Assembly (NCBI GenBank): GCA_002898555.1
Contig: BEHR01000021.1
Coordinates: forward strand, 1 to 62,124
Source of the DNA: a bacterium HR15
GTDB taxonomy: Bacteria > Armatimonadota > Fimbriimonadia > Fimbriimonadales > GBS-DC
DNA: 62,124 nucleotides
Direction: 5' to 3'
In this document: in pieces, positions 1 to 62,124 of the stretch
Numbering within the stretch: the first letter of the stretch is position 1
Layout: each line of letters opens with the position of its first letter
Notes under the pieces: model-generated
What the model was told of the DNA's origin: nothing
What the model saw: only the letters and a program-made list of their open reading frames with translations
Databases searched by the model: none
Translations under genes and position numbers: made by a program

Positions 1-11
1 GCTAAAAAGGA

Positions 12-860
12 TTGCAAGCAAGGTACTCGATAAGGGCAGAATACCGCTACTGTAGGTCGATATTAGTGTGCGAGCAGGGTTTTCAGAGCGGTGTTTTGCA
101 GCAGAGTCGGGTACACTTGTTAGGTGGTAGAGGGATAGAGGCGGTGGTGGCGGTCAATCACGCGCAGGGCAATCAGGTGTCGCTTCGGTGGTTGCTGTAC
201 GATGGGCACGGCAACTTGGTGCGGACGATGTCGCCTGATTACCCCTTGTCTGGCTGGCAGTTTCGTGGGGTTTGGGGTGAGTTGCAGGGTGTTTTGGGCG
301 TAGGGCGTGGCTACTGTGCGAACTTGGGTCATCCAGAGGATGAGACGGGTTTAGTCTCTATGCGAGCGCGTTATTATGAGCCAGCGACGGGCAGGTTTCT
401 CAGTGAAGACCCTGCGCGGGATGGCGTGAACTGGTATCTGTATGCGGATGGGAATCCTATAGTTCTCGTTGATTCAACAGGACGCTTTGCGGACTTTATG
501 AGCGTTCTGACCTCCCTTCTTGAGACTGCTACGCTTGAAGGAAGAAGTGCAGCAACTGCGCAAGCTGTAGCACACTACGGAAAGCAAAGGATCCTGGATG
601 CGATTTCAGAGCATATCGGCTATATAACTGGCTATTTACTAGGAATGGAAATTGAACAATATGGCTATACCAAAGTTGGTCTCTTTTTTCGAGTCACGGA
701 TCCCATCACAGGAGGAATGCGGCAAATTCATATCGACTTTGTGGACCAGCATAGTCTTGGTGGTCCCCATATAGAATTTCAAGGCGTTGGTCATAGCCGA
801 GCAAGGCGATTTTTGGAAGGGCTCGGAGCAGGTTTAAGAGATGCCTTGGGATGGAGGTGA
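12..860 (+). CDS. RHS-repeat C-terminal fragment with variable tail
   Basis: RHS proteins are large secreted or surface beta-barrel shells whose variable C-terminus is often a toxin. Only the end of the shell is present here. A YD-type strand (YDGHGNLV, about residue 63) leads into the RHS core hallmark ETGLVSMRARYYEPATGRF (about residues 112-130) and then SEDPARDGVNWYLYADGNP. The roughly 125-residue tail after DSTGRF is not a family I recognise; it contains an IHIDFVDQH...GGPHIEF segment. A stop lies six bases upstream of the first usable start (TTG), so this is a 5'-truncated or displaced module, not a whole RHS gene. A small gene follows 3 nt downstream, the usual place for a cognate immunity gene. 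The RHS assignment is firm; a toxin function for the tail is inference. Confidence 0.8.
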   Translation: MQARYSIRAEYRYCRSILVCEQGFQSGVLQQSRVHLLGGRGIEAVVAVNHAQGNQVSLRWLLYDGHGNLVRTMSPDYPLSGWQFRGVWGELQGVLGVGRGYCANLGHPEDETGLVSMRARYYEPATGRFLSEDPARDGVNWYLYADGNPIVLVDSTGRFADFMSVLTSLLETATLEGRSAATAQAVAHYGKQRILDAISEHIGYITGYLLGMEIEQYGYTKVGLFFRVTDPITGGMRQIHIDFVDQHSLGGPHIEFQGVGHSRARRFLEGLGAGLRDALGWR

Positions 861-863
861 GTT

Positions 864-1097
864 ATGCTGAAAGTGTATTTTGATCCGCAAACCAGAGCGG
901 TTCTGATAGAGTTTGATCGACAGGGGCGTGAGCAGCTCAGGCTCTTGCTGGAGTATATTGACCGGCCCGGAGAGCATGAACATCTGCTACAAGGGATGGA
1001 TTTTCCGTACGGACTTGATGCTGGGACGGAAGAAAGTTTTTGGGGGGTGAGTGCTTTGGAATTACATCTTGGCTGGACCAAAGACGAAACAGATTAA
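864..1097 (+). CDS. Small acidic protein, candidate immunity partner of the preceding RHS tail
   Basis: A 77-residue soluble, acidic protein begins 3 nt after the RHS fragment, preceded by GGAGGTGAGTT. The layout (two short beta strands, a helix DRQGREQLRLLLEYI, then GEHEHLL and a Trp-rich end) loosely resembles small Imm32-type immunity proteins, but I cannot confirm a family. Position directly behind a polymorphic RHS C-terminus is the main argument for immunity. Its stop codon lies inside the left terminal repeat of the next element, so the 3' end may have been altered by insertion. Confidence 0.55.
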   Translation: MLKVYFDPQTRAVLIEFDRQGREQLRLLLEYIDRPGEHEHLLQGMDFPYGLDAGTEESFWGVSALELHLGWTKDETD

Positions 1098-1630
1098 GAG
1101 ACTGTCTTTCGCTCAAGGGGTATACTGTTCGCCAGGTGAGAACTGATGCAGCGGTTTAATTAAAAATGCGGTATTATCTGCCTGCTGGACCAAGTCGATC
1201 GGTTCGAACAGCAGGAGGACACCCTCTTGTTGACAGAACCCAACGCTACTATCCATCGCTTATGGATACAGCAATGCGTTCGGAGAGACCGAGTGTGCGG
1301 ATAGTCTGATAGCGGGGATTGCGCTGGAGCGGGGGCGGGTTTTGGGCACGGCGAATGTGCGTCATTTTTCACGAGTAGTCGCTTTAGGGTATCCGTTGCA
1401 GGTAGTGACCTGGCGTGAGGAGGGGACAGAGCCGTGGCTGTGGACTACACCTTGTCCTGGAACTCACACTGGAGGGCGAGCGTTCCCACGAGCCGACATG
1501 CGTAGCTAAGACAGTCCTGTTCCAGCACGGCGTCGGCTGGAACGGCTCGGTGGGAGCCTCGCCCTTCAAAATGCCCCAGCCTGAGTGCCTGCCCATCTCC
1601 TTGACCTCCGGTTTTTAAACAGTCTCTAAA
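1094..1630. mobile_element. TIR-bounded element, copy 1 (MITE-like)
   Basis: The segment starts with TTAAGAGACTGT (1094-1105) and ends with ACAGTCTCTAA (about 1619-1629), which are inverted copies of each other. The right part (about 1455-1630) is strongly similar to the element at 25981-26270, including GGAGGGCGAGCGT...CGAGCCGACATGCGT, TGGAACGGCTCGG and TGCCCATCTCCTTGA. No transposase is present. The left half holds a decayed PIN-domain gene not found in the second copy, so either the element captured DNA or another insertion split it. I infer a non-autonomous element mobilised in trans. Confidence 0.5.
1166..1509 (+). pseudogene. Decayed PIN-domain (VapC-like) toxin remnant
   Basis: From 1291 one frame reads ECADSLIAGIALERG then TANVRHFSRVVALGYPL, which matches the C-terminal half of PIN-domain ribonucleases (the acidic D before LIA, and the T-x-N-x-R-x-F strand). 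A stop at 1231 and a frame change separate this from upstream coding-like sequence starting near ATG 1166, and the 3' end runs into the repeat until TAA at 1507. No VapB-like antitoxin is visible. The gene is broken and presumably inactive. Confidence 0.45.
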
Positions 1631-1642
1631 CGACCATCCTAT

Positions 1643-2677
1643 TTAGGGAGCGACGCTCTGACGGATAACCAGCTCACCCCGGATGAGGCAGTTGCCGCGT
1701 TTGACCTCGCCAGTCGTCATCTGCTCCAGCAGCGCCTGGGCGGCATGATAGCCAATCTCATGGATGGGGTTGCGCACGGTGGTCAGGGGCGGGTTCGCCA
1801 GAGCTGCCAACGGTATATCATCGAAGCCAACCACCGAAAGGTCATCGGGCACACGCACCCCATGCTGCTGACACGCCTCCAGCACGCCCAGTGCCATCGG
1901 GTCGTTGCTGGCAATGATGGCTGTAAGCGGTGGGCGTACCCGCAATAGCTGTTCGGCAGCGAGGCGACCGCCTTCTTGAGTGTAGAAGCCACGGGCTAAC
2001 CATTCTGGACGGACACAAATCCCATGCGCTGCCATCGCCCGTCGATAAGCATGCTCACGCTGACGCGCACTCCACTGCTCTTCGGGCCCCTGCACGAAGC
2101 CGATGCGTCGATGCCCACGCTGAATCAACCAGCCCACCACCTCCGTTATCATGCCCTCACTGTCCGAATCCACACAATAGAAGCCCATCGATTCGGGGAG
2201 CGCACTGCCGACCACCACACATGGGAGCTGGGTATGCTCGTGCCATTCCAGCAGCGGACTGCCAATCAGCGGGGCAATCAGGATAGCACCGTCGATGGTG
2301 CCGTCATCGATCTGCGCCCAGAGCAGGCGCGGGTTCAAATCGCGTAGAGTGATAATCTTGATGTGGTAGCCCTCTGGGGTGAAACGGTCCACGACACCAT
2401 CCAACACGGCAGTTGCGTATTCGTTGCGTGTAAAGACGGCATGGGTCGGCTCCATCACGATGCCGATGGTTTGACTGCGACGAGCGGCGAGGCTGCGCGC
2501 GATACGGTTCGGACGGTAGCCTAATTGCCGCGCCACCTGCAGCACGCGCTCCACGGTTTCGGGGCTATGCAGCGTTGCCTTCGCGCCCAGAATGTTGGAT
2601 GCGGTGCCGATGGAAACACCCGCCTCGCGAGCAACCACCGCCAGCGTCGGACGCCTGCGCCTTTTGACCACGCTCAT
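1643..2677 (-). CDS. LacI-family transcriptional regulator
   Basis: A 344-residue DNA-binding repressor of the LacI/GalR family. The N-terminal helix-turn-helix and hinge are clear: [19 protein letters not shown] (about residues 9-27), then the hinge helix region [20 protein letters not shown]. The periplasmic-binding-protein-like effector domain includes [41 protein letters not shown] and [13 protein letters not shown], and ends normally. I chose ATG 2677 because an SD-like AGGTGG precedes it and the HTH starts right after; a longer frame exists upstream but would cross the promoter. It is divergent from alanine racemase. The palindrome between the two genes suggests autoregulation. The effector is probably a sugar by family habit, but no sugar operon adjoins it. 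Confidence 0.93.
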
Positions 2678-2696
2678 CGCCCTACCACCTCTTAAG

Positions 2697-2726
2697 ATTA
2701 TACTCACCTTGTCAGCAAGGTACAAT
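2697..2726 (-). promoter_or_regulatory. lacI-type promoter with palindromic operator candidate
   Basis: On the minus strand TTGTAC (2725-2720) and TATAAT (2702-2697) are separated by exactly 17 bp and lie just upstream of the regulator's SD. Within the spacer sits a perfect inverted repeat ACCTTG-TCAG-CAAGGT (2706-2721), a plausible operator for the LacI protein itself. On the plus strand GGTACAAT overlaps the same palindrome and can serve the alanine racemase gene, so one operator could control both directions. Confidence 0.65.
2721..2726 (+). promoter_or_regulatory. -10 element (GGTACAAT) of alr, leaderless-type
   Basis: TACAAT preceded by GG lies 9 nt before the GTG start of alanine racemase, with no SD between, so transcription would begin at or next to the start codon. 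No good -35 hexamer is seen. Confidence 0.45.
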
Positions 2727-2735
2727 CCAGCCAGT

Positions 2736-3896
2736 GTGGAAGCAAACAACTGGTTGGAAATCGATTTAGGGGCGCTGGTGCGCAATGCACGCCATCTGCA
2801 GACATTGATTGGCAGGCGCTGTGCGCTCTGGGCAGTGGTCAAAGCGGACGCCTACGGTCATGGCGCGATCCCCGTTGCCGATACCCTGCACCGTATGGGC
2901 ATTTCACTCTTCTGGGTTGCCTCGATCGGGGAGGCTATCGAACTTCGTGAGGCGGGCATCTTCGCGCCTATCGCGATGTTCTATCCACCACTCCGCGATG
3001 CCGACTGGGACGCGGTTATGCGCCATGGGCTGGAAGTGGTGATTGAAAGCGAGTCCGGCTATCGGGCAGCGTTGCAAGCCGCGGCACGCTGGAACAGAGC
3101 CGTTGATGCCCATCTGGAGATTGATACGGGCATGAGCCGACTGGGCTGGCGACCAGAGCAACTTCCCGACCTGCTTCAGCTCTGGCGTGCGGATCATCCG
3201 ATTCGCTGGCGAAGCGTGTTTACCCATTTTGCCTGCGCAGATAGTGATCAGGAGCTGACAAAGGAACAGCTTGAGCGGTTTTTGGCGGTTGTGGACAGGC
3301 TTCGGGCGGCAGGCTTCCCGGAGGTGCCGCTGCATGCCGCAGCAAGTGCAGGATTGCTGGCACTACCTGAAAGTCGGCTGAACGCGGTTCGGTGCGGCTT
3401 GCTCCTTTACGGCATCGTGCCCCTTTTCCGATACGGGGATTTCTCGTTTGTCCAAGAGGAGCTTGAACCCGTGTTGCGCTGGCGGGCGCGAGTGCTATCG
3501 GTGCGCACGATTCCCGCAGGACAGGGTGTGAGTTATGGCTGGCGATTCCGCGCGAAGCACCCAATGCGCGTCGCAACGCTCGGCGTGGGCTATGCGGATG
3601 GCTATCCCATTGCGCTGAGCGGGCGAACCGAGGTGCTTTTGCGCGGCAGGCGTATGCCCCAGATCGGGCGCATCTGCATGGATATGATGATGGTCGATGT
3701 CTCTGAGCTACCCGATGTGCAGCCTGGCGAGGTCGCTACGCTCATCGGCAAAGAGGGCGCAGCCTGCATTCGGGTGGAAGAGCTGGCGCATCGGTTGAAC
3801 ACCACACCCCACGAACTCACCACACGACTGGGAAAACGCCCCACACGCCAGATTCTGAAGCCTGCAGGTGAATTTTTCGAGCGAGATTCCGTATAA
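2736..3896 (+). CDS. alr: Alanine racemase
   Basis: PLP-dependent racemase interconverting L- and D-alanine for peptidoglycan synthesis in the cytosol. At 386 residues it has normal family length. The PLP lysine lies in VVKADAYGHG (about K36), the fold-type III TIM barrel follows (EIDTGMSRLGW, FTHFACAD), and the second catalytic base Tyr is in GQGVSYGWRF (about Y267). RVATLGVGYADGYP and GRICMDMMMVDV complete the C-terminal beta domain. I place the start at GTG 2736 because the protein then begins just before the conserved EIDLGALVRNA strand; the longer open frame upstream overlaps the divergent regulator and its promoter. A GGTACAAT box 9 nt before it suggests a leaderless message. Confidence 0.95.
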   Translation: MEANNWLEIDLGALVRNARHLQTLIGRRCALWAVVKADAYGHGAIPVADTLHRMGISLFWVASIGEAIELREAGIFAPIAMFYPPLRDADWDAVMRHGLEVVIESESGYRAALQAAARWNRAVDAHLEIDTGMSRLGWRPEQLPDLLQLWRADHPIRWRSVFTHFACADSDQELTKEQLERFLAVVDRLRAAGFPEVPLHAAASAGLLALPESRLNAVRCGLLLYGIVPLFRYGDFSFVQEELEPVLRWRARVLSVRTIPAGQGVSYGWRFRAKHPMRVATLGVGYADGYPIALSGRTEVLLRGRRMPQIGRICMDMMMVDVSELPDVQPGEVATLIGKEGAACIRVEELAHRLNTTPHELTTRLGKRPTRQILKPAGEFFERDSV

Positions 3897-3902
3897 TATC
3901 AT

Positions 3903-3927
3903 GGGAAAGCCCTCGTGAGGGATTTCC
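3903..3927 (+). terminator. Hairpin after alr
   Basis: GGAAAgCCCTC and GAGGGaTTTCC pair around a 2-nt loop just after the alr stop, followed by AGAATTTTCTT. It could terminate alr; the T tract is imperfect. Confidence 0.45.
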
Positions 3928-4029
3928 AGAATTTTCTTCTCCGGGTAGCCCAAAATTTTTTCTCTGGGGTACTCCGCGCAGCGGGGTCAGAGAAAAAATT
4001 TTGCCATCTGGGTCGGGAAGAAAATTCTG
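3927..4029. repeat. Nested inverted repeat (AAAATTTT palindrome family)
   Basis: Two perfect stems are nested. The outer stem is CAGAATTTTCTTC (3927-3939) with GAAGAAAATTCTG (4017-4029). The inner stem is AAAATTTTTTCTCTG (3952-3966) with CAGAGAAAAAATTTT (3988-4002). The sequence between the stems, CCATCTGGGTCGG, recurs beside related palindromes near 9.6, 33.6, 39.96 and 42.26 kb. No gene is visible in this gap. Confidence 0.75.
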
Positions 4030-4140
4030 CGTAAGCAACTTCTCATCGCTCAGTGCCGTCTAAGTCAATAGCAGGCACAAAAGGCCCTCACCGCTGGGCA
4101 AAAGAGCGTATCCTAAACCACTATAGGGAGGTCAAAAACG

Positions 4141-5043
4141 ATGGCGACATTCACACCGTACGAGGTCAGCATCATCCTGAGCCGATTGGCGGGCGAAAAG
4201 GCGGACCGGTTTCAGCAAGAGGTGCTTTATCCGCAGCTGGCTCGGGCGATGCGTTTGCGCGTCTCCAGCCCGCAGGAAGTGCGCGAGGCATTGGCAGATG
4301 CTTACTATGCCTTTCGCGCCATGCTGGGCTACTATGCTTTTGCGAAGCGGGGCAACGACCGAGAAGAGTATTCCGCGTTCGCGCTGCAAGCGCTGGAGCG
4401 TGCGCTGAAGGGCAAAAAGGAAAACTTCAGCGCGTTGCTGGCATCAGGTACTGCACCGCAGCAGCTGTGGGAGGCGTTCGTGCAGGTGTGTCAGGAACAT
4501 CAGCGTAAGGTGAATGAGCAACTCAATCGCGGGCTTATCGAAGGGCTGGCGGAATTCGCCACGCGCATCTATCAGGAGGACGAAATCGGCAACATCTGGA
4601 CAACCATCCATCAGGCGATTGTACGCAGCGGGCGTGTGGAACCGATCTACCAACAGATTACTGACATTCGGGGCATCGGTCCGAAGGTCGGCTCGCTGCT
4701 GCTGCGGGATATGGTTGCCCTCTACGAACTGGAGCCGCACATCGACCCAGCCGATTACCACTACCTGCAGCCCGTCGATACCTGGATTCGGCGTATCGGC
4801 CCGATGTTGACGGATGAACTGAACAACGATTCGGCGGACTGGATTATTGCGGGGAAGCTATCCAAGCTCTGCCGTCGCAATCGGGTCAGCGGAGTGCGTT
4901 TCAATCAAGGCGTGCAGTACCTGGCGATTGTGGAGGTGCGCAAACTGGATCTGTTGAAGGACTATCTGCACAAACTCGCGCAGAGCGTTCCTACCTCAAG
5001 CGCACCGCCACGCAGCAGCGCGAGCTTCACTTGGAGGCGATAG
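4141..5043 (+). CDS. Helix-hairpin-helix, HhH-GPD-like protein of unknown function
   Basis: A 300-residue soluble protein. Residues 1-150 are helical and unrecognised. Residues 173-191 read ITDIRGIGPKVGSLLLRDM, a helix-hairpin-helix with a Lys at the position used by bifunctional DNA glycosylases. About 25 residues later comes PVDTWIRRIG (D213), like the catalytic Asp loop PVDTH-x-R of HhH-GPD glycosylases. No Fe-S cysteine cluster follows. The start has a good SD (GGGAGG, about 8 nt). The architecture suggests DNA binding and perhaps base excision, but the N-terminal region matches no glycosylase I know, so substrate and activity are open. It is flanked by unrelated genes. Confidence 0.7.
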   Translation: MATFTPYEVSIILSRLAGEKADRFQQEVLYPQLARAMRLRVSSPQEVREALADAYYAFRAMLGYYAFAKRGNDREEYSAFALQALERALKGKKENFSALLASGTAPQQLWEAFVQVCQEHQRKVNEQLNRGLIEGLAEFATRIYQEDEIGNIWTTIHQAIVRSGRVEPIYQQITDIRGIGPKVGSLLLRDMVALYELEPHIDPADYHYLQPVDTWIRRIGPMLTDELNNDSADWIIAGKLSKLCRRNRVSGVRFNQGVQYLAIVEVRKLDLLKDYLHKLAQSVPTSSAPPRSSASFTWRR

Positions 5044-5097
5044 GGCTCCTTCGTTATTGCCCGCATGACCCAGCATGGCGCTTATAGGAGGGCGCGT

Positions 5098-5775
5098 TCA
5101 AGGCGACGCTTCGCCCATACCGAATACGCCCAGCATGCGAAGAATCTCTATGACAGATGGGCGCGGCGTATCAAAAAACAGCCACGGCGCCTCCAGCCAG
5201 AAGCCTGGGATAGCGGCCGATTCGAGCCTGCCTTCCGTCTGCTCAAACACCGTATGCCCCGATTCGCCCTTTCGCACCACGCGCACCACCTGTTCCTGCG
5301 GGTCTACCAGCCATAGTTCAGGCACACCGATCGAACGATAATCCACCTCCAACGCGCGCCATTCAGTGGGATTGTTTGTTTTGGAACGGATCTCCAGCAC
5401 CCAATCGGGCGCCTCCACAATAATCGGCTCCGTGATGATGTGGGCGCGTTCGTGGCGGATAAAAATCATATCGGGTAGGCGTGAGCGGAACTCGTTGATC
5501 TTGACCGCCGACCGCGAGCCAGAGACATAGCCTAACTGCTTTGCCTCCACATAGGTTCGCAGGATCGCCATCAACCATGCAAAAAGCTGCTCATGATGCC
5601 AGACCGCTGCCATCGTTCGCTCCACTAACACGCCGTCGACGAGTTCACACAGATCATCCTCGTCGGTAAAGCGTAAATACTCCTCTACCGTGAGCGGCTG
5701 GTTTGCTGCCCACATGCGAGGCGCCCGTTGACGCACGCGCCTGAGCTGCGCTCGCTTTGCTATCTGCTTGACCAT
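5098..5775 (-). CDS. Uma2-family restriction-endonuclease-like protein
   Basis: A 225-residue member of the Uma2 (DUF820) family, PD-(D/E)XK-fold proteins abundant in cyanobacteria and other multicopy genomes. Typical features are LTVEEYLRFTDEDDLCELVDGVLVE near residue 35, SAVKINEFRSRLPDMIFI, the catalytic-type strand DWVLEIRSKTN, and SIGVPELWLVDPQEQVV. The biological role of the family is unsettled. ATG 5775 is preferred over a longer frame because it lies 8 nt from a GGGTATACT box on the same strand (leaderless pattern) and upstream residues do not match the family. A second Uma2 gene lies at about 25.3 kb. Confidence 0.85.
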   Translation of the reverse strand: MVKQIAKRAQLRRVRQRAPRMWAANQPLTVEEYLRFTDEDDLCELVDGVLVERTMAAVWHHEQLFAWLMAILRTYVEAKQLGYVSGSRSAVKINEFRSRLPDMIFIRHERAHIITEPIIVEAPDWVLEIRSKTNNPTEWRALEVDYRSIGVPELWLVDPQEQVVRVVRKGESGHTVFEQTEGRLESAAIPGFWLEAPWLFFDTPRPSVIEILRMLGVFGMGEASP

Positions 5776-5782
5776 ATAACGA

Positions 5783-5816
5783 GAGTATACCCTGAGCCAC
5801 CGAATCGGGTATACTC
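5783..5816. promoter_or_regulatory. Divergent promoter pair in a perfect inverted repeat
   Basis: GAGTATACCC (5783-5792) and GGGTATACTC (5807-5816) are exact inverted copies separated by 14 bp. Each strand therefore presents GGGTATACT as a -10, one facing the Uma2 gene (leaderless spacing) and one facing icd (with a 22-nt leader containing GGAGG). The palindrome could also bind a regulator. Confidence 0.55.
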
Positions 5817-5838
5817 CACGCGACTGGAGGAACAAGCA

Positions 5839-7302
5839 ATGTCTTACATCACGGAAACAGGCAAGAAGTTAATCACGGTCATTCCGGGCGACGGGGTCGG
5901 ACCCGAGTGCATCAACTCAGCGCTGAGAATTCTGGAAGCGGTTGGCGCCCCCCTCGAGTGGGAAATTCGCGAGGCGGGCGCGAGCGTGTTCAAAAAAGGA
6001 CTGGAAAGCGGCGTGCCCCCTGAAACTATCGAATCGATTCGCAAGACGCGCGTCGTGCTAAAAGGACCGCTGGAGACACCCGTCGGCTATGGGGAAAAGA
6101 GCGCAAATGTCACCCTGCGCAAACTTTTTGAGACCTATGCCAATGTGCGCCCCGTGCGCGAAATGCCGAATGTGCCCACCCCTTACAGCGGGCGCGGCAT
6201 CGACCTCGTGGTGGTGCGCGAAAATGTGGAAGACCTCTACGCAGGCATCGAGCATATGCAGACACCGGGCGTGGCGCAAACACTGAAGCTCATCTCGCGC
6301 AAAGGCTGCGAGAAAATCGTGCGCTTCGCCTTCGAGCTGGCGCGTGCCGAGGGACGCAAAAAGGTTCACTGTGCCACTAAGTCCAACATCATGAAGTTCA
6401 GCGAAGGCATGCTAAAGCGTGTCTTTGAGGAGATTGCCCCCGAATACCCGGATATCGAAGCGAACCACATCATCGTGGATAACTGCGCCCATCAGCTGGT
6501 CAAACGCCCAGAGCAGTTCGAAGTGATAGTCACCACCAATATGAACGGTGACATTTTGAGCGACCTCACTTCCGCGCTGATTGGTGGATTGGGTTTCGCG
6601 CCCTCCGCCAACATCGGCAACGAAGTCGCCATCTTCGAGGCGGTGCACGGCTCCGCGCCCAAGTATGCGGGCAAAAATGTGATTAACCCGACCGCGGTGA
6701 TTTTATCAGCGGTGATGATGTTGCGCTATCTGGCCGAGTTCGAAGCCGCCGCGACTATCGAGAACGCACTGCTCTACACGCTGGAAGAGGGCAAGGTGCG
6801 CACAGGCGATGTGGTCGGATATGACCGCTGCAATACCACCACCGAATATACCGATGCGATTATCGCCAATCTCGGCAAGAAACCCAGCACAACCTTTGTG
6901 CGTGAGTATCGCCCCATTCGCCTGCCCCAGTTGCCACCTGACCCCGTGTATGTGCGTCCAAACATACGGCGCGTGATCGGGGTGGATGTGTTCGTGGAGA
7001 CCGAGCTGATGCCCGAGCCGCTGGGACAGTTGCTGGAGACGCTCGCCGCCGAATCCCCTTTTTACCTCAAAATGATCTCCAATCGCGGCACGAAGGTCTA
7101 TCCACCCACCGGCGCCATCACCGATGTGGTGGACCACTACCGTTGCCGGTTCCTGCTGCGCGATTCGCAAGGCGAAGCGACCGATACACAGATTCTCGAC
7201 CTGCTGCAGCGGATTGGCAGTCGCTTGCGCTGGATGCATTTAGAGAAACTCCAGGAGTTCAACGGGGCGATAGGCTTCACCAAAGCACAAGGCGAGGATT
7301 GA
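5839..7302 (+). CDS. icd: NADP-dependent isocitrate dehydrogenase, Thermus type
   Basis: Oxidative decarboxylation of isocitrate to 2-oxoglutarate in the TCA cycle. The 487-residue protein has the core isocitrate/isopropylmalate dehydrogenase fold and a C-terminal extension of about 140 residues like that of Thermus thermophilus IDH. Substrate motifs are KSANVTLRKLFETYANVRP, the tyrosine/lysine loops ENVEDLYAGIEHM and ATKSNIMKF, and metal site NMNGDILSDL. HGSAPKYAGKNVINPTA has the Lys-Tyr pair typical of NADP specificity. The extension includes GVDVFVE, LKMISNRGTKVYPPTG and VDHYRCRF, and ends TKAQGED. ATG 5839 follows GGAGGAACAAGCA. An inverted-repeat promoter lies upstream and a strong hairpin downstream, so it is likely monocistronic. 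Confidence 0.96.
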   Translation: MSYITETGKKLITVIPGDGVGPECINSALRILEAVGAPLEWEIREAGASVFKKGLESGVPPETIESIRKTRVVLKGPLETPVGYGEKSANVTLRKLFETYANVRPVREMPNVPTPYSGRGIDLVVVRENVEDLYAGIEHMQTPGVAQTLKLISRKGCEKIVRFAFELARAEGRKKVHCATKSNIMKFSEGMLKRVFEEIAPEYPDIEANHIIVDNCAHQLVKRPEQFEVIVTTNMNGDILSDLTSALIGGLGFAPSANIGNEVAIFEAVHGSAPKYAGKNVINPTAVILSAVMMLRYLAEFEAAATIENALLYTLEEGKVRTGDVVGYDRCNTTTEYTDAIIANLGKKPSTTFVREYRPIRLPQLPPDPVYVRPNIRRVIGVDVFVETELMPEPLGQLLETLAAESPFYLKMISNRGTKVYPPTGAITDVVDHYRCRFLLRDSQGEATDTQILDLLQRIGSRLRWMHLEKLQEFNGAIGFTKAQGED

Positions 7303-7332
7303 AACAAGGAATTTCTCACCCCAGAGGACACA

Positions 7333-7359
7333 GAGGGCATAGGAAGCTCCTATGCCCTC
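7333..7359 (+). terminator. Intrinsic terminator-like hairpin after icd
   Basis: A perfect 12-bp stem, GAGGGCATAGGA / TCCTATGCCCTC with loop AGC, lies 30 nt after the icd stop. The following CTTGATT is only weakly T-rich. Confidence 0.6.
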
Positions 7360-7409
7360 CTTGATTAAAAAAGGAACTTTTTGCCCCCTGAATCGTTCTT
7401 TCGCAACAA

Positions 7410-7874
7410 ATGGACAGGCGCGCGTTTTTGGAGCGAGCGGTCTGGCTTCTATCGGGCATGCTCAGCATGGCGCTCAGCGTACCGCTGGTGGGCTACCTCT
7501 TGGCGCCGCTCTGGCATCGGGAGCGACGCCGATATAGCGTTCGCCTGATGGCGGAGGAAGACCTACCTCTGGAGGGTGAGGTCGCCGAGGCGATCTATAC
7601 TGTCACCATGCGCGACGGCTGGCGAGAGCGGCGCGAGGTGCGGATCGCCTATGTGGTGAATCTGGGCGATCAGTTGCTCGTGCTATCCAACAGCTGCACG
7701 CATACCGGCTGTGGCGTGCGCTGGGTGGCAGAGCAAAGCAAGTTTGTCTGTCCTTGCCATGGGGGTGAATTCGACATGCAAGGGCGGGTGCTGAAAGAGC
7801 CGCCGCCTCGACCCCTGCGCCGACTCGCCCATCAGCGGAAGGAGGGCGCACTCTGGATCGAGGTGGAAGCGTGA
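7410..7874 (+). CDS. Rieske [2Fe-2S] protein of cytochrome bc complex
   Basis: Membrane-anchored electron carrier that oxidises quinol together with cytochrome b. The 154-residue protein has an N-terminal anchor (about residues 10-35, RRAFLERA then a hydrophobic stretch, with a twin-Arg-like start MDRRAFL) and a C-terminal Rieske domain. Cluster ligands are in CTHTGC (C96, H98) and CPCHGGEFD (C114, H117), with C101 and C116 as the usual disulfide pair. PPPRPLRRL is the Pro loop. The stop overlaps the next start (TGATG), so it is coupled to the cytochrome b gene, as expected for a bc complex operon. Confidence 0.93.
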   Translation: MDRRAFLERAVWLLSGMLSMALSVPLVGYLLAPLWHRERRRYSVRLMAEEDLPLEGEVAEAIYTVTMRDGWRERREVRIAYVVNLGDQLLVLSNSCTHTGCGVRWVAEQSKFVCPCHGGEFDMQGRVLKEPPPRPLRRLAHQRKEGALWIEVEA

Positions 7875-9316
7875 TGCGCCAACGATTCTGGGGCTGGCTG
7901 GACGACCGCAGCGGCATTCAGGCAATGCTCCATGCGCTGCTCTATGAACGGCTACCCCGCAAAATCGGCTGGCTGCATGTGCTGGGCAGTGGCGCGCTGT
8001 TCCTTTTCACCGTGCAGGTGCTGACAGGAATGCTGCTCGCGATGAACTATGTGCCCTCCACCAGCGAAGCCTATGAATCGGTGCAATACATCACCAAGGA
8101 GGTGCCTTTCGGTAAGATAGTGCGCGGCTTCCACTACTGGGGCGCGTCGCTAATGGTGATTGTGGTGGTGCTGCATATGTTGCGCGTGTTCGTGATGGGC
8201 GCGTATAAGAAACCGCGAGAACTCACTTGGCTGGTCGGTGTAATGCTGTTCGTTCTGACACTCGGCTTCGCCTTCACGGGCTATCTGTTGCCCTATGACC
8301 AAAAGGCGTACTGGGCGACCAAAGTGGGTGTCAGCTTCGTGGGCTATGTGCCCTTCATCGGCGAGCACCTGAAGCACATTCTGTATGGGGGCGAGGAACT
8401 GGGCGCACCTACCCTCACCCGCTTCTACGCCATCCATGTGCTGCTATTGCCCTTGCTGACCATTCCACTGATAGCGATTCACCTGATGCTGATGCGTCGC
8501 AAAGGCGAGATGCCGCCCGGTGCCGAAGCAGACGAAGAGTCCCATGTAGAGAAGCCCATCACTTTTTACCCCCATCAATTGCTGAAGGACCTTGTGTTTG
8601 CGGGCGTGCTGCTGATCCTGCTGTTCCTGTTGCCTTTTGTGTGGGGCGTGCATACCGAACCGCCTGCTGACCCGACTGACACCACCTATTTGCCGCGCCC
8701 AGAATGGTACTTTCTGCCGTTATTCCAGTTGGAGAAAGTGCAAATAGGCAAGGTGGTGCTGTTTGGCGGGGCGCGTGTCTGGCTGGGCACAGTGCTGATC
8801 CCTGCGCTCTTCGTTCTGCTGCTGTTCGCGCTGCCTTTTCTGGATAGGAGCCCTTCACGCCGTCCACGCCGGCGCCTGCCGATGCTGCTGGGCGCGGGTG
8901 TCCTGCTTGCACTGACGGTCTGGCTGGGCATCGAGGCGAAGGTCGAGACCGATCGGGAGCGGGCACACCTTGCCAAGGGAAGCGATACACCCCGTTTTAC
9001 CGGGCTGGCAGCGGTCGGGCAGCGACTGGTGATGGATCGCTGCCTGCGCTGCCATCGCGTGGATGGACAAGGCAGCCGCAAAGCGCCGGAGTTCGTCCGC
9101 CTTGCGCCCGGCGAGTCATCCCCATGGACCAAAGATCAGCTGGTTCTCTATTTAGTGAATCCCAAAGAGACCCATCCGAACACCGTCATGCCTACCGCGA
9201 AGGAGCTGGGGCTAACCTCGCTGGATCAGCTGGAAGCGGTCGCTGAATACTTGCTCCACTACAAGCCGATCCCACGCAAGCGTGGCACATCCTCTTCGTC
9301 TTACCACTTAGAATAA
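7874..9316 (+). CDS. Fused cytochrome b with C-terminal c-type heme domain
   Basis: A 480-residue quinol-oxidising membrane subunit. Residues 1-220 form the b6-like four-helix part (GSGALFLFTVQVLTG, GASLMVIVVVLHMLRVF, LTGxx-type GFAFTGYLLPYDQ, and a paired-His helix TRFYAIHVLLLPLL). Next comes subunit IV-like sequence with the quinol site PPADPTDTTYLPRPEWYFL (PEWY). After another TM segment there is a mono-heme cytochrome c domain with CLRCH at about residue 390 and a Met ligand candidate in NTVMPTAKELGL. Fusion of b, subunit IV and c in one chain means no separate cytochrome c1/f gene is needed here. The start can be GTG 7871 or ATG 7874; I prefer ATG. It ends the two-gene operon with the Rieske protein. 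Confidence 0.93.
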   Translation: MRQRFWGWLDDRSGIQAMLHALLYERLPRKIGWLHVLGSGALFLFTVQVLTGMLLAMNYVPSTSEAYESVQYITKEVPFGKIVRGFHYWGASLMVIVVVLHMLRVFVMGAYKKPRELTWLVGVMLFVLTLGFAFTGYLLPYDQKAYWATKVGVSFVGYVPFIGEHLKHILYGGEELGAPTLTRFYAIHVLLLPLLTIPLIAIHLMLMRRKGEMPPGAEADEESHVEKPITFYPHQLLKDLVFAGVLLILLFLLPFVWGVHTEPPADPTDTTYLPRPEWYFLPLFQLEKVQIGKVVLFGGARVWLGTVLIPALFVLLLFALPFLDRSPSRRPRRRLPMLLGAGVLLALTVWLGIEAKVETDRERAHLAKGSDTPRFTGLAAVGQRLVMDRCLRCHRVDGQGSRKAPEFVRLAPGESSPWTKDQLVLYLVNPKETHPNTVMPTAKELGLTSLDQLEAVAEYLLHYKPIPRKRGTSSSSYHLE

Positions 9317-10144
9317 CCAGTAAGACCCCACCATTTCGCTCTTATCCGCCCGCGATGCTGGTCACCACAATCACCTTCGCCTCTGCAGGATCAGCGTGGG
9401 TGGGGAACACCCTTTCTATCTCACCACAACGCTCCAGTCATGCATATCGCGAACACCTCTGAAAGGGTGTTCAAGCCATCACAGACACGGCAAGTGTACA
9501 CGCAAGTGCGCTCCTACTGTAAGGACAGACCGATCTATCTGTCCACAAACCGAAATGGAGGGCGAACCTCCGGGCATATAGGAGCAGACCTGCGTGCAAA
9601 ATTTTCTTTTCCGACCCAGCAGCAAAATTTTTTCTCTGACCCAGACGGCAAAATTTTCTTTTCCGACCCAGATGGGTACCTCGGAAAAGAAAATTTTGTC
9701 TGCCCCAAAAACCCGATTCACCTCTCACCACTCACCACCCGCCACAGCAGGAATCCCAACCCGCTTGACGAATACCCCACCCAGCAAGGAGGTGAGAAGC
9801 AGACGGTGCAGGAACCAGCGTGTGCGGTACCGCGCTGCCTTGCCCAACTATTTTGAGGCGCGAGTGGCGCCAACGGCGCTGACACACGCAGTGCCGAGCT
9901 GAAGTCTGTGCGCCTTTTCAAGGGCGATGGGGCGGCAGCAGGTGCGGCTGTGGGCAAGGGTGTCCTTGCCCTGTGGGGCTGTTCGGAAAGTTGAAAAAAA
10001 TGCGCGGGCAGCGGACGGTTTTTAGCGTCTTCTGGGTCTTGACGGCACTTTTTGAACTCAAAACCGACTTTGCAAGCCCTCCTTGACAAACCCCTGCAGG
10101 ATGTGCCATCAATAGCAGCGTACCTTTGGAACAAGGAGGCAACG
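9317..10144. other. Gene-poor gap with repeats and a short remnant
   Basis: No convincing intact gene. On the minus strand about 9440-9340 reads LERCGEIERVFPTHADPA then EAKVIVVTSIAGG and a stop, which looks like the C-terminal tail of a lost gene of unknown family. From 9596 to 9700 there are AAAATTTT palindromes. Before the next gene TTGACA (10083-10088) has no good -10, and AAGGAGG (10133-10139) is the SD of the exported protein. The rest holds nothing I can assign. Confidence 0.4.
9596..9700. repeat. AAAATTTT palindrome cluster
   Basis: Three copies of the block CAAAATTTT(C/T)TTTTCC/CTCTGACCCAG lie in tandem. The last forms a perfect 18-bp inverted repeat, arms at 9649-9666 and 9681-9698, with a 14-bp loop. 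It belongs to the same family as 3927-4029 and 39957-39990. Confidence 0.75.
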
Positions 10145-11899
10145 ATGATGCGTGTACAAAACATTCGGAGCAAGAGTTTAGCGAGGGTGCAGGCAGCGGG
10201 TTGTCAAGGCGTGTTCTGTGGCGAGGGGATGTGTCTGCCCCTGCACGGTGTTCGCACCCTGCTGATGGGACGCAAGGGGTGTTTGCCTTATGCAGGCATT
10301 CATCTCGCTGTTGTAATGACACTTCTGATTACTGGGGTGAATGCTTCTCCACTGAGCATTAGGGCGTCTAAAGCACAAGGAAGCAACCCCCCACATATAC
10401 TGGTAAATATCAATAATGGTGACATTTATTTGTCTAGTGAAGCACCAGTTATTGATGTTCAAGTTGTCGATGATGATAACAGTCTTACGAATTTAACAAT
10501 ATACCTAAATAATGAAAGAATAAATTCTGGGTATAAGGTCACGAAATCGGGATTATATAAATTGCGGGTTGTAGCGACCGATGTCGATGGCAATTCGAAC
10601 CAGCTATTTCGTTTTTTTATGGTTGAAGATGAGCCAATTTATATCGGTAAAAGCTTAATATACAATACCGTTTACTTGCCTGATGGTACTATAGAGCTAA
10701 TAGCTCAAGTAGATATGGATTCCTTACTGCCGCACCCAAATCTACGTTGGGCAGATAAGCCACAAATTTGCTATGTAGTACCTGTTCTGGCGCTTTTGCT
10801 CGATAGAAACGGCAATATCCTTGCAAGTATGAAGCCATTCACAGCAAGCACCTGGGTTCCTGATGGTGTGGTAGCTGCTTGTTGTCCAGAAGATTTGGAG
10901 ATAGGTTCGAAAAGCAGTTTTGCACATTTCCGAGAACAAATCAGTTCGATGCACGATGTCGATACTGTGAGAATTGTGGGATTTGGAGAATTATCTAATG
11001 GTGATGGATTTTTTTGGTATGCAGATTCTCCAATAGCTACTTCGTGGTACTTGGATTCTGCTATTTATTCTCGCCGCTGTCGCGGAGGAGGTGGAGGTGG
11101 TCAGAATCGATGTACCCTTCCCCAGCTAAAGTTGAAAATGTTCCCACCAGAGTTTTGTCCATCAAACAATTGTCAGAGGGAAGACAACGATCCTTATGAT
11201 TGTGATATTTGTTGGGTAGACCCGCCATTTCTGTATTGTTCAGGGCACTATGCCTGGTGTCATGGGAGCCAAATTGGGGGATTGGCAGAGGCAAGAGACG
11301 ATTCTTATGGCTGCTATGCACAGACTGAAGGAAACGCAGATGATTGGATTAGGGTACAATTTGTTGCTTATAAAGTGCCACCACCATCGGATCCTTGTCC
11401 GTGTGATGATATCAAAATGACCGTTGATGCCCATTCTGTCATCGAGATTGGGGTTTCGAAGTTTGGTAGTGACACGGTAGCTTTGGGTGCAGGAGCTTTT
11501 ATTATTATCAGTACCGGGGCTTGCAGTCTAAATCATACAGCCGCAGCGGCTTTGGCGGTGGGAAATCTAAGTCAACGTACCATCACGCTAAACATAGGGC
11601 GAGGTTCTGGAGGAAGCTCGGGCAGTGTCAGCATAGGAATTGACCTTCCCTCAGGTGATTCGGCACATCGTCGTTATACAAGTCAGGCTAGGTGTGAGGG
11701 ATCTGGCAATGCCGTCACCGTTGTGGTTAGCTCTGGAGCTTATCTTAAAGCTCGTGCCAATGGTGGATTAGTAAGAATACCTGCTATATCTATGGCTGAA
11801 ATTAATGGAGATGCAGGGGTAATTGTTTGTGCTGAAATGAAATGCACTGATTCCAACGGGCGACCAGTGATTCTAAAAGTCTGTAGACCGGTGCCATGA
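10145..11899 (+). CDS. Large exported Ig-like, Cys-rich protein of unknown function
   Basis: I do not recognise the family. Start ATG 10145 (or ATG 10148) has a strong SD, AAGGAGG. The 584-residue protein has a long N-terminus with a hydrophobic segment near residues 46-65 (LAVVMTLLITGVNASP, signal-like). Next comes an Ig/cadherin-like domain ending LYKLRVVATDVDGNSN, then a middle domain rich in Trp and Cys (about 290-450; GGGGGG, CPSNNC, YDCDICW, CPCDD), and a Ser/Gly-rich beta domain at the end. Its stop overlaps the next gene (ATGA), and both share the Ig motif, so they are an operon. AT-rich codon use contrasts with the flanking housekeeping genes and fits a horizontally acquired island. 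A link with the RHS genes just downstream is suggested only by position. Confidence 0.7.
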   Translation: MMRVQNIRSKSLARVQAAGCQGVFCGEGMCLPLHGVRTLLMGRKGCLPYAGIHLAVVMTLLITGVNASPLSIRASKAQGSNPPHILVNINNGDIYLSSEAPVIDVQVVDDDNSLTNLTIYLNNERINSGYKVTKSGLYKLRVVATDVDGNSNQLFRFFMVEDEPIYIGKSLIYNTVYLPDGTIELIAQVDMDSLLPHPNLRWADKPQICYVVPVLALLLDRNGNILASMKPFTASTWVPDGVVAACCPEDLEIGSKSSFAHFREQISSMHDVDTVRIVGFGELSNGDGFFWYADSPIATSWYLDSAIYSRRCRGGGGGGQNRCTLPQLKLKMFPPEFCPSNNCQREDNDPYDCDICWVDPPFLYCSGHYAWCHGSQIGGLAEARDDSYGCYAQTEGNADDWIRVQFVAYKVPPPSDPCPCDDIKMTVDAHSVIEIGVSKFGSDTVALGAGAFIIISTGACSLNHTAAAALAVGNLSQRTITLNIGRGSGGSSGSVSIGIDLPSGDSAHRRYTSQARCEGSGNAVTVVVSSGAYLKARANGGLVRIPAISMAEINGDAGVIVCAEMKCTDSNGRPVILKVCRPVP

Positions 11900-12753
11900 T
11901 AAATCAGAAACGGTTGATTGCAGGGAGCTGGCTTTGGATTTTTGCACTAATTCTCTGGGGCTGCCATGCTCGACATCTCCAGCCCCCTTCCATTCAAATT
12001 CTCGGAGTAGTTGATCATGCCGTGTATCCAACAGGGACGAAAATAATGCCAGCGATTACGATTTCCTCACCTGTTGATCCTGCTCCCCGATATGAAGTTA
12101 CGCTGAACCGGAAACCTTACACGGTAGGTACGCCGATTACGGAACCCAATGCTTATGTGTTGGTGGTCAAGGCATGGGACCGGTTTGGTAATTGCGCAAT
12201 GAAGACGGTTAGTTTCGTGATTTCAGACGCTTCTCAAGCGAGCTACCAGGTTCATTTGTTGCGCCTTTCACTGACTCCGTGTTCAAACGGCAATCTCCGA
12301 GCAGAAGGATTAGTCCTTCTGCAAAGTGAACAAATTCCTTTTGAAAAGAGTACCTTTTTTATAACACTTTATGTTGGTGAGACAGAGGGGCTTGAAAATC
12401 AGTTTCAGTTGATTAGGCAAGCTTGGCTGGTTGATCAAGATGGCGATCATCAGGCAGAAGGCTTGCTGGTCTCACTCTATCACGATTGCGATATACCCTA
12501 TCGGACAGCCAAGATAGAAGTAGTTCGGCACGCAGCGATTTTGATACTTTACTCTCAAAAGATAAATATTAGCAAAGATGATGAGTGCGGGGAATATATG
12601 AGAAAAACAGAGATTTTCGATAAGAGAGCGGTTTCCATTTTTTATAGAGTGCCTCAAGAGGAGTTACAGCGTGCGAAGGGCGCCTCAGTCAGACTGCAGC
12701 AATATCGTCTAAAACCAGTGAAAGTCGTGAGCAGCTATGCAAATGTAAATTAG
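11896..12753 (+). CDS. Predicted lipoprotein with Ig-like domain, unknown function
   Basis: 285 residues. The N-terminus KRLIAGSWLWIFALILWGC is a lipoprotein signal with Cys about residue 23. An Ig-like domain follows, with YEVTLNRKPYTVGTPI and YVLVVKAWDRFGN, closely matching the strand pattern VVATDVDGN in the upstream partner. The remaining 170 residues are beta-rich and unassigned (QAWLVDQDGDHQAEG...). It overlaps the upstream gene by 4 nt, so the two are cotranscribed and probably act at the same envelope location. It sits directly before the RHS array. Confidence 0.65.
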   Translation: MINQKRLIAGSWLWIFALILWGCHARHLQPPSIQILGVVDHAVYPTGTKIMPAITISSPVDPAPRYEVTLNRKPYTVGTPITEPNAYVLVVKAWDRFGNCAMKTVSFVISDASQASYQVHLLRLSLTPCSNGNLRAEGLVLLQSEQIPFEKSTFFITLYVGETEGLENQFQLIRQAWLVDQDGDHQAEGLLVSLYHDCDIPYRTAKIEVVRHAAILILYSQKINISKDDECGEYMRKTEIFDKRAVSIFYRVPQEELQRAKGASVRLQQYRLKPVKVVSSYANVN

Positions 12754-12885
12754 ATGCAATTAATATAGATCACAAAATAGGTTAATTTTAGTTGACTGAA
12801 ATCAGGCCGGCTGACCTGTCGCACGGTACAGACAGGGGAGACGACGAGCGAGACCACCCTTTACACCTATGACACTTGGGGTCGT

Positions 12886-14556
12886 TTGCGGGGGATTGAT
12901 TATCCTCGCAGCGTGGATGTGCGTATGGGCTGGGATGGTGAGAACCGTCGGGTGTGGGTGGAGGATGGCGCAGGCAGACGCGACTACACCTACGACGCTT
13001 GGGGGCACGTGCGGGAGCAACGCGGCTGCTGTGGCAGTGGGGAAGGCATCGAGGTGGTCGCCGTCTCCGCTGAGTATGACCCCGCAGGCAGGAAACGCTT
13101 TGAGAAAGAGTTGCGGGCGGATAACAGCGTGGTGCGCACGATAGAGAACGGTTATGACAAGTTAGGACGGTTGCAGAGTGTGGGCGACAATCGGGGCACG
13201 GTGGTGTATACTTATGACAACGCGACGGGACGGCTGAAGCGCGAGGACTATCCGAACGGGAGTTATGTAGAGTATACCTACTATGGTGCGGATAATCCGT
13301 CGCAGGTGGGCTTTGTGTGGAAGGTGGAACACAAGAAAGCGGATGGCACTTTGCTGATAGGGTATGAGTACACCTATGACCTGTTGGGTCGTGTGGTGCA
13401 GAGCGTGGAGCGTCGTCCTGATAATCCCGCAGGGGACACGACGGTTTACACTTACACGCCTGCAGGGAGGCTGGAGAGCGAACAGCGCACAGGTCAGGTG
13501 GCGTATTCGCGGGTGTATGAGTACAACTTGGATGGTAGTCGGCGGAGCGTGTATCGGAACGATGCGTTGAACGGGGCGCATCACGATTTTTACGAGTATG
13601 ACTTGGTCAGTGGTCGGTTGCGTGCGGTGGAGGATCGGGTAAGTGGTGTGCCGCCGTATCCGCGGCATGAGTTTGTATGGAACGCGGAGGGCACTTTGGC
13701 GCGTTGGGATGACCCGTCTGTGGCGTATGATCGGGTGTTTTCGTATGATGAGGAGGGTCGTTTGGTGCGGATAGAGCGGGATTATGGGGATGGCAGTTTG
13801 CAGGTGGCGTATGAGTATGGGTACAACAGTGATGGGGTTCGTGTGTGGAAGGGGGACTATCTCAGTCAGCAGGAGTATCGGTATGTGTGTCGGATAGGGT
13901 GTGGAGGCGTGCCGATGCGGGTGTACAGTCGGGCGATGGGTGGAACGAGCTGGTCAAGCGTGGAGGACTACCTGCCTGTAGGCAACGCGCTGGGGTACAA
14001 TCAGAACTGGCAGTATCGGCACACAGGCGGGGAGTTGCTGATGATGGGTGCTACGGGCGAGCCGAGCGGGTACTATCCGATGGACAGAAACGGTTTGGCG
14101 GTGCAGAGCGAGCTGCCTGCGCCGTGTGTGTGCCCCGTGGTGCAGCCACAAGCCCCGATGGTCTGTCCACCGCTGGGATATGGGGGATGCAACGAAGGAG
14201 ATAATCAAATCGAAGAATGCATAAAGAAATGCAAAAAGAAGAGAGGACGTGCGTTCTGGAAATGTTTTGCCTCTTGCATGGGCGAAAAGCTTACGGATAA
14301 AGCAATAGATGATTTGTTAAATGAATCCTGTGTGAAATACTTTTGCAAAGTCTTTAGTGGGGTACCGCAGTGCGCGAAGGGAAATCCCTGTGAAATTAGC
14401 CCTTCTGATATTGCTGACTGTCAAAATTGCTGTGATATTAAATGGGCTTGTTGTGTTGGCAATATTCGCGGCGGGTGGTGGCCTCCTTTCCGAGGATTTA
14501 TAGAATGGAATAGGTGTTATGCTGAATGGAATGAATGCTATACCAACTGTAATTAG
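12886..14556 (+). CDS. RHS/YD-repeat protein, 5'-truncated, with Cys-rich tail
   Basis: YD repeats build the RHS shell. At least nine are visible, for example YDAWGHV, YDKLGRL, YDNATGRLKREDYPNGSYVEY, YDLLGRVV, YDLVSGRL and YDEEGRLVRIE. Coding similarity already starts at 12796 (after a stop) with YTYDTWGRLRGIDYP, before any good start codon; TTG 12886 is just the first possible one, so the true N-terminus is missing. The usual core RYYDP..GRF is absent. Instead the chain passes through GGELLMMGATGEPSGYYP into a 130-residue tail with about 20 cysteines (CVCPVV, CIKKCKKK, CFASC, CQNCCD, CCVG, YTNCN). The tail may be a displaced toxin or a disulfide-rich effector. A membrane-anchored gene follows 12 nt later. 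RHS assignment firm, function of the tail unknown. Confidence 0.8.
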   Translation: MRGIDYPRSVDVRMGWDGENRRVWVEDGAGRRDYTYDAWGHVREQRGCCGSGEGIEVVAVSAEYDPAGRKRFEKELRADNSVVRTIENGYDKLGRLQSVGDNRGTVVYTYDNATGRLKREDYPNGSYVEYTYYGADNPSQVGFVWKVEHKKADGTLLIGYEYTYDLLGRVVQSVERRPDNPAGDTTVYTYTPAGRLESEQRTGQVAYSRVYEYNLDGSRRSVYRNDALNGAHHDFYEYDLVSGRLRAVEDRVSGVPPYPRHEFVWNAEGTLARWDDPSVAYDRVFSYDEEGRLVRIERDYGDGSLQVAYEYGYNSDGVRVWKGDYLSQQEYRYVCRIGCGGVPMRVYSRAMGGTSWSSVEDYLPVGNALGYNQNWQYRHTGGELLMMGATGEPSGYYPMDRNGLAVQSELPAPCVCPVVQPQAPMVCPPLGYGGCNEGDNQIEECIKKCKKKRGRAFWKCFASCMGEKLTDKAIDDLLNESCVKYFCKVFSGVPQCAKGNPCEISPSDIADCQNCCDIKWACCVGNIRGGWWPPFRGFIEWNRCYAEWNECYTNCN

Positions 14557-14568
14557 GAGGAAGTCTTC

Positions 14569-15198
14569 ATGAGGGGTTATCTCATCGGCGCCACTATGTT
14601 TATAGCTCTGAGCCTTAGTATAGGCTACATTTTATTTTACCGAAAGGGATCACAACAAGTGTATCCTCAAGCCGTGTCGGTCAATGCTTTGCTGAAGCAA
14701 GCTATGACCAAGTATGATTCAGGTGATATACAAGGCTTTCTCCATAACCTCGAAAAGGCAACACGCATTCCTTACTGGAAGGCTCCTGATCGTGCGGTTC
14801 TTCGTGCTGTTTGCAGATATCTTAACCAGATTGACGCAGCCGAATATCCGAGTGTCAATTGTCTTGCCTTATCTGTTGTCCTGCGTGCCAGTTGCGCTGA
14901 ACGCGCCAGTGATGATGCGGTGGAGTACCTAACTCTTTGTGCATGCTACGAGGTTTTGAATGCAAAGATTCTCTCTTGTGATGCCCAAGCGCACGCCCTA
15001 CTGAGCAAACACTTTTCAAGCGGAGTGAAAAGGTTAAAGGCAATCAAGCGACACACTGGATTTGTGGGAGACCAGATCTATACCTGGCAAACCGACTCAG
15101 AAGGTAGGAAGCTACTGATGGAGCTTAGACAGCTTTGTGAGTCAATAACAGACGCTTTGGAGGTCTGGCTTGCTCCCGTGCCTGAATCGGGGCGATGA
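14569..15198 (+). CDS. Membrane-anchored hypothetical protein, candidate immunity partner
   Basis: 209 residues with one N-terminal TM helix (about 5-24, GATMFIALSLSIGYILFY) and a mostly helical domain outside. Several cysteines (CRYL, CLALS, CAERAS, LCACYE, LSCDAQ) echo the Cys-rich RHS tail before it. SD GGAGGAAG precedes the ATG. The stop overlaps the start of a 44-codon frame (TGATG) that continues into the next RHS core. Family unknown; membrane location and position behind an RHS tail make an immunity role plausible. Confidence 0.55.
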   Translation: MRGYLIGATMFIALSLSIGYILFYRKGSQQVYPQAVSVNALLKQAMTKYDSGDIQGFLHNLEKATRIPYWKAPDRAVLRAVCRYLNQIDAAEYPSVNCLALSVVLRASCAERASDDAVEYLTLCACYEVLNAKILSCDAQAHALLSKHFSSGVKRLKAIKRHTGFVGDQIYTWQTDSEGRKLLMELRQLCESITDALEVWLAPVPESGR

Positions 15199-15332
15199 TG
15201 CCCCCAGATGAAGTAAGCGCGACGACCCACAAGGCAAGCAACACGCCCTATCGCCGAGTGGTCTATGAACGGGAGGACTTAGAGCATCTGTGGCGCAAGA
15301 AGGAGTATCTGCCGAACGGTTCTGGCAGATGA
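15198..15332 (+). CDS. 44-codon frame in phase with the following RHS core
   Basis: Starts at ATG 15198 overlapping the previous stop and ends at TGA 15330. The next codon continues in the same frame into RHS sequence ([14 protein letters not shown]). Residues are charged and Tyr-rich (YRRVVYEREDLEHLW). It may be the 5' part of a single RHS gene interrupted by one stop, or a chance frame. Confidence 0.3.
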   Translation: MPPDEVSATTHKASNTPYRRVVYEREDLEHLWRKKEYLPNGSGR

Positions 15333-15377
15333 ACGCTGCAAGCAACGACGGAGTATACTTACGACCATCAAGGGCAG

Positions 15378-16559
15378 TTGATACGGGAGGTGCGCACGGG
15401 TTCGTCGGCGTACAGGGTGGAGTATACTTACGACAAGGTAGGCAACCGTTTGACGCGCACGCGCACGGTGAACGGGCAGACGGTGGTGGATGTGCTGAGC
15501 TACAACGCGGCGAACCAGTTGAAGTCGTTGAATGGTCAATCGTGGGAACACGATGCGGACGGGAATGTGGTGGTGCGTCGGGTGAACGGCGAGACTTGGG
15601 AGTTGGGCTATGACTCGGAGGGCAACTTGGTGCGTGTGAAGCGTCAAGGGGCAAGTGTTGGCTGGGTCTATACTTATGACGGTTTAGGTCGTCGGGTGAA
15701 GGCGCAGCTGGGCAGCAATACGCTGGAGTTTCTGTACGGCGCTGGTGATGCAGTGCTTGCCGAGCGTGCGAACGGTGGTGCGTGGGTGGTGCAGAGTTTC
15801 GGTGCGGGGCTGTACCAGCGCGGGAGCGACTACCTGCACTGGAATCTGCGTGGGGATTTGGCAGGAATCGGGGCTTCCAGCGCGAATGTGCCGATTACCG
15901 ATGCGTTTGGGGATTTGGTGAACGGGATGCGAGCGGTGTACGACTGGAACGGGGCGTGGTTGTATCGGAACGAGCTGACCGAGACGGGTGGCTTGGTGCA
16001 GGTCGGTGTGCGCTGGTACGACCCTGTGGTAGGACGCTTCCTGCAGCAAGACCCGTGGCTGGGTTCGGTCTATGCTCCCCTCACGCTGAATGCTTATGTC
16101 TACTGCCTGAATGACCCCGTGAATGCGGTGGATCCGAGTGGGATGTTGCATATAGTCTATAATGGTCAAACAAACCGCATTAAAGTCTATGCGGACGAAG
16201 GTGATGTTGACGCAAGCGGCCAACGGCGTCGGCATGGTGATCTCATCCTCAACGAACCAGCGCATAACAATACCACGCGGAACAGTAATGGTCCCTTCCC
16301 TGAAGGTACTTTTGATGTGGCTGGTGTTTTCGATAATACTGGAGATCGCGCCGACCGCGTACCAAGCCAAGGCCCCGTGTTTATCTGGATCAATCCTGTT
16401 CCTGGGCGCTCCGAGATGGGGATACATGGTGGTAGAGGCGATCCTACTTATCCAACACTAGGTTGTATTCGTACTTCTGACGAGACAGCACAGCGTATCG
16501 CAGACTTGATTCGGAGGAACCCAAGATCGAACAATCGGCTTACGGTTGTTCAGGACTGA
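15378..16559 (+). CDS. RHS core with L,D-transpeptidase-like C-terminal domain
   Basis: 393 residues from TTG 15378; YD-repeat similarity begins at 15351, right after an in-frame stop. YD repeats ([39 protein letters not shown]) lead to the RHS core ([50 protein letters not shown]). After DPSG the tail is a new domain of about 138 residues: [25 protein letters not shown], and then MGIHGG...PTLGCIRT followed by a helix. H-G plus G-C-I-R with that spacing is the catalytic signature of L,D-transpeptidase (YkuD-like) folds, including DUF2778/Tlde-type effectors that attack peptidoglycan crosslinks. I infer a peptidoglycan-modifying toxin. A gene with a good SD follows at once. Confidence 0.8.
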
Positions 16560-16627
16560 CAATAGTCGTGCGCATGCATTTGCATGCGCACGACCTCTTC
16601 AATCTACTATGCATCAGGAGGTAAGCC

Positions 16628-17515
16628 ATGCAACTGCGACACTTCGAACGACCTGGGGTAATATTAATGAACCTGGAAAACGGTCAATATGCCGCCTCCC
16701 TGGCAGGTGTGCGCGACTTACGGTACTTTTCAATTGGGCAACGAGGGCAGGCTCCATACATAGACATGGCATATGCATTGGGCGGCTTCTGGTACTATCC
16801 ACCGACGAGGCAAGTCTACTGGTGTGTTCTCGACAAGCAGTTGGGATGTGCGTTGATTAGCTGTGATGATACGGGGCAAGCCAGTGTTATCTACTCGGAG
16901 CGACTGCCTGCTTGTTTTCAGATTGCTGGTGGTGAAGAGACAACAGGATGCCTTTTACTGCGCAAAGGCATTATAGACCAAGGGTGGTTCCGCGCACGCG
17001 ATCATATTATCGTGGATCCAAGCTCTTTGCGTGGTTCGGGGATCGAAGCACACCAGATAGGACGTCATCTTCTACCATCTCCCTTCATTCCTACTCCTTC
17101 ACTACCGCGAGAGGGTCAAGTAATCGGAGGAACTACTGCTGGGGAGTTTCAGCTTGGCGCGGACCAGCCCTATATAGCTCGGATGGCATTATCGGAAGGT
17201 GAAGCATCCGAGTTATCGTTGTGGATAAAAGCACGCGACCTGCTGCGTCGGATAGCGCCTTCTTTGAGAAGTGTGGAGAGTTGGACCTGGCTGGCTCATC
17301 GTGGTAAGCCGGTAGTGATTGCATCCACGGGAGTATACGCCAATACTCCTAGTATTGTGGTATGGCGCACATCACAAAGCGGTTGGGAGGTGGTTAAACG
17401 CTTTTCTGGATATGCTTTCGTGCGGATTATCCGAGTGGATGCTAAGGGGTCGCTAATCTACGAGGCGGCAAAGAACCTAAAGACGCAAGATCGCGGTGTT
17501 ATAAAGGTGTTTTAG
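16628..17515 (+). CDS. Unknown protein after the L,D-transpeptidase RHS tail
   Basis: 295 residues, strong SD (AGGAGGT) 7 nt from ATG. No signal peptide or TM helix is visible. The sequence is beta-rich with Trp/Tyr pairs (GGFWYYPPTRQVYWCVLD, SWTWLAHRGKPVVIAS, PSIVVWRTSQSGWEVV), suggesting a small beta-propeller or beta-sandwich. Not recognised. By position it is the candidate immunity protein for the RHS-LDT effector, but a cytosolic protein protecting against a periplasmic enzyme would be odd, so it may instead be an accessory protein. Confidence 0.5.
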   Translation: MQLRHFERPGVILMNLENGQYAASLAGVRDLRYFSIGQRGQAPYIDMAYALGGFWYYPPTRQVYWCVLDKQLGCALISCDDTGQASVIYSERLPACFQIAGGEETTGCLLLRKGIIDQGWFRARDHIIVDPSSLRGSGIEAHQIGRHLLPSPFIPTPSLPREGQVIGGTTAGEFQLGADQPYIARMALSEGEASELSLWIKARDLLRRIAPSLRSVESWTWLAHRGKPVVIASTGVYANTPSIVVWRTSQSGWEVVKRFSGYAFVRIIRVDAKGSLIYEAAKNLKTQDRGVIKVF

Positions 17516-17537
17516 CTTTTTGTAGATTATCATCGAA

Positions 17538-18095
17538 TTGGCAAACTGCATGCGTCAGGTGTATGACTGGAACGGTGCGTGGTTGTATCGGAACGAGCTG
17601 ACCGAGACGGGAGGCTTGGTGCAGGTCGGTGTACGCTGGTACGACCCTGCGGTGGGACGGTTCCTGCAGCAAGACCCATGGCTAGGTTCGGTCTATGCTC
17701 CCCTCACGCTGAATGCTTATGTCTACTGCCTGAATGACCCCGTGAATGCGGTGGATCCGAGTGGGGAGCGAGCGTTTGTTGTGCGGTTGCTTATAATGCT
17801 TGGAATTGCCATCGCTTCGCCAGCGGATGAGATACTAATTGGTGTTGGACTCATTGTGGTGGGACTGGTAGGTTCCCCCGAGTTATGGAAAGACGGCACT
17901 CCGATGCCTGTAGTTCACCAGCGCCATATAGATTACGCGATATGGCTTGAAGATAATCGAGCATCACGGTCACTCCCTGGGATTTCACAGCAGCCCTATA
18001 TTGGTCCTGGTTTCTGTGATGTGGTTAGGGAGAAGCCGCGCTTTGTAGATCCGCTACCCCGCCCCATTATGGATTGGGTAACGCATTATCTATGA
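17538..18095 (+). CDS. Orphan RHS core module with C-terminal tail 2
   Basis: 185 residues. Residues 5-75 repeat the RHS core almost exactly as in the previous RHS gene ([15 protein letters not shown] through NAVDPSG). After DPSG the tail is different: a hydrophobic hairpin ([30 protein letters not shown]) then about 65 polar residues of unknown family. There is no shell and no clear SD, so it is a displaced module that would need recombination with an intact RHS gene to be used. Its stop overlaps the next start (ATGA). Confidence 0.7.
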
Positions 18096-18313
18096 TGGAA
18101 GGTGAAATCATGTGCAAATGCTCTGCATATTTAGCTTTATTTTTGGGGTTGCTCTATCTTGTGGAAGCTGTTTGGGGACGCATGATGCCTCACCATCGCT
18201 GGAAATGGCGTCTGATAGAGGGAAGATGGGGTATCCACTGGCGTATTTGTGCAATAGGCACGAGCATCTGGCTTATCTCTGTTGGGATATTTTTAATAAT
18301 CATTTGTTATTAG
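18092..18313 (+). CDS. Small two-helix membrane protein, candidate immunity
   Basis: 73 residues, ATG overlapping the stop of the RHS module. Two TM segments ([17 protein letters not shown] and [22 protein letters not shown]) are separated by a basic Trp-rich loop. The overlap with a displaced RHS C-terminus that itself has membrane-active-looking helices fits a toxin/immunity pair. Not a family I recognise. Confidence 0.55.
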
Positions 18314-18521
18314 TTAAAATATACTGTAAAAATAACTCTAATCTACAAGCTGTGTTGCCTATGCTTGCAGAAACGCTGCATGCTGGTCAGGGCGAGGTCG
18401 GTCCAGGATTTGGTCTATTAGCGGGGGATAGATTGCCTGTCATTTTGTCGGTGAAGCGAGCAGCAGTGGGGGTGTGGGTGTATAATAGCTATGGTTCAGC
18501 AAAAGACTAGCGGAATAGGCA
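18314..18521. other. Gap inside the RHS array
   Basis: No supported gene. An open frame (LQAVLPMLAETLHAG...) runs through it but matches nothing known. A TATAAT (18481-18486) lies 36 nt before the next RHS module without a recognisable -35. Confidence 0.35.
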
Positions 18522-19217
18522 ATGGCAGTATCGGACCTACCTGGGAACTTGGCAGGAATCGATACTTCCGCAGCGAATGTAGCGATGACCGATGCGTTTG
18601 GGGATTTGGTGAACGGGATGCGTCAGGTGTACGACTGGAACGGGGCGTGGTTGTATCGGAACGAGCTGACCGAGGCGGGTGGCTTGGTGCAGGTCGGCGT
18701 GCGCTGGTATGACCCTGTGGTAGGACGGTTCCTGCAGCAAGACCCGTGGCTGGGTTCTATGGAAGCACCATTAACCCTCAATGGATATTTGTATTGTATC
18801 AATAATCCAATTCAATTTGTAGATCCAACAGGTCAATGGGTGTGGATTGTAGTGGTTGGGGTAGCAGTAGCAGCGATGGGTATATGGTTGTGGTATGTAT
18901 CTGAAGAAGATCCGAAAGCAGATGACGGTATCGTTGAAGGACTTAAAGGATTTTGTCAAGGAAGTGGAGAGGCTGCTTCAGAGCTAGGGGATTTTGGTGG
19001 AGGTGCCCTCGCGGTAGCGGATACGGGATTAACGGCTGCAGAAGGTGGACTTACCTTAGGAGAAGGTGTAAAACATGTTGGAGGCTCCCGGTTACGTTAT
19101 GAAGACGCGCTTGAAGGTTCTGATCCAGAAGCACCCGGTGAGATTTGGGAGCGAGTTAGTAATACATCAGGAGGAGAGTATTGGAAATATTATCCAGGTG
19201 GGAGGAGAAAGAGGTGA
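18522..19217 (+). CDS. Orphan RHS core module with C-terminal tail 3
   Basis: 231 residues. The N-terminus ([23 protein letters not shown]) and [18 protein letters not shown]...[13 protein letters not shown] repeat the RHS core. DNA identity with the other copies stops in the codons for LGS, after which [24 protein letters not shown] is only protein-level similar. The tail has one TM helix ([21 protein letters not shown]) and an acidic/Gly-rich region ending [19 protein letters not shown]. The stop overlaps the next start (GTGA). Function of the tail is unknown. Confidence 0.7.
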
Positions 19218-19729
19218 AAACTGTCATATTAAAATTAATGTTCTCAATTATTGTAGTTCTAATTGCCAGTAAATGTTCTCATTCAGAACGACGCATAGCG
19301 AGGATTCCCGAATTTAGAACTCAATTTTTTAGCGTTCCGGTTCCGAACGGTTGGTCTGTAGAAGTCAAGCACGAAAATACCGTCTATTTGCGGAAACGGT
19401 CTACTGGGGATGCAGTCATGGTATCCATTTGGGCAGTGAAGCGAGGACAAACTCCGGAAGAGATTGTTAGTTGGATGCGTTCAGAAGCTTTGGAACTAAC
19501 CAGTGATGGTAGGTTTGAGGAAGCCTTTTTAAAGATAGGTGGCTCTAATTTAAGAGGTATAAAATTTATTATTAAAAGTAAAGGCAGAAATAAAAATGTA
19601 TCATTTTACGAGGTTGTTACAGCCGAGAGGATATCAAGCAAGCAAGTTATTGGTATATCCATATTTCGTCCTAATGGCAGATCTGCTCCGGAGGTCGATG
19701 GGGTTATTCTAAAGTACTTTAGATTTTAA
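19214..19729 (+). CDS. Exported hypothetical protein, candidate immunity for tail 3
   Basis: 171 residues from GTG 19214, overlapping the RHS stop, with AGGAGAAAGAG just upstream. The N-terminus ([20 protein letters not shown]) is a signal peptide; the Cys could be a lipidation site, although Lys at -1 is unusual. The rest reads like a PsbP/DUF1795-type fold: [56 protein letters not shown]. Position suggests immunity; the family is a tentative resemblance only. Confidence 0.55.
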
Positions 19730-19738
19730 GGAGTTGTC

Positions 19739-19960
19739 ATGCGAAGTGAAAACAATTGGATATCATTCTTGGTATGCACAATATTAACTTCCTTAATTTT
19801 TCTCTTCTCACTTTGGGGAGCTATTAACGCCTTTCGTCGCGCTACTCCTGAAGGCGTTGTAACTATCACACGACGCGGAATCAAAACAGATTACCCTGTT
19901 CACTTTTTTTCTTGCTTTTCCAACAATTTGGTTGCTAATTTCCATTTATTGTGCATATAA
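19739..19960 (+). CDS. Small membrane protein, probably frameshifted in a T tract
   Basis: 73 residues with SD AAGGAG. TM helix 1 is FLVCTILTSLIFLFSLWGAI, followed by FRRATPEGVVTITRRGIKTDYPV. After a run of seven T (19904-19910) the frame gives HFFSCFSNN..., but shifting by one base gives FFLAFPTIWLLISIYCAYKAW, a convincing second TM helix. The intact form would be a two-helix protein. This is either a sequencing indel or genuine phase-variable slippage. Confidence 0.5.
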   Translation: MRSENNWISFLVCTILTSLIFLFSLWGAINAFRRATPEGVVTITRRGIKTDYPVHFFSCFSNNLVANFHLLCI

Positions 19961-20067
19961 AGCATGGAAAAAAATATATTGGAGAAGATTAAAAATTAAT
20001 AATAAATATAACATAAAAATAAAAATAAGAATAAGAATAAACAGGAATCAACGCCTCCAGCGCGAAT

Positions 20068-20292
20068 GTGCCAATCACGGACGCCTTCGGAGACACGGTG
20101 AGTGGGATGCGTCAGGTGTACGACTGGAACGGGGCGTGGTTGTATCGGAACGAGCTGACCGAAACGGGTGGCTTGGTGAAGGTCGGTGTGCGCTGGTACG
20201 ACCCTGCGGTGGGACGGTTCCTGCAACAAGACCCGTGGCTGGGTTCGGTCTATGCTCCGCTCATGTTGAAAAGGTTGCAGGATGGGGTGTAG
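20068..20292 (+). pseudogene. Truncated RHS core remnant (module 4)
   Basis: Similarity to the RHS core starts near 20044 (aggaatcaac, then codons for [14 protein letters not shown]) and runs through [15 protein letters not shown] and [18 protein letters not shown]. It then breaks into LKRLQDGV and a stop, so there is no variable tail. This is the right-hand end of the array. Confidence 0.7.
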
Positions 20293-20334
20293 GGGTGCAC
20301 CTGTGTGTGCGCCCTCATATTCCCCGCACCACGA

Positions 20335-20386
20335 TTTTTCGAACACCCTCCCTACCCCTTGACAAAGGGAGCAGAGCGGGTATAAT
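20335..20386 (+). promoter_or_regulatory. rpoZ promoter with conserved upstream block
   Basis: TTGACA (20359-20364) and TATAAT (20381-20386) are 16 bp apart, and GGG precedes the -10. Upstream lies TTTTTCGAACACCCTCCCTA, nearly the same as upstream of rpsO and groES. The transcript would have a leader of about 135 nt. Confidence 0.8.
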
Positions 20387-20527
20387 AAGAAACCGACATC
20401 ATGGGTAAATGCCAATCGAGGCTTGCAGCGGGGCTGCGCGGGAAAAGAAATGCGCCCGCGCCTGTTTGTGCGTCTCACCCAAACTGCTGAATCTACCCAC
20501 CCATCCAAAAAGGAAGGTGATAGATGG

Positions 20528-20860
20528 ATGATCTATCCAGAAAATGATGAATTGAACCAATATCCACGATACATTTTGACCTTGTTAGCAGCGGAACGCG
20601 CCCGTCTGCTGCGTGAAGGCGCGGAACCGCTTGTACCTGTGGATAGCACCGACTTCAATCCGCTGACGATTGCCCTGCAAGAAATCGCTGCCGGGAAGAT
20701 CAAACCACGGGTACTGGCACCTGACCGCGTGGAGGTGCTGGTGGAGGGTTCCGAAAAGGCTTGGATCGTCGCACGCGACATCAAGCAGTTGCGCGCCCAG
20801 GAAGAAGAGGAGGAAGAAGAAGTCGTCGAGGTGCTCAAGGCAGAAGCAAGCCGTGAATAG
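20528..20860 (+). CDS. rpoZ: RNA polymerase omega subunit
   Basis: Small subunit that helps assemble and stabilise RNA polymerase. 110 residues. The omega signature is PRYILTLLAAERARLL (residues 13-28) and NPLTIALQEIAAGKIKP (about 47-63), followed by an acidic tail QEEEEEEEVVEV. ATG 20528 is preceded by AAGGAAGGTGAT; a longer in-frame extension upstream has no family similarity. It heads a rightward cluster with dnaJ and a sugar kinase. Confidence 0.85.
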   Translation: MIYPENDELNQYPRYILTLLAAERARLLREGAEPLVPVDSTDFNPLTIALQEIAAGKIKPRVLAPDRVEVLVEGSEKAWIVARDIKQLRAQEEEEEEEVVEVLKAEASRE

Positions 20861-20878
20861 TTGCCCTTGCCCATCGGG

Positions 20879-22003
20879 ATGGCTATGCGCAAGCCAGATT
20901 ACTATGAAGTACTGGGTGTTGACCGGGGCGCCTCTCAAGAAGAGATCAAGAAGGCGTACCGTAAGCTGGCACGCCAATACCATCCCGATGTGAACAAGGA
21001 TGACCCGGAAGCCGAAGAGAAGTTCAAACTGATTAATGAGGCGTATCAGGTGCTGTCGGATCCCGAATCGCGCGCGCTGTATGATCGGTTTGGGCATGAT
21101 GCTCCCTCCTCATCCGTGAGCGACCCCTTTGAGACGGTGGAGGGGCTGTTTCAGATGTTCTTTGGTGGTGGTGTGAGCACATCGCCACGTGGCGCTGTCG
21201 ACGGCGCAGATCGACGGGTGGATATTACGCTTACTCTCGAAGAGGTACTGCACGGCGTTGAGCGGGAAATTGAGGTAGAACGGCTGCGCCTGTGCCCGCG
21301 CTGTCGCGGACAGGGCGCGGAGCCGGGCACCATGCCCGAACGCTGCCCCGAATGTCACGGGTCTGGGCGCGTGCGGTTCACTCAGACGACCATTCTGGGC
21401 ACGATTACGCGTGTGGTGCCATGCCAACGCTGCCACGGTGAAGGCGAGATTATCCGTACCCCATGCCGCGAGTGTCATGGCGAGAGGCGCGTGCTGCGTC
21501 GCGACCGCCTGCCACTCACCATCCCACCAGGGGTGGAGGAGGACACCGTTTTTGTCATGCGGGGCGAGGGCGATTCGGGTCTGCGCGGTGGCAGCAACGG
21601 CAATCTCTATGTGGTGGTGCATCTTGCCCCACATCCGCGCTTCAAACGGCAGGGCAACGATTTAGTGACTCAACTCAATCTCTCTTTCCCGCAACTCGTG
21701 CTGGGCGATGAGATCGAGATCGAAACGCTGGATGGCAAATATACTTTGGAAGTGCCTGAACTAACGGAACCGAACAGCGAGTTGGTCATCGAGGGACTGG
21801 GTCTGCCCGATTCGCGCACAGGCAAGCGGGGCAATCTGCGCGTGCGCCTTGGGCTCAAAATGCCCAAAAAGCTCACCGACGCCCAGCGCAATTTGCTGCG
21901 TCAGTATGCCGAAGCAAGCGGCATCCGCCTCAAAAAATATGCCGATACGGAACCCGCCGGCTTCTTTGAGCAGCTCAAACGCACGCTGAAACGAGAGGAA
22001 TGA
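20879..22003 (+). CDS. dnaJ: Chaperone DnaJ
   Basis: Hsp40 co-chaperone that delivers unfolded clients to DnaK and stimulates its ATPase. J domain [15 protein letters not shown]...YHPDVN (HPD about residue 36). The G/F linker is very short ([12 protein letters not shown]). Four zinc-binding repeats follow ([32 protein letters not shown]; the last departs from CxxCxGxG), then the client-binding beta domains ([35 protein letters not shown]). At 374 residues it has typical length. Start choice is uncertain: ATG 20879 or 20885, neither with a strong SD. Close spacing to rpoZ and the following kinase suggests one transcript. No dnaK or grpE is in the window. Confidence 0.92.
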
Positions 22004-22006
22004 GCA

Positions 22007-22939
22007 ATGCCTCAGGTGGCTTCAGTGGGAATATTGGTTGCTGATGTCGTGGCATATCCCGTTGCTGCCTACCCCGAACGGGGCGTCTGCGTGCATGTGC
22101 AGCGGATGGAACTCCATGTCGGCGGTTGCGCTTCCAACACCGGGCTTGCACTTGCCAAACTGGGCATCGATACCCTCGTCATCGGCAAAGTGGGCAACGA
22201 CCCTTTCGGCGATTTTCTGATCAATGAGCTAAGGCGCCATGGCGTGCATACAGAGGGCATCCGCCGAACCAGTGAGGCAGGCACTTCCAGCACGATGGTG
22301 ATGGTGCATCCCGATGGGGAGCGCTCCTTTATCCACTACATGGGCGCGAATGCCCTGTTTAACCCCGACGATATCGACTGGCAACTGGTGCATTCATGTA
22401 AAGTGTTTCACTTAGCGGGCGCGTTTTTGATGCCCGCGATGGACGGCGAGCCAGCGGCGCGTGTATTACAGCAGGCGCGTTCGATGGGGCTGATCACCTG
22501 CTTGGACACCACTTGGGACGCAACGGGCGGCTGGATGCGCACGCTGGCGCCCTGTCTGCCCCATCTGGACTATATCGTGCCGAACTATGGCGAGGCATCG
22601 CAACTGACAGGCGAGACCGACCCTGACCGCATTGCCGATCGGCTGCTTGCCGCAGGCGTGGGCACAGTCGTGATTAAGATGGGCGGTGATGGCTGCTTTG
22701 TCAAAAATCGGGAGGTCGCCTTCCACCTCCCTGCTTACCCTGTCCAGATGGTGGACGCCCTGGGGGCAGGCGACTGCTTTAGTGCAGGGTTCACGGCAGG
22801 GCTGGCGCTTGGCTGGAACCTGGAGAAAACGGCACGGCTGGCGAACGCTGTGGGCGCGCTGTGTGTCACCGAGTTAGGCGCAACGACAGGGGTGCGTTCC
22901 CTGCACGAAACCCTTGCCTTTGCCGCAATCGAAAGCTAA
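22007..22939 (+). CDS. PfkB/ribokinase-family carbohydrate kinase
   Basis: ATP-dependent sugar or nucleoside kinase, cytosolic, 310 residues. The N-terminal GG motif region is HVGGCASNTGLALAKLG and the C-terminal signature is VDALGAGDCFSAGF with the catalytic Asp. VVIKMGGDGCFV precedes it as usual. Substrate cannot be told from sequence; ribokinase, fructokinase and adenosine kinase-like enzymes are all possible. Starts 3 nt after dnaJ with AGAGGAATGAG as SD. Its stop overlaps the convergent coiled-coil gene. Confidence 0.9.
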   Translation: MPQVASVGILVADVVAYPVAAYPERGVCVHVQRMELHVGGCASNTGLALAKLGIDTLVIGKVGNDPFGDFLINELRRHGVHTEGIRRTSEAGTSSTMVMVHPDGERSFIHYMGANALFNPDDIDWQLVHSCKVFHLAGAFLMPAMDGEPAARVLQQARSMGLITCLDTTWDATGGWMRTLAPCLPHLDYIVPNYGEASQLTGETDPDRIADRLLAAGVGTVVIKMGGDGCFVKNREVAFHLPAYPVQMVDALGAGDCFSAGFTAGLALGWNLEKTARLANAVGALCVTELGATTGVRSLHETLAFAAIES

Positions 22940-24000
22940 AGTGTTCGGTCGAGAATGGCGGCGCCGCGAATTACGCCATCCAGTGCCAGCAGCACTTCCC
23001 CGCGTTCTGCTGCCGCTTTGGCCCCCTCGGTCGCTTGTTCCCCCCCAACGGCAGGCACCGCCTTGAAACCGCGCTCCTGAAACACCCGTGCCCGCTGAAT
23101 CGCACGCCCCACATCGCCTCGATCCACCACATAGGAGACCTCCAGCACAAGGTAAAGCGGCTCCCGAGTGGTTGCCCGCACCGCTGTAAAAATAGCGTCG
23201 GCACGCAGCAGCTCCTCTAACTCCTCCTCGCTCAGCGGTTTGATCGCCTCCAGCGTATCAATCAAGTCATCGATGGAGGCTAACTGCACCTTGCGCAGAT
23301 AGCGCCCAAAAATCGAAGCAGCACGATCTCTATATTTCAGCTCCAGCACAATCCCTTTTAGCGAGGCAACCTCCTCCACGAGCCTGTCATACTTCTCCTC
23401 AAGGCGAGATACCCTTTCGGATAGTTGAAGCATCTGCTCTGCGAATTGCCTCATTTCCTGTTCAAACTGTTCTTGGCGTTCGGTCATGCGCTGGAGCAAC
23501 TGTTCAAACTGAAATTGACGCGCGTCATACTGTTCTTGGCGTTCGGTCACACGCTGAAGCCACTGCTCAAATTGCTCTTGGCGTTCGGTCATGCGCTGGA
23601 GCAACTGTTCAAACTGAAATTGACGCGCATCATGCTGTTCTTGGCGTTCGGTCACGCGCTGGAGCAACTGCTCAAACTGGATTTGGCGCATTTCAAGCTG
23701 TTCTTGACGCGCGATCATCTGCTGCATATCTTGCGTGAGCTGGCGAACCATCTCCAGCGTGCCGCGCTGAATTTCGAGGGTTTCCTGAGCGACATCCAAA
23801 ATTCGATGGACAATATCGACAAGCTGTGCCAGCACCGCTTCGATCCGTGCGAAGCGACGCTCGTTCTCCTCGCGCATGGCAGCGACTTGGTCGGGCAGCT
23901 CATACAGCCTGTCCAATCCAAGCGCTCGCAGCAACGGCTCCCGCCACTCAGGGTGCTGCTCCAGCGCCCGAATAATGTCCTCTAAGGTCTCGAAAGGCAT
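22936..24000 (-). CDS. Coiled-coil protein with PD-(D/E)XK-like C-terminus
   Basis: 354 residues. Residues 1-60 are helical ([26 protein letters not shown]). About 60-215 is a long Gln/Glu/Arg-rich coiled coil with repeats of [15 protein letters not shown]. The C-terminal 120 residues ([41 protein letters not shown]) resemble DUF3782/DUF2887-type nuclease-fold domains common in multicopy families. The DNA has a 105-bp period (35 codons, five heptads), so length may vary between strains. Start at ATG 24000 sits 10 nt from GGGTATAAT with no SD, a leaderless pattern. Function unknown. Confidence 0.75.
23470..23690. repeat. In-frame tandem repeat, 105-bp period, in the coiled-coil gene
   Basis: The block TCTTGGCGTTCGGTCAYGCG recurs at about 23471, 23537, 23576 and 23641, and a 50-base stretch is nearly identical at 23471 and 23576. 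It encodes heptads of the coiled coil. Confidence 0.7.
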
Positions 24001-24010
24001 AGCCTGTATG

Positions 24011-24040
24011 ATTATACCCTGTTCCCTCATCGGGTACACT
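24011..24040. promoter_or_regulatory. Divergent leaderless-type promoters (coiled-coil gene / ispG)
   Basis: Minus strand GGGTATAAT (-10 at 24016-24011) lies 10 nt from the coiled-coil ATG. Plus strand GGGTACACT (-10 at 24035-24040) lies 9 nt from the ispG ATG. Neither has an SD or a clear -35. Confidence 0.55.
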
Positions 24041-24049
24041 TTCGATGGG

Positions 24050-25273
24050 ATGAGCAAGGTCATTCCGCGGGCAAGTGTGCAATTACCTCATACCTATCGG
24101 CGTCGCAAAACGCGAGAGGTCAGGGTGGGTGAGATCGGCATCGGCGGCAACAACCCCATTCGGGTGCAGTCGATGATTACCGCCGAGACGATGAACACGC
24201 CTGCTGCGGTGGAGCAAATTATTCAGCTCTATGAGGCAGGGGCGGAAATAGTGCGCGTCACCGCGCCGAACCTGCGTGAGGCGCAGAATCTGGGTGAAAT
24301 CAAAGCCGAACTCGGGCGACGCGGCTACGGACATATCCCGCTCGTTGCCGATGTGCATCATCAAGGCATGGAAATCGCCTTAGAAGCCACCAAGCATGTA
24401 GAGAAGATTCGCATCAATCCAGGGCTGTTTGTGTTCCGTAAACCTGACCCGAACCGCGTGGAATATAGCGAGAGTGAGATCCAACAGGAGCTGGAGGCGA
24501 TCGAGCAGGCGTTGCTGCCTGTGATACGCGCCTGCAAGGAGCGTGGCGTGGCGATGCGCATCGGGGTCAATCACGGCAGTCTGTCGGAGCGTATCAAGGT
24601 CATGTATGGCGATTCGCCCCTCGGCATGGTCGAATCGGCGTTGGAGTATATTCGTATCTGCGAGGCGCACGGATTCAAGGAGATCGTTATTTCCCTGAAG
24701 GCAAGTCGTGTGCCCGTGATGCTCTCTGCGAACCGCCTGATGGTGGAGCGTATGGAGCAGCTGGGCATGGATTACCCACTCCATCTTGGCGTGACCGAAG
24801 CGGGCGACGGTATGTACGCACGCATCAAGAGCGCGATAGGCATCGGCACCTTGCTGGCAGAGGGGATCGGCGACACCATTCGCGTCTCGCTGGCGGAAGA
24901 TCCCGTCAACGAGATCGAGGTGTGCTACGATATCCTGCAGGCACTCGGCTTGCGTAAGACCAAAGTGGAGTATATTGCCTGCCCCTCGTGTGGGCGCACC
25001 AAGTTCAACCTGCCTACGGTGCTGAACCAAGTGCGCGAAGCCACGAAGCACCTGATAGGACTGGATATCGCGGTGATGGGGTGCATCGTCAACGGGCCGG
25101 GCGAGATGGCAGATGCCGATTACGGGTATGTGGGGCGTGGGTCGGGCAAAATCGCACTCTATCGCAAAGGGCAACTGGTCAAAAACGACATCCCTGCCGA
25201 GCGCGGGGTGGAAGAACTGATTGCCCTGCTGAAAGCCGACGGAGTATGGCGCGACCCACCAGAAGAGAGCTAA
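24050..25273 (+). CDS. ispG: 4-hydroxy-3-methylbut-2-enyl diphosphate synthase (flavodoxin/ferredoxin)
   Basis: [4Fe-4S] enzyme of the MEP isoprenoid pathway converting MEcPP to HMBPP. 407 residues. The TIM-barrel part starts [21 protein letters not shown] and includes [28 protein letters not shown] and [10 protein letters not shown]. The cluster domain has [10 protein letters not shown] and [19 protein letters not shown], giving the three Cys ligands and the conserved Glu. ATG 24050 is chosen because family similarity begins soon after and a GGGTACACT box lies 9 nt upstream; the longer frame runs through the divergent promoter. Its end overlaps the convergent Uma2 gene by 4 nt. Confidence 0.95.
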
Positions 25274-25848
25274 TCCAGTTCAAACAGTTCGCGCACAGGG
25301 CAGCGAAAATCGGGCAGCAGATCGCCCCCTGTCAGTTCATCGTCGCGGTTCAACACCACCGAATCAAAAGGCGAGCGATAGACCACCACCTGCTGCTTTT
25401 CTGGGAACAGCAGCCAGACCTGCTGCGCCCCCGATTCAAAATAGTCCGCGACCTTGCCCAACACATCACTCAGTCGCTCGGAGGGGGAGATGATTTCCAC
25501 GGCGAGGTCGGGCGCACCGTCCGCAAAATCGTGAGGCGACTGCCCCTCAGGCAAGCGCGATTTAAGCATATAGCTAACATCAGGCGAGCGGATATTGCCG
25601 TTCGCCATTCGGAAACAAACGCTTGAATCGTACAAGCGACCAGTACGCAATATCGTCGCTGGCATGCGTCGTATTAGATGCGCCGCAATCTCTCCGTGCT
25701 TCGCCCCTGTTGGCACCTCGTGTACCTCCCCATCGATCAGCTCGACCTTTTTCCCTTCGATGAGCAGACGCTTGAACTCCTCCTCGTTTATTTTACGCCT
25801 GCGACGAGGGCGTACGGGGCGTTGCGCCTGTGTTGCCACGGTTGCCAT
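25270..25848 (-). CDS. Uma2-family restriction-endonuclease-like protein
   Basis: 192 residues. Uma2 features: [87 protein letters not shown] and VVVYRS. The Asp and the E-x-x-S strand fit the PD-(D/E)XK fold. ATG 25848 has AAGGTG upstream; GTG 25857 is possible. A GGGGTATAAT lies upstream. N-terminal arginine-rich segment [10 protein letters not shown] is unusual and may bind nucleic acid. Confidence 0.85.
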
Positions 25849-25980
25849 CTCGCTCACCTTCCCTGCCCATTATACCCCCAGATCTGCGCCCAGCACCTAT
25901 CAGATACCGATGAGGTGACGCACAAAAGTTGGCTCTTTATCACTAACCCTAAGATTAAGGAAGATAATATATGTGAGAGG

Positions 25981-26270
25981 TTAAGAGACTGTTTAAGAAT
26001 GGTAGGGACAGACTGGTGCATCAGCTCGAACCTCACACTGGAGGGTGAGCGTCCCCGCGAGCCGACATGCGTGGCTCACACTGGAGGGCGAGCGTCCCCG
26101 CGAGCCGACATGTTTGACTAAGAAAGTCCTGTCTTAGTGCGGCGTCGGTTGGAACGGCTCGGCGGGAGCCTCGTCCTCCAGATTCGGCTCGGCGGGAGCC
26201 TCGCCCTCCAAAATGCCCCAGCGTGAATGCCTGCCCATCTCCTTGAACTCCAGTTTTTAACAGTCTCTAA
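25981..26270. mobile_element. TIR-bounded element, copy 2 (MITE-like, 290 bp)
   Basis: Ends are TTAAGAGACTGTTTAA (25981-25996) and TTAACAGTCTCTAA (26257-26270), inverted copies. Inside, CACTGGAGGGYGAGCGTCCC is tandemly duplicated, and the GC-rich blocks GGAGGGCGAG and GGCTCGGCGGGAGCC are arranged to fold back on each other. No coding capacity or transposase. The right 240 bp matches the end of the element at 1094-1630. It appears to have cut off a plus-strand gene whose tail is seen just to the right. Confidence 0.6.
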
Positions 26271-26380
26271 GATTGCCGTATTGGAACAAGGCGCTGCGCT
26301 GTTATGTGGTGTTGTCGCGGGGGGGTGTTTCGTTGAGTGAGTTGGTGGCGCATTTGGATGCGGCGCGTTGGCGCGATTGA
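26270..26380 (+). pseudogene. Gene tail truncated at the MITE boundary
   Basis: The plus frame after the element reads LPYWNKALRCYVVLSRGG then VSLSELVAHLDAARWRD and TGA, which has protein-like composition but no start and no family I recognise. It overlaps the 3' end of the glycosyltransferase on the other strand, so only one of them can be the genuine end in this stretch. Confidence 0.3.
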
Positions 26381-27303
26381 TTGGCTAAACGCTCTTGGGT
26401 TAGTACTTGCCAGAAGGTACGGGCGTAGCGGCGGAAGCGGGCAACGCGCCCCAAAGTGAGCCAAGTAAGCAACAGCCCCACCAGCCATCGCAGCAACGCA
26501 CCCAGCCGATTCAGCAACCAGCAGACACCGCTCGCCCAGCGCCCATGGAACTTGCGAAAGAATCGCTCCTTGCCCCAATTGTAGTAGATAATCATCTGGG
26601 CGCGCATCGGCTCACCACTCGCGCCTAAATAGTGTACGAAGACCGCATCATGCACATAGAAGATTCGTCCGCCCGCCTGGCGTAGCCGATAGCACAAATC
26701 GGTATCCTCGCAGTAAAGAAAATAACCCTCGTCAAAGAGGGGTGGACTGCCATCTGGCAGGCGGCGCAGCAGCATGCATGCCCCCATCACCTGCTCCACC
26801 TCGATAGTGCTGTTGAAGTCCCACCAGGTGCGCCAATAGCCGCCGAACAGGCGTGTGCGCGGGAACAGTTTAGCAAGCCCCATTTGCTCGCAAAAAACTG
26901 CCCACAAGGTTAGCTCACCTGCGCAGGAGGGCTGAATTCGCCCGTCGGGATAACGCAGCTGCCCGCCACACGCGACCGCTTCAGGATGTGCTTCCATAAA
27001 CTCGACCAGTCGATCTAACGCGCCCGCCATCGCATGCACATCAGCATTCAGAATCAGCAGATAGCGTCCTTGCGCAAGCTGGAGCCCCTGATTGCATGCT
27101 GCGCCAAAGCCTCGATTTTCGGGGTTCGCAATCAGGCGGACATCGGGAAACTCGCGCTGCACCATCTCTGCGCTGCCATCGGAGGAGGCATTATCGACCA
27201 CAATCACCTCGCAGGAGATATGTTCACAGTGCAGGGAGGCAAGGCATTCGCGCAATAGTGCGCGCGTATTGTAGCTCACGACAATAATGGAGAGGTCGGG
27301 CAT
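26302..27303 (-). CDS. Family 2 glycosyltransferase
   Basis: 333 residues. GT-A fold: DLSIIVVSYNTRALLRECLASL at the start, EVIVVDNASSDGSAEMV, RGFGAACNQGL, YLLILNADVHAM (DxD-like), GYFLYCEDTDLCYRLRQAG, with a C-terminal membrane-associated segment (LLRWLVGLLLTWLTLG). This pattern fits rhamnosyl- or dTDP-sugar transferases of polysaccharide synthesis. Start ATG 27303 matches the domain; upstream frame belongs to the neighbour. It follows the TPR gene with a 2-nt gap, so it is the last gene of a leftward operon. The C-terminal 20 residues may have been altered by the adjacent element. Confidence 0.9.
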   Translation of the reverse strand: MPDLSIIVVSYNTRALLRECLASLHCEHISCEVIVVDNASSDGSAEMVQREFPDVRLIANPENRGFGAACNQGLQLAQGRYLLILNADVHAMAGALDRLVEFMEAHPEAVACGGQLRYPDGRIQPSCAGELTLWAVFCEQMGLAKLFPRTRLFGGYWRTWWDFNSTIEVEQVMGACMLLRRLPDGSPPLFDEGYFLYCEDTDLCYRLRQAGGRIFYVHDAVFVHYLGASGEPMRAQMIIYYNWGKERFFRKFHGRWASGVCWLLNRLGALLRWLVGLLLTWLTLGRVARFRRYARTFWQVLTQERLANQSRQRAASKCATNSLNETPPRDNTT

Positions 27304-27305
27304 CG

Positions 27306-28781
27306 CTACGGGTTCGGTTCGCTGAGGCGTGTTGCTGCTTCCAGCTCGCGCAGCGCCTCGGCACGAAGCAGGGTGGCGTTCTCCAGGTCCTCCACCTTGC
27401 GAAACAGCAGGTAGCGTGCCATCTGCTGCGCTGCTTGCCCCATTAGGTGCGCCCCAAACTGGAGATGCGCGCAGGCATCGCGTGTGGAATCGTCGGGCTG
27501 AAGCTGACCAAGCCACGCGCCAAAGTCGAGCGATTGGATAACGATTTTTTCACCGCGCTCGCGCAGTGATTTCCAGTCAGGCGCAGGGTCGATGGCGAGC
27601 CGCTTCAAATCGAGTAGCTCGTTCGCAAGGTCGTTCATGACGCCACTTGCCACAAAGAGCAGCGCAGGCAGCCTTTCGCGGGTGAGCTGGGTTGGCTCCT
27701 GCGACATGGTAAATTGGCGTTTAACCCCTTGCAGCAGGTAGGCACGCCAGTGCACTTCGGGTGCATTCGTGGGGCGCATCGTGGCGAATGTCGCTTCTGC
27801 CCCCGCGAAATCGCCCGACATGAGCTGCAGATCGAAGAGCAACAACGCCAGCGTCTGTCCACCCTTTGCCTGCAGCATCTCTTGTAGGGTGCGAATGGCA
27901 TCTGCGACCTTGCCTTGCTCGCGCATAAGCTCCGCCCACATCAACACGAGCGGCTCGCTCTGGGGCATCAGGCGCATGGCGCGTTCACATTCGTCCAGCG
28001 CAACATTTTGCAAGCCAAGCCGTCGATAAAGTTCAATCAACCGCAGGCGCAGCGTGGCATCCAGCGGGTTCTGGTTCACGGCAGCACGCAGTAGTAGTAA
28101 TGCCTCGTTCCAGCGCCCTTCCCCAATCAGCGTATCGAGACTCAGCGTCGTCCTCCCACCGTCCGTGGGTTCTGAGGCTCGCTTCTCCCTCTGGAGCGGA
28201 AGGCTTGTTGGGGAGCTTGGGAGATGGCTCCATATCTCCGTATCCAGCTGAAGAGTGATTGTGCGGGTTAATGATTGGAGGGCAGTCTCCAACGAGTCGT
28301 GCGCTCGTGCTTGCTGGTTGCCCGCTGTTTGCCATAGGGGTGTGCGTCGCCCCGGATGCCACAGTTGTACCTCATACTCCAGCAATTGGCTCTCCTTCGA
28401 GCGTGTGCAACGAACGACCAGCACATAGGCTGCTTTTAGGGCGCGCCCGATTTGTAGGAGCAACGCGACATCGGGACTTTCGAGCATTTTTGGTTCCAAT
28501 CCCTTCTCGGCAGCGAATTGCTGAACGGCTGGATGTTGCGGATGATAGACCATCACTTCCACCTTGCGCAGTTCCTTCAGATAGCGCATCAAGTGGTGGG
28601 TGAGGTCGATATTGGGATCGTATTGTTCCTGCTCCGTGTGCACGAGGGGGGTGCGCGTTTGCGCGACTAACACCAGAGGGCGATCAGTCAAGGTCCACGC
28701 GCCCTGGAGTGCCACTATCTGCAGGGCTAAAATGCCTGTCGTGACCGCTATCCCCCGCCGTCCATCCTTCACTCTTCGCAT
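27306..28781 (-). CDS. Exported TPR-repeat protein
   Basis: 491 residues. An N-terminal signal or anchor (IAVTTGILALQIVALQGAW) precedes a domain (residues about 30-190) like the lipoprotein/TolB-type strand pattern VYHPQHPAVQQFA, YVLVVRCTRSKESQLLEYEVQLW. TPRs follow from about 215: GRWNEALLLLRAAVNQNPLDATLRLRLIELYRRLG, VALDECERAMRLMPQSEPLVLMWAELMREQG. The rest is helical. It overlaps the zinc-ribbon gene upstream by 13 nt and abuts the glycosyltransferase. A role in scaffold or envelope assembly is only inference. Confidence 0.75.
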   Translation of the reverse strand: MRRVKDGRRGIAVTTGILALQIVALQGAWTLTDRPLVLVAQTRTPLVHTEQEQYDPNIDLTHHLMRYLKELRKVEVMVYHPQHPAVQQFAAEKGLEPKMLESPDVALLLQIGRALKAAYVLVVRCTRSKESQLLEYEVQLWHPGRRTPLWQTAGNQQARAHDSLETALQSLTRTITLQLDTEIWSHLPSSPTSLPLQREKRASEPTDGGRTTLSLDTLIGEGRWNEALLLLRAAVNQNPLDATLRLRLIELYRRLGLQNVALDECERAMRLMPQSEPLVLMWAELMREQGKVADAIRTLQEMLQAKGGQTLALLLFDLQLMSGDFAGAEATFATMRPTNAPEVHWRAYLLQGVKRQFTMSQEPTQLTRERLPALLFVASGVMNDLANELLDLKRLAIDPAPDWKSLRERGEKIVIQSLDFGAWLGQLQPDDSTRDACAHLQFGAHLMGQAAQQMARYLLFRKVEDLENATLLRAEALRELEAATRLSEPNP

Positions 28782-29944
28782 AGTTTCAGCCCTTGCTCGC
28801 AAGCACGAATGCCCTCGTGCGCGGCGTCTACATTCTGCCCACGCTGGATCTGCAGTCGGTATGCCTGGATTGCTTGTTGGAAGTGGGTGCGGGCGTTGGC
28901 TTTATCACTTAGTCGTAGGTAGCAGATGGCGATTTGCTGATGTACCTCGCCTTGCGAGGGTGCGGTAGGTAGTGCCTGCTGGTAGGCTTCGATCGCCTCG
29001 CGATAGTTGCCTGCCATCTGATGGCGTCGCGCGATGGTGAGCGGGTCATCTTGTGAGGTGGATAGGTTAGGCGGCTCACGCTCGCCTGCCCGTTCGCCTT
29101 TATGCACATAGATCTCATACACACCTTCCTGCGGTCGCTCGCGTACCTCCACATCGGGCAGTAGGTCGCTCGATGCGCTGGTTGCATTTTCAGACTTATC
29201 GGGCTTTTCGGAACGGTCTGCACTGTTCGGCGGGCTGGTGGGAGCGGCTGGGATAGTGCCCCGTGGCGGGTTGCTCGTTTCGGGAGTGGGCACAAGCGCA
29301 AGGCGCGACGGATCCACCATCACAGGGGGCACCGAGGGTGTGGACGACTCTGGCTGGGCGGGCGGATTTACGGGCGGTGACGGCTGCTGCGCCATTTGCT
29401 GGGAAGAAGCCGCCGACTCAGCAGAAGATGAGGGCGGTTGAGACGGTGGCGCCGTGGGCGCACTTAAGCGCAACAAAGCGACTAAACCGATGACGAACAC
29501 CACACCTGCACCCACAAACGCCAGCACTGCAGGCAACGCTTCTATCCAGAGCGGGCGGGTGGTAGATGTTTGCAGACGCACCACGGCGCGTGATTGACGG
29601 CGCAGCACCTCCAATCGTGCTCGCTCCGATACGCTTAGCGGGTTTAGTTGGACCACGCGCTGATAGGTCTCAACCGCCTGCTCGATCTGCCCCCGCTTTT
29701 CGTGCAGCAGCGCTTTTAGCGACAGGGCAGGCAGCATGTCTGGCTCCAGGGCGAGCGCACCTTCACAGGCGAGCAATGCCTCTTCGTAGCGTCCTTGCTC
29801 GCTCAGGCTCATCGCCTCGCGCAACAGTCGCTCTGCCTGCTCGCGTCGCCAGCTAAGTGCCTCTGTATGTTCCACAGGCGCACCACAGTAGGAGCAGTAA
29901 TGTGCGCCTTTCTCAACGGGATGCTCACACCGCATGCATACCAT
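28769..29944 (-). CDS. Zinc-ribbon, TPR and transmembrane protein
   Basis: 391 residues. Starts with a zinc ribbon (CMRCEHPVEKG...YCSYCGAP), followed by a TPR-like pair (RYEEALLACEGALALEPDMLPALSLKALLHEKRG). A single TM helix follows (VLAFVGAGVVFVIGLVALL, about 150-170), then a long Pro/Ser/Thr-rich linker, and a C-terminal TPR (GNYREAIEAYQQALPTAPSQGEVHQQIAICY). This layout, a cytosolic zinc ribbon tethered to an external TPR, is frequent in envelope-stress and scaffold proteins but has no fixed function. ATG 29944 is preferred to GTG 29959. A GGGTACAAT box lies upstream. Confidence 0.75.
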   Translation of the reverse strand: MVCMRCEHPVEKGAHYCSYCGAPVEHTEALSWRREQAERLLREAMSLSEQGRYEEALLACEGALALEPDMLPALSLKALLHEKRGQIEQAVETYQRVVQLNPLSVSERARLEVLRRQSRAVVRLQTSTTRPLWIEALPAVLAFVGAGVVFVIGLVALLRLSAPTAPPSQPPSSSAESAASSQQMAQQPSPPVNPPAQPESSTPSVPPVMVDPSRLALVPTPETSNPPRGTIPAAPTSPPNSADRSEKPDKSENATSASSDLLPDVEVRERPQEGVYEIYVHKGERAGEREPPNLSTSQDDPLTIARRHQMAGNYREAIEAYQQALPTAPSQGEVHQQIAICYLRLSDKANARTHFQQAIQAYRLQIQRGQNVDAAHEGIRACEQGLKLCEE

Positions 29945-30013
29945 CGCCCCGATCCCCACAAGGCTATTGTACCCTTTTTGGACGGGGGCACATCGATTTT
30001 GTCGCTTTGCTCA

Positions 30014-31738
30014 CTACCGGCGCTTCCCTTCGAGGCGCACTGCGATGGTTTTTTCGTGGGTATAGAGGGCGAAACCGGGGGGCGCGTTGCGCGGCTTGCG
30101 CACATATTTGCGGAGGGTGTAATCCACTTCCACCACGCTCGCATGGCGGTCCGCGCTGTGTTGGGCAGCGAGGCGGGCAGCGAACTCCAGCGTGCGATGA
30201 GGCACACGCTCTGGATGCCCCTCTGTGCGAATAATCACATGCGCGCCGACGCCCGTGCGCACATGCAGCCACCAGTCGTCCGGGCGGGCAATGCGCGTCA
30301 ACAGGAAATCGTTCGCCTGCGCGTTTTCACCCACCAGCACCTGATAGCCGTCGGGGCTGAGATGCACCTGCACCTTATGCCCTTCGAAGGGGTCTTTGTC
30401 AGCGCGGGTGGCGCGTTGCTCGGCAGGGGGCTCGCGCAGCCAGCCGTGGTGCCGAGCCGTCTCCAATAGCGTGCGCAACGGTTCCAAGCGATTGCCTGCT
30501 GCCTCCAGTTGCTGTATAGCGTCCCGAATCGCCTCGATTTCTGCTTCGAAGCGCTGCAGGCGTACTCGCAAGCCGCTCTGCCCCTCGCGGGCGCGGCGTG
30601 CCTTCTCAAAGTAGCGCTGCGCGTTCTCGGCAAGGCTTTTCTCCGGGTCGAGTGGGATTTCGACGAGGGGAGCATCAGGGTGAGTGTAGTCGGGCGCATG
30701 GAGCACCTGCGCCCCTGACGGCAAACCATGTCCGAACGCCAGAATGAGCTCCCCAAACAGCCGATAGCGATCGGCATGCTGGCTTTCTGCCAAGGCGCGT
30801 CGCAGCTCCTCCACGACGCGTTCACGCGCCTGCAGCGCACGGTTCAGTGCGGGCAGCAAAGTATTATGTAGCGCATCGGCTTCTGCCCATTCGATGCGCT
30901 CTGCAAAGGCGTGTTCCCATGCCAGATTCACACTGCTGCGCGGATGCTGCCAATCGGGGGGAAACTGGCGGCATGGGAGGGGATAGGCGCCCAGGAGGCG
31001 TCCGCTGGATGGCTCCCGCACCACCCGGGCATCCCAGCGTGCCTCGCGCACGCACCGTGCCCATTCCAGCAGCCCCGCCAGCCCCTCCTGCTGTGCGATG
31101 AGTGCCAGCTCCTGCGCGGTAAAGCGGCTCAGCCCCTCTAAGTGGGCACTCCAATCGTGTTCCGCCTCCAACTGCAGCTGTGCCCACAAGTCGCGCCATT
31201 CCGCCTCGCTCATCAGCAACGGGTTACGCAAACCTTCCACACGAGTGGGTGGCAGACGATACAGTTCACCCGACCGAATAGGGCGCAGTTGACTCTGGCG
31301 CGGTGAGACCCATTTCAGCGCGCTTTGTATCACCCCTGACGGATGCACCAGGAACAGGTTCGAATGCTTGCCCATCAGCTCAGCAATTAACCGAAAAATT
31401 CCCTCTGGCGTCTCGAACTCCAGTTGCACGATGCGATCGAAACCGACCTGCGTAATGCGTCGCAGCAGGGCGCCCTCGATATGCTTGCGCAGGCTCTGGC
31501 AAAAAGGGGGTGGCGTCGGTGCGTTCGGCAACTTTCTCGAAATCAGGTGCAGGCGGGCAAACTGGGGGTCCGCCGAGAGGAGCAACCGATACTCCTGACG
31601 CTGCGCGTAGAGATGCAGCACGACAGTCAGCGGTGTCGGCTGGCGGATTTCCTGCAATCGCCCGCCAATCAGAACCCCACACTCGGTCAGCACAGCATAT
31701 AAGTTCAGACTGTCAAACGGGATGGCTCTCGGTTGCAT
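30014..31738 (-). CDS. rqcH: NFACT-family ribosome quality control protein RqcH
   Basis: Binds obstructed 50S subunits and recruits tRNA-Ala to add alanine tails to stalled chains. 574 residues. The NFACT-N domain starts IPFDSLNLYAVLTECGVLIGGRLQEIRQPTP, with LMGKHSNLFLV. HhH and coiled-coil regions follow (residues about 270-430, LQRFEAEIEAIRDAIQQLEAAG), then the NFACT-R domain with DDWWLHVRTGVGAHVIIRT and VEVDYTLRKYVRKPRNAPPGF. ATG 31738 lies 7 nt from GGTATGCT with no SD, a leaderless pattern. DWWLHVRTGVGAHVI corresponds to the conserved DxWxHxR region of RqcH/Rqc2. Confidence 0.9.
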   Translation of the reverse strand: MQPRAIPFDSLNLYAVLTECGVLIGGRLQEIRQPTPLTVVLHLYAQRQEYRLLLSADPQFARLHLISRKLPNAPTPPPFCQSLRKHIEGALLRRITQVGFDRIVQLEFETPEGIFRLIAELMGKHSNLFLVHPSGVIQSALKWVSPRQSQLRPIRSGELYRLPPTRVEGLRNPLLMSEAEWRDLWAQLQLEAEHDWSAHLEGLSRFTAQELALIAQQEGLAGLLEWARCVREARWDARVVREPSSGRLLGAYPLPCRQFPPDWQHPRSSVNLAWEHAFAERIEWAEADALHNTLLPALNRALQARERVVEELRRALAESQHADRYRLFGELILAFGHGLPSGAQVLHAPDYTHPDAPLVEIPLDPEKSLAENAQRYFEKARRAREGQSGLRVRLQRFEAEIEAIRDAIQQLEAAGNRLEPLRTLLETARHHGWLREPPAEQRATRADKDPFEGHKVQVHLSPDGYQVLVGENAQANDFLLTRIARPDDWWLHVRTGVGAHVIIRTEGHPERVPHRTLEFAARLAAQHSADRHASVVEVDYTLRKYVRKPRNAPPGFALYTHEKTIAVRLEGKRR

Positions 31739-31822
31739 CTGGGAGAGCATACCATGTGGAGGGGAACGGCGCACCGTCAGAGGATGGTATAATAGACATT
31801 ATCTCAACGGGGAAGGTGCGTT

Positions 31823-33415
31823 ATGGAACGAAAGGGTAGCATGGGACCTCAGGGGCGAACACCGCTTTTTCGGTTGATACGACGCTGGTTGAATATCGCA
31901 GCGTGGGAGCCTGACCAGTTAGAGCGCGCTTGCGAGCAGGCAGCACAGCGACCGCTTTCGCGTCGCGAGTTTCTCAAAGCGTCAGGTAGCTTGGCCGCTG
32001 TGGCGATGACCGGTGGTCTGCTGCGCCATCCAAGCAGGGCAGCGGAACCGAACGATCCACATATCGTGATTGTCGGTGCTGGCATCGCTGGGCTAAGTGC
32101 AGCCTATCATTTGCGGCGGGTCGGGTTGCATGCCACGCTCTACGAAGCCAGTCATCGCACGGGCGGGCGTATCTTTTCCGCGCAGAACCTTTTCGCCCCT
32201 GGATTGACCACTGAGCTGGGCGGCGAGTTCATCGACAGCATCCATCGCGATATGCTCTTTTTCGCCCGAAAGTTCGATCTGGAGCTGATCGACCTGGAAT
32301 CGCCTTCAGAAAGCAGCCTCCAAACACGCTACTATTTCGATGGGCAGGGCTACACCGAAGCCCAGATTATCGAGGCGTTGCGCCCGATCGCTCAGCGGAT
32401 TAAGCGGGATGCACAGCGGGCGGGCTACCCGGTGACCTATAACCACTACAGCGCGTATGCTTACGCCCTGGACCACACCGCGCTCGCAGAGTATCTGACG
32501 CAGATTGGTGCGACGGGCTGGCTCTATGAGCTGCTGGAAGTCGCCTATGTCACCGAGTATGGGCTGGACGCAGGCGAGCAGTCTTGCTTGAACCTCATTT
32601 TGCTCATCGATACGCAGCTCAACGACGGCTTTGAGATCTTCGGTGACAGCGATGAGCGGTACAAGGTACGCGGCGGTAATCAGCAGATCCCTGACCGCCT
32701 CGCACAGCTGATAGCGGATCAGATCCATCTGGAACATCGCCTGGTGGCGATTCGGGAGGGTGTGCATGGTTATCGGCTCACCTTTGAACGGGCAGGTGGG
32801 GGGCATGTGGAGGTGCAAGCGGACATTGTGTTGTTGACGCTGCCATTCACCCTACTGCGCGAGGTAGACCTCCAGGTCGCGTTGCCACCGGTGAAGCGTC
32901 GCGCGATTAACGAACTGGGCTATGGCACGAACGCGAAGCTTATGCTGGGCTTTCAAACCCGCTTTTGGCGCGCTCAGGGCTACCATGGTGACTTTTTCAC
33001 CGACGAACCGTTCCAAAGTGGCTGGGACAGTAGCCGATTGCAGGCAGGCACAGCGGGCAGCCTGACGCTCTTTCTGGGTGGGACACCTGGTGTGCAAGTA
33101 GGTCAAGGCACACCCCACTCGCAAGCGGCGGCGTTTCTGCCCGGCGTCGAACGGCTCTTTCCCGGCGCCACAGCGCAATACACAGGCAATGCCGTGCGCT
33201 TCCACTGGCCAAGCTATCCCTTTGCGAGAGGCAGCTACGCCTGCTGGAAGGTGGGGCAATACACCTCCATCGCAGGGGCAGAGTTCGAGCCCGTAGGTCG
33301 GTTGTTCTTTGCAGGCGAGCATACCAGCCTCGATTATCAGGGCTATATGAACGGTGGTGCGGAAACAGGGCGGCGCGCCGCACGCCTCATTCGCCAGCAA
33401 GTGCGCGGACGATAG
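31823..33415 (+). CDS. Tat-exported FAD-dependent amine oxidase
   Basis: 530 residues. The N-terminus carries a twin-arginine signal (LSRREFLKASGSLAAVAMTGG, about residues 45-66) after a longer than usual n-region. The FAD-binding Rossmann motif is IVIVGAGIAGLSAAYHLRR with Glu in LYEASHRTGGRI. ELGGEFIDS and the C-terminal FAD motif GRLFFAGEHTSLDYQGYMNGGAETGRRAA are typical of monoamine oxidase/phytoene-type flavin oxidases. The substrate is unknown (amines or polyamines likely). GGTATAAT (31788-31793) and GGGGAAGGTG give promoter and SD. Confidence 0.9.
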   Translation: MERKGSMGPQGRTPLFRLIRRWLNIAAWEPDQLERACEQAAQRPLSRREFLKASGSLAAVAMTGGLLRHPSRAAEPNDPHIVIVGAGIAGLSAAYHLRRVGLHATLYEASHRTGGRIFSAQNLFAPGLTTELGGEFIDSIHRDMLFFARKFDLELIDLESPSESSLQTRYYFDGQGYTEAQIIEALRPIAQRIKRDAQRAGYPVTYNHYSAYAYALDHTALAEYLTQIGATGWLYELLEVAYVTEYGLDAGEQSCLNLILLIDTQLNDGFEIFGDSDERYKVRGGNQQIPDRLAQLIADQIHLEHRLVAIREGVHGYRLTFERAGGGHVEVQADIVLLTLPFTLLREVDLQVALPPVKRRAINELGYGTNAKLMLGFQTRFWRAQGYHGDFFTDEPFQSGWDSSRLQAGTAGSLTLFLGGTPGVQVGQGTPHSQAAAFLPGVERLFPGATAQYTGNAVRFHWPSYPFARGSYACWKVGQYTSIAGAEFEPVGRLFFAGEHTSLDYQGYMNGGAETGRRAARLIRQQVRGR

Positions 33416-33449
33416 GCGGTTAAGGTATCATGGAATCTTGCCAACGGGT

Positions 33450-33524
33450 GGGCCCGTAGCTCAACGGCAGAGCGGGCGGCTCATAACCGCTTGGTTGCAG
33501 GTTCGAATCCTGCCGGGCCCACCA
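33450..33524 (+). tRNA. tRNA with CAU anticodon (elongator Met or Ile2)
   Basis: A complete cloverleaf with encoded CCA. The acceptor stem is GGGCCCG/CGGGCCC, D-stem GCTC/GAGC, anticodon stem GGCGG/CCGCT with loop CTCATAA, T-arm GCAGG TTCGAAT CCTGC, then ACCA. The G1-C72 pair and absence of three G-C pairs at the base of the anticodon stem exclude initiator tRNA. CAU could be Met or, after lysidine modification, Ile. Confidence 0.95.
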
Positions 33525-33599
33525 AGCTCAATTCCGCTGTGGTTGCGCTCTGTGTGTACCCCTTGTGCAAGCAATGGGGTTCGAAAATTCCCTTTTCAA

Positions 33600-33645
33600 A
33601 GGGCAGACAAGATTTTGCCGTCTGGGTCAGAGAAAAAAATTTTAT
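33600..33645. repeat. AAAATTTT-family repeat, partial
   Basis: AAGATTTTGCCGTCTGGGTC and AGAGAAAAAAATTTT are half-sites of the same dispersed palindromic family as 3927-4029. It lies between the tRNA and the rpsO promoter. Confidence 0.55.
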
Positions 33646-33662
33646 ATCCTCCGCACCCCCGA

Positions 33663-33713
33663 CTTTTCGAACACCCTCTCGCCCCCTTGACAACCCTTTG
33701 CATGGGGTATACT
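33663..33713 (+). promoter_or_regulatory. rpsO-pnp promoter with conserved upstream block
   Basis: TTGACA (33687-33692) and GGGGTATACT (-10 at 33708-33713), spacer 15 bp. Upstream CTTTTCGAACACCCTC matches the blocks before rpoZ and groES, and the match extends further upstream to CCGCACC. Confidence 0.7.
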
Positions 33714-33751
33714 TCAGGGTGTACGCATGAAGAGATGGAGGTATCTAAACT

Positions 33752-34027
33752 ATGCCGCTGACACCAGAGGAGAAGCAGCAAATTATCAGCGAGTATCGGC
33801 GTCATGAAGGCGACACCGGTTCGCCCGAAGTCCAGATCGCGCTTTTGACCGCGCGAATCAACTATTTGACCGAGCATTTGAAAAAGCACCGCAAGGATTT
33901 CCATTCGCGGCGCGGGTTGGTCATGCTGGTCAATCAGCGACGCCAGCTGCTCAATTATCTGGCGAAGCAAGACATCCAGCGCTATCGCGCCCTCGTGGAG
34001 CGGCTGGGGCTGCGAGCGCAACACTAA
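33752..34027 (+). CDS. rpsO: 30S ribosomal protein S15
   Basis: Binds the central domain of 16S rRNA. 91 residues, normal length. [42 protein letters not shown] and the C-terminal [11 protein letters not shown] are all classical. SD GGAGGT nine bases from ATG. Followed by pnp, the conserved rpsO-pnp order. Confidence 0.98.
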
Positions 34028-34043
34028 CAAGGAGGTTTGATGA

Positions 34044-36329
34044 ATGAACGAGTATGGCTTTGTTTCCGCCGAAATCGGCGGACGCATGCTTTCGCTGGAG
34101 ACGGGACTACTGGCGCGACAAGCAACCAGCGCCGTCGTCGTGCGCTATGGGGATACGGTGGTGCTGGTCACCGCCACGATGAGTCCCCATGCCCGCACCG
34201 AGATCGATTTCTTTCCGCTCGTGGTGGACTTCGAAGAGCGCAAATATGCTGTCGGCAAAATCCCAGGCGGGTTCATCAAGCGTGGAGGGCGACCCTCAGA
34301 TGAGTCGATTGTGCAGGGACGCCTTGTCGACCGTGCTATTCGCCCCTTGTTCCCCAAGGGGATGCGCAACGAGGTGCAGGTGATTGTGCTGCCACTCTCA
34401 GTGGACTTCGATCACCCGCCCGCCGTGCTGGGGCTGATTGGCGCGTCGGCTGCGCTCACCATTTCACCCATCCCATGGAACGGTCCGCTGGGCGCGGTGC
34501 GCGTCGGCTGTATCAATGGCGAACTCATTATCAATCCCACCAGCGACCTCACGGAGCAGTCCTCTTTAGAGCTGGTGGTCGCCAGTCGCCCCGACCATGT
34601 GATGATGATTGAAGCCGATGCCGATCAAATCAGCGAGGAGCTGATGATGCAAGCGATTGATCTTGCCCATGAGGAGAACCAGAAAGTCATCGCGCTGATT
34701 GAAGAGCTGCGCCAGCAGGTGGGCAAGCCGAAGGCGGAAGTGCCGCTCTATCTGGTCAGCTCCGAGCTGAAGCAAGCCGTGCGCGACTTTGCCGGCGCGA
34801 GCCTGCGCGAGGCCATTTTGAACCCCGATAAGGTGGCGCGCGAAGCGGGACTGCAACAGCTAAAGGAGGAAATCGTCGCGCAGATGAACACCCCGCCCGA
34901 CCCCGAATCGCCCCCACCTTACGAAGGGCGCGAACTGGAACTCTCGATGGCGGTCGACGAGGTCATCAAAGAGCAGGTACGCCAGATGATCCTGGATGAG
35001 GGCAAGCGTCCTGACGGGCGCGCCCCACACGAAATTCGCGAGATTCGCTGTGCCGTCGGCATCCTACCACGCACACACGGCAGCGGACTGTTCCAGCGCG
35101 GGCAAACCCAAGTGCTAACCACCTGTACGCTGGGCGCGCTCCAAGAAGCGCAGATCCTGGATGCCCTGACCGAAGAGGAGACCAAGCGCTATATGCACTT
35201 CTACAACTTCCCGCCTTTTAGCGTGGGGGAGGTGCGTCCCATGCGCGGTCCGGGGCGCCGTGAAATCGGGCACGGAATGCTGGCGGAACGCGCCCTCGTG
35301 CGCATGATCCCTTCCGAAGAGGAGTTCCCATACGCCATCCTGCTCTACTCGGAGGTGCTGGAATCCAACGGTTCCACCTCGATGGCAAGTGTGTGCGGGA
35401 GTACGCTCGCCCTCATGGATGCTGGCGTGCCCATCAAGGCGCCCGTTGCCGGCATCGCCACCGGGTTGGTGTTCGAAAGCGAAGACCGCTATGTGCTGCT
35501 GACCGATATTCAGGGCATGGAAGACGCCTGTGGCGATATGGACTTCAAGGTGGCAGGCACAGAAAGGGGCATCACCGCCATCCAGTTGGATCTCAAAATC
35601 CCCGGCTTGCCGCGCAACATCATTGCCGAGACCCTGCAGCGAGCGCGTGAGGCACGCCTGTTTATCCTCCAAAAAATGCTGGAGGTCATCCCCGCACCGC
35701 GTCCAGAAGTCTCGCCACGCGCCCCGCGCATCTTCGTGATGGAGATCAGCCCCGACAAAATCGGCGATGTGATTGGTCCAGGCGGGCGCACTATCAAAAA
35801 GATTACGGCGGAGACTGGGGCCCAAATCCAGATTGAGCAGACAGGCAAAGTGTTCATCGCGGCGCCCGATGGCGAATCGGGCGAGCGTGCCCGCCAGATG
35901 ATCGAAGCGCTGACCAAAGAAGTGGCCGTCGGCGAAGTCTATGTGGGGCGCGTCACGCGCCTGATGTCGCGCGGCGCGTTCGTGGAACTGCTGCCCGGCA
36001 AAGAGGGGCTGGTAGAGTTGCGCGAGTTGACCGATCGGCGCATCAGTCGCCCCGACGAAGTGGTCAAGGTGGGCGACCTGCTGCGCGTGCGCGTGAAAGA
36101 AATCGACAGCCTGGGGCGGGTCAACCTAACGGCGCGCGGGCTGGAGCAGACACTCAAAACGCTGCAGGGCGGCGGCAGCGAGCCGTCGCGACCCGCCGGC
36201 GCTCCAACCCCGACAGCACGCCCACACCGACCTGCGCCCCCGCGACCCCCACAGGGTGAACCACAACGCGAACGCAAGCCCGAACCGCCCGAAGAGCTGC
36301 CCAAACCGCAGTTCCGCCCCAAGCGGTGA
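34044..36329 (+). CDS. pnp: Polyribonucleotide nucleotidyltransferase (PNPase)
   Basis: 3'-5' phosphorolytic exoribonuclease, homotrimer, part of RNA decay. 761 residues. First RNase PH domain (EIGGRMLSLETGLLARQATS, FFPLVVDFEERKYAVGKIPGGF), helical linker, second RNase PH domain (RPDGRAPHEIREIRC, RGQTQVLTTCTLG, GTERGITAIQLDLKI). KH domain is at about 555-620 (KIGDVIGPGGRTIKKITAETG) and S1 domain at about 625-695 (GEVYVGRVTRLMSRGAFVELLPGKEGLV). A Pro/Arg-rich tail ends the protein. SD AGGAGG. Likely autoregulated by its leader as in other bacteria, but no site is evident. Confidence 0.98.
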   Translation: MNEYGFVSAEIGGRMLSLETGLLARQATSAVVVRYGDTVVLVTATMSPHARTEIDFFPLVVDFEERKYAVGKIPGGFIKRGGRPSDESIVQGRLVDRAIRPLFPKGMRNEVQVIVLPLSVDFDHPPAVLGLIGASAALTISPIPWNGPLGAVRVGCINGELIINPTSDLTEQSSLELVVASRPDHVMMIEADADQISEELMMQAIDLAHEENQKVIALIEELRQQVGKPKAEVPLYLVSSELKQAVRDFAGASLREAILNPDKVAREAGLQQLKEEIVAQMNTPPDPESPPPYEGRELELSMAVDEVIKEQVRQMILDEGKRPDGRAPHEIREIRCAVGILPRTHGSGLFQRGQTQVLTTCTLGALQEAQILDALTEEETKRYMHFYNFPPFSVGEVRPMRGPGRREIGHGMLAERALVRMIPSEEEFPYAILLYSEVLESNGSTSMASVCGSTLALMDAGVPIKAPVAGIATGLVFESEDRYVLLTDIQGMEDACGDMDFKVAGTERGITAIQLDLKIPGLPRNIIAETLQRAREARLFILQKMLEVIPAPRPEVSPRAPRIFVMEISPDKIGDVIGPGGRTIKKITAETGAQIQIEQTGKVFIAAPDGESGERARQMIEALTKEVAVGEVYVGRVTRLMSRGAFVELLPGKEGLVELRELTDRRISRPDEVVKVGDLLRVRVKEIDSLGRVNLTARGLEQTLKTLQGGGSEPSRPAGAPTPTARPHRPAPPRPPQGEPQRERKPEPPEELPKPQFRPKR

Positions 36330-36415
36330 ACACCCAATTAGACTTGTCAGACAGAGCCGACTCGTCTGACCAAAAAAATTTCAGGAGCAACGGAGCGAAG
36401 GAGGTGGAAACAACT

Positions 36416-37378
36416 ATGGATCGCAACCTTGGCATGGACTTTGTACGGGCAACGGAGGCGGCTGCACTCAGCGCAGGACGCTGGGTGGGCAAAGGCGACC
36501 GCCACGCCGTCGACCAAGCCGCCTGCGAGGCGATGCGCCGCGCCCTCAACGATATCGATATGCGCGGCATCGTCGTCATCGGGGAAGGCGAGCGCGATGA
36601 AGCGCCCATGCTCTATATCGGTGAAGAGTTGGGCACAGGCAACGGCTATCGCGTGCAAATCGCCGTTGACCCCGTAGAAGGCACCAACCTGGTGGCCAAC
36701 GGGATGCCCGGGGCCATCAGTGTGATCGCTGCCGCCGTCGAAGGCGAGGGGCGACTCCTGCACGCGCCCGATATCTATATGGACAAGCTGGTGGTAGGAC
36801 CCGCTGCCAAAGGCGCGGTCGATATCACCCTGCCCCCACGCATGAACCTCAAGGTTATCGCGAAGAGCCTTGGCAAAGAGATTCAGGACCTGACCGTCGG
36901 CATGCTGGAACGTCCACGCCATGAGCAACTCATCCGCGAGATTCGCTCCGCCGGCGCACGCATTCGGCTGGTCTCTGATGGTGACCTGTCGTTGGCATTA
37001 GAAGCGTTGGACCCGAATGGCGAGATCGATGTGTTGATGGGCATCGGGGGCGCGCCCGAAGGCGTGCTGTCTGCTGCCGCTGCCCTCTGCATGGGTGGTG
37101 AGATGCAGGCGCGGCTGGTGTTCCGCAACGAACAGGAGCGCGAGCGTGCCCGCCAACTGCTCGGCACCGAGGATGTGGATCGCGTGCTGACCCTGGAAGA
37201 CCTCGCATGGGGCAATGTGGTGTTCGTCGCGACGGGTATCACAGGGGGCAATCTGCTCGGTGGCGTGCGCTACACAGGCTGGGGCGCCATTACCCATTCG
37301 GTCGTGATGCGCTCACGCAGCGGCACCATCCGCTGGCTGACCACGCACCACCATTTCCACCACGACCCGCGCTACTGA
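36416..37378 (+). CDS. glpX: Class II fructose-1,6-bisphosphatase
   Basis: Gluconeogenic hydrolysis of fructose 1,6-bisphosphate, metal dependent. 320 residues, normal for GlpX. Key segments are RNLGMDFVRATEAAALSAGRW, GIVVIGEGERDEAPML (metal-binding Glu), VDPVEGTN, KLVVGPAAKG, IRLVSDGDLSLAL, GIGGAPEGVLSAAA and THSVVMRSRSGTIRW. ATG 36416 follows GGAGGTGG; an in-frame extension overlapping pnp lacks family residues. Probably read through from pnp. Confidence 0.96.
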   Translation: MDRNLGMDFVRATEAAALSAGRWVGKGDRHAVDQAACEAMRRALNDIDMRGIVVIGEGERDEAPMLYIGEELGTGNGYRVQIAVDPVEGTNLVANGMPGAISVIAAAVEGEGRLLHAPDIYMDKLVVGPAAKGAVDITLPPRMNLKVIAKSLGKEIQDLTVGMLERPRHEQLIREIRSAGARIRLVSDGDLSLALEALDPNGEIDVLMGIGGAPEGVLSAAAALCMGGEMQARLVFRNEQERERARQLLGTEDVDRVLTLEDLAWGNVVFVATGITGGNLLGGVRYTGWGAITHSVVMRSRSGTIRWLTTHHHFHHDPRY

Positions 37379-37389
37379 GAGGTCGAAGC

Positions 37390-38196
37390 TTAGCCGCCCT
37401 CGCGGCTGTCGGGGCTGGTCTGCCCGCTCTGGAGTTTGCGCTCCAGCTCCTCCAGCTCTTTTAGCACATCGCCCTCCGCGACAGCGGTAGGTTGAACGGT
37501 GGGCGCTGCGCCCGCTTCGGCGGGGCGCAGCCCCAGCCGCTGTTCCATTTGCTTGAGTTCCTCCTCCGCTTCCTGGTCGATCTGGGCGTCCTGCAATGCG
37601 GCGATACGCCCTTGCAAGCTCTGGGCAGCCATCTCCTGACGCGCGGCAGCTTCCGCTTCCGCTTTCTGGATACGCTGTTCGGCAGTGCTCCAGCTGGATT
37701 CAAGAGCCTCTACCGAGATGCCCTCCAGCGCTTTGTTAATCGCGGTCTGAATCTGTGCCTGCTTCCAGCGGGCTTTAAGTGCGAGCGCCTGTGCCGTTTT
37801 GACGCGCACCTCCTCCTCCTGACGGCGGATGGCTTGCTTGACCGATTCGACGGTCTCAATGGCTTGTTGCAGCGAGGCACGCAGGGATTCGAGCGCACCT
37901 TCTTGCGCCTTCTTCTCGCGAATAATCTGCAGCGCAAGATCGCGTTTGCCTTGCTGAAGCGCGAGTTCCGCCTTACGCTCCAGGTCGCGCACTGTTTTCT
38001 CCAGTTTATCCACTTCGGCTTGCAGCAGGTTCTTCTGCGTGATGGCTTGAATAGCGCGCTCGCGATTGCGTGCCAGCGTCTCTTGCATCTCGCGCCGCGC
38101 CTGATCGAGCAGGATTTCGGGGTCCTCCAGCTGCTCCACCTTGCCCGTCACCCACGCGACGAGATAACGCCACAATCGTGCCAGTGCCTTTAGCAT
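37390..38196 (-). CDS. pspA: PspA/IM30 (Vipp1) family membrane-remodelling protein
   Basis: ESCRT-III-like helical protein that oligomerises on membranes under envelope stress. 268 residues, nearly all helix. The amphipathic N-terminal helix LKALARLWRYLVAWVTGKVEQLEDPEILLDQ, coiled helices (NRERAIQAITQKNLLQAEVDKLE, LQQAIETVESVKQAIRRQEEEV) and the Ala/Glu-rich end fit the family. A Gly/Pro/Glu linker ends in EELERKLQSG, a possible extra C-terminal helix as in Vipp1. SD GGGGGAG. Convergent with glpX. Confidence 0.9.
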   Translation of the reverse strand: MLKALARLWRYLVAWVTGKVEQLEDPEILLDQARREMQETLARNRERAIQAITQKNLLQAEVDKLEKTVRDLERKAELALQQGKRDLALQIIREKKAQEGALESLRASLQQAIETVESVKQAIRRQEEEVRVKTAQALALKARWKQAQIQTAINKALEGISVEALESSWSTAEQRIQKAEAEAAARQEMAAQSLQGRIAALQDAQIDQEAEEELKQMEQRLGLRPAEAGAAPTVQPTAVAEGDVLKELEELERKLQSGQTSPDSREGG

Positions 38197-38228
38197 TTTT
38201 CACTCCCCCTATTGGTTCAGTTCAGCAA

Positions 38229-38258
38229 AGTATACCCTGCTTATGGCAAACGAATCAA
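38229..38258 (-). promoter_or_regulatory. pspA promoter
   Basis: Minus strand TTGATT (38258-38253) and GGGTATACT (-10 at 38234-38229), spacer 18 bp, 33 nt before the ATG. Confidence 0.6.
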
Positions 38259-38273
38259 GGGGTTTATCGGTAT

Positions 38274-38304
38274 AAAAAAAATGCCGGGGCTTTGCAGCCC
38301 CGGC
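38274..38304 (-). terminator. groESL terminator
   Basis: On the minus strand a 9-bp perfect stem GCCGGGGCT/AGCCCCGGC with a 4-nt loop is followed directly by eight T, 26 nt after the groEL stop. A canonical intrinsic terminator. Confidence 0.9.
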
Positions 38305-38329
38305 TATTGGGGGGTGAGTGGTCTGTGTG

Positions 38330-39943
<1,614 letters not shown>

Positions 39944-39956
39944 TCACCTCCTGAGT

Positions 39957-39990
39957 AAAATTTTTCTCTGACCCAGCCAGAGAAAAATTT
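39957..39990. repeat. Palindrome between groES and groEL
   Basis: AAATTTTTCTCTG (39958-39970) and CAGAGAAAAATTT (39978-39990) form a perfect 13-bp inverted repeat with a 7-nt loop. It is a member of the AAAATTTT/CTCTGACCCAG dispersed family. In the mRNA it makes a hairpin that could act in processing or attenuation. Confidence 0.75.
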
Positions 39991-40277
39991 CAGTCTTGCA
40001 AAATGGCCAAGATATCATCCTCGCGCAGGATGATATACTCCTCGTTGCCCAGCTTGAACTCGGTGCCTCCGTATTTGGAGAACAGCACTCGGTCACCGAC
40101 TTTGACCTCCAGCGGAACGACTCGTCCGTCATCCAGCACACGCCCTGTGCCAACCGCCATCACTTCACCCTCTTGCGGGCGCTCCTTCGCTGTATCGGGC
40201 AAAATAATACCACTTTTTGTCATCTCCTCCGCTGTTTTGGGGCGGACCACCACTCGATCACCTATCGGTTTGAGCAT
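39990..40277 (-). CDS. groS: Co-chaperonin GroES
   Basis: Heptameric lid of GroEL, 95 residues. [27 protein letters not shown], the mobile loop, and [29 protein letters not shown] are canonical. SD AAGGAGGTGT. The first gene of the CIRCE-controlled operon. Its stop lies at the arm of the intergenic palindrome. Confidence 0.98.
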
Positions 40278-40374
40278 TTTCCTACACCTCCTTCGCTTTG
40301 TGGATTCGGCAACGGGAGATTAGGAACCCAATCCCTAACTCCCTACTCCCTAATTCTACCTGAATCCCATAAAA

Positions 40375-40402
40375 TTAGCACTCGCGTGGGTGCGAGTGCT
40401 AA
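40375..40402 (-). promoter_or_regulatory. CIRCE operator (HrcA site) with 10-nt spacer
   Basis: TTAGCACTC (40375-40383) and GAGTGCTAA (40394-40402), the full CIRCE half-sites, lie between the groES promoter and gene. The spacer is 10 nt where the classic element has 9; the stem extends to 11 bp (TTAGCACTCGC). It predicts HrcA heat-shock repression. No hrcA gene is in the window. Confidence 0.93.
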
Positions 40403-40413
40403 ACGCGCCTTAA

Positions 40414-40475
40414 TATATACCCTATCGAAGTCGCCTTTGTCAAGGGGGGAAGGAGGGTGTTCGAAAAATCCGCTC
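40414..40475 (-). promoter_or_regulatory. groES promoter with conserved upstream block
   Basis: On the minus strand TTGACA (40443-40438) and GGGTATATA (-10 at 40419-40414) are 18 bp apart, just upstream of CIRCE. Further upstream lies ATTTTTCGAACACCCTCCTT, the block shared with rpoZ and rpsO. Confidence 0.8.
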
Positions 40476-40504
40476 ACCACTCGCCACTCGCTGCTCACCC
40501 ATCG

Positions 40505-40655
40505 CCCCAACTGGAGGGCGAGCCTCCTGGCGTGTAGGGGCAGACCCCCGTGTCTGCCCTAAAACCTTTGTAGGGGCGACCCGACGAATCGCCCCTACCA
40601 CAACTGTTTCAATCCATCGTGTAGGGGCAGACCCCTGTGTCTGCCCCTACCACGA
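40505..40655. repeat. GGGGCAGAC/GTCTGCCCC palindromes
   Basis: Two copies of TAGGGGCAGACCCCYGTGTC followed by TGCCC, plus a GGAGGGCGAGCCTCC copy and a TAGGGGCGACC relative. Each can form a GGGCAGAC/GTCTGCCC stem. The same unit occurs at about 42.24 kb and in tandem at 60.76 kb. Confidence 0.65.
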
Positions 40656-40671
40656 TGGTTTCCATCCATAA

Positions 40672-40696
40672 AAAATCCCCCGATTCGGGGGATTTT
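40672..40696. terminator. Bidirectional terminator-like hairpin
   Basis: AAAATCCCCC and GGGGGATTTT form a 10-bp perfect stem with loop GATTC, T-rich on both strands. The same hairpin stands at the same place in the leader at 60902-60926. It insulates the downstream promoter. Confidence 0.7.
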
Positions 40697-40730
40697 GCCC
40701 CTAAAAAACCCCAGATTCGCCCCTTCCCCC

Positions 40731-40902
40731 TTGACAAAGGCGCAGAAATGGGCTATTAATAGAAGTCAGTGTTGGGGAAAACGCCCTTTCCTGACCGCCC
40801 GAATCCCCAGCAACATGAGTTATAATAGGGCGATGTGGAGAGTGTCACCCTCCCGCATCAGAATAATAGCAGGTTGACGCAGCGTGTTCGCTGCACAGAA
40901 CC
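40731..40902 (+). promoter_or_regulatory. Leader of the HAF/dockerin gene: stacked promoters and hairpins
   Basis: TTGACA (40731-40736), 17 bp, TATTAA (40754-40759), and a second -10 TATAAT (40821-40826). The leader then folds: GATG/CATC enclosing GGAG/CTCC (about 40832-40859), and GGTT/AACC enclosing GCAGCG-TGTT-CGCTGC (40872-40902). The GTGTTGGGGA...CCGCCCGAATCCCC segment is duplicated upstream of the PEP-CTERM gene. Confidence 0.55.
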
Positions 40903-40934
40903 AAGCAGCAAACCATATGAGAGGAGGACGAGCA

Positions 40935-42179
40935 ATGAGCAGTCTACGAGAGCTTGGGCTGGCTTTACTGTTGAGCGCAACCCTGGTTCTGGCGCCTGCG
41001 CAAAGCCTTACTTGGCTGGGGACGCTCACACCTACGGGTGGAAGCAGCGCTGCCGTTGCCGTCTCCAACGATGGGATGGTCGTCGTGGGCGAAGCCAACG
41101 GCTACGCCGTGGTCTGGAACCGAGCGACCAATACGGTGATTCAGGTACATAACGGATCGTCGGCACTTTCGGGGGTCTCTGCGGATGGAACCCGCGCGGT
41201 GGGGTTAACGAACCCCGGCTACTACGGCGACCAACGCGCTTTTATGTGGCAGCCGCCCAATCAATTTGAGTGGCTGCCGCCAGCACCCAATAGATTCTGT
41301 TGGGCGGCGGACATCACCCCCTCAGGCTCCCACGCAGTAGGGAAGGCTGAAGCGTCTTCAGGCAGCAGGCTTCCCGCATTCTGGGATTTGAACGCGCGAC
41401 AGGTTCGCACCTACGCTGTGCCTGGAGATATGTATCATGGGGAAGCGTACGGGATTTCGGATGACGCCCGTACAGTGGTTGCCTTCGGACACGGCAGTGG
41501 CTGGGGCTACAAAGGGGTTGTGTTCCACTTGAACAGCGATGGCAGCGTGGCTGCTTGGGCGTTCCTGAACCCCGTATCGGGGCACTACGGTTGCCTGCCC
41601 CGCGAGGTCTCGGGCGACGGCACGATTGCTGTCGGGAACACGGGCAACCTCTGGGGCGGCAGCTACTATCCTGTAATGTGGCGCGAGGCAAACAACTGGC
41701 AGCCAGAACAACTCGCGCATCTGGGCGGCAATGCAGGAGAGGCTTTCGATATCCGCGGCGATGTCATCGTGGGCTTTTCCAGCTTGCCGAACGGTCAGCG
41801 ACGCGCCGTGCGTTGGCGGGTCGCCACCGCCACCACCGAAGTAGAAGACCTGAACCAGACCTACGCGGCGTTGCTGAGTGATGGCTCGCGCCTTTCGCAA
41901 GCGAATGGCATCTCGGCAAACGGGCGTTATATTGTGGGTCAGGGCTACAACGCCGCCACGGGGCGCGACGAGGCGTTCCTGCTGGACACCCAAGGCTGCG
42001 CCTCGCATAACGGCGATGTGGATGAGAACGGCTGTGTGGATGATGCGGACCTGCTTGCCGTGTTGTTCGCCTTTGGGCAGTCGGGCGCGAATCTGGGTCG
42101 GGTAGATGTGAACTGCGACCAGGTGGTGGACGACGCCGACCTGCTGCAGGTGCTGTTCAACTTTGGGCAAGGGTGTTAG
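40935..42179 (+). CDS. Exported HAF-repeat protein with dockerin-like C-terminus
   Basis: 414 residues. Signal peptide RELGLALLLSATLVLAPAQS. The body has HAF-type repeats (residues about 25-355), each with a G-x-S-x-DG-V-GxA pattern: AVAVSNDGMVVVGEANGYAVVW, GVSADGTRAVG, ITPSGSHAVG, ISDDARTVVAFG, VSGDGTIAVGN, ISANGRYIVGQGYN. The last 55 residues form two Asp-rich loops (GDVDENGCVDDADLLAVLF and VDVNCDQVVDDADLLQVLFNFGQGC), dockerin type I-like calcium loops. Surface or secreted, binding partner unknown. SD GAGGAGG. Its elaborate leader is shared with the PEP-CTERM gene. Confidence 0.88.
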   Translation: MSSLRELGLALLLSATLVLAPAQSLTWLGTLTPTGGSSAAVAVSNDGMVVVGEANGYAVVWNRATNTVIQVHNGSSALSGVSADGTRAVGLTNPGYYGDQRAFMWQPPNQFEWLPPAPNRFCWAADITPSGSHAVGKAEASSGSRLPAFWDLNARQVRTYAVPGDMYHGEAYGISDDARTVVAFGHGSGWGYKGVVFHLNSDGSVAAWAFLNPVSGHYGCLPREVSGDGTIAVGNTGNLWGGSYYPVMWREANNWQPEQLAHLGGNAGEAFDIRGDVIVGFSSLPNGQRRAVRWRVATATTEVEDLNQTYAALLSDGSRLSQANGISANGRYIVGQGYNAATGRDEAFLLDTQGCASHNGDVDENGCVDDADLLAVLFAFGQSGANLGRVDVNCDQVVDDADLLQVLFNFGQGC

Positions 42180-42313
42180 TAAGGGAATGCAGGGCGCACA
42201 CGCAGGTGCGCCCCTACCACGATGGTTTCCATCCATCGTGTAGGGGCAGCCCTGCGTGCAATATTTTCTTTTCCGACCCAGACGGGTAGTAAGTGGCGGG
42301 TAAACTTTTGCAA

Positions 42314-42781
42314 ATGCCTTTTATCGGCAAACTGAAGGACTGGCTCTGGTTTGTGGTGCAGGTCGTGCTGTTTGTGCTTTATGCAGGGCTGCTACTCCAT
42401 ATGCCGTCCAGTGAGTGGGGTGAGGTGCGCTGGCTGGGGATCCCGCTTGGGTTGATTGGGGCGGGGTTGCTGATGCCTGCGCTGTATGCCCATGGAGGCA
42501 AACTGACCCCGCTGCCGGAGCCAAAGCGTGAGCTGGGGCTTTTGCGCACGGGCGTTTATGCCTATATCCGCCATCCCATCTATACGGGGCTGCTCGCGTT
42601 GGCATTCGCGTTGTCGCTCTGGTTCCAGAACGGTGGCGCGCTGGTCGGAGCCGTATTGCTGACCCTCTTTTTCAACCTGAAGGCGCGTGAGGAGGAGCGC
42701 CGCCTGCTGCGTTGCTATCCCGAATATGCCCAGTATCAGCGACAGACGGGACGCTTCCTGCCCCGTTGGCGCAAAAGGTGA
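42314..42781 (+). CDS. Isoprenylcysteine/phospholipid methyltransferase-family membrane protein
   Basis: 155 residues. Three to four TM segments (WFVVQVVLFVLYAGLLL, LGIPLGLIGAGLLMPAL, LLALAFALSLWF, ALVGAVLLTLFF) and the ICMT/PEMT signature GVYAYIRHPIYTGLL near residue 85, then EEERRLLRCYPEYAQYQRQTGRFLP. SAM-dependent methylation at the membrane is the family activity, substrate unknown. Start is uncertain: GTG 42293 lacks an SD; ATG 42314 sits 7 nt from GGGTAAACT, the leaderless pattern of this genome. Confidence 0.8.
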   Translation: MPFIGKLKDWLWFVVQVVLFVLYAGLLLHMPSSEWGEVRWLGIPLGLIGAGLLMPALYAHGGKLTPLPEPKRELGLLRTGVYAYIRHPIYTGLLALAFALSLWFQNGGALVGAVLLTLFFNLKAREEERRLLRCYPEYAQYQRQTGRFLPRWRKR

Positions 42782-42806
42782 GTGAAAAAGAGGTACACTC
42801 TCCCTG

Positions 42807-45800
42807 ATGGAGACGCCATTCCTGGCGCAGTTGCGGGCGCAGGAGCGCAGCCAGCTGAGGGAATGGCTCCAGCAGGTGGCGCAGGGCAACGGTGGCATCC
42901 TGTTCATCACGGGGGATTGGGGCATGGGGCGCAGCAGCTTGCTGCGCGATGCCGTCGCCCAGGCAGCGGGGCTGGGGCTGGTGGCTGCTGATACCTGGTG
43001 TCGTGGCGAGCATGGGGAGCCTGCCTGGATGCCCCTCGCCTCCCTAATGGAGCAATTGCTGCGCGCCTTCGGGCACGATCCGCTCGCGCAGCCGCTGGCG
43101 GACCAACTGCAACATTGGATGGCATTTCCGCAATCGTGGCACATTCCTGCACAGTTCATTCGTCCGTTGCGTTCGCTGGCGCGTAAGCGCGCGCTCCTGC
43201 TCTGCGTGGACGATTTTCATCTTGCCTCGGACGCTCTGATTCGACTGCTGCATGGCTGGCTCGCGGGGATTCGGTTGGAACCGATTGGGTTGCTGCTGAC
43301 AGTCTGCACGCCTGTCGAACGCCCCTTGTTGTATGAATTCATGCGCAAGAGCGAGGAGCACGGGGTCGCCCGTAGGCTGGAGCTGGCTCCGCTTTCGCTG
43401 GAGGAAGCGCGTCTGCTGATTGCGGACTGGGAGCCGACCCTTGGGGAGGATGAGACCTTCGTTCAAGCGTTGCATGAGCGCACACGGGGTAGCCCCCTCT
43501 TTATGGTGGAGATTTTACGCCACGCGGAGCGGTGGAAGCAGGAATGGCAGACGCGACTAAAACTCGCCCAAGCGATTCCAACAAGTTTGCGTGGTATGGT
43601 GCTGCAGCGGGCGCAATCCCTTTCCGCACGGGAGCGTGAACTCTTGAGCTGGCTCAGCTGCTTCGAAGGTCTCATTCCCATCGAGATTTTGCCACCGCTG
43701 TTGAACGCCAGCGAGCGTCGTGTTGCCCAATCGCTGACGGCTCTCTTGAGAACAGGCTGGTTGGAGCATGCTCGGGGAGACGCCCATGTGCTTGCTTGGC
43801 GGAATCCGCTGGTGCGTGAGGCGATTTATGAGGTCATCCCCGCGGGGCAGCGGGCCCGCATGCACCGCCAGATTGCCGAGCAGCTCAGCGCGTCCTTTCC
43901 AGCGATTCGGATGGGTTTCTCCTCCCCTGTCGTTGGGGGCGGGGCTGGGGAGGAGGAGCAAGGGCTGCCTTTGCCGGATGAACAGCGGTGGTTGCACTGG
44001 ATGCGTTCGGAGCCTGACGAGCAAGTGCTGGAACAGCTCTGGGAGGCGCATCAGCAGGCGCGCCTGCGTTCCCATCCCCGTTTCCGTCTGGAGTTGCTCG
44101 AAGCCTGCTTGCAAGCGGCAACGCAACTGAACGACCTGCCGAAGCGCATCCATTTGCTGTGCGAGCGTCCCCACCTGATGTTCTGTCTCCCCGACGGCTT
44201 GCTGCGTGCACTGAGCGCATCGCAGGAGGCTATCGAGGAACTGAAAGCGCATCCCGAATGCGACCCTGACCGCACCCTCTGGATCCAGGTGCATTGCGCC
44301 CGGGCGGGGCAACTGATGCAACTGGGGCGAGCGGAGGAGTCCCGCGCCACGCTCCAGACGCTGTTGGAGCAAGGCGGTTGGTCAGAGAGTCAGCAATCGA
44401 TGTTGGAGCTGACCCTCGCCTACCTGCATGCCTGTCAGGGCGAGCTGCACACCGCCTATAGGCTGCACAAGGCTGTCTGGCAGCGCATGCGCTTCGAAAG
44501 AGAGTGGTGGCAGCGTTGGGCAGGTGTGTTGTGCTACACCTTGCGCTATGCCCTCGCCTGTGGCGACCTCGCACTAACACGCGAAGTGCTGGAACAGTTC
44601 AGTGAATGGGCCGCTCATCCCGCTGCGCCACCCGCCTGGAAAGCGCTATGGCACCTGATGCAAGCCGATTACGCCTATTTTGAGGGGCGCGGCGTGGAAC
44701 AGCTGTTCCATGCGCGGGCAGTGCGCGCCCTCGAAGCACCCGACGCGCCCCTCTCGCTGGGCTATGAAAGCGAGTTTCAGACCCTGCTCTACCGTGACCC
44801 CATCGCGGCGTTGCACATTGCCGACCGCGCGTTGGAGCAGATGCGTCAGGCAATTGGCGTCGAACGGGAAGCCGAGTGGCTCCTTTGCAAAGCACAGGCA
44901 CTGCTGGAAGCCGAGCGGTTCCACGACGCGCTCGAAACCCTGCAGGAGGCACGACGGCTGTCCCGCAAGCTCAATCATCAACTTCTCCTGGCGCGTTGCC
45001 ATCTGCTGCATGCCCGGCGGATGCTGCTTGCGCCGCATGAGGAGGAGGGGATGGAACAGGCGAGGGAGCATCTGGCTCAGGTGGAGCCGTTGCTCTCCGC
45101 GCTTGCACTGCCAGAGCTAAAGGTTGAACTTCACCGGCTCCGTTCCATGCTGCTGATGGCCGCGAATGATGCCGATTCAGCCGTGGAGCAAGCGCAGCAC
45201 GCGGTTGCCTATGCCGATGCGTGGGGGCACGCCCTTTATCGCGGATTGGCATACTTGCAATTAGCGGCGGCTCTGACACATCTGCCCGGTATGACCTCTG
45301 CGGGCGGGACGACCGGTCGGGACGCGTTGGAACATGCGGAAAGCCTCTTGGTGGAGTATGGCGCTCCACTTGAGTGGCGTCGGATGCAGCAGTCACGCCC
45401 CTCCATCGAGTGGGTGAGCGAGCGCGGCTGGGAGATCGAGGTGCGCATGCTGGGCGCTGTTCGCGTGCGCTTCCGCGGGCGTGAACTGACGCCCGATGGC
45501 TGGGTCAGCCCGCGCACACGCGCCCTGTTCTGCCACCTGGTGTTGATGCAGGAACGCCCGTTGCACGCCGATACGCTCTGCGAGCAGCATTTTCCCCACT
45601 TAGAGATGGAGCGGGCGCGTGTGAACCTGCAGACGACCATTTCGGCAGTGCGCCGCTCGCTGCGCCGTGCGCTGGGCGAGGCAGCAGGCGAATGGCTCCG
45701 CTACGATTCGGGGTTCTATCGCTGGGCACCCGCACGCAGCTGGGCCGCGGACGCCTTCGAGTTCGAGCGCATCGCCCGCGAGGCGCTCGAACTTGCCGAC

Positions 45801-46184
45801 CCCAATGCCCAACGGGAACGGCTGGATGAAGCCCTGCAGGTCTATCGGGGTGACCTCCTCCCAGAGTTCTCGGAAGAAGAGTGGTGTATGCCGCACTATC
45901 ATCGCCTGCGCGCTCTCTATCTGGAGTGCCTGCTTGCACGGGCGCAGCTGGCTGCGTTGATGGGACGCCATGTGGAGGTGGTGGAGTATGGCGAGCAGCT
46001 CTTGCAACGGGATCCGTGCGATGAGGCGGCGGCACGCCTCCTGATGCAAGCGTATCGTGCGCTGGGACGCCGTGCCGACGCGCTCCAGGTCTACACCCGC
46101 TGCCAAAAAGCCCTTGCCGAACTGCTGGACGCCACCCCCTCCGAACCCACCCGCCAACTGTATGAATCGCTCTTAAAAGGATGA
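42807..46184 (+). CDS. Large SARP-like regulator: ATPase, TPR, winged helix and BTAD
   Basis: 1125 residues, predicted cytosolic transcription regulator. Residues 1-270: AAA/STAND ATPase with Walker A-like ITGDWGMGRSSLL, in which Arg replaces the usual Lys, and Walker B LLLCVDDFHLASD. Middle (about 330-860): helical repeats of TPR type (LLLARCHLLHARRMLLAPHEEEG and similar). C-terminal: a winged-helix OmpR-like domain (about 880-980, IEVRMLGAVRVRFRGREL, RARVNLQTTISAVRRSLR) and a BTAD domain (about 990-1120, FEFERIAREALELAD, YRGDLLPEFSEEEWC, ALGRRADALQVYTRCQKAL). The winged helix at the C-terminal side of the ATPase inverts the AfsR order. Leaderless start 7 nt from GGTACACT. Target genes unknown. 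Confidence 0.85.
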   Translation: METPFLAQLRAQERSQLREWLQQVAQGNGGILFITGDWGMGRSSLLRDAVAQAAGLGLVAADTWCRGEHGEPAWMPLASLMEQLLRAFGHDPLAQPLADQLQHWMAFPQSWHIPAQFIRPLRSLARKRALLLCVDDFHLASDALIRLLHGWLAGIRLEPIGLLLTVCTPVERPLLYEFMRKSEEHGVARRLELAPLSLEEARLLIADWEPTLGEDETFVQALHERTRGSPLFMVEILRHAERWKQEWQTRLKLAQAIPTSLRGMVLQRAQSLSARERELLSWLSCFEGLIPIEILPPLLNASERRVAQSLTALLRTGWLEHARGDAHVLAWRNPLVREAIYEVIPAGQRARMHRQIAEQLSASFPAIRMGFSSPVVGGGAGEEEQGLPLPDEQRWLHWMRSEPDEQVLEQLWEAHQQARLRSHPRFRLELLEACLQAATQLNDLPKRIHLLCERPHLMFCLPDGLLRALSASQEAIEELKAHPECDPDRTLWIQVHCARAGQLMQLGRAEESRATLQTLLEQGGWSESQQSMLELTLAYLHACQGELHTAYRLHKAVWQRMRFEREWWQRWAGVLCYTLRYALACGDLALTREVLEQFSEWAAHPAAPPAWKALWHLMQADYAYFEGRGVEQLFHARAVRALEAPDAPLSLGYESEFQTLLYRDPIAALHIADRALEQMRQAIGVEREAEWLLCKAQALLEAERFHDALETLQEARRLSRKLNHQLLLARCHLLHARRMLLAPHEEEGMEQAREHLAQVEPLLSALALPELKVELHRLRSMLLMAANDADSAVEQAQHAVAYADAWGHALYRGLAYLQLAAALTHLPGMTSAGGTTGRDALEHAESLLVEYGAPLEWRRMQQSRPSIEWVSERGWEIEVRMLGAVRVRFRGRELTPDGWVSPRTRALFCHLVLMQERPLHADTLCEQHFPHLEMERARVNLQTTISAVRRSLRRALGEAAGEWLRYDSGFYRWAPARSWAADAFEFERIAREALELADPNAQRERLDEALQVYRGDLLPEFSEEEWCMPHYHRLRALYLECLLARAQLAALMGRHVEVVEYGEQLLQRDPCDEAAARLLMQAYRALGRRADALQVYTRCQKALAELLDATPSEPTRQLYESLLKG

Positions 46185-46191
46185 GCGAAAA

Positions 46192-47106
46192 TTACCCATG
46201 AGGGTGCCCCTTCGCGCCCATCAAATGAGCGGTGAACAGGTACTGGTGCGCCCAGCCTGAAAGCTCGCCAAAGGTCGTGTGGAACCATTCCGTGATCTCA
46301 CGGTAGGTACGCTCGGTCAGATTGCGGGGGCGTAAGTGGGGCAGCAGCCAATGGCGCATCGCCTGCCACAAATGGGTATCCACGGGCACGGCAAGTGGGT
46401 TATCCAATCCAAACAGCAGCACACAATCGGCAATCTTCGCGCCCACGCCGGGCAACTGGCACAACTCACGCTTCGCTTGCTCATAAGGCAACTCGCGCAG
46501 ACTGGTGAGCCAGCCTTCGCCACGCTCCACAAGGGCGCGCGCCGCCTCTATCAGCGTGCGGGCACGATAGCCAAAGCCCAGCGTGCGCAACTCCGTTTCC
46601 GAAGCATTCACCAGGGTTTGCGCTTTCGGAAATGCCCGCCAGAGACGCCCGTTCCATTCCCCAAGAGGTTCACCATAACGCTCGCACAGCCGCTCGATCA
46701 TGCCTGTGATACGGGGGATGTTATTCGCAGGCGTACACAAAAACGAGAAAAGGCACTCCTCCGCGTCCAGCCAGCGCATCAGTCGCAACCCCGGCAACGC
46801 AGCCACCCATTCTGCCCAGCGGGGATGCAACCGAATCAGGCGCGCTTGAATCTGCTTCAGGTCAACCTCCATTCGGAATAGATGTCTGAAAACAGGCAGT
46901 GGCTCGTGTCCGTTGGGGGCAAGCAGTCGCCAGCGCGAACCCACTGGCTGCACTATCAGCATACGCTCCCCTGCAAGCCCCAGCCATGCCGCTTCACCAG
47001 TGGGCTGCCAGCGGAACACCTGCCCACTCGTCACACAAAGAGGCAGGTCCAGCTCCCCAACGGGCACGGAAACCCTCTGCTCCACCATCACCCATGCGAC
47101 GCCCAT
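46192..47106 (-). CDS. ogg: 8-oxoguanine DNA glycosylase (Ogg1-type)
   Basis: Bifunctional base-excision glycosylase/lyase for oxidised guanine. 304 residues. N-terminal TBP-like domain with SGQVFRWQPTG. Helix region EECLFSFLCTPANNIPRITGMIERLCERYG. HhH LPGVGAKIADCVLLFG with catalytic Lys224, and PVDTHLWQ with Asp243, equivalent to K249 and D268 of human OGG1. Start ATG 47106 preceded by GGAAGAGGGTCA. Convergent with the SARP gene. Ogg1-type enzymes are less common in bacteria than MutM. Confidence 0.92.
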   Translation of the reverse strand: MGVAWVMVEQRVSVPVGELDLPLCVTSGQVFRWQPTGEAAWLGLAGERMLIVQPVGSRWRLLAPNGHEPLPVFRHLFRMEVDLKQIQARLIRLHPRWAEWVAALPGLRLMRWLDAEECLFSFLCTPANNIPRITGMIERLCERYGEPLGEWNGRLWRAFPKAQTLVNASETELRTLGFGYRARTLIEAARALVERGEGWLTSLRELPYEQAKRELCQLPGVGAKIADCVLLFGLDNPLAVPVDTHLWQAMRHWLLPHLRPRNLTERTYREITEWFHTTFGELSGWAHQYLFTAHLMGAKGHPHG

Positions 47107-47148
47107 TGACCCTCTTCCCCGCGGGGGAGAGGGTGTAAGTAAAAGGGC

Positions 47149-48348
47149 TTACCAAGTGTCTGTCTTGCCCGAATCGTCGGGCTGAATGGGCGCACCTAAC
47201 CACGAGAAGGGATAGTTCGGATCTTCCAGTTCCAGCGCCGCTTTGGTTACCTGCAGCGGGCGGAAGGTGTCCATCATGACCGCCAGCTCCTCCGTGCGGG
47301 TCGCGCCCAGACTCGCCTCCACCACGCCCGGCTGCGGTCCGTGCGGAATGCCGGACGGATGGAGCGTGATAGAGCCTTCCTCAATCCCGCGCCGACTGCT
47401 GAACTTCTTGTTCACATAGTAGAGCACCTCATCGCTATCGAGGTTGCTGTGATTATAGGGCACTGGGATTGCCTGCGGGTGATAGTCCAGCATACGCGGG
47501 CAGAAGGAGCAAACCACGAAGTTGGGCCCTTCGAAGGTTTGATGCACGGGTGGCGGCTGATGGATGCGCCCCGTGATGGGCTCGAAGTCGTTAATGTTGA
47601 ACGCCCAGGGATAGACATAGCCGTCCCATCCCACCACATCGAAGGGATGATGTTCGTAGTGGTAGGCGTAGACGCGCCCGCGCTTGTGGATGCGCACCTC
47701 GAAATCGCCGATCTCAGTGCGCGTCTCCAGCTCCTCGGGTGGGCGAATGTCCCGCTCGCAATAGGGTGAATGTTCCAGCAGCTGTCCGTACTCGTTGCGA
47801 TAGCGTTTGGGCGTTTCGATCTGCCCCCCGCGCGCCTCGATCCAGATGAGCTTCGCAGGCAGCGCGTCCAGCACCATGCGCCAGATGGTGCCGTGGGGGA
47901 TCACCAAGTAATCCCCCTCACGGAAGCGCAGATGCCCGAACTGCGTCTCCAGTCTGCCTGTGCCCTCATGCACGAAAATGAGGTCGTCGCCATCGGCGTT
48001 CTTATAAAAGTAGCTCATCTGCTCTATCGGGCGACAGACCGAAAAAATCACATCATCGTTGAACATCAGTTCGATGCGTCCCGTGACGGGGTCACCCTGC
48101 GGTGGCATCTCTTTGGTACGGAAGTGGCGATGCTGCAGGATGGGTTCTTCCAGCGGTTCGATGGCACGCTCATAGCAGAGGTGGAACTCTTTCACGCGTG
48201 TGGGCGGATAGTAGTGATAGAGGATCGACTGGATGCCAGAGAAGCCCTCTGTGCCCAGCACCTCCTCTGCATAGAGTCCGCCATCCGGTCGGCGGAACTG
48301 AATATGCCGCTTCGGCGGCACCTGTCCCATGCGTACATACCACGGCAT
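47149..48348 (-). CDS. hmgA: Homogentisate 1,2-dioxygenase
   Basis: Non-heme iron ring-cleaving enzyme of tyrosine/phenylalanine catabolism giving maleylacetoacetate. 399 residues. N-terminal strands VPPKRHIQFRRPDGGLYAEEVLG. Cupin core FGHLRFREGDYLVIPHGTIWR, HEGTGRLETQ. Active-site segment EHHPFDVVGWDGYVYPWAFNINDF, YHPQAIPVPYNHSN and LHPSGIPHGPQPG, with the His and Glu residues that bind Fe in the family. SD GGAGGT precedes ATG 48348. The partner hydrolase and isomerase are not in the window. Confidence 0.93.
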   Translation of the reverse strand: MPWYVRMGQVPPKRHIQFRRPDGGLYAEEVLGTEGFSGIQSILYHYYPPTRVKEFHLCYERAIEPLEEPILQHRHFRTKEMPPQGDPVTGRIELMFNDDVIFSVCRPIEQMSYFYKNADGDDLIFVHEGTGRLETQFGHLRFREGDYLVIPHGTIWRMVLDALPAKLIWIEARGGQIETPKRYRNEYGQLLEHSPYCERDIRPPEELETRTEIGDFEVRIHKRGRVYAYHYEHHPFDVVGWDGYVYPWAFNINDFEPITGRIHQPPPVHQTFEGPNFVVCSFCPRMLDYHPQAIPVPYNHSNLDSDEVLYYVNKKFSSRRGIEEGSITLHPSGIPHGPQPGVVEASLGATRTEELAVMMDTFRPLQVTKAALELEDPNYPFSWLGAPIQPDDSGKTDTW

Positions 48349-48380
48349 TGTGGATACCTCCCTTGTTTGTGATGAGATCG

Positions 48381-48410
48381 ATAATACCCCATCGAAGCGA
48401 AAGGTATAAT
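48381..48410. promoter_or_regulatory. Divergent promoters (hmgA / tricorn-like gene)
   Basis: Plus strand GGTATAAT (-10 at 48405-48410) lies 10 nt from ATG 48421 with no SD. Minus strand GGGGTATTAT (-10 at 48386-48381) lies 32 nt from the hmgA ATG, with an SD between. Confidence 0.55.
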
Positions 48411-48420
48411 CTCTGCCACC

Positions 48421-49983
48421 ATGCACAGAGGATACTATCGCTTTCCGACCATTTATGGCGACACGGTCGCCTTTGTGTGTGAGGATGATTTGTGGACCGT
48501 TTCGGTGGAAGGTGGGATTGCCCGGCGATTGACCACCAGCCTCAGCGAAGTGATCACACCTCGCTATTCACCCGACGGCAACTGGCTCGCTTTTGTGGCG
48601 AAAGACGAGGGGCATCCGGAGGTGTATGTGATGCCTGCGGAGGGGGGCGAGCCGAAACGCCTGACCTACCAGGGCGCGACACGGGTACAGGTGGTCGGCT
48701 GGACACCTGACGGCAAAGCGATTATCTACAACAGCACGGCTCAACGCCCCCCGCGTGAGGTCTGGCTCTGGCACATCGCCTTAGAGGGCGGATTGCCGAT
48801 TCCGTATCCCTACGGACTGGCGAATCATATCGCCTTCGGTCCGAATGGTGCCGTGATTTTAGGCAGGCACACCGCCGATCCTGCCCGCTGGAAACGCTAT
48901 CGCGGCGGTACGGCGGGCGTGTTCTGGATTGACCGTGAAGGGAACGGGGAATTCGTTCCCTTCAAGCCGACCGATGGCGATCTGACCACCCCCATGTGGA
49001 TTGGCGAGCGCATCTACTTCGTGTCCGACCACGAGGGCATCGCCAATATCTACTCATGCCTGCCCGATGGCTCCGACCTCCGCCGCCATACCCATCACGA
49101 GGAGTACTATGTGCGCTACCCCAGCACGGATGGGAAGCGCATCGTCTATCACGCGGGAGCAGACCTCTATGTGCTGGAGTTAGCCACCGATGAGAATCGG
49201 CTCATCCCCGTTGAACTGCGCAGCCCGCGCATGCAGGCACAGCGTAAATTTGTGGAAACCGAGAAGTACTTACAGGAATACACGCTGCATCCAGAAGGGC
49301 ACTCGCTCCTGTTGACGGTGCGCGGCAAGCCATTTGTGATGGGTAATTGGGAAGGCGCGGTGGTGCAACACGGCGAGCCGCAGGGTGTGCGCTACCGCCT
49401 CAGCCAGTTCCTGAACGATGGCAAGCGACTTATCACCGTCTCCGATGCCAGCGGTGAACCTCGTCTGGAACTGCACACGCCCGACGGCATTACCCGCTAT
49501 GAAGAGTTCGACATCGGGCATCCCTACCGGTTGGAGGTGTGTCCGACTGCCGACCGCATCGCATTAAGCAACCATCGCTTCGAATTGCTGATTTTCGATA
49601 TCGAAAAGCGCGAGTTAAAGCTGGTGGAGCGTAGCGAGTACGCGATGATAGAGGGCTTCGCATGGTCGCCTTGCGGGCGTTGGCTGGCGTACAGCTTCGC
49701 GCCAAACGAGCGCACGCACATCATCAAGATCTACGATTCCGAGACGGGCGCGATCCACCCCGTGACACAGCCGGAGTTCCGCGATGTGCAACCTGCGTGG
49801 GATCCGGAGGGCGAGATGCTCTATTTTATTTCCTATCGCGACTATGACCCCGTACCCGACAACTTGCAGTTTGAACTGGCGTTCCCGATGGGGATGCGCG
49901 TGATGGCGGTGGTGCTACGCAAAGATGTTCCGAACCCGTTGCTACCCCAGCCACGCGCGTTCGAGGAAAAGGCGGGTTCATAG
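48421..49983 (+). CDS. Stand-alone tricorn-like beta-propeller
   Basis: 520 residues matching the N-terminal propeller half of tricorn protease (about 1050 aa). YYRFPTIYGDTVAFVCEDDLWTV opens the first propeller, blades follow as ITPRYSPDGNWLAF, VGWTPDGKAIIY, YVRYPSTDGKRIVYHAGADLYVL, then a second propeller with IEGFAWSPCGRWLAYSF and VQPAWDPEGEMLYF. It ends LRKDVPNPLLPQP...EEKAGS just where tricorn would continue into its C1, PDZ and C2 protease domains. No Ser/His catalytic region follows and the next gene is unrelated, so this is a truncated, possibly regulatory or binding-only version. Leaderless start. Confidence 0.85.
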   Translation: MHRGYYRFPTIYGDTVAFVCEDDLWTVSVEGGIARRLTTSLSEVITPRYSPDGNWLAFVAKDEGHPEVYVMPAEGGEPKRLTYQGATRVQVVGWTPDGKAIIYNSTAQRPPREVWLWHIALEGGLPIPYPYGLANHIAFGPNGAVILGRHTADPARWKRYRGGTAGVFWIDREGNGEFVPFKPTDGDLTTPMWIGERIYFVSDHEGIANIYSCLPDGSDLRRHTHHEEYYVRYPSTDGKRIVYHAGADLYVLELATDENRLIPVELRSPRMQAQRKFVETEKYLQEYTLHPEGHSLLLTVRGKPFVMGNWEGAVVQHGEPQGVRYRLSQFLNDGKRLITVSDASGEPRLELHTPDGITRYEEFDIGHPYRLEVCPTADRIALSNHRFELLIFDIEKRELKLVERSEYAMIEGFAWSPCGRWLAYSFAPNERTHIIKIYDSETGAIHPVTQPEFRDVQPAWDPEGEMLYFISYRDYDPVPDNLQFELAFPMGMRVMAVVLRKDVPNPLLPQPRAFEEKAGS

Positions 49984-50003
49984 GAGGGGTACAATCGAAA
50001 GCG

Positions 50004-51206
50004 ATGGCAACTTTTCGGTATGTAGCACGCGGTCCCGACGGTCAAGAGGTGCAGGGCACAGTGCAGGCTGCCTCTCGCCTGGAGGCAAGCAATCAAGTTC
50101 GGGCGCAGGGCTATTGGCTGCTGGAACTCTATGCGGTGCCCGAATCGGCTCGGCAGGAGCCTCGCCCCCCAAGTTCGGCTTTGCCCCTGTTTGGGGGTGC
50201 ACCCCTGAAAGATTTGTCCCTCTTTTTCCGTCAGCTGGCGACGATGCTCAGCGCAGGCGTGCCTATCTATCAAGCGCTGGACACGCTGGGCAATCAGCGT
50301 CGTCATCCGCGGCTGCGCCGTGCTATTCTGGACATCCGCAATAGCGTGCTGGCAGGCGAGCGTATCAGCGACGCTTTTGACCGCCATCCTGCGCTGTTCT
50401 CGCCTATCATTCGTGCGATGATCCGCGTGGGCGAATCGGGTGGCGTGCTGGAACAGAGCTTGCGTCAGATTGCCGACTATCTGGAGAACGAGCTGGAACT
50501 GCGCCGACTGCTAAGTCGAGTGACTTTCTATCCGAAGCTGGTGCTGGTGCTGATTATTCCGATTTTGATGGCGCCCAGTGTGGTGCTGCGTTTTCTGGGG
50601 CATACGGGCGGCAACCCGCTAACCGACACGCTGGCGAGTTTCGCAACCACGGTGCTAACCACCCTGCTCATCACCCTTGCGGTGCTATGGTTAGCCTTCC
50701 GGCTGGCGATGCGCTCTCAAACCTTCCGCTGGCTGTGGGGGCTGGTCACGGTTTCGATTCCGTGGCTGGGGTTCACTATACGGCAGCTCGCCCTGGCGCG
50801 TTTCGGGCGTGCGCTCAGCGCGCTCTATAACGCGGGCTTGCCACTGTCTCAGGCGATTCGCATCGCGGCAGACGCATGCGGCAATGAGTACCTTGCCAGC
50901 CAACTCAAACCCGCCTCGTCCAAAATCGAAGCAGGCATCAGCATTACCCAGAGCCTGCGTGAGGCGCGGGTGCTGCCCCAGATGGTGATGGATATGGTCG
51001 CCACAGGCGAGAACACGGGTGAACTGGGCTTTATGATGGAGAAAGTGGCCGAATATTATGAAGAGGAAGGCAAAGTGCGCTCCCATCAAGCGGGCTACAT
51101 CTTTGGAGTGGTCGTCTATCTGCTGGTCGCTATCTTTGTATTAATTATTTTGATTAGTTTTTATACAAGTTACTTCTCGTCTATCTTTTCGCAGGCGGGT
51201 CCTTGA
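50004..51206 (+). CDS. pilC: Type IV pilus / type II secretion inner-membrane protein (PilC/GspF)
   Basis: 400 residues, polytopic platform protein on which the pilus ATPase acts. N-terminus TFRYVARGPDGQEVQGTVQA, linker, then two T2SSF domains: FFRQLATMLSAGVPIYQALDTLG (about 75) and LARFGRALSALYNAGLPLSQAIRIAAD (about 265). Three TM segments (VLVLIIPILMAPSVVLRFLG, VLTTLLITLAVLWLAFRLA, GVVVYLLVAIFVLIILISFY). The linker codons for PESARQEPRPPSSALPL are a copy of the GGCTCGGC.GGAGCCTCGCC repeat. Start ATG 50004 is 8 nt from GGGTACAAT, without SD. No other pilus gene is nearby. Confidence 0.93.
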   Translation: MATFRYVARGPDGQEVQGTVQAASRLEASNQVRAQGYWLLELYAVPESARQEPRPPSSALPLFGGAPLKDLSLFFRQLATMLSAGVPIYQALDTLGNQRRHPRLRRAILDIRNSVLAGERISDAFDRHPALFSPIIRAMIRVGESGGVLEQSLRQIADYLENELELRRLLSRVTFYPKLVLVLIIPILMAPSVVLRFLGHTGGNPLTDTLASFATTVLTTLLITLAVLWLAFRLAMRSQTFRWLWGLVTVSIPWLGFTIRQLALARFGRALSALYNAGLPLSQAIRIAADACGNEYLASQLKPASSKIEAGISITQSLREARVLPQMVMDMVATGENTGELGFMMEKVAEYYEEEGKVRSHQAGYIFGVVVYLLVAIFVLIILISFYTSYFSSIFSQAGP

Positions 51207-51252
51207 ATCGGGGCAGTTTGGGGGTGAGAGCATACGGCAGAACCATTATGAA

Positions 51253-52359
51253 GTGCTGGGTTTGCCGATGAACGCGACGCTGGAGCAGATTCGCAAGCGG
51301 TATCGCGAGCTGGTGCGTCGCTATCATCCCGATGTGAACCCTGCGCCCGATGCGAAGGAGCACTTTTTGCGCATTCAGGAAGCGTATCAGGTGCTGTCTG
51401 ACCCGGAGCGTCGGCGGCATTATGACGCGCTGTTGCGCCTGCAAACCCGCAGCGAAGCTTCCCGTCCTCCCCGTCAGCCAAGTCAGCCCGGTCGGGCGAG
51501 CCAGACAGGTTCGGCACGCCCTGCTGATACCAGTGCCGAGTTGCGCCGTGTGATTTACGAAGCGGAGCGCGCTTTTTTACAGGGACGCCTGCGCGACGCG
51601 CTCCAGTGGGCACGACAAGCGACCCGCCTGCAACCGCGCCATCCGCAAGCCTACATCATCATGGGTGATGTGTATCGCATGCAGGGGCATATCGACGCGG
51701 CATTAAACGCCTATACTTACGCGTTGCAGCTGGACCCCAGCAATGCCGATTTGCAGCGCAAGTTCGAGCGGTTAGCCAGCATGGCACGCTCGGCTGCCCC
51801 CCCCGCTGCGCCCACATGGAGAGTGAGCCTGCCTGTGCTTTTGCTGCCCACAGAGTGGCGGCTCTATGCCGCGCAGTCACTGGGGTGGGGCACGGTGCTT
51901 TTTTTGATTGCGCTGACCGCGACGGTGCCGGGCGAACCAGCCCCGCTGTTCCGTTGGCTGCCCATGATCGCGGCATGGAGCCTGAACCTCATGCTGTATA
52001 TGGGGCTAACGGGCTTCCTTGTGGGCTTCTTATTGAGCATTAGTCGCTGGGTGGCACCGCTGGAAGATGCGCTGCCGTGGCGACGGTATGGGGCACGGCT
52101 CTCGCTGGGTGGGATTCTGGTGCTGATGTCCACGCTTTGCTTCCCGCTCACCGCGCTGCTTTACACGCTCTACGGACTGCTGCAAGGCGGGCTGAACGCT
52201 TCGGTCTCGCGCACCTTCAGCATCGTGGGCGTTTTAACCCTTCTGTTCGGGCTGGCATATCCCCATGACACCCTGCACACCCTACTTTTTGGCGGTAATC
52301 TCCTCTTTCTGACCCACCTGATGGGCTGGTATCTGGGCGATAGCTTCCAACGCGGCTAA
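51253..52359 (+). CDS. J-domain, TPR and multi-TM membrane protein
   Basis: 368 residues as annotated. J domain at the N-terminus (LEQIRKRYRELVRRYHPDVNP, HPD present), Ser/Pro linker, TPR pair (LRDALQWARQATRLQPRHPQAYIIMGDVYRMQG, ALNAYTYALQLDPSN), then about five TM segments (GTVLFLIALTATVPG, AAWSLNLMLYMGLTGFLVGFLL, GILVLMSTLCFPLTALLYTLYG, SIVGVLTLLFGLAYP). The J-domain sequence NHYE continues upstream of GTG 51253 without any ATG/GTG/TTG; an ATA at 51232 sits 3 nt after GGGGGTGAG. True start therefore uncertain. Probably recruits DnaK at the membrane; specific client unknown. Confidence 0.75.
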   Translation: MLGLPMNATLEQIRKRYRELVRRYHPDVNPAPDAKEHFLRIQEAYQVLSDPERRRHYDALLRLQTRSEASRPPRQPSQPGRASQTGSARPADTSAELRRVIYEAERAFLQGRLRDALQWARQATRLQPRHPQAYIIMGDVYRMQGHIDAALNAYTYALQLDPSNADLQRKFERLASMARSAAPPAAPTWRVSLPVLLLPTEWRLYAAQSLGWGTVLFLIALTATVPGEPAPLFRWLPMIAAWSLNLMLYMGLTGFLVGFLLSISRWVAPLEDALPWRRYGARLSLGGILVLMSTLCFPLTALLYTLYGLLQGGLNASVSRTFSIVGVLTLLFGLAYPHDTLHTLLFGGNLLFLTHLMGWYLGDSFQRG

Positions 52360-52418
52360 GGCAGGAAAAAAGCGAGGGGCAGGGTATCTTTATAGCACTG
52401 GCAGGAGGTGCTTTTTCG

Positions 52419-52997
52419 GTGGAGCGGGTTTCGATCTTTGTGGACGGTGCCAATATGTATTACGCGCAGAAGCGGCTCGGATGGTTTCTGGACTATCGCA
52501 AGCTGCTGTGTTATTTTCGCACGCATCTTGGGATGCAGGTGGCGGATGCCTTCTACTACACAGCGTTTGACCCCAGCGCGAAGGGACGCGATGCGACCTT
52601 CCATGACTATCTTCTCCATTCGGGCTATGTGTTGCGTACACGCCCCATCAAGGGCTGCTGCGACACCGCGCGCGAGGAACCCCCTTGGGAGCGAGTGGAG
52701 CTGACGGTCGATATGACGCTCGACATGCTATTGACGCTGGACCATTATGATGTATGCGCGATTTTCAGTGGTGATGGCAACTTCGAGCGGGTGGTGGAAG
52801 CGCTGCGAGCACGCGGCAAGCAGGTCATGGTGTTTGCCCATCCGGAGATGACCGCACGCGAGCTGCGCAACGCCACAGGCATCCATTTCCACGACCTGCG
52901 CGACATGGAGCGCTATATTGCCCGTACCGACCGCGCCCCCGAATCGTGTGCCCACGAGCGGGAGAAACCTGCTGCAGAAGGATGGATCAATGAGTGA
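52419..52997 (+). CDS. NYN-domain protein (LabA/PIN-like nuclease fold)
   Basis: 192 residues. NYN fold: RVSIFVDGANMYYAQK with the first Asp, VELTVDMTLDMLL with the second, and CAIFSGDGNFERVVEAL with the third acidic site, then KQVMVFAHP. These proteins are predicted metal-dependent RNases. GTG 52419 has AGGAGG 9 nt upstream. It overlaps era by 8 nt, so it is cotranscribed with a ribosome-maturation GTPase, which supports an RNA-processing role. Confidence 0.88.
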   Translation: MERVSIFVDGANMYYAQKRLGWFLDYRKLLCYFRTHLGMQVADAFYYTAFDPSAKGRDATFHDYLLHSGYVLRTRPIKGCCDTAREEPPWERVELTVDMTLDMLLTLDHYDVCAIFSGDGNFERVVEALRARGKQVMVFAHPEMTARELRNATGIHFHDLRDMERYIARTDRAPESCAHEREKPAAEGWINE

Positions 52998-53898
52998 GGC
53001 GCTCCCCACCTCGGATTTCCGTGCTGGTTTCGTTGCGGTGATTGGCAAGCCCAATGTGGGCAAAAGCACGCTCATCAACTATTTTGTGGGGCGGAAGGTA
53101 AGCATTGTCTCGCCCCGCCCACAAACCACGCGCCGACGCATCTTGGGCATCGTGAACCTCCCCAATGCGCAAATCGTGTTCGTGGATACGCCTGGCATCC
53201 ATAAGCCAAAGTATAAGCTGGGGGAGCAGATGGTCGAAGCCGCGCTCGGCTCGCTGCCCGACGCCGACCTGATCCTGTTTGTGTGCGATGTGTCGCGCCT
53301 ACCCAGCGATGAAGATAAGCAAATTGCGGAGATCTTGCAAAAAGAGGCGCGTGTCCCTATTATTCTGGTGCTGAATAAGATGGATCGCCTGCTGCCCGAC
53401 AAGGTGAAGCCGCATACGGAGGCATATTGGCAACTTGTCCCCCATCATGCGGACTGGATGATGACCAACGCGGTCAAAGGGCACAACTGCGACAAGCTGC
53501 TCGAGATAATCTTGAAGCATCTGCCATCCAACCTACCCTTCTTTCCCCCTGACCAAGTTACTGATCAGCCCGCGCGCCTCTTTGCTGCCGAGATTATTCG
53601 CGAGAAGGTGCTGCTCCATACCTATCAAGAGGTCCCTTACGGGATTGGGGTAGCCATCGAACGCTGGGAGGAGCGACCGAATGGCGTCCTTGCCATCACC
53701 GCCACGATCTATGTGGAGCGCGAATCGCACAAGGGGATTGTCATTGGTGAAGGGGGTAAAATGCTCAAAAAGATTGGGCAGCGGGCGCGCGAGGAGCTGG
53801 AGCTGTGGCTCGGTCGGCGCATCTACTTAGAGCTGTGGGTCAAGGTGCGCGAACGCTGGCGCGACCAGCCCGCCTTCTTTCAACAGCTGGAAAGCTAA
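52990..53898 (+). CDS. era: GTPase Era
   Basis: Ribosome assembly GTPase binding the 3' end of 16S rRNA. 302 residues. G1 GKPNVGKST, G2 SPRPQTTRRRILG, G3 DTPGIHKP, G4 NKMD, then the KH domain with VIGEGGKMLKKIGQRAREELE and LELWVKVRERW. ATG 52990 chosen at the domain edge; the longer frame lies inside the NYN gene. Confidence 0.97.
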   Translation: MSEALPTSDFRAGFVAVIGKPNVGKSTLINYFVGRKVSIVSPRPQTTRRRILGIVNLPNAQIVFVDTPGIHKPKYKLGEQMVEAALGSLPDADLILFVCDVSRLPSDEDKQIAEILQKEARVPIILVLNKMDRLLPDKVKPHTEAYWQLVPHHADWMMTNAVKGHNCDKLLEIILKHLPSNLPFFPPDQVTDQPARLFAAEIIREKVLLHTYQEVPYGIGVAIERWEERPNGVLAITATIYVERESHKGIVIGEGGKMLKKIGQRAREELELWLGRRIYLELWVKVRERWRDQPAFFQQLES

Positions 53899-54025
53899 TC
53901 GGACACTTATGTCGAATCGATAGCGCACATGGTTGCCTAATGCCCAATCCCTAAACGGGAGGATGGGTATACTAAAAGCATTCGGGGAAGGAGAAGCGCG
54001 TCTCAAAGAATCTCGTCATTAAGAG

Positions 54026-55972
54026 ATGGGTTTGAGACGCTGCCGATATCTATGGAGGGAGAAATTGAGACAGTTAGGGCGGTTCGGGCAACGCTGGCGG
54101 GAGTCCATCGCCCCGTGGGGGCGATACCTCTGGGCTGTTTGCACGGATGCAATCATTATCGGAGTGGCACTGGTGCTGGCGGTCGGCTTGGTGAACAACT
54201 TTCGCTATCGTGTGGCTGACCGCACTTTTTTGGTGAGCGTCGTGCCTTTGCTCGTACTCTTGGGGCTGATTTTGCTCTTTGTCAAAAGGCTCTACCGCAT
54301 CCACAGCCGCTATGCCGGGTTATCGGATGTGTTCAACCTCATCCATGTCGGCGCCATACTGACTCTTGCGGATTTCCTGCTTGCTCTTGGCTGGAGCCAC
54401 CTCTTCCATCGCGAATTTCGCTTCGCAGAGCCAGCCCTGTTCGGCTGTTTTGTGCTGGGGTTGCTTACCCTCTCGCGTGTTGGGCGACGCCTCTACGAGT
54501 GGCAGCGAGCAAGCAGGGGACAGACCCACAGGCAGCGCACGACGCTGATTGTCGGTGGCGGGGATGCTGGCGAAATGCTCATGCGCGAAACGCGTCGTAA
54601 CCCCCTCAGCGAATATCATGTTATCGGGTTTGTGGATGATGACCCCCAGAAACGCCATATCCGCATTCATGGCTACCCCTGTCTGGGCACTACTGAAGAC
54701 ATTCCAAGCATTGCCGAGCAGCACCGCGTGCAGGAAATCGTGATTGCCATTCCGTCCGCGCCAGGCGAGGTCATCCGTCGCATCTTTGAACGGTGCCGTT
54801 GCACGAATGCCCGCGTGCGTATTCTACCCTTCATTCCTACCCTCCATGAAGGGGGAGTAAGCCTTACCCAGATCCGCGAGGTGCATATCGAAGACTTGCT
54901 GCGCCGTCAGCCAGTAATGTTCAACATGAAGGCAGTATCCGATTATGTGGAGGGCGAGCGGGTGCTCATCACAGGGGCAGGTGGCTCCATCGGCAGTGAA
55001 CTGGCACGCCAGCTGGTGCAGGTGGGGCCTGCCAGCCTCATCTTGCTGGGCAAAGGCGAAAACAGTATCTATCAAGTGGAACAGGAGCTGATTGCCGATT
55101 TCGGCTACGAGCCGCGCTGCATCATCGCCGATGTGCGCGACGCCACCCGAATCGGCAGTGTTCTGCGTCAGGAGCAACCCACGCTGGTGTTCCACGCGGC
55201 TGCCCACAAGCATGTGCCCTTGATGGAAAGCAACCCCATCGAAGCCATCAAAAATAATGTGCTGGGCACCTGGGTAATGGCTGAAGAGGCAATTCGGCAT
55301 GGGGTACAGAAGTTCGTCTATATCTCCACCGATAAAGCGGTCAAGCCGGTGAGCATCATGGGAGCGACCAAGCGTGTGGGCGAAATGATTGTAAGTGCAC
55401 TATCTCACCAAAGCGAAACGGAGTTCGCCATCGTGCGGTTCGGCAATGTGCTGGGCAGCCGTGGCAGCGTGATCCCAACCCTGCAGATGCAAATCGAAAA
55501 GGGCGGACCAGTGCGCATTACCCACCCAGAAATGCGCCGCTACTTTATGAGCATCTCGGAAGCAGTGCATCTGGTGCTGCTGGCAGGTGCACTGTCCAGC
55601 AGAGGTGACATCTTCATTTTGGATATGGGGACGCCCATCCGCATTCTGGACATGGCATACGACCTAATCCGCCTGTACGGACTGGTGCCCGAAAAGGATA
55701 TCAAGATTGTGTTCACCGGCGTACGCCCTGGCGAGAAGCTCCACGAGGAGCTGTGTTATTCTGAAGAGGACTTAGAGCCGACCGCTTACGAGAAGATTCG
55801 ACGCGTGCGCAATGGCAGTGTGCCCGATTGGGGGTGGCTGCGCGGCCAGCTGGAGTTGCTCATGGAGCTGTGCGACAAGGAGCGAGCGGATGAGGCACGC
55901 ACCTTCGTGATGGAGTTAGCCACTGGTCGCCGCGCACCGCGCATGACCAAGCATGGGGTGGTGCAGGCGTGA
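54026..55972 (+). CDS. Membrane-bound nucleotide-sugar 4,6-dehydratase (CapD/WbpM/PglF type)
   Basis: 648 residues. Four N-terminal TM helices (about 30-160, DAIIIGVALVLAVGLV, VPLLVLLGLILLFV, ILTLADFLLALGW, ALFGCFVLGLLTL). A CoA-binding-like Rossmann domain follows (TLIVGGGDAGEMLMRE, VIGFVDDD), then an extended-SDR dehydratase domain with VLITGAGGSIGSELARQL, FHAAAHKHVPLMESNP, YISTDKAVKPVSIMGATKR. As in WbpM the Met replaces the Tyr of YxxxK. Makes 4-keto-6-deoxy sugars for surface glycans. A GGGTATACT (-10 near 53967) lies upstream. The stop overlaps the Wzi-like gene. Confidence 0.93.
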   Translation: MGLRRCRYLWREKLRQLGRFGQRWRESIAPWGRYLWAVCTDAIIIGVALVLAVGLVNNFRYRVADRTFLVSVVPLLVLLGLILLFVKRLYRIHSRYAGLSDVFNLIHVGAILTLADFLLALGWSHLFHREFRFAEPALFGCFVLGLLTLSRVGRRLYEWQRASRGQTHRQRTTLIVGGGDAGEMLMRETRRNPLSEYHVIGFVDDDPQKRHIRIHGYPCLGTTEDIPSIAEQHRVQEIVIAIPSAPGEVIRRIFERCRCTNARVRILPFIPTLHEGGVSLTQIREVHIEDLLRRQPVMFNMKAVSDYVEGERVLITGAGGSIGSELARQLVQVGPASLILLGKGENSIYQVEQELIADFGYEPRCIIADVRDATRIGSVLRQEQPTLVFHAAAHKHVPLMESNPIEAIKNNVLGTWVMAEEAIRHGVQKFVYISTDKAVKPVSIMGATKRVGEMIVSALSHQSETEFAIVRFGNVLGSRGSVIPTLQMQIEKGGPVRITHPEMRRYFMSISEAVHLVLLAGALSSRGDIFILDMGTPIRILDMAYDLIRLYGLVPEKDIKIVFTGVRPGEKLHEELCYSEEDLEPTAYEKIRRVRNGSVPDWGWLRGQLELLMELCDKERADEARTFVMELATGRRAPRMTKHGVVQA

Positions 55973-57366
55973 GAGGGGCAAGCACCCTGCGCAACAGGGG
56001 CAGATCCCAAGCCCTGCCCCTGCTGGGGTTATTGCTGCTGTCCGCTGCCGCGCAGCAGTTGCCTGTGCATGACGATCCACTCTACGACCTGCTTGCCCGC
56101 ACTGCCCCCACACCTGCTCATCTTGCTCGCGCACCCCGCAGCCTGGACGAATTCCGGGAAAGGGCAGATCTGGTGTCTGCCCAACCCTGGAGGGAGTTTC
56201 TACGCTGGCGACTGGGACAGGCAGAGCGATTGCCACCCCGACAAGGTATGCTCCTCACAACGCTGGAGGGGTTCGGCTACCCCACTGACAGCAACTGGTC
56301 GACCGACGCCAAGGGAGCCTATCGAGTGGTCGGGCTGTGGTCGCTGGGCGAGCAAGCCCTGCTGGAGATGGTCTGGAGCGACAGCGCACGACGCGAGGGT
56401 GCAAATCCGTCTGCTTTTGACGCGATGCCGCTTGCCCGGCTCACCTTTCGTACGGGCGAATGGGAATGGCAGTTGGCGCGCGCAAATCTGCGCTGGGCGG
56501 GGGGCTACAGTGGTGCACTGCTGGTCAACGATGCAATGCCACCCGTACCCTACGCACATATCGCCTTCCCGATGCACCTGCCCATGCTTGGCAAGTGGCA
56601 GTTTGAGCAGTTCTATGCCCAGTTCGAACAGGATGGTCAAATGGTCTGGTGGGGCGGGCGGCGACTTACACGCGCCCTCGATTCACGCTGGAGCCTCTCG
56701 GCGGCTGAAGCGTTCAAAGCGTTGCGCTTGCCTAATGGCGCCCTCAGCCAGCTTGTGCCCTACTATCTCTATCAGAAGTGGATGAGCCGTGCCGAGATTG
56801 GTTCCGGGTGGTTCAACTATCTGGCGGAGATCGGGGTGATTTATCAACCCAACGCGACAAACAGGCTCTATCTATTCTGGCTGATTGACGATATCCGTGC
56901 GCCCGATTTTCTGGGCGGGCGCGGCGCGAACACCCCGCGCAAGATCGCCACACTGCTGGGGGTCCGCTTTAAACCAACCCCGGACACGCGCTTGATCTTG
57001 GAAGGCGTGCTGACCGATGGCACGGAGAATGGCGGGACCTACGGCGCAGCAGGGCACGATCCACGCTACGCCTACTTCTACAAAGGATTACCGATGGGGC
57101 ATCCGTTTGGAGCTAATCGGCGAGGGCTATATGCCCGCTTCGAATGGGAGCGAGAGCGGTGGTTCCTCGCGTTGGAGGGCTGGAACATCGGGCGCTTCCA
57201 TGACTTCCTGCCCGGCGAGCGCGGCTATCAGTTCGATGTGCAACTCAGCTATCAAGCGACCCGCACGAGCCTGCTTAGCCTGCGCTACCGCTCGCGCCAC
57301 CTACGCGAAACCGACCTGCCTGACGCTCGCTGCGGCTGGTGGCTGCAGTGGTCTCAGATATTTTAG
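55969..57366 (+). CDS. Wzi-like outer-membrane beta-barrel protein
   Basis: 465 residues from GTG overlapping the upstream stop. Signal peptide SQALPLLGLLLLSAAAQQ. The mature part has repeated amphipathic strands with Trp/Tyr at the ends (EWEWQLARANLRWAGGYSGAL, KWQFEQFYAQFEQDGQMVWWGGRRL, GSGWFNYLAEIGVIYQ, GLYARFEWERERWFLALEGWNIG, SLLSLRYRSRHL), as in capsule-assembly Wzi barrels. The dehydratase partner upstream supports a polysaccharide-surface role. Family assignment is by pattern and context, not certain. Its presence indicates an outer membrane. Confidence 0.7.
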   Translation: MRGASTLRNRGRSQALPLLGLLLLSAAAQQLPVHDDPLYDLLARTAPTPAHLARAPRSLDEFRERADLVSAQPWREFLRWRLGQAERLPPRQGMLLTTLEGFGYPTDSNWSTDAKGAYRVVGLWSLGEQALLEMVWSDSARREGANPSAFDAMPLARLTFRTGEWEWQLARANLRWAGGYSGALLVNDAMPPVPYAHIAFPMHLPMLGKWQFEQFYAQFEQDGQMVWWGGRRLTRALDSRWSLSAAEAFKALRLPNGALSQLVPYYLYQKWMSRAEIGSGWFNYLAEIGVIYQPNATNRLYLFWLIDDIRAPDFLGGRGANTPRKIATLLGVRFKPTPDTRLILEGVLTDGTENGGTYGAAGHDPRYAYFYKGLPMGHPFGANRRGLYARFEWERERWFLALEGWNIGRFHDFLPGERGYQFDVQLSYQATRTSLLSLRYRSRHLRETDLPDARCGWWLQWSQIF

Positions 57367-57418
57367 CCCGTACTGAGTGGTGAGAGGGATGTTGAGTGAG
57401 TCAGGTATCCTTCTAACT

Positions 57419-59746
57419 ATGGTGAACGGTAATCGTCGCAAAGGGCATGCGGTCGTGCTGGGTGCAGGCACGATGGGCAGCGGCATCGCGGCGCTGTTAG
57501 CCAGTGTTGGCTGGCGTGTCAGCCTGCTCGATGTGGGTGAGGTCGCCTTCCACGCGCTGGAGAAGCTGCAGCAAACAGGTGCGTTCTATCAGCCGGACGA
57601 TGCCAGCCTGATTACCCCCGGCAATGTGGATAGCCATCTGGACTGGGTAGAAAGCGCAGACTGGGTTGTGGAAGCGATTATCGAGCGCATCGAACCGAAA
57701 CGCGAGTTATGGGCACGGGTGGCAAAACGGGTGAACCCAGAAGCCGTGCTCAGTTCTAACACTTCTGGGCTGGGCATCGCGGAGATTGCCGAAGCGTTGC
57801 CCCCCGCCTTGCGCAGCCGATTTCTGGGCACCCACTTCTTCAATCCGCCGCGCGTCATGCGCCTGCTGGAACTGATCCCCACCGCAGAGACCGATCCTGA
57901 CCTGACGGTGCGCTTCACCGCCTTTGCCGAGCGATTGCTGGGCAAACGGGTGGTGCTGGCGAAGGACCGACCGGGCTTCATCACCACGCGCATCGGCATC
58001 TATGCGCTGCTGCGTGCCCTCACCAGCGCGATCCAATACGGCATCACCCCGGAGGAAGCCGACCTGTTGCTGGGACCGCTGGTCGGTCGCCCGCGCAGTG
58101 GGGTCTTCCGCCTTGCCGACCTGGTGGGGCTGGATGTGGCGCACAATATCCTTCGCAACCAGAAGGAACGACTGGGCGAGGACTGGTATGTGCAGTCGCT
58201 GGAGTTGCCTCCTGTGTGGCATGCGCTCATTGAGAGCGGTCGGTTGGGCGAGAAGACAGGGGCAGGCTTCTACAAGCGTGAGGAGGGAACTATTTTGACC
58301 CTCGATTTCGAGACGCTCCGCTATCGTCCACGCCGTGAAGCCCAGCTGCCGATTGACCCCGCGCTGGCTGCCGCACCGCTGCCCGAACGCCTGCAAAGGT
58401 TGCTCCAATTGCCTGAGCCTTACGGCGCGTTTTTCCGCGAAGCATTCCTCATGCCACTTGCCTACGGCGCGGAAGTGATGCCCGAAGTGGCTTACGACAT
58501 CCCCTCGCTCGATATGGCGATGCGGTTGGGCTATAACTGGGAGCTGGGCATCTTCGAAAGCTGGGATGCACTGGGAGAAGCGGGGCGCGAAGCACTTGCC
58601 CAGCTCGCGCTGCCCAAAGAGCCGCGCACCCTCACCGCCTTACGCAACGCGGGACTCACCTCCTTCTACACCACGCGGGACACTACGCGCGTTTATTTCG
58701 AACCGCATGAGGACGAAGGCGACTATGTGCCCCTGACCACGCCGCACTTCTTCATCCAGCTGGACGACCTCGCGCGGGCAGGCAAAGTGATCGAGGAACA
58801 TGCCGAAGCGCGCCTGATCGATCTGGGTGATGATGTCGCATGCCTCGAATTCCGTACCAAAGCGAATGTGCTGACGCCCTCTCTGATGCGGTTTATCCAT
58901 CATGCGCTGGAGCGCGCCGAGCGTGAGTTCGCAGGGCTGGTGATGGGCAATCAGGGACGCATGTTTTCGGCAGGGTTCAATCTGAACCTGTTTCTGGAAT
59001 ATATCGACACGGAGGATTGGCAAGGTCTGGATGAGGGGCTGCGCCTGTTGCAAGGGCTGAACCATCGGATTCGCACCTGTGGCGTGCCTATCGTGGCAGC
59101 CGTGCATGGCTACGCGCTGGGTGGTGGACTGGAACTGGTGCTGCCCTGCGCCCATGTGCATGCCCATGTGGATGCCAGCCTTGGTCTGCCCGAAGCGCTG
59201 GTCGGCTTAATCCCCGCAGGGGGCGGCACCACTTTGATGACCCGCCGCGCGTTGGAGCATCTCCCCCCCGATGACGACCCACTGCCACACCTGCGCGCCG
59301 TGTTCCAGACGCTCGCCTTCGGCAAGCGCTCCAGCAATGCCTTCGATGCCTATGCGCTCGGCTTCCTGCGCCCGCATGATACGCTCTGCTGGAACATTGA
59401 CCGCCTGCTGTATGAGGCAAAGCAACATGTGCTGGCGCTCTCGCGAGCGGGCTACCGACCTCCACGACCGACGCCCATCTTGGCAGTGGGCGAAAACGGC
59501 TTCGCGCGGCTAATGATGGAGGTTCACTGGGCGCACCAAGCGGGACAGATAAGCGACCACGACCGACTCATCGCGGAGAAAATCGCCTTCGTCATGACGG
59601 GTGGCGAAGTGCGCTCCTCCGTGCCCCTGCCCGAAGAACATTTCCACGCGCTGGAACGGGAGGCGTTCCTCGCGCTGTGCCGCACCGAGAAGACAAGAGC
59701 GCGTATCCGCCATATGCTGGACACAGGCAAACCACTGAGGAATTAG
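57419..59746 (+). CDS. fadN: 3-hydroxyacyl-CoA dehydrogenase / enoyl-CoA hydratase fusion (FadN-like)
   Basis: Two steps of fatty-acid beta-oxidation in one chain, 775 residues. The dehydrogenase comes first: AVVLGAGTMGSGIAALLASVGW (NAD), SNTSGLGIAEIA, LGTHFFNPPRVMRLLELIP (catalytic His), DRPGFITTRIG. The crotonase-like domain is in the C-terminal third: FAGLVMGNQGRMFSAGFNLN, AVHGYALGGGLELVLPC and LGLPEALVGLIPAGGGTT, with the catalytic-type Glu. The HAD-before-ECH order and length match Bacillus FadN, not FadB. No thiolase or acyl-CoA dehydrogenase is in the window. ATG 57419 sits 7 nt from GGTATCCT (leaderless type). Confidence 0.9.
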   Translation: MVNGNRRKGHAVVLGAGTMGSGIAALLASVGWRVSLLDVGEVAFHALEKLQQTGAFYQPDDASLITPGNVDSHLDWVESADWVVEAIIERIEPKRELWARVAKRVNPEAVLSSNTSGLGIAEIAEALPPALRSRFLGTHFFNPPRVMRLLELIPTAETDPDLTVRFTAFAERLLGKRVVLAKDRPGFITTRIGIYALLRALTSAIQYGITPEEADLLLGPLVGRPRSGVFRLADLVGLDVAHNILRNQKERLGEDWYVQSLELPPVWHALIESGRLGEKTGAGFYKREEGTILTLDFETLRYRPRREAQLPIDPALAAAPLPERLQRLLQLPEPYGAFFREAFLMPLAYGAEVMPEVAYDIPSLDMAMRLGYNWELGIFESWDALGEAGREALAQLALPKEPRTLTALRNAGLTSFYTTRDTTRVYFEPHEDEGDYVPLTTPHFFIQLDDLARAGKVIEEHAEARLIDLGDDVACLEFRTKANVLTPSLMRFIHHALERAEREFAGLVMGNQGRMFSAGFNLNLFLEYIDTEDWQGLDEGLRLLQGLNHRIRTCGVPIVAAVHGYALGGGLELVLPCAHVHAHVDASLGLPEALVGLIPAGGGTTLMTRRALEHLPPDDDPLPHLRAVFQTLAFGKRSSNAFDAYALGFLRPHDTLCWNIDRLLYEAKQHVLALSRAGYRPPRPTPILAVGENGFARLMMEVHWAHQAGQISDHDRLIAEKIAFVMTGGEVRSSVPLPEEHFHALEREAFLALCRTEKTRARIRHMLDTGKPLRN

Positions 59747-60717
59747 TCCGCGACTCGAACGGGCTTGCCGATCCGCGCCGATTCATCGGCAGCGAGGGTC
59801 ACCGCGAGGGTGCGCACCGCGTCCGAATAGGGGGCACGGATCAGGCTGCGGTCGCCCGTGCGGATCGCCTCGATGAAGGCGCGATCCTCGTTCAGGTAGG
59901 GATTGTCGCGGGATGTATATTCCTCGCGACGGTTCGCCTCCGTTTCGATGAGCTTACCCCAACCCACTTCGAGGATGCGGTCGGGTGTGTAGATTTTGAG
60001 AGCTACCTCACCAGGGGCGTTCAGCATGCAGGTGTTGGTGATAACGCCCACCGCCCCAGTGGCAAAGCGCAGCGCGACCACACCCGCCTCGCTCACATCG
60101 CCATCGGGATAGGGCAACGGCACAACCCCATGCGCGAAGTAGGCATGCACCTCCGCGACCTCGCCCACCAGATAGCGTGCCAAATCTACAATATGGGTGG
60201 TCTGCTCCACCAGTTGCCCACCCGAAAGCGCGTGCTGACGCCACCATGGGACGCCGGGCATGCCCCCGTGCCAGTAGCCAATTGCCATGCCGATAGGCAG
60301 CCCCTGGAGCCGTTCGCGAGCGCGCTCAGTCGCGCCATAGTACCGAAAGTGATAGCCCACACTGCTGAGGATGCCCGCTTGCTGGATCGCGGCTTCGATC
60401 TGGCGGGCGCGTTCCAGACTGCGCGCCACCGGCTTCTCCACAAAGAGATGGATACCCTTCTGCGCGGCAAGCTCCTCCACGCCCCCATGCGCATGGGGCG
60501 GCACGCAGACATAGAGCGCGTCCATCGGCTGCTCGAGCAGCATCGTCTCATAGTCGGTATAGGCAGTTGCGCCAAAGCGAGCCGCAGCCGCTTCCGCCCG
60601 CGAAGCCTCTATATCGCAAAAAGCGACCAGTGCCACCCCTTCGATTTTAGAAAGGGCATCCCAATGCGCCTGGGCAATCCCACCCGCACCCACAAATCCG
60701 ATTCGAACCGTGCTCAT
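59743..60717 (-). CDS. Gfo/Idh/MocA-family NAD(P)-dependent oxidoreductase
   Basis: 324 residues. Rossmann start VRIGFVGAGGIAQAHWDAL, the family EKP motif in HLFVEKPVARSLERA, and the C-terminal alpha/beta domain with HIVDLARYLVGEVAEVHAY, GVVALRFATGAVGVI. Acts on sugars or inositol-like substrates; the actual substrate is unknown. ATG 60717 with SD AAAGGAGG; the longer frame upstream is only translated repeat DNA. Convergent, overlapping the FadN-like gene by 4 nt. Confidence 0.9.
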   Translation of the reverse strand: MSTVRIGFVGAGGIAQAHWDALSKIEGVALVAFCDIEASRAEAAAARFGATAYTDYETMLLEQPMDALYVCVPPHAHGGVEELAAQKGIHLFVEKPVARSLERARQIEAAIQQAGILSSVGYHFRYYGATERARERLQGLPIGMAIGYWHGGMPGVPWWRQHALSGGQLVEQTTHIVDLARYLVGEVAEVHAYFAHGVVPLPYPDGDVSEAGVVALRFATGAVGVITNTCMLNAPGEVALKIYTPDRILEVGWGKLIETEANRREEYTSRDNPYLNEDRAFIEAIRTGDRSLIRAPYSDAVRTLAVTLAADESARIGKPVRVAD

Positions 60718-60760
60718 AGCGCCTCCTTTCGACACAGCGCAGTCGCTTCCTACCATCATG

Positions 60761-60868
60761 CCATCATGTAGGGGCAGACCCCCGTGTCTGCCCTTCCCAT
60801 CATGTGGGGGCAGACCCCTGTGTCTGCCCTTCCCATCATGTGGGGGCAGACCCCCGTGTCTGCCCATA
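60761..60868. repeat. Three tandem 36-bp palindromic units
   Basis: Three copies of a 36-bp unit (CCATCATGTRGGGGCAGACC then CCYGTGTCTGCCCTTC) follow each other without spacers, starting at 60761, 60797 and 60833. Each can form a GGGCAGAC/GTCTGCCC hairpin. Same family as 40.5-40.65 kb. Confidence 0.8.
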
Positions 60869-60901
60869 CCACGATGGTTTCCATCCATAAAAATCCCCAA
60901 A

Positions 60902-60926
60902 AAAATCCCCCGAATCGGGGGATTTT
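60902..60926. terminator. Bidirectional terminator-like hairpin
   Basis: AAAATCCCCC/GGGGGATTTT, 10-bp stem, loop GAATC. Twin of 40672-40696 at the same place in the leader. Confidence 0.7.
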
Positions 60927-60961
60927 GCCCCTAAAAAACCCCAGATTCGCCTCTTCCCCCC

Positions 60962-61179
60962 TTGACAAACGCGCGAAAATGTGCTATAATAGAGTCGGTG
61001 TTGGGGAGAACCCTATCCTGACCGCCCGAATCCCCAGCAAAGTGGGGTATAATAGGGTTAGGAATGGGAAAGCCCCTTGCCCCCTTGACAAATGCCCCAG
61101 AAATGGGGTATAATAGAGGGGAAAATGAGGGGAGAACTCCCTGAACCCCTTGACAAATGCCCCAGAAATGGGGTATAAT
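60962..61179 (+). promoter_or_regulatory. Stack of four promoters before the PEP-CTERM gene
   Basis: P1 TTGACA 60962-60967, 17 bp, TATAAT 60985-60990. P2 has GGGGTATAAT (-10 at 61048-61053) with no -35. P3 TTGACA 61085-61090, 18 bp, TATAAT 61109-61114. P4 TTGACA 61150-61155, 18 bp, TATAAT 61174-61179. P3 and P4 are exact copies of a 34-bp unit 65 bp apart, and their spacers carry CCCC-AGAAAT-GGGG. Confidence 0.8.
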
Positions 61180-61187
61180 AAGGGGCA

Positions 61188-61286
61188 GTGTTGCGGAGAG
61201 TCTGACTCTCCCGCACTTTTGGGCAATGTGTTGATGCAGCGTAGTCGCTGCAGTGCCGTTTCAGTTCGCCCTGAACACGGCAACAC
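61188..61286 (+). ncRNA. Candidate structured 5' UTR element
   Basis: GTGTTGC (61188-61194) pairs with GCAACAC (61280-61286), enclosing three hairpins: GGAGAGT-CTG-ACTCTCC (61195-61211), TGCAGCG-TAGT-CGCTGCA (61235-61252), and CCGT-TTCAG with CTGAA-C-ACGG (61256-61280). The first two have counterparts upstream of the HAF/dockerin gene. It matches no riboswitch I recognise. Confidence 0.45.
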
Positions 61287-61313
61287 CAAACCTCAGAAAG
61301 GAGGATGTGTGTG

Positions 61314-62108
61314 ATGCGAGTAAATAAAATCTTAGCGATTGCGGCAGTGAGCGCCATCTTTACGGGTAGCGCGCTCGCTCAATCGAAATTCTGGCTTGGG
61401 CTGAGTAATTCCAGCGATTGGCACACCGCTGTCTGGGGTGACAATGATACCAACACAATAGAGTTTGTGGCGGCTCCAGGCAGCACCATTTATGTGTTCT
61501 TCAAGGCGCAGTTCCAGCCGGGCTTCGGCAACTCCACCGCGTGGGCGATCATCAACGCCTTCTTCGATCTAACACGCCAGTCCAGCGCTCACGGCAATAA
61601 CCCGAACTACACCACCTATGGCTTCGATGTAGTTGGTGTTACGGGGGCTGGCTCTGGCTCCGCTGCATGGACTGGCGAGGCAGCCGCCAGAGGATATACC
61701 GAGCAAACACGGCGCGCTGGCGAGATCCATGCAAATTCGAGCAACCCTGCCAGCACCAGCTTCCCCCTTGTGACTCCTGAAGGCGCAGCCTTCAAGATTC
61801 TGGTCCCGGGCGGCACCAACGACACAGATCCGTTGGTTTTTGGCTACTTCCAGCTGGTTGTTGGTGGTAATGGCATCTACGAGCTGGGGCCCAACCGCTT
61901 GGCGGGTTATGATCTGGACGGGAATGGGAGCCTGATCGGCAGCGAGGGCGTGACCGTGCGCACCAACTTTGGCACGAACGGCAACCCTTCGTCTGACTAT
62001 GGTCAGCGGTTCAATATCACCCTGTTGGTTCCCGAGCCTGCCAGCATGATTGCGCTGGGTTCCGGTCTGGTGGGTCTGCTGGCGCTGCGCCGACGCCGCA
62101 AGGCGTAA
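61314..62108 (+). CDS. PEP-CTERM sorted exported protein
   Basis: 264 residues. Signal peptide (KILAIAAVSAIFTGSALAQ). Mature part is beta-rich with Trp/Asn/Gly (FWLGLSNSSDWHTAVWGDND, FFKAQFQPGFGNSTAWAI), and an Asp-rich YDLDGNGSLIG. The C-terminus is a classical PEP-CTERM signal: VPEPASMIALGSGLVGLLALRRRRKA, i.e. VPEP, hydrophobic helix, Arg cluster. It should be processed by an exosortase and attached or released at the surface; no exosortase is in the window. SD AAAGGAGG, 9 nt to ATG. Transcribed from an unusually rich promoter region. Confidence 0.93.
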   Translation: MRVNKILAIAAVSAIFTGSALAQSKFWLGLSNSSDWHTAVWGDNDTNTIEFVAAPGSTIYVFFKAQFQPGFGNSTAWAIINAFFDLTRQSSAHGNNPNYTTYGFDVVGVTGAGSGSAAWTGEAAARGYTEQTRRAGEIHANSSNPASTSFPLVTPEGAAFKILVPGGTNDTDPLVFGYFQLVVGGNGIYELGPNRLAGYDLDGNGSLIGSEGVTVRTNFGTNGNPSSDYGQRFNITLLVPEPASMIALGSGLVGLLALRRRRKA

Positions 62109-62124
62109 GTCCTCGTGTTGTAAT

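Follow-up and report, generated by a model that had tools for sequence, protein, structure and literature searches.

What kind of protein is encoded at positions 4141 to 5043 (forward strand) of the window, the whole 62,124-nt stretch of DNA analyzed here? A sequence-only reading had proposed a possible new DNA-glycosylase-like family that fits none of Nth, MutY, AlkA, or Ogg1. The HhH-GPD glycosylases are a well-studied superfamily. We conclude, with a probability of about 0.8, that the encoded protein (P0001) represents a new subfamily of the HhH-GPD (endonuclease III) fold. Its most likely function, which we put at slightly better than even odds, is a putative glycosylase-lyase mechanism based on a Lys and an Asp. 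Across the order Fimbriimonadales, the analysis found a new family characterized by an HhH-GPD-like hairpin together with a Lys and an Asp, and that part of the proposal stands; the glycosylase function stays putative.

The gene comprises 300 codons plus a stop, and a GGAGG-type motif resembling a ribosome-binding site was read by eye directly 5′ of its ATG (4127–4132, forward strand, as are all features of the gene given below). The dN/dS ratio was 0.04–0.12 in seven gene pairs of host family f1 (two pairs had dS > 1.5, near saturation), and P0001 is a real protein under strong purifying selection. Both motifs on which the proposal was based were present: the helix-hairpin-helix (HhH) motif IRGIGPKVGSLLLRD (residues 176–190) and PVDTWIRRIG (residues 211–220), which contain Lys182 (4684–4686), the presumed nucleophile, and Asp213 (4777–4779), its presumed activator. 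The HhH region, as placed by profile comparison, spans residues 173–195 (I..RGIGPKVGSLLLRDMVALY; 4657–4725). Downstream are Trp215 (4783–4785), a basic stretch at residues 233–246 that is a helix in both AlphaFold models (DWIIAGKLSKLCRR; 4837–4878), and the FNQG element at residues 254–257 (4900–4911), which may be a base-reading loop. The C-terminal tail (residues 283–300; 4987–5040) ends in SFTWRR and is of low confidence (pLDDT < 50 in model 1). This variable tail ended in WR[RG] in 15 of the 16 rows of alignment A1 (L014 lacks it), and the ending was absent from the sampled f3 proteins; it may serve as a docking peptide in family f1.

P0001 has a pI of 8.9 and two cysteines, C117 and C244. 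The iron-sulfur cysteine pattern of Nth and MutY is C-X6-C-X2-C-X5-C, which was present in 0 of 74 family rows, in agreement with the earlier remark that such cysteines are missing. Nth and MutY proteins without the cluster exist, so the absence of cysteines alone does not exclude either family.

The family is conserved but unnamed in Pfam, NCBIfam, PADLOC, and PHROGs. On P0001, all Pfam and NCBIfam models stayed below their cut-offs, and the four Pfam rows obtained at E up to 10 were FlaF (0.0072), ADH_Fe_C (0.047), IMS_HHH (0.14; residues 173–189, over the hairpin), and Fusello_VP2_Capsid (0.33). PF00730 gave no row for P0001 at E up to 10, and the PF00730 search of the window's genome (G000) omitted the P0001 locus. 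PF07934 (OGG_N) also gave no row for P0001, whereas the true Ogg1 that had been reported in the window (46192–47106, reverse strand) was recovered with OGG_N (3.7e-08) and HhH-GPD (2.1e-12). Judged by family search, P0001 is thus not Nth, MutY, AlkA, or Ogg1, as had been claimed. A PDB sequence search with P0001 returned one chance-like row (E = 0.69), PADLOC gave no row for any of five proteins, PHROGs gave stray rows only, and a search of P0003 against plasmids returned a single chance-like row (E = 0.08). Literature searches, with subscription journals mostly outside their coverage, found no paper on the family.

A genome-contig scan, which detects close relatives only, found 15 relatives, 14 of them in records named Armatimonadetes, Armatimonadota, or Fimbriimonadales/Fimbriimonadia, the fifteenth being in a record labeled simply as bacterium. 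The profile built from these relatives matched 73 of 291 genomes of the phylum: 72 of the 113 Fimbriimonadales genomes carried the family, and the remaining match (G284) was outside the order. The G284 copy (L047:2190-2942) is a broken relative with an internal stop, located amid respiratory complex I-like ORFs. The wider profile A2 (an alignment of 40 rows: the window protein, 38 of 48 other relatives in one search, and a Haloquadratum protein) matched the same number of genomes, and all 73 matches obtained with it among 397 genomes were within Armatimonadota, in a sample covering a minority of phyla. Further samples of five and 386 genomes gave no match and one match, respectively, the latter in a member of Fimbriimonadales (G156). 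Outside the phylum, the only relatives among 72,556 plasmid records were on the Haloquadratum walsbyi plasmids PL100 and PL47, annotated as hypothetical proteins, and no relatives were found in the phage records and viral contigs searched. The tree (72 rows) mirrored host families f1, f2, f3, and f4; the family therefore appears to be inherited vertically. One genome (G067) has an additional, strongly divergent copy, P0002 (L046:2201-2986), of unlike letter make-up, which keeps the Lys and the Asp, unlike the order-typical copy of the same genome, which is without the Asp.

Sequence comparison supports a glycosylase-like hairpin and nothing beyond. With A2, hhalign ranked OGG2 first (P = 5.1e-06, Prob 86), followed by the window Ogg1 (2.6e-04), Nth (5.9e-04), MutY (0.013), and AGOG (0.12). 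Against OGG2, the hairpin profile of A2 scored 46.5, whereas none of 30 controls made by reversing A2 or shuffling its columns went above 19.6, and the Ogg1 and Nth matches also exceeded these controls; the real AGOG score (18.4) was below that of its best shuffle (28.5). When the hairpin was masked, every profile signal disappeared. In a PDB hmmsearch with A2, M. jannaschii OGG2 (E = 0.22) and S. solfataricus Ogg (E = 0.38) were both matched over the hairpin, accompanied by unrelated rows of similar E.

Both AlphaFold models were built on 16 close sequences (model 1, mean pLDDT 69.7; model 2, residues 6–282, mean pLDDT 74.9, pTM 0.72). The N-terminal and hairpin helices were mostly confident, and the N-terminal half was helical in both models, as the sequence-only reading had anticipated; the last 70 residues were poorly modeled. 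Foldseek searches against the PDB gave best rows that were not significant (model 1, AGOG 1xg7, E = 0.95; model 2, a designed PPR protein, E = 0.77), HhH-GPD glycosylases made up 0 of 37 rows for model 2, and the viral fold library gave no significant row. Structural re-alignment was run on Foldseek's PDB candidates and is hence limited to those families. For model 1, HhH-superfamily glycosylases accounted for 41 of the 50 matches listed (top Z 7.0, rmsd 3.4, 118 aligned). For model 2, the best 10 of the 46 matches listed were all HhH-superfamily glycosylases, with Z values of 7.6 (rmsd 6.3, 160 aligned) and 7.5 (rmsd 3.3, 118 aligned) at the top and a dehalogenase (Z 5.7) as the best unrelated row. 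Ogg1 was among the top rows in both re-alignments, and AlkA-type rows reached only Z 4.2–4.8 among the matches listed. According to the tool's own note, Z < 8 indicates a possibly common arrangement; homology is favored because OGG1, EndoIII, MutY, ROS1, and OGG2 all rank first. Several alignments end at residue 210 of P0001 against residue 266 of OGG1 or 136 of Nth, which puts D213 no more than one residue away from D268, the Asp on which OGG1 catalysis depends (numbering from an excerpt of PMC9638937). The comparison with HhH-GPD folds that had been suggested thus favors these glycosylases, and the two-domain cleft is not confident in the models.

The distance between the Lys and the Asp was 31 in 73 of the 74 family rows and 29 in one, compared with 18 in both Nth and OGG2, 19 in Ogg1, and 32 in AGOG in the proteins examined. 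In AGOG, the spacing has been explained by a second hairpin helix approximately twice as long and a longer linker (PMC3397491, in part). In our models, the second hairpin helix extends over residues 180/181–194 and a short helix lies ahead of D213; the spacing of 31 and the long second helix of the models fit the AGOG geometry. The combination of a canonical hairpin with AGOG-like spacing is the main new structural point and, together with the lineages that lost the Asp (below), goes beyond the earlier reading.

Among the closest known families, the OGG2 (NF002305; PDB 3fhf, 3fhg, and 3knt) hairpin, IKGIGYKEASHFLRN, is very similar to that of P0001, and 3knt aligned with model 2 (Z 6.3, rmsd 6.3, 160 aligned), but outside the hairpin there is no similarity and NF002305 had no match in G000. 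Identification as OGG2 by the hairpin was ruled out, given the different spacing and the effect of masking. AGOG (PF09171; PDB 1xqo, 1xg7, and 7p8l) is all-helical with a long second hairpin helix and linker, like P0001, but its hairpin reads REQK instead of the canonical GIGPK, and its D218/W222 pair is unmatched in P0001. Identification as AGOG by the spacing was ruled out, there being no profile signal and no PF09171 match in G000 at E of 10. Ogg1 (OGG_N plus HhH-GPD, including the window copy) shares with P0001 an HhH-GPD-type hairpin with Lys and PVD, but differs in spacing and in its OGG_N domain. Nth and MutY have the two-part helical fold in common with P0001 in re-alignment (Z 5.3–7.4), but not the iron-sulfur cysteines; the spacing of Nth is shorter and the profile match is weak.

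G180, K182, and R189 were invariant (74/74 rows), D190 and W234 were each present in 73 rows, D233 in 72, K239 in 71, and D213 in 67; G257 was present in 73 of 73. These counts omit duplicates L066–L075 and L105, the second L056 fragment, and the L047 fragments, and the tree also omits the fragments of L056 and L104. Both K182 and D213 persisted in relatives at distances above four changes per column. G180, K182, R189, D213, S250, F254, N255, Q256, G257, and Y260 are all present in the two distant relatives, whereas R217, G238, and K239 are not conserved there, which suggests that the Lys and the Asp predate much of the other conserved surface. The seven rows without the Asp were all five sampled f2 members and two f3 members (G083 and G138), and two changes on the tree are needed to explain them. 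W215 was lost jointly, being present in 0 of these seven rows compared with 63 of the 65 in-order rows with the Asp, whereas K182, R189, D190, R217, D233, W234, A237, G238, K239, and R245 were kept in all seven. Changing the Asp of AGOG to Asn or Gln made activity undetectable (PMC9638937, in part), so the usual route of excision is expected to be closed to the Asp-less proteins; the Asp-less lineages probably lost or changed the chemistry and kept the scaffold.

Under the glycosylase-lyase mechanism, DNA would be bound by the hairpin and the basic helix, and the base would be flipped into the cleft between the two helical parts. D213 would then activate K182 for attack on C1′, leading to a Schiff base and base release, possibly followed by AP-lyase cutting. 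A fuller picture, which we offer tentatively and at clearly less than even odds, is that of a bacterial all-helical Lys/Asp HhH-GPD lineage with a canonical hairpin, a second helix of AGOG length, and a substrate of its own, inherited vertically in Fimbriimonadales and twice made Asp-less with the scaffold kept for a non-excising role.

Three other explanations bear on the same data. If P0001 were a non-catalytic protein derived from the HhH-GPD fold, it would recognize damaged or structured DNA by the hairpin and the basic helix and leave the glycosidic bond uncut. The retention of ten other residues in all seven rows after two losses of the Asp with W215 implies a scaffold that is useful without the Asp, and the basic pI points the same way. 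However, the window's lineage and both distant relatives keep the Lys and the Asp, a pair that DNA binding by itself would not require, and the Asp-less rows are on long branches (0.68–1.9 compared with a median of 0.34); we consider this explanation unlikely. If P0001 were an ordinary 8-oxoguanine glycosylase, a divergent member of AGOG or OGG2, this would account for the spacing close to that of AGOG, the OGG2 hairpin as best profile match, and AGOG as the top Foldseek row for model 1. This explanation is very improbable considering that neither PF09171 nor NF002305 finds anything in G000, that the AGOG profile scores under its own shuffles, that the OGG2 spacing differs, and that the presence of the family in the order does not follow that of Ogg1.

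The third explanation is an N-glycosidase or transferase whose substrates are nucleosides, nucleotides, or modified bases and not damaged DNA, in the manner of QNG1/DUF2419 or the phage 5-PmdU glycinyltransferase; DUF2419 is reported to resemble DNA glycosylases yet to free queuine from Q (PMC9406330, in part). The queuosine-monophosphate N-glycosidase QNG1 (7u91), with its helical glycosylase-like fold, ranked third for model 1 (Z 6.8, rmsd 5.1, 165 aligned); with the same model, Z was 4.8 for the phage enzyme (8z2m). Both structures were nevertheless absent from the matches listed for model 2, no queuosine-salvage family was among the four Pfam rows of P0001, and a canonical hairpin serves to bind DNA, all of which make this explanation improbable. 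We retain the glycosylase-lyase mechanism as the most likely, putative function.

The repair gene set of the genome does not suggest a substrate. PF00730 found MutY, Nth, and Ogg1 in G000 (MutY and Nth were named by reading), and there were two UDG matches and one AAG match. Because Ogg1, MutY, Nth, AAG, and two UDG-fold proteins are already encoded, no vacant repair role indicates what P0001 acts on. Among the 113 genomes of the order, 46 had both the family and Ogg1, 26 had the family only, 24 had Ogg1 only, and 17 had neither (Fisher's test, P = 0.69; Ogg1 was counted by OGG_N at E of 1e-5, and weak Ogg1 may be missed). Since these counts show no association between the family and Ogg1, a role as substitute for a missing Ogg1 was ruled out. 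Filling a gap in uracil or alkyl-purine repair was also ruled out, UDG being present in 110 and AAG in 103 of the 113 genomes and both in G000. The base is read by D218/W222 in AGOG and by D194/W198 in OGG2 (PMC3397491, in part); by analogy, this task might fall to N255/Q256 and Y260 in P0001.

No repair genes were found near the family gene in the neighborhoods inspected. In the window, its neighbors are alr (2592–3896) and a Uma2-like ORF on the opposite strand (5098–5835; both named by reading). In f2 and f3 loci, a TPR/caspase-like gene precedes the family gene (17 loci), and coaX, glmM, and grpE face it (names by reading); this arrangement, which was not found in f1 loci, is taken as shared ancestry of the region. 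At L048:2928-4244, L065:4696-6048, and L061:4099-5442, the TPR and caspase-like gene is upstream on the same strand, 12–28 bases off, and by reading its usual His and Cys, in what we take to be the caspase-like motif, seem replaced. Elsewhere in the window, RHS/YD-repeat-like ORFs were read at 12–860, 12886–14556, 15378–16559, 17538–18095, and 18522–19217; those starting at 15378, 17538, and 18522 have a common core (41 protein letters) followed by differing C-terminal ends, like an exchangeable-tip array. A dispersed short repeat, GGGTCAGAGAAAAA, occurs at 3984, 9629 (reverse strand), 33624, and 39961 (reverse strand), and the copy upstream of the P0001 gene (3951–4003) belongs to an inverted repeat.

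A subfamily of this kind, conserved throughout the order, would bring a further repair or base-processing activity to a phylum that has been little studied. Where D213 and W215 disappeared together and the remainder of the site stayed, nature has provided an experiment on what the scaffold does without the Asp, and the pairing of a canonical hairpin with a linker of AGOG length informs how the odd geometry of AGOG arose.
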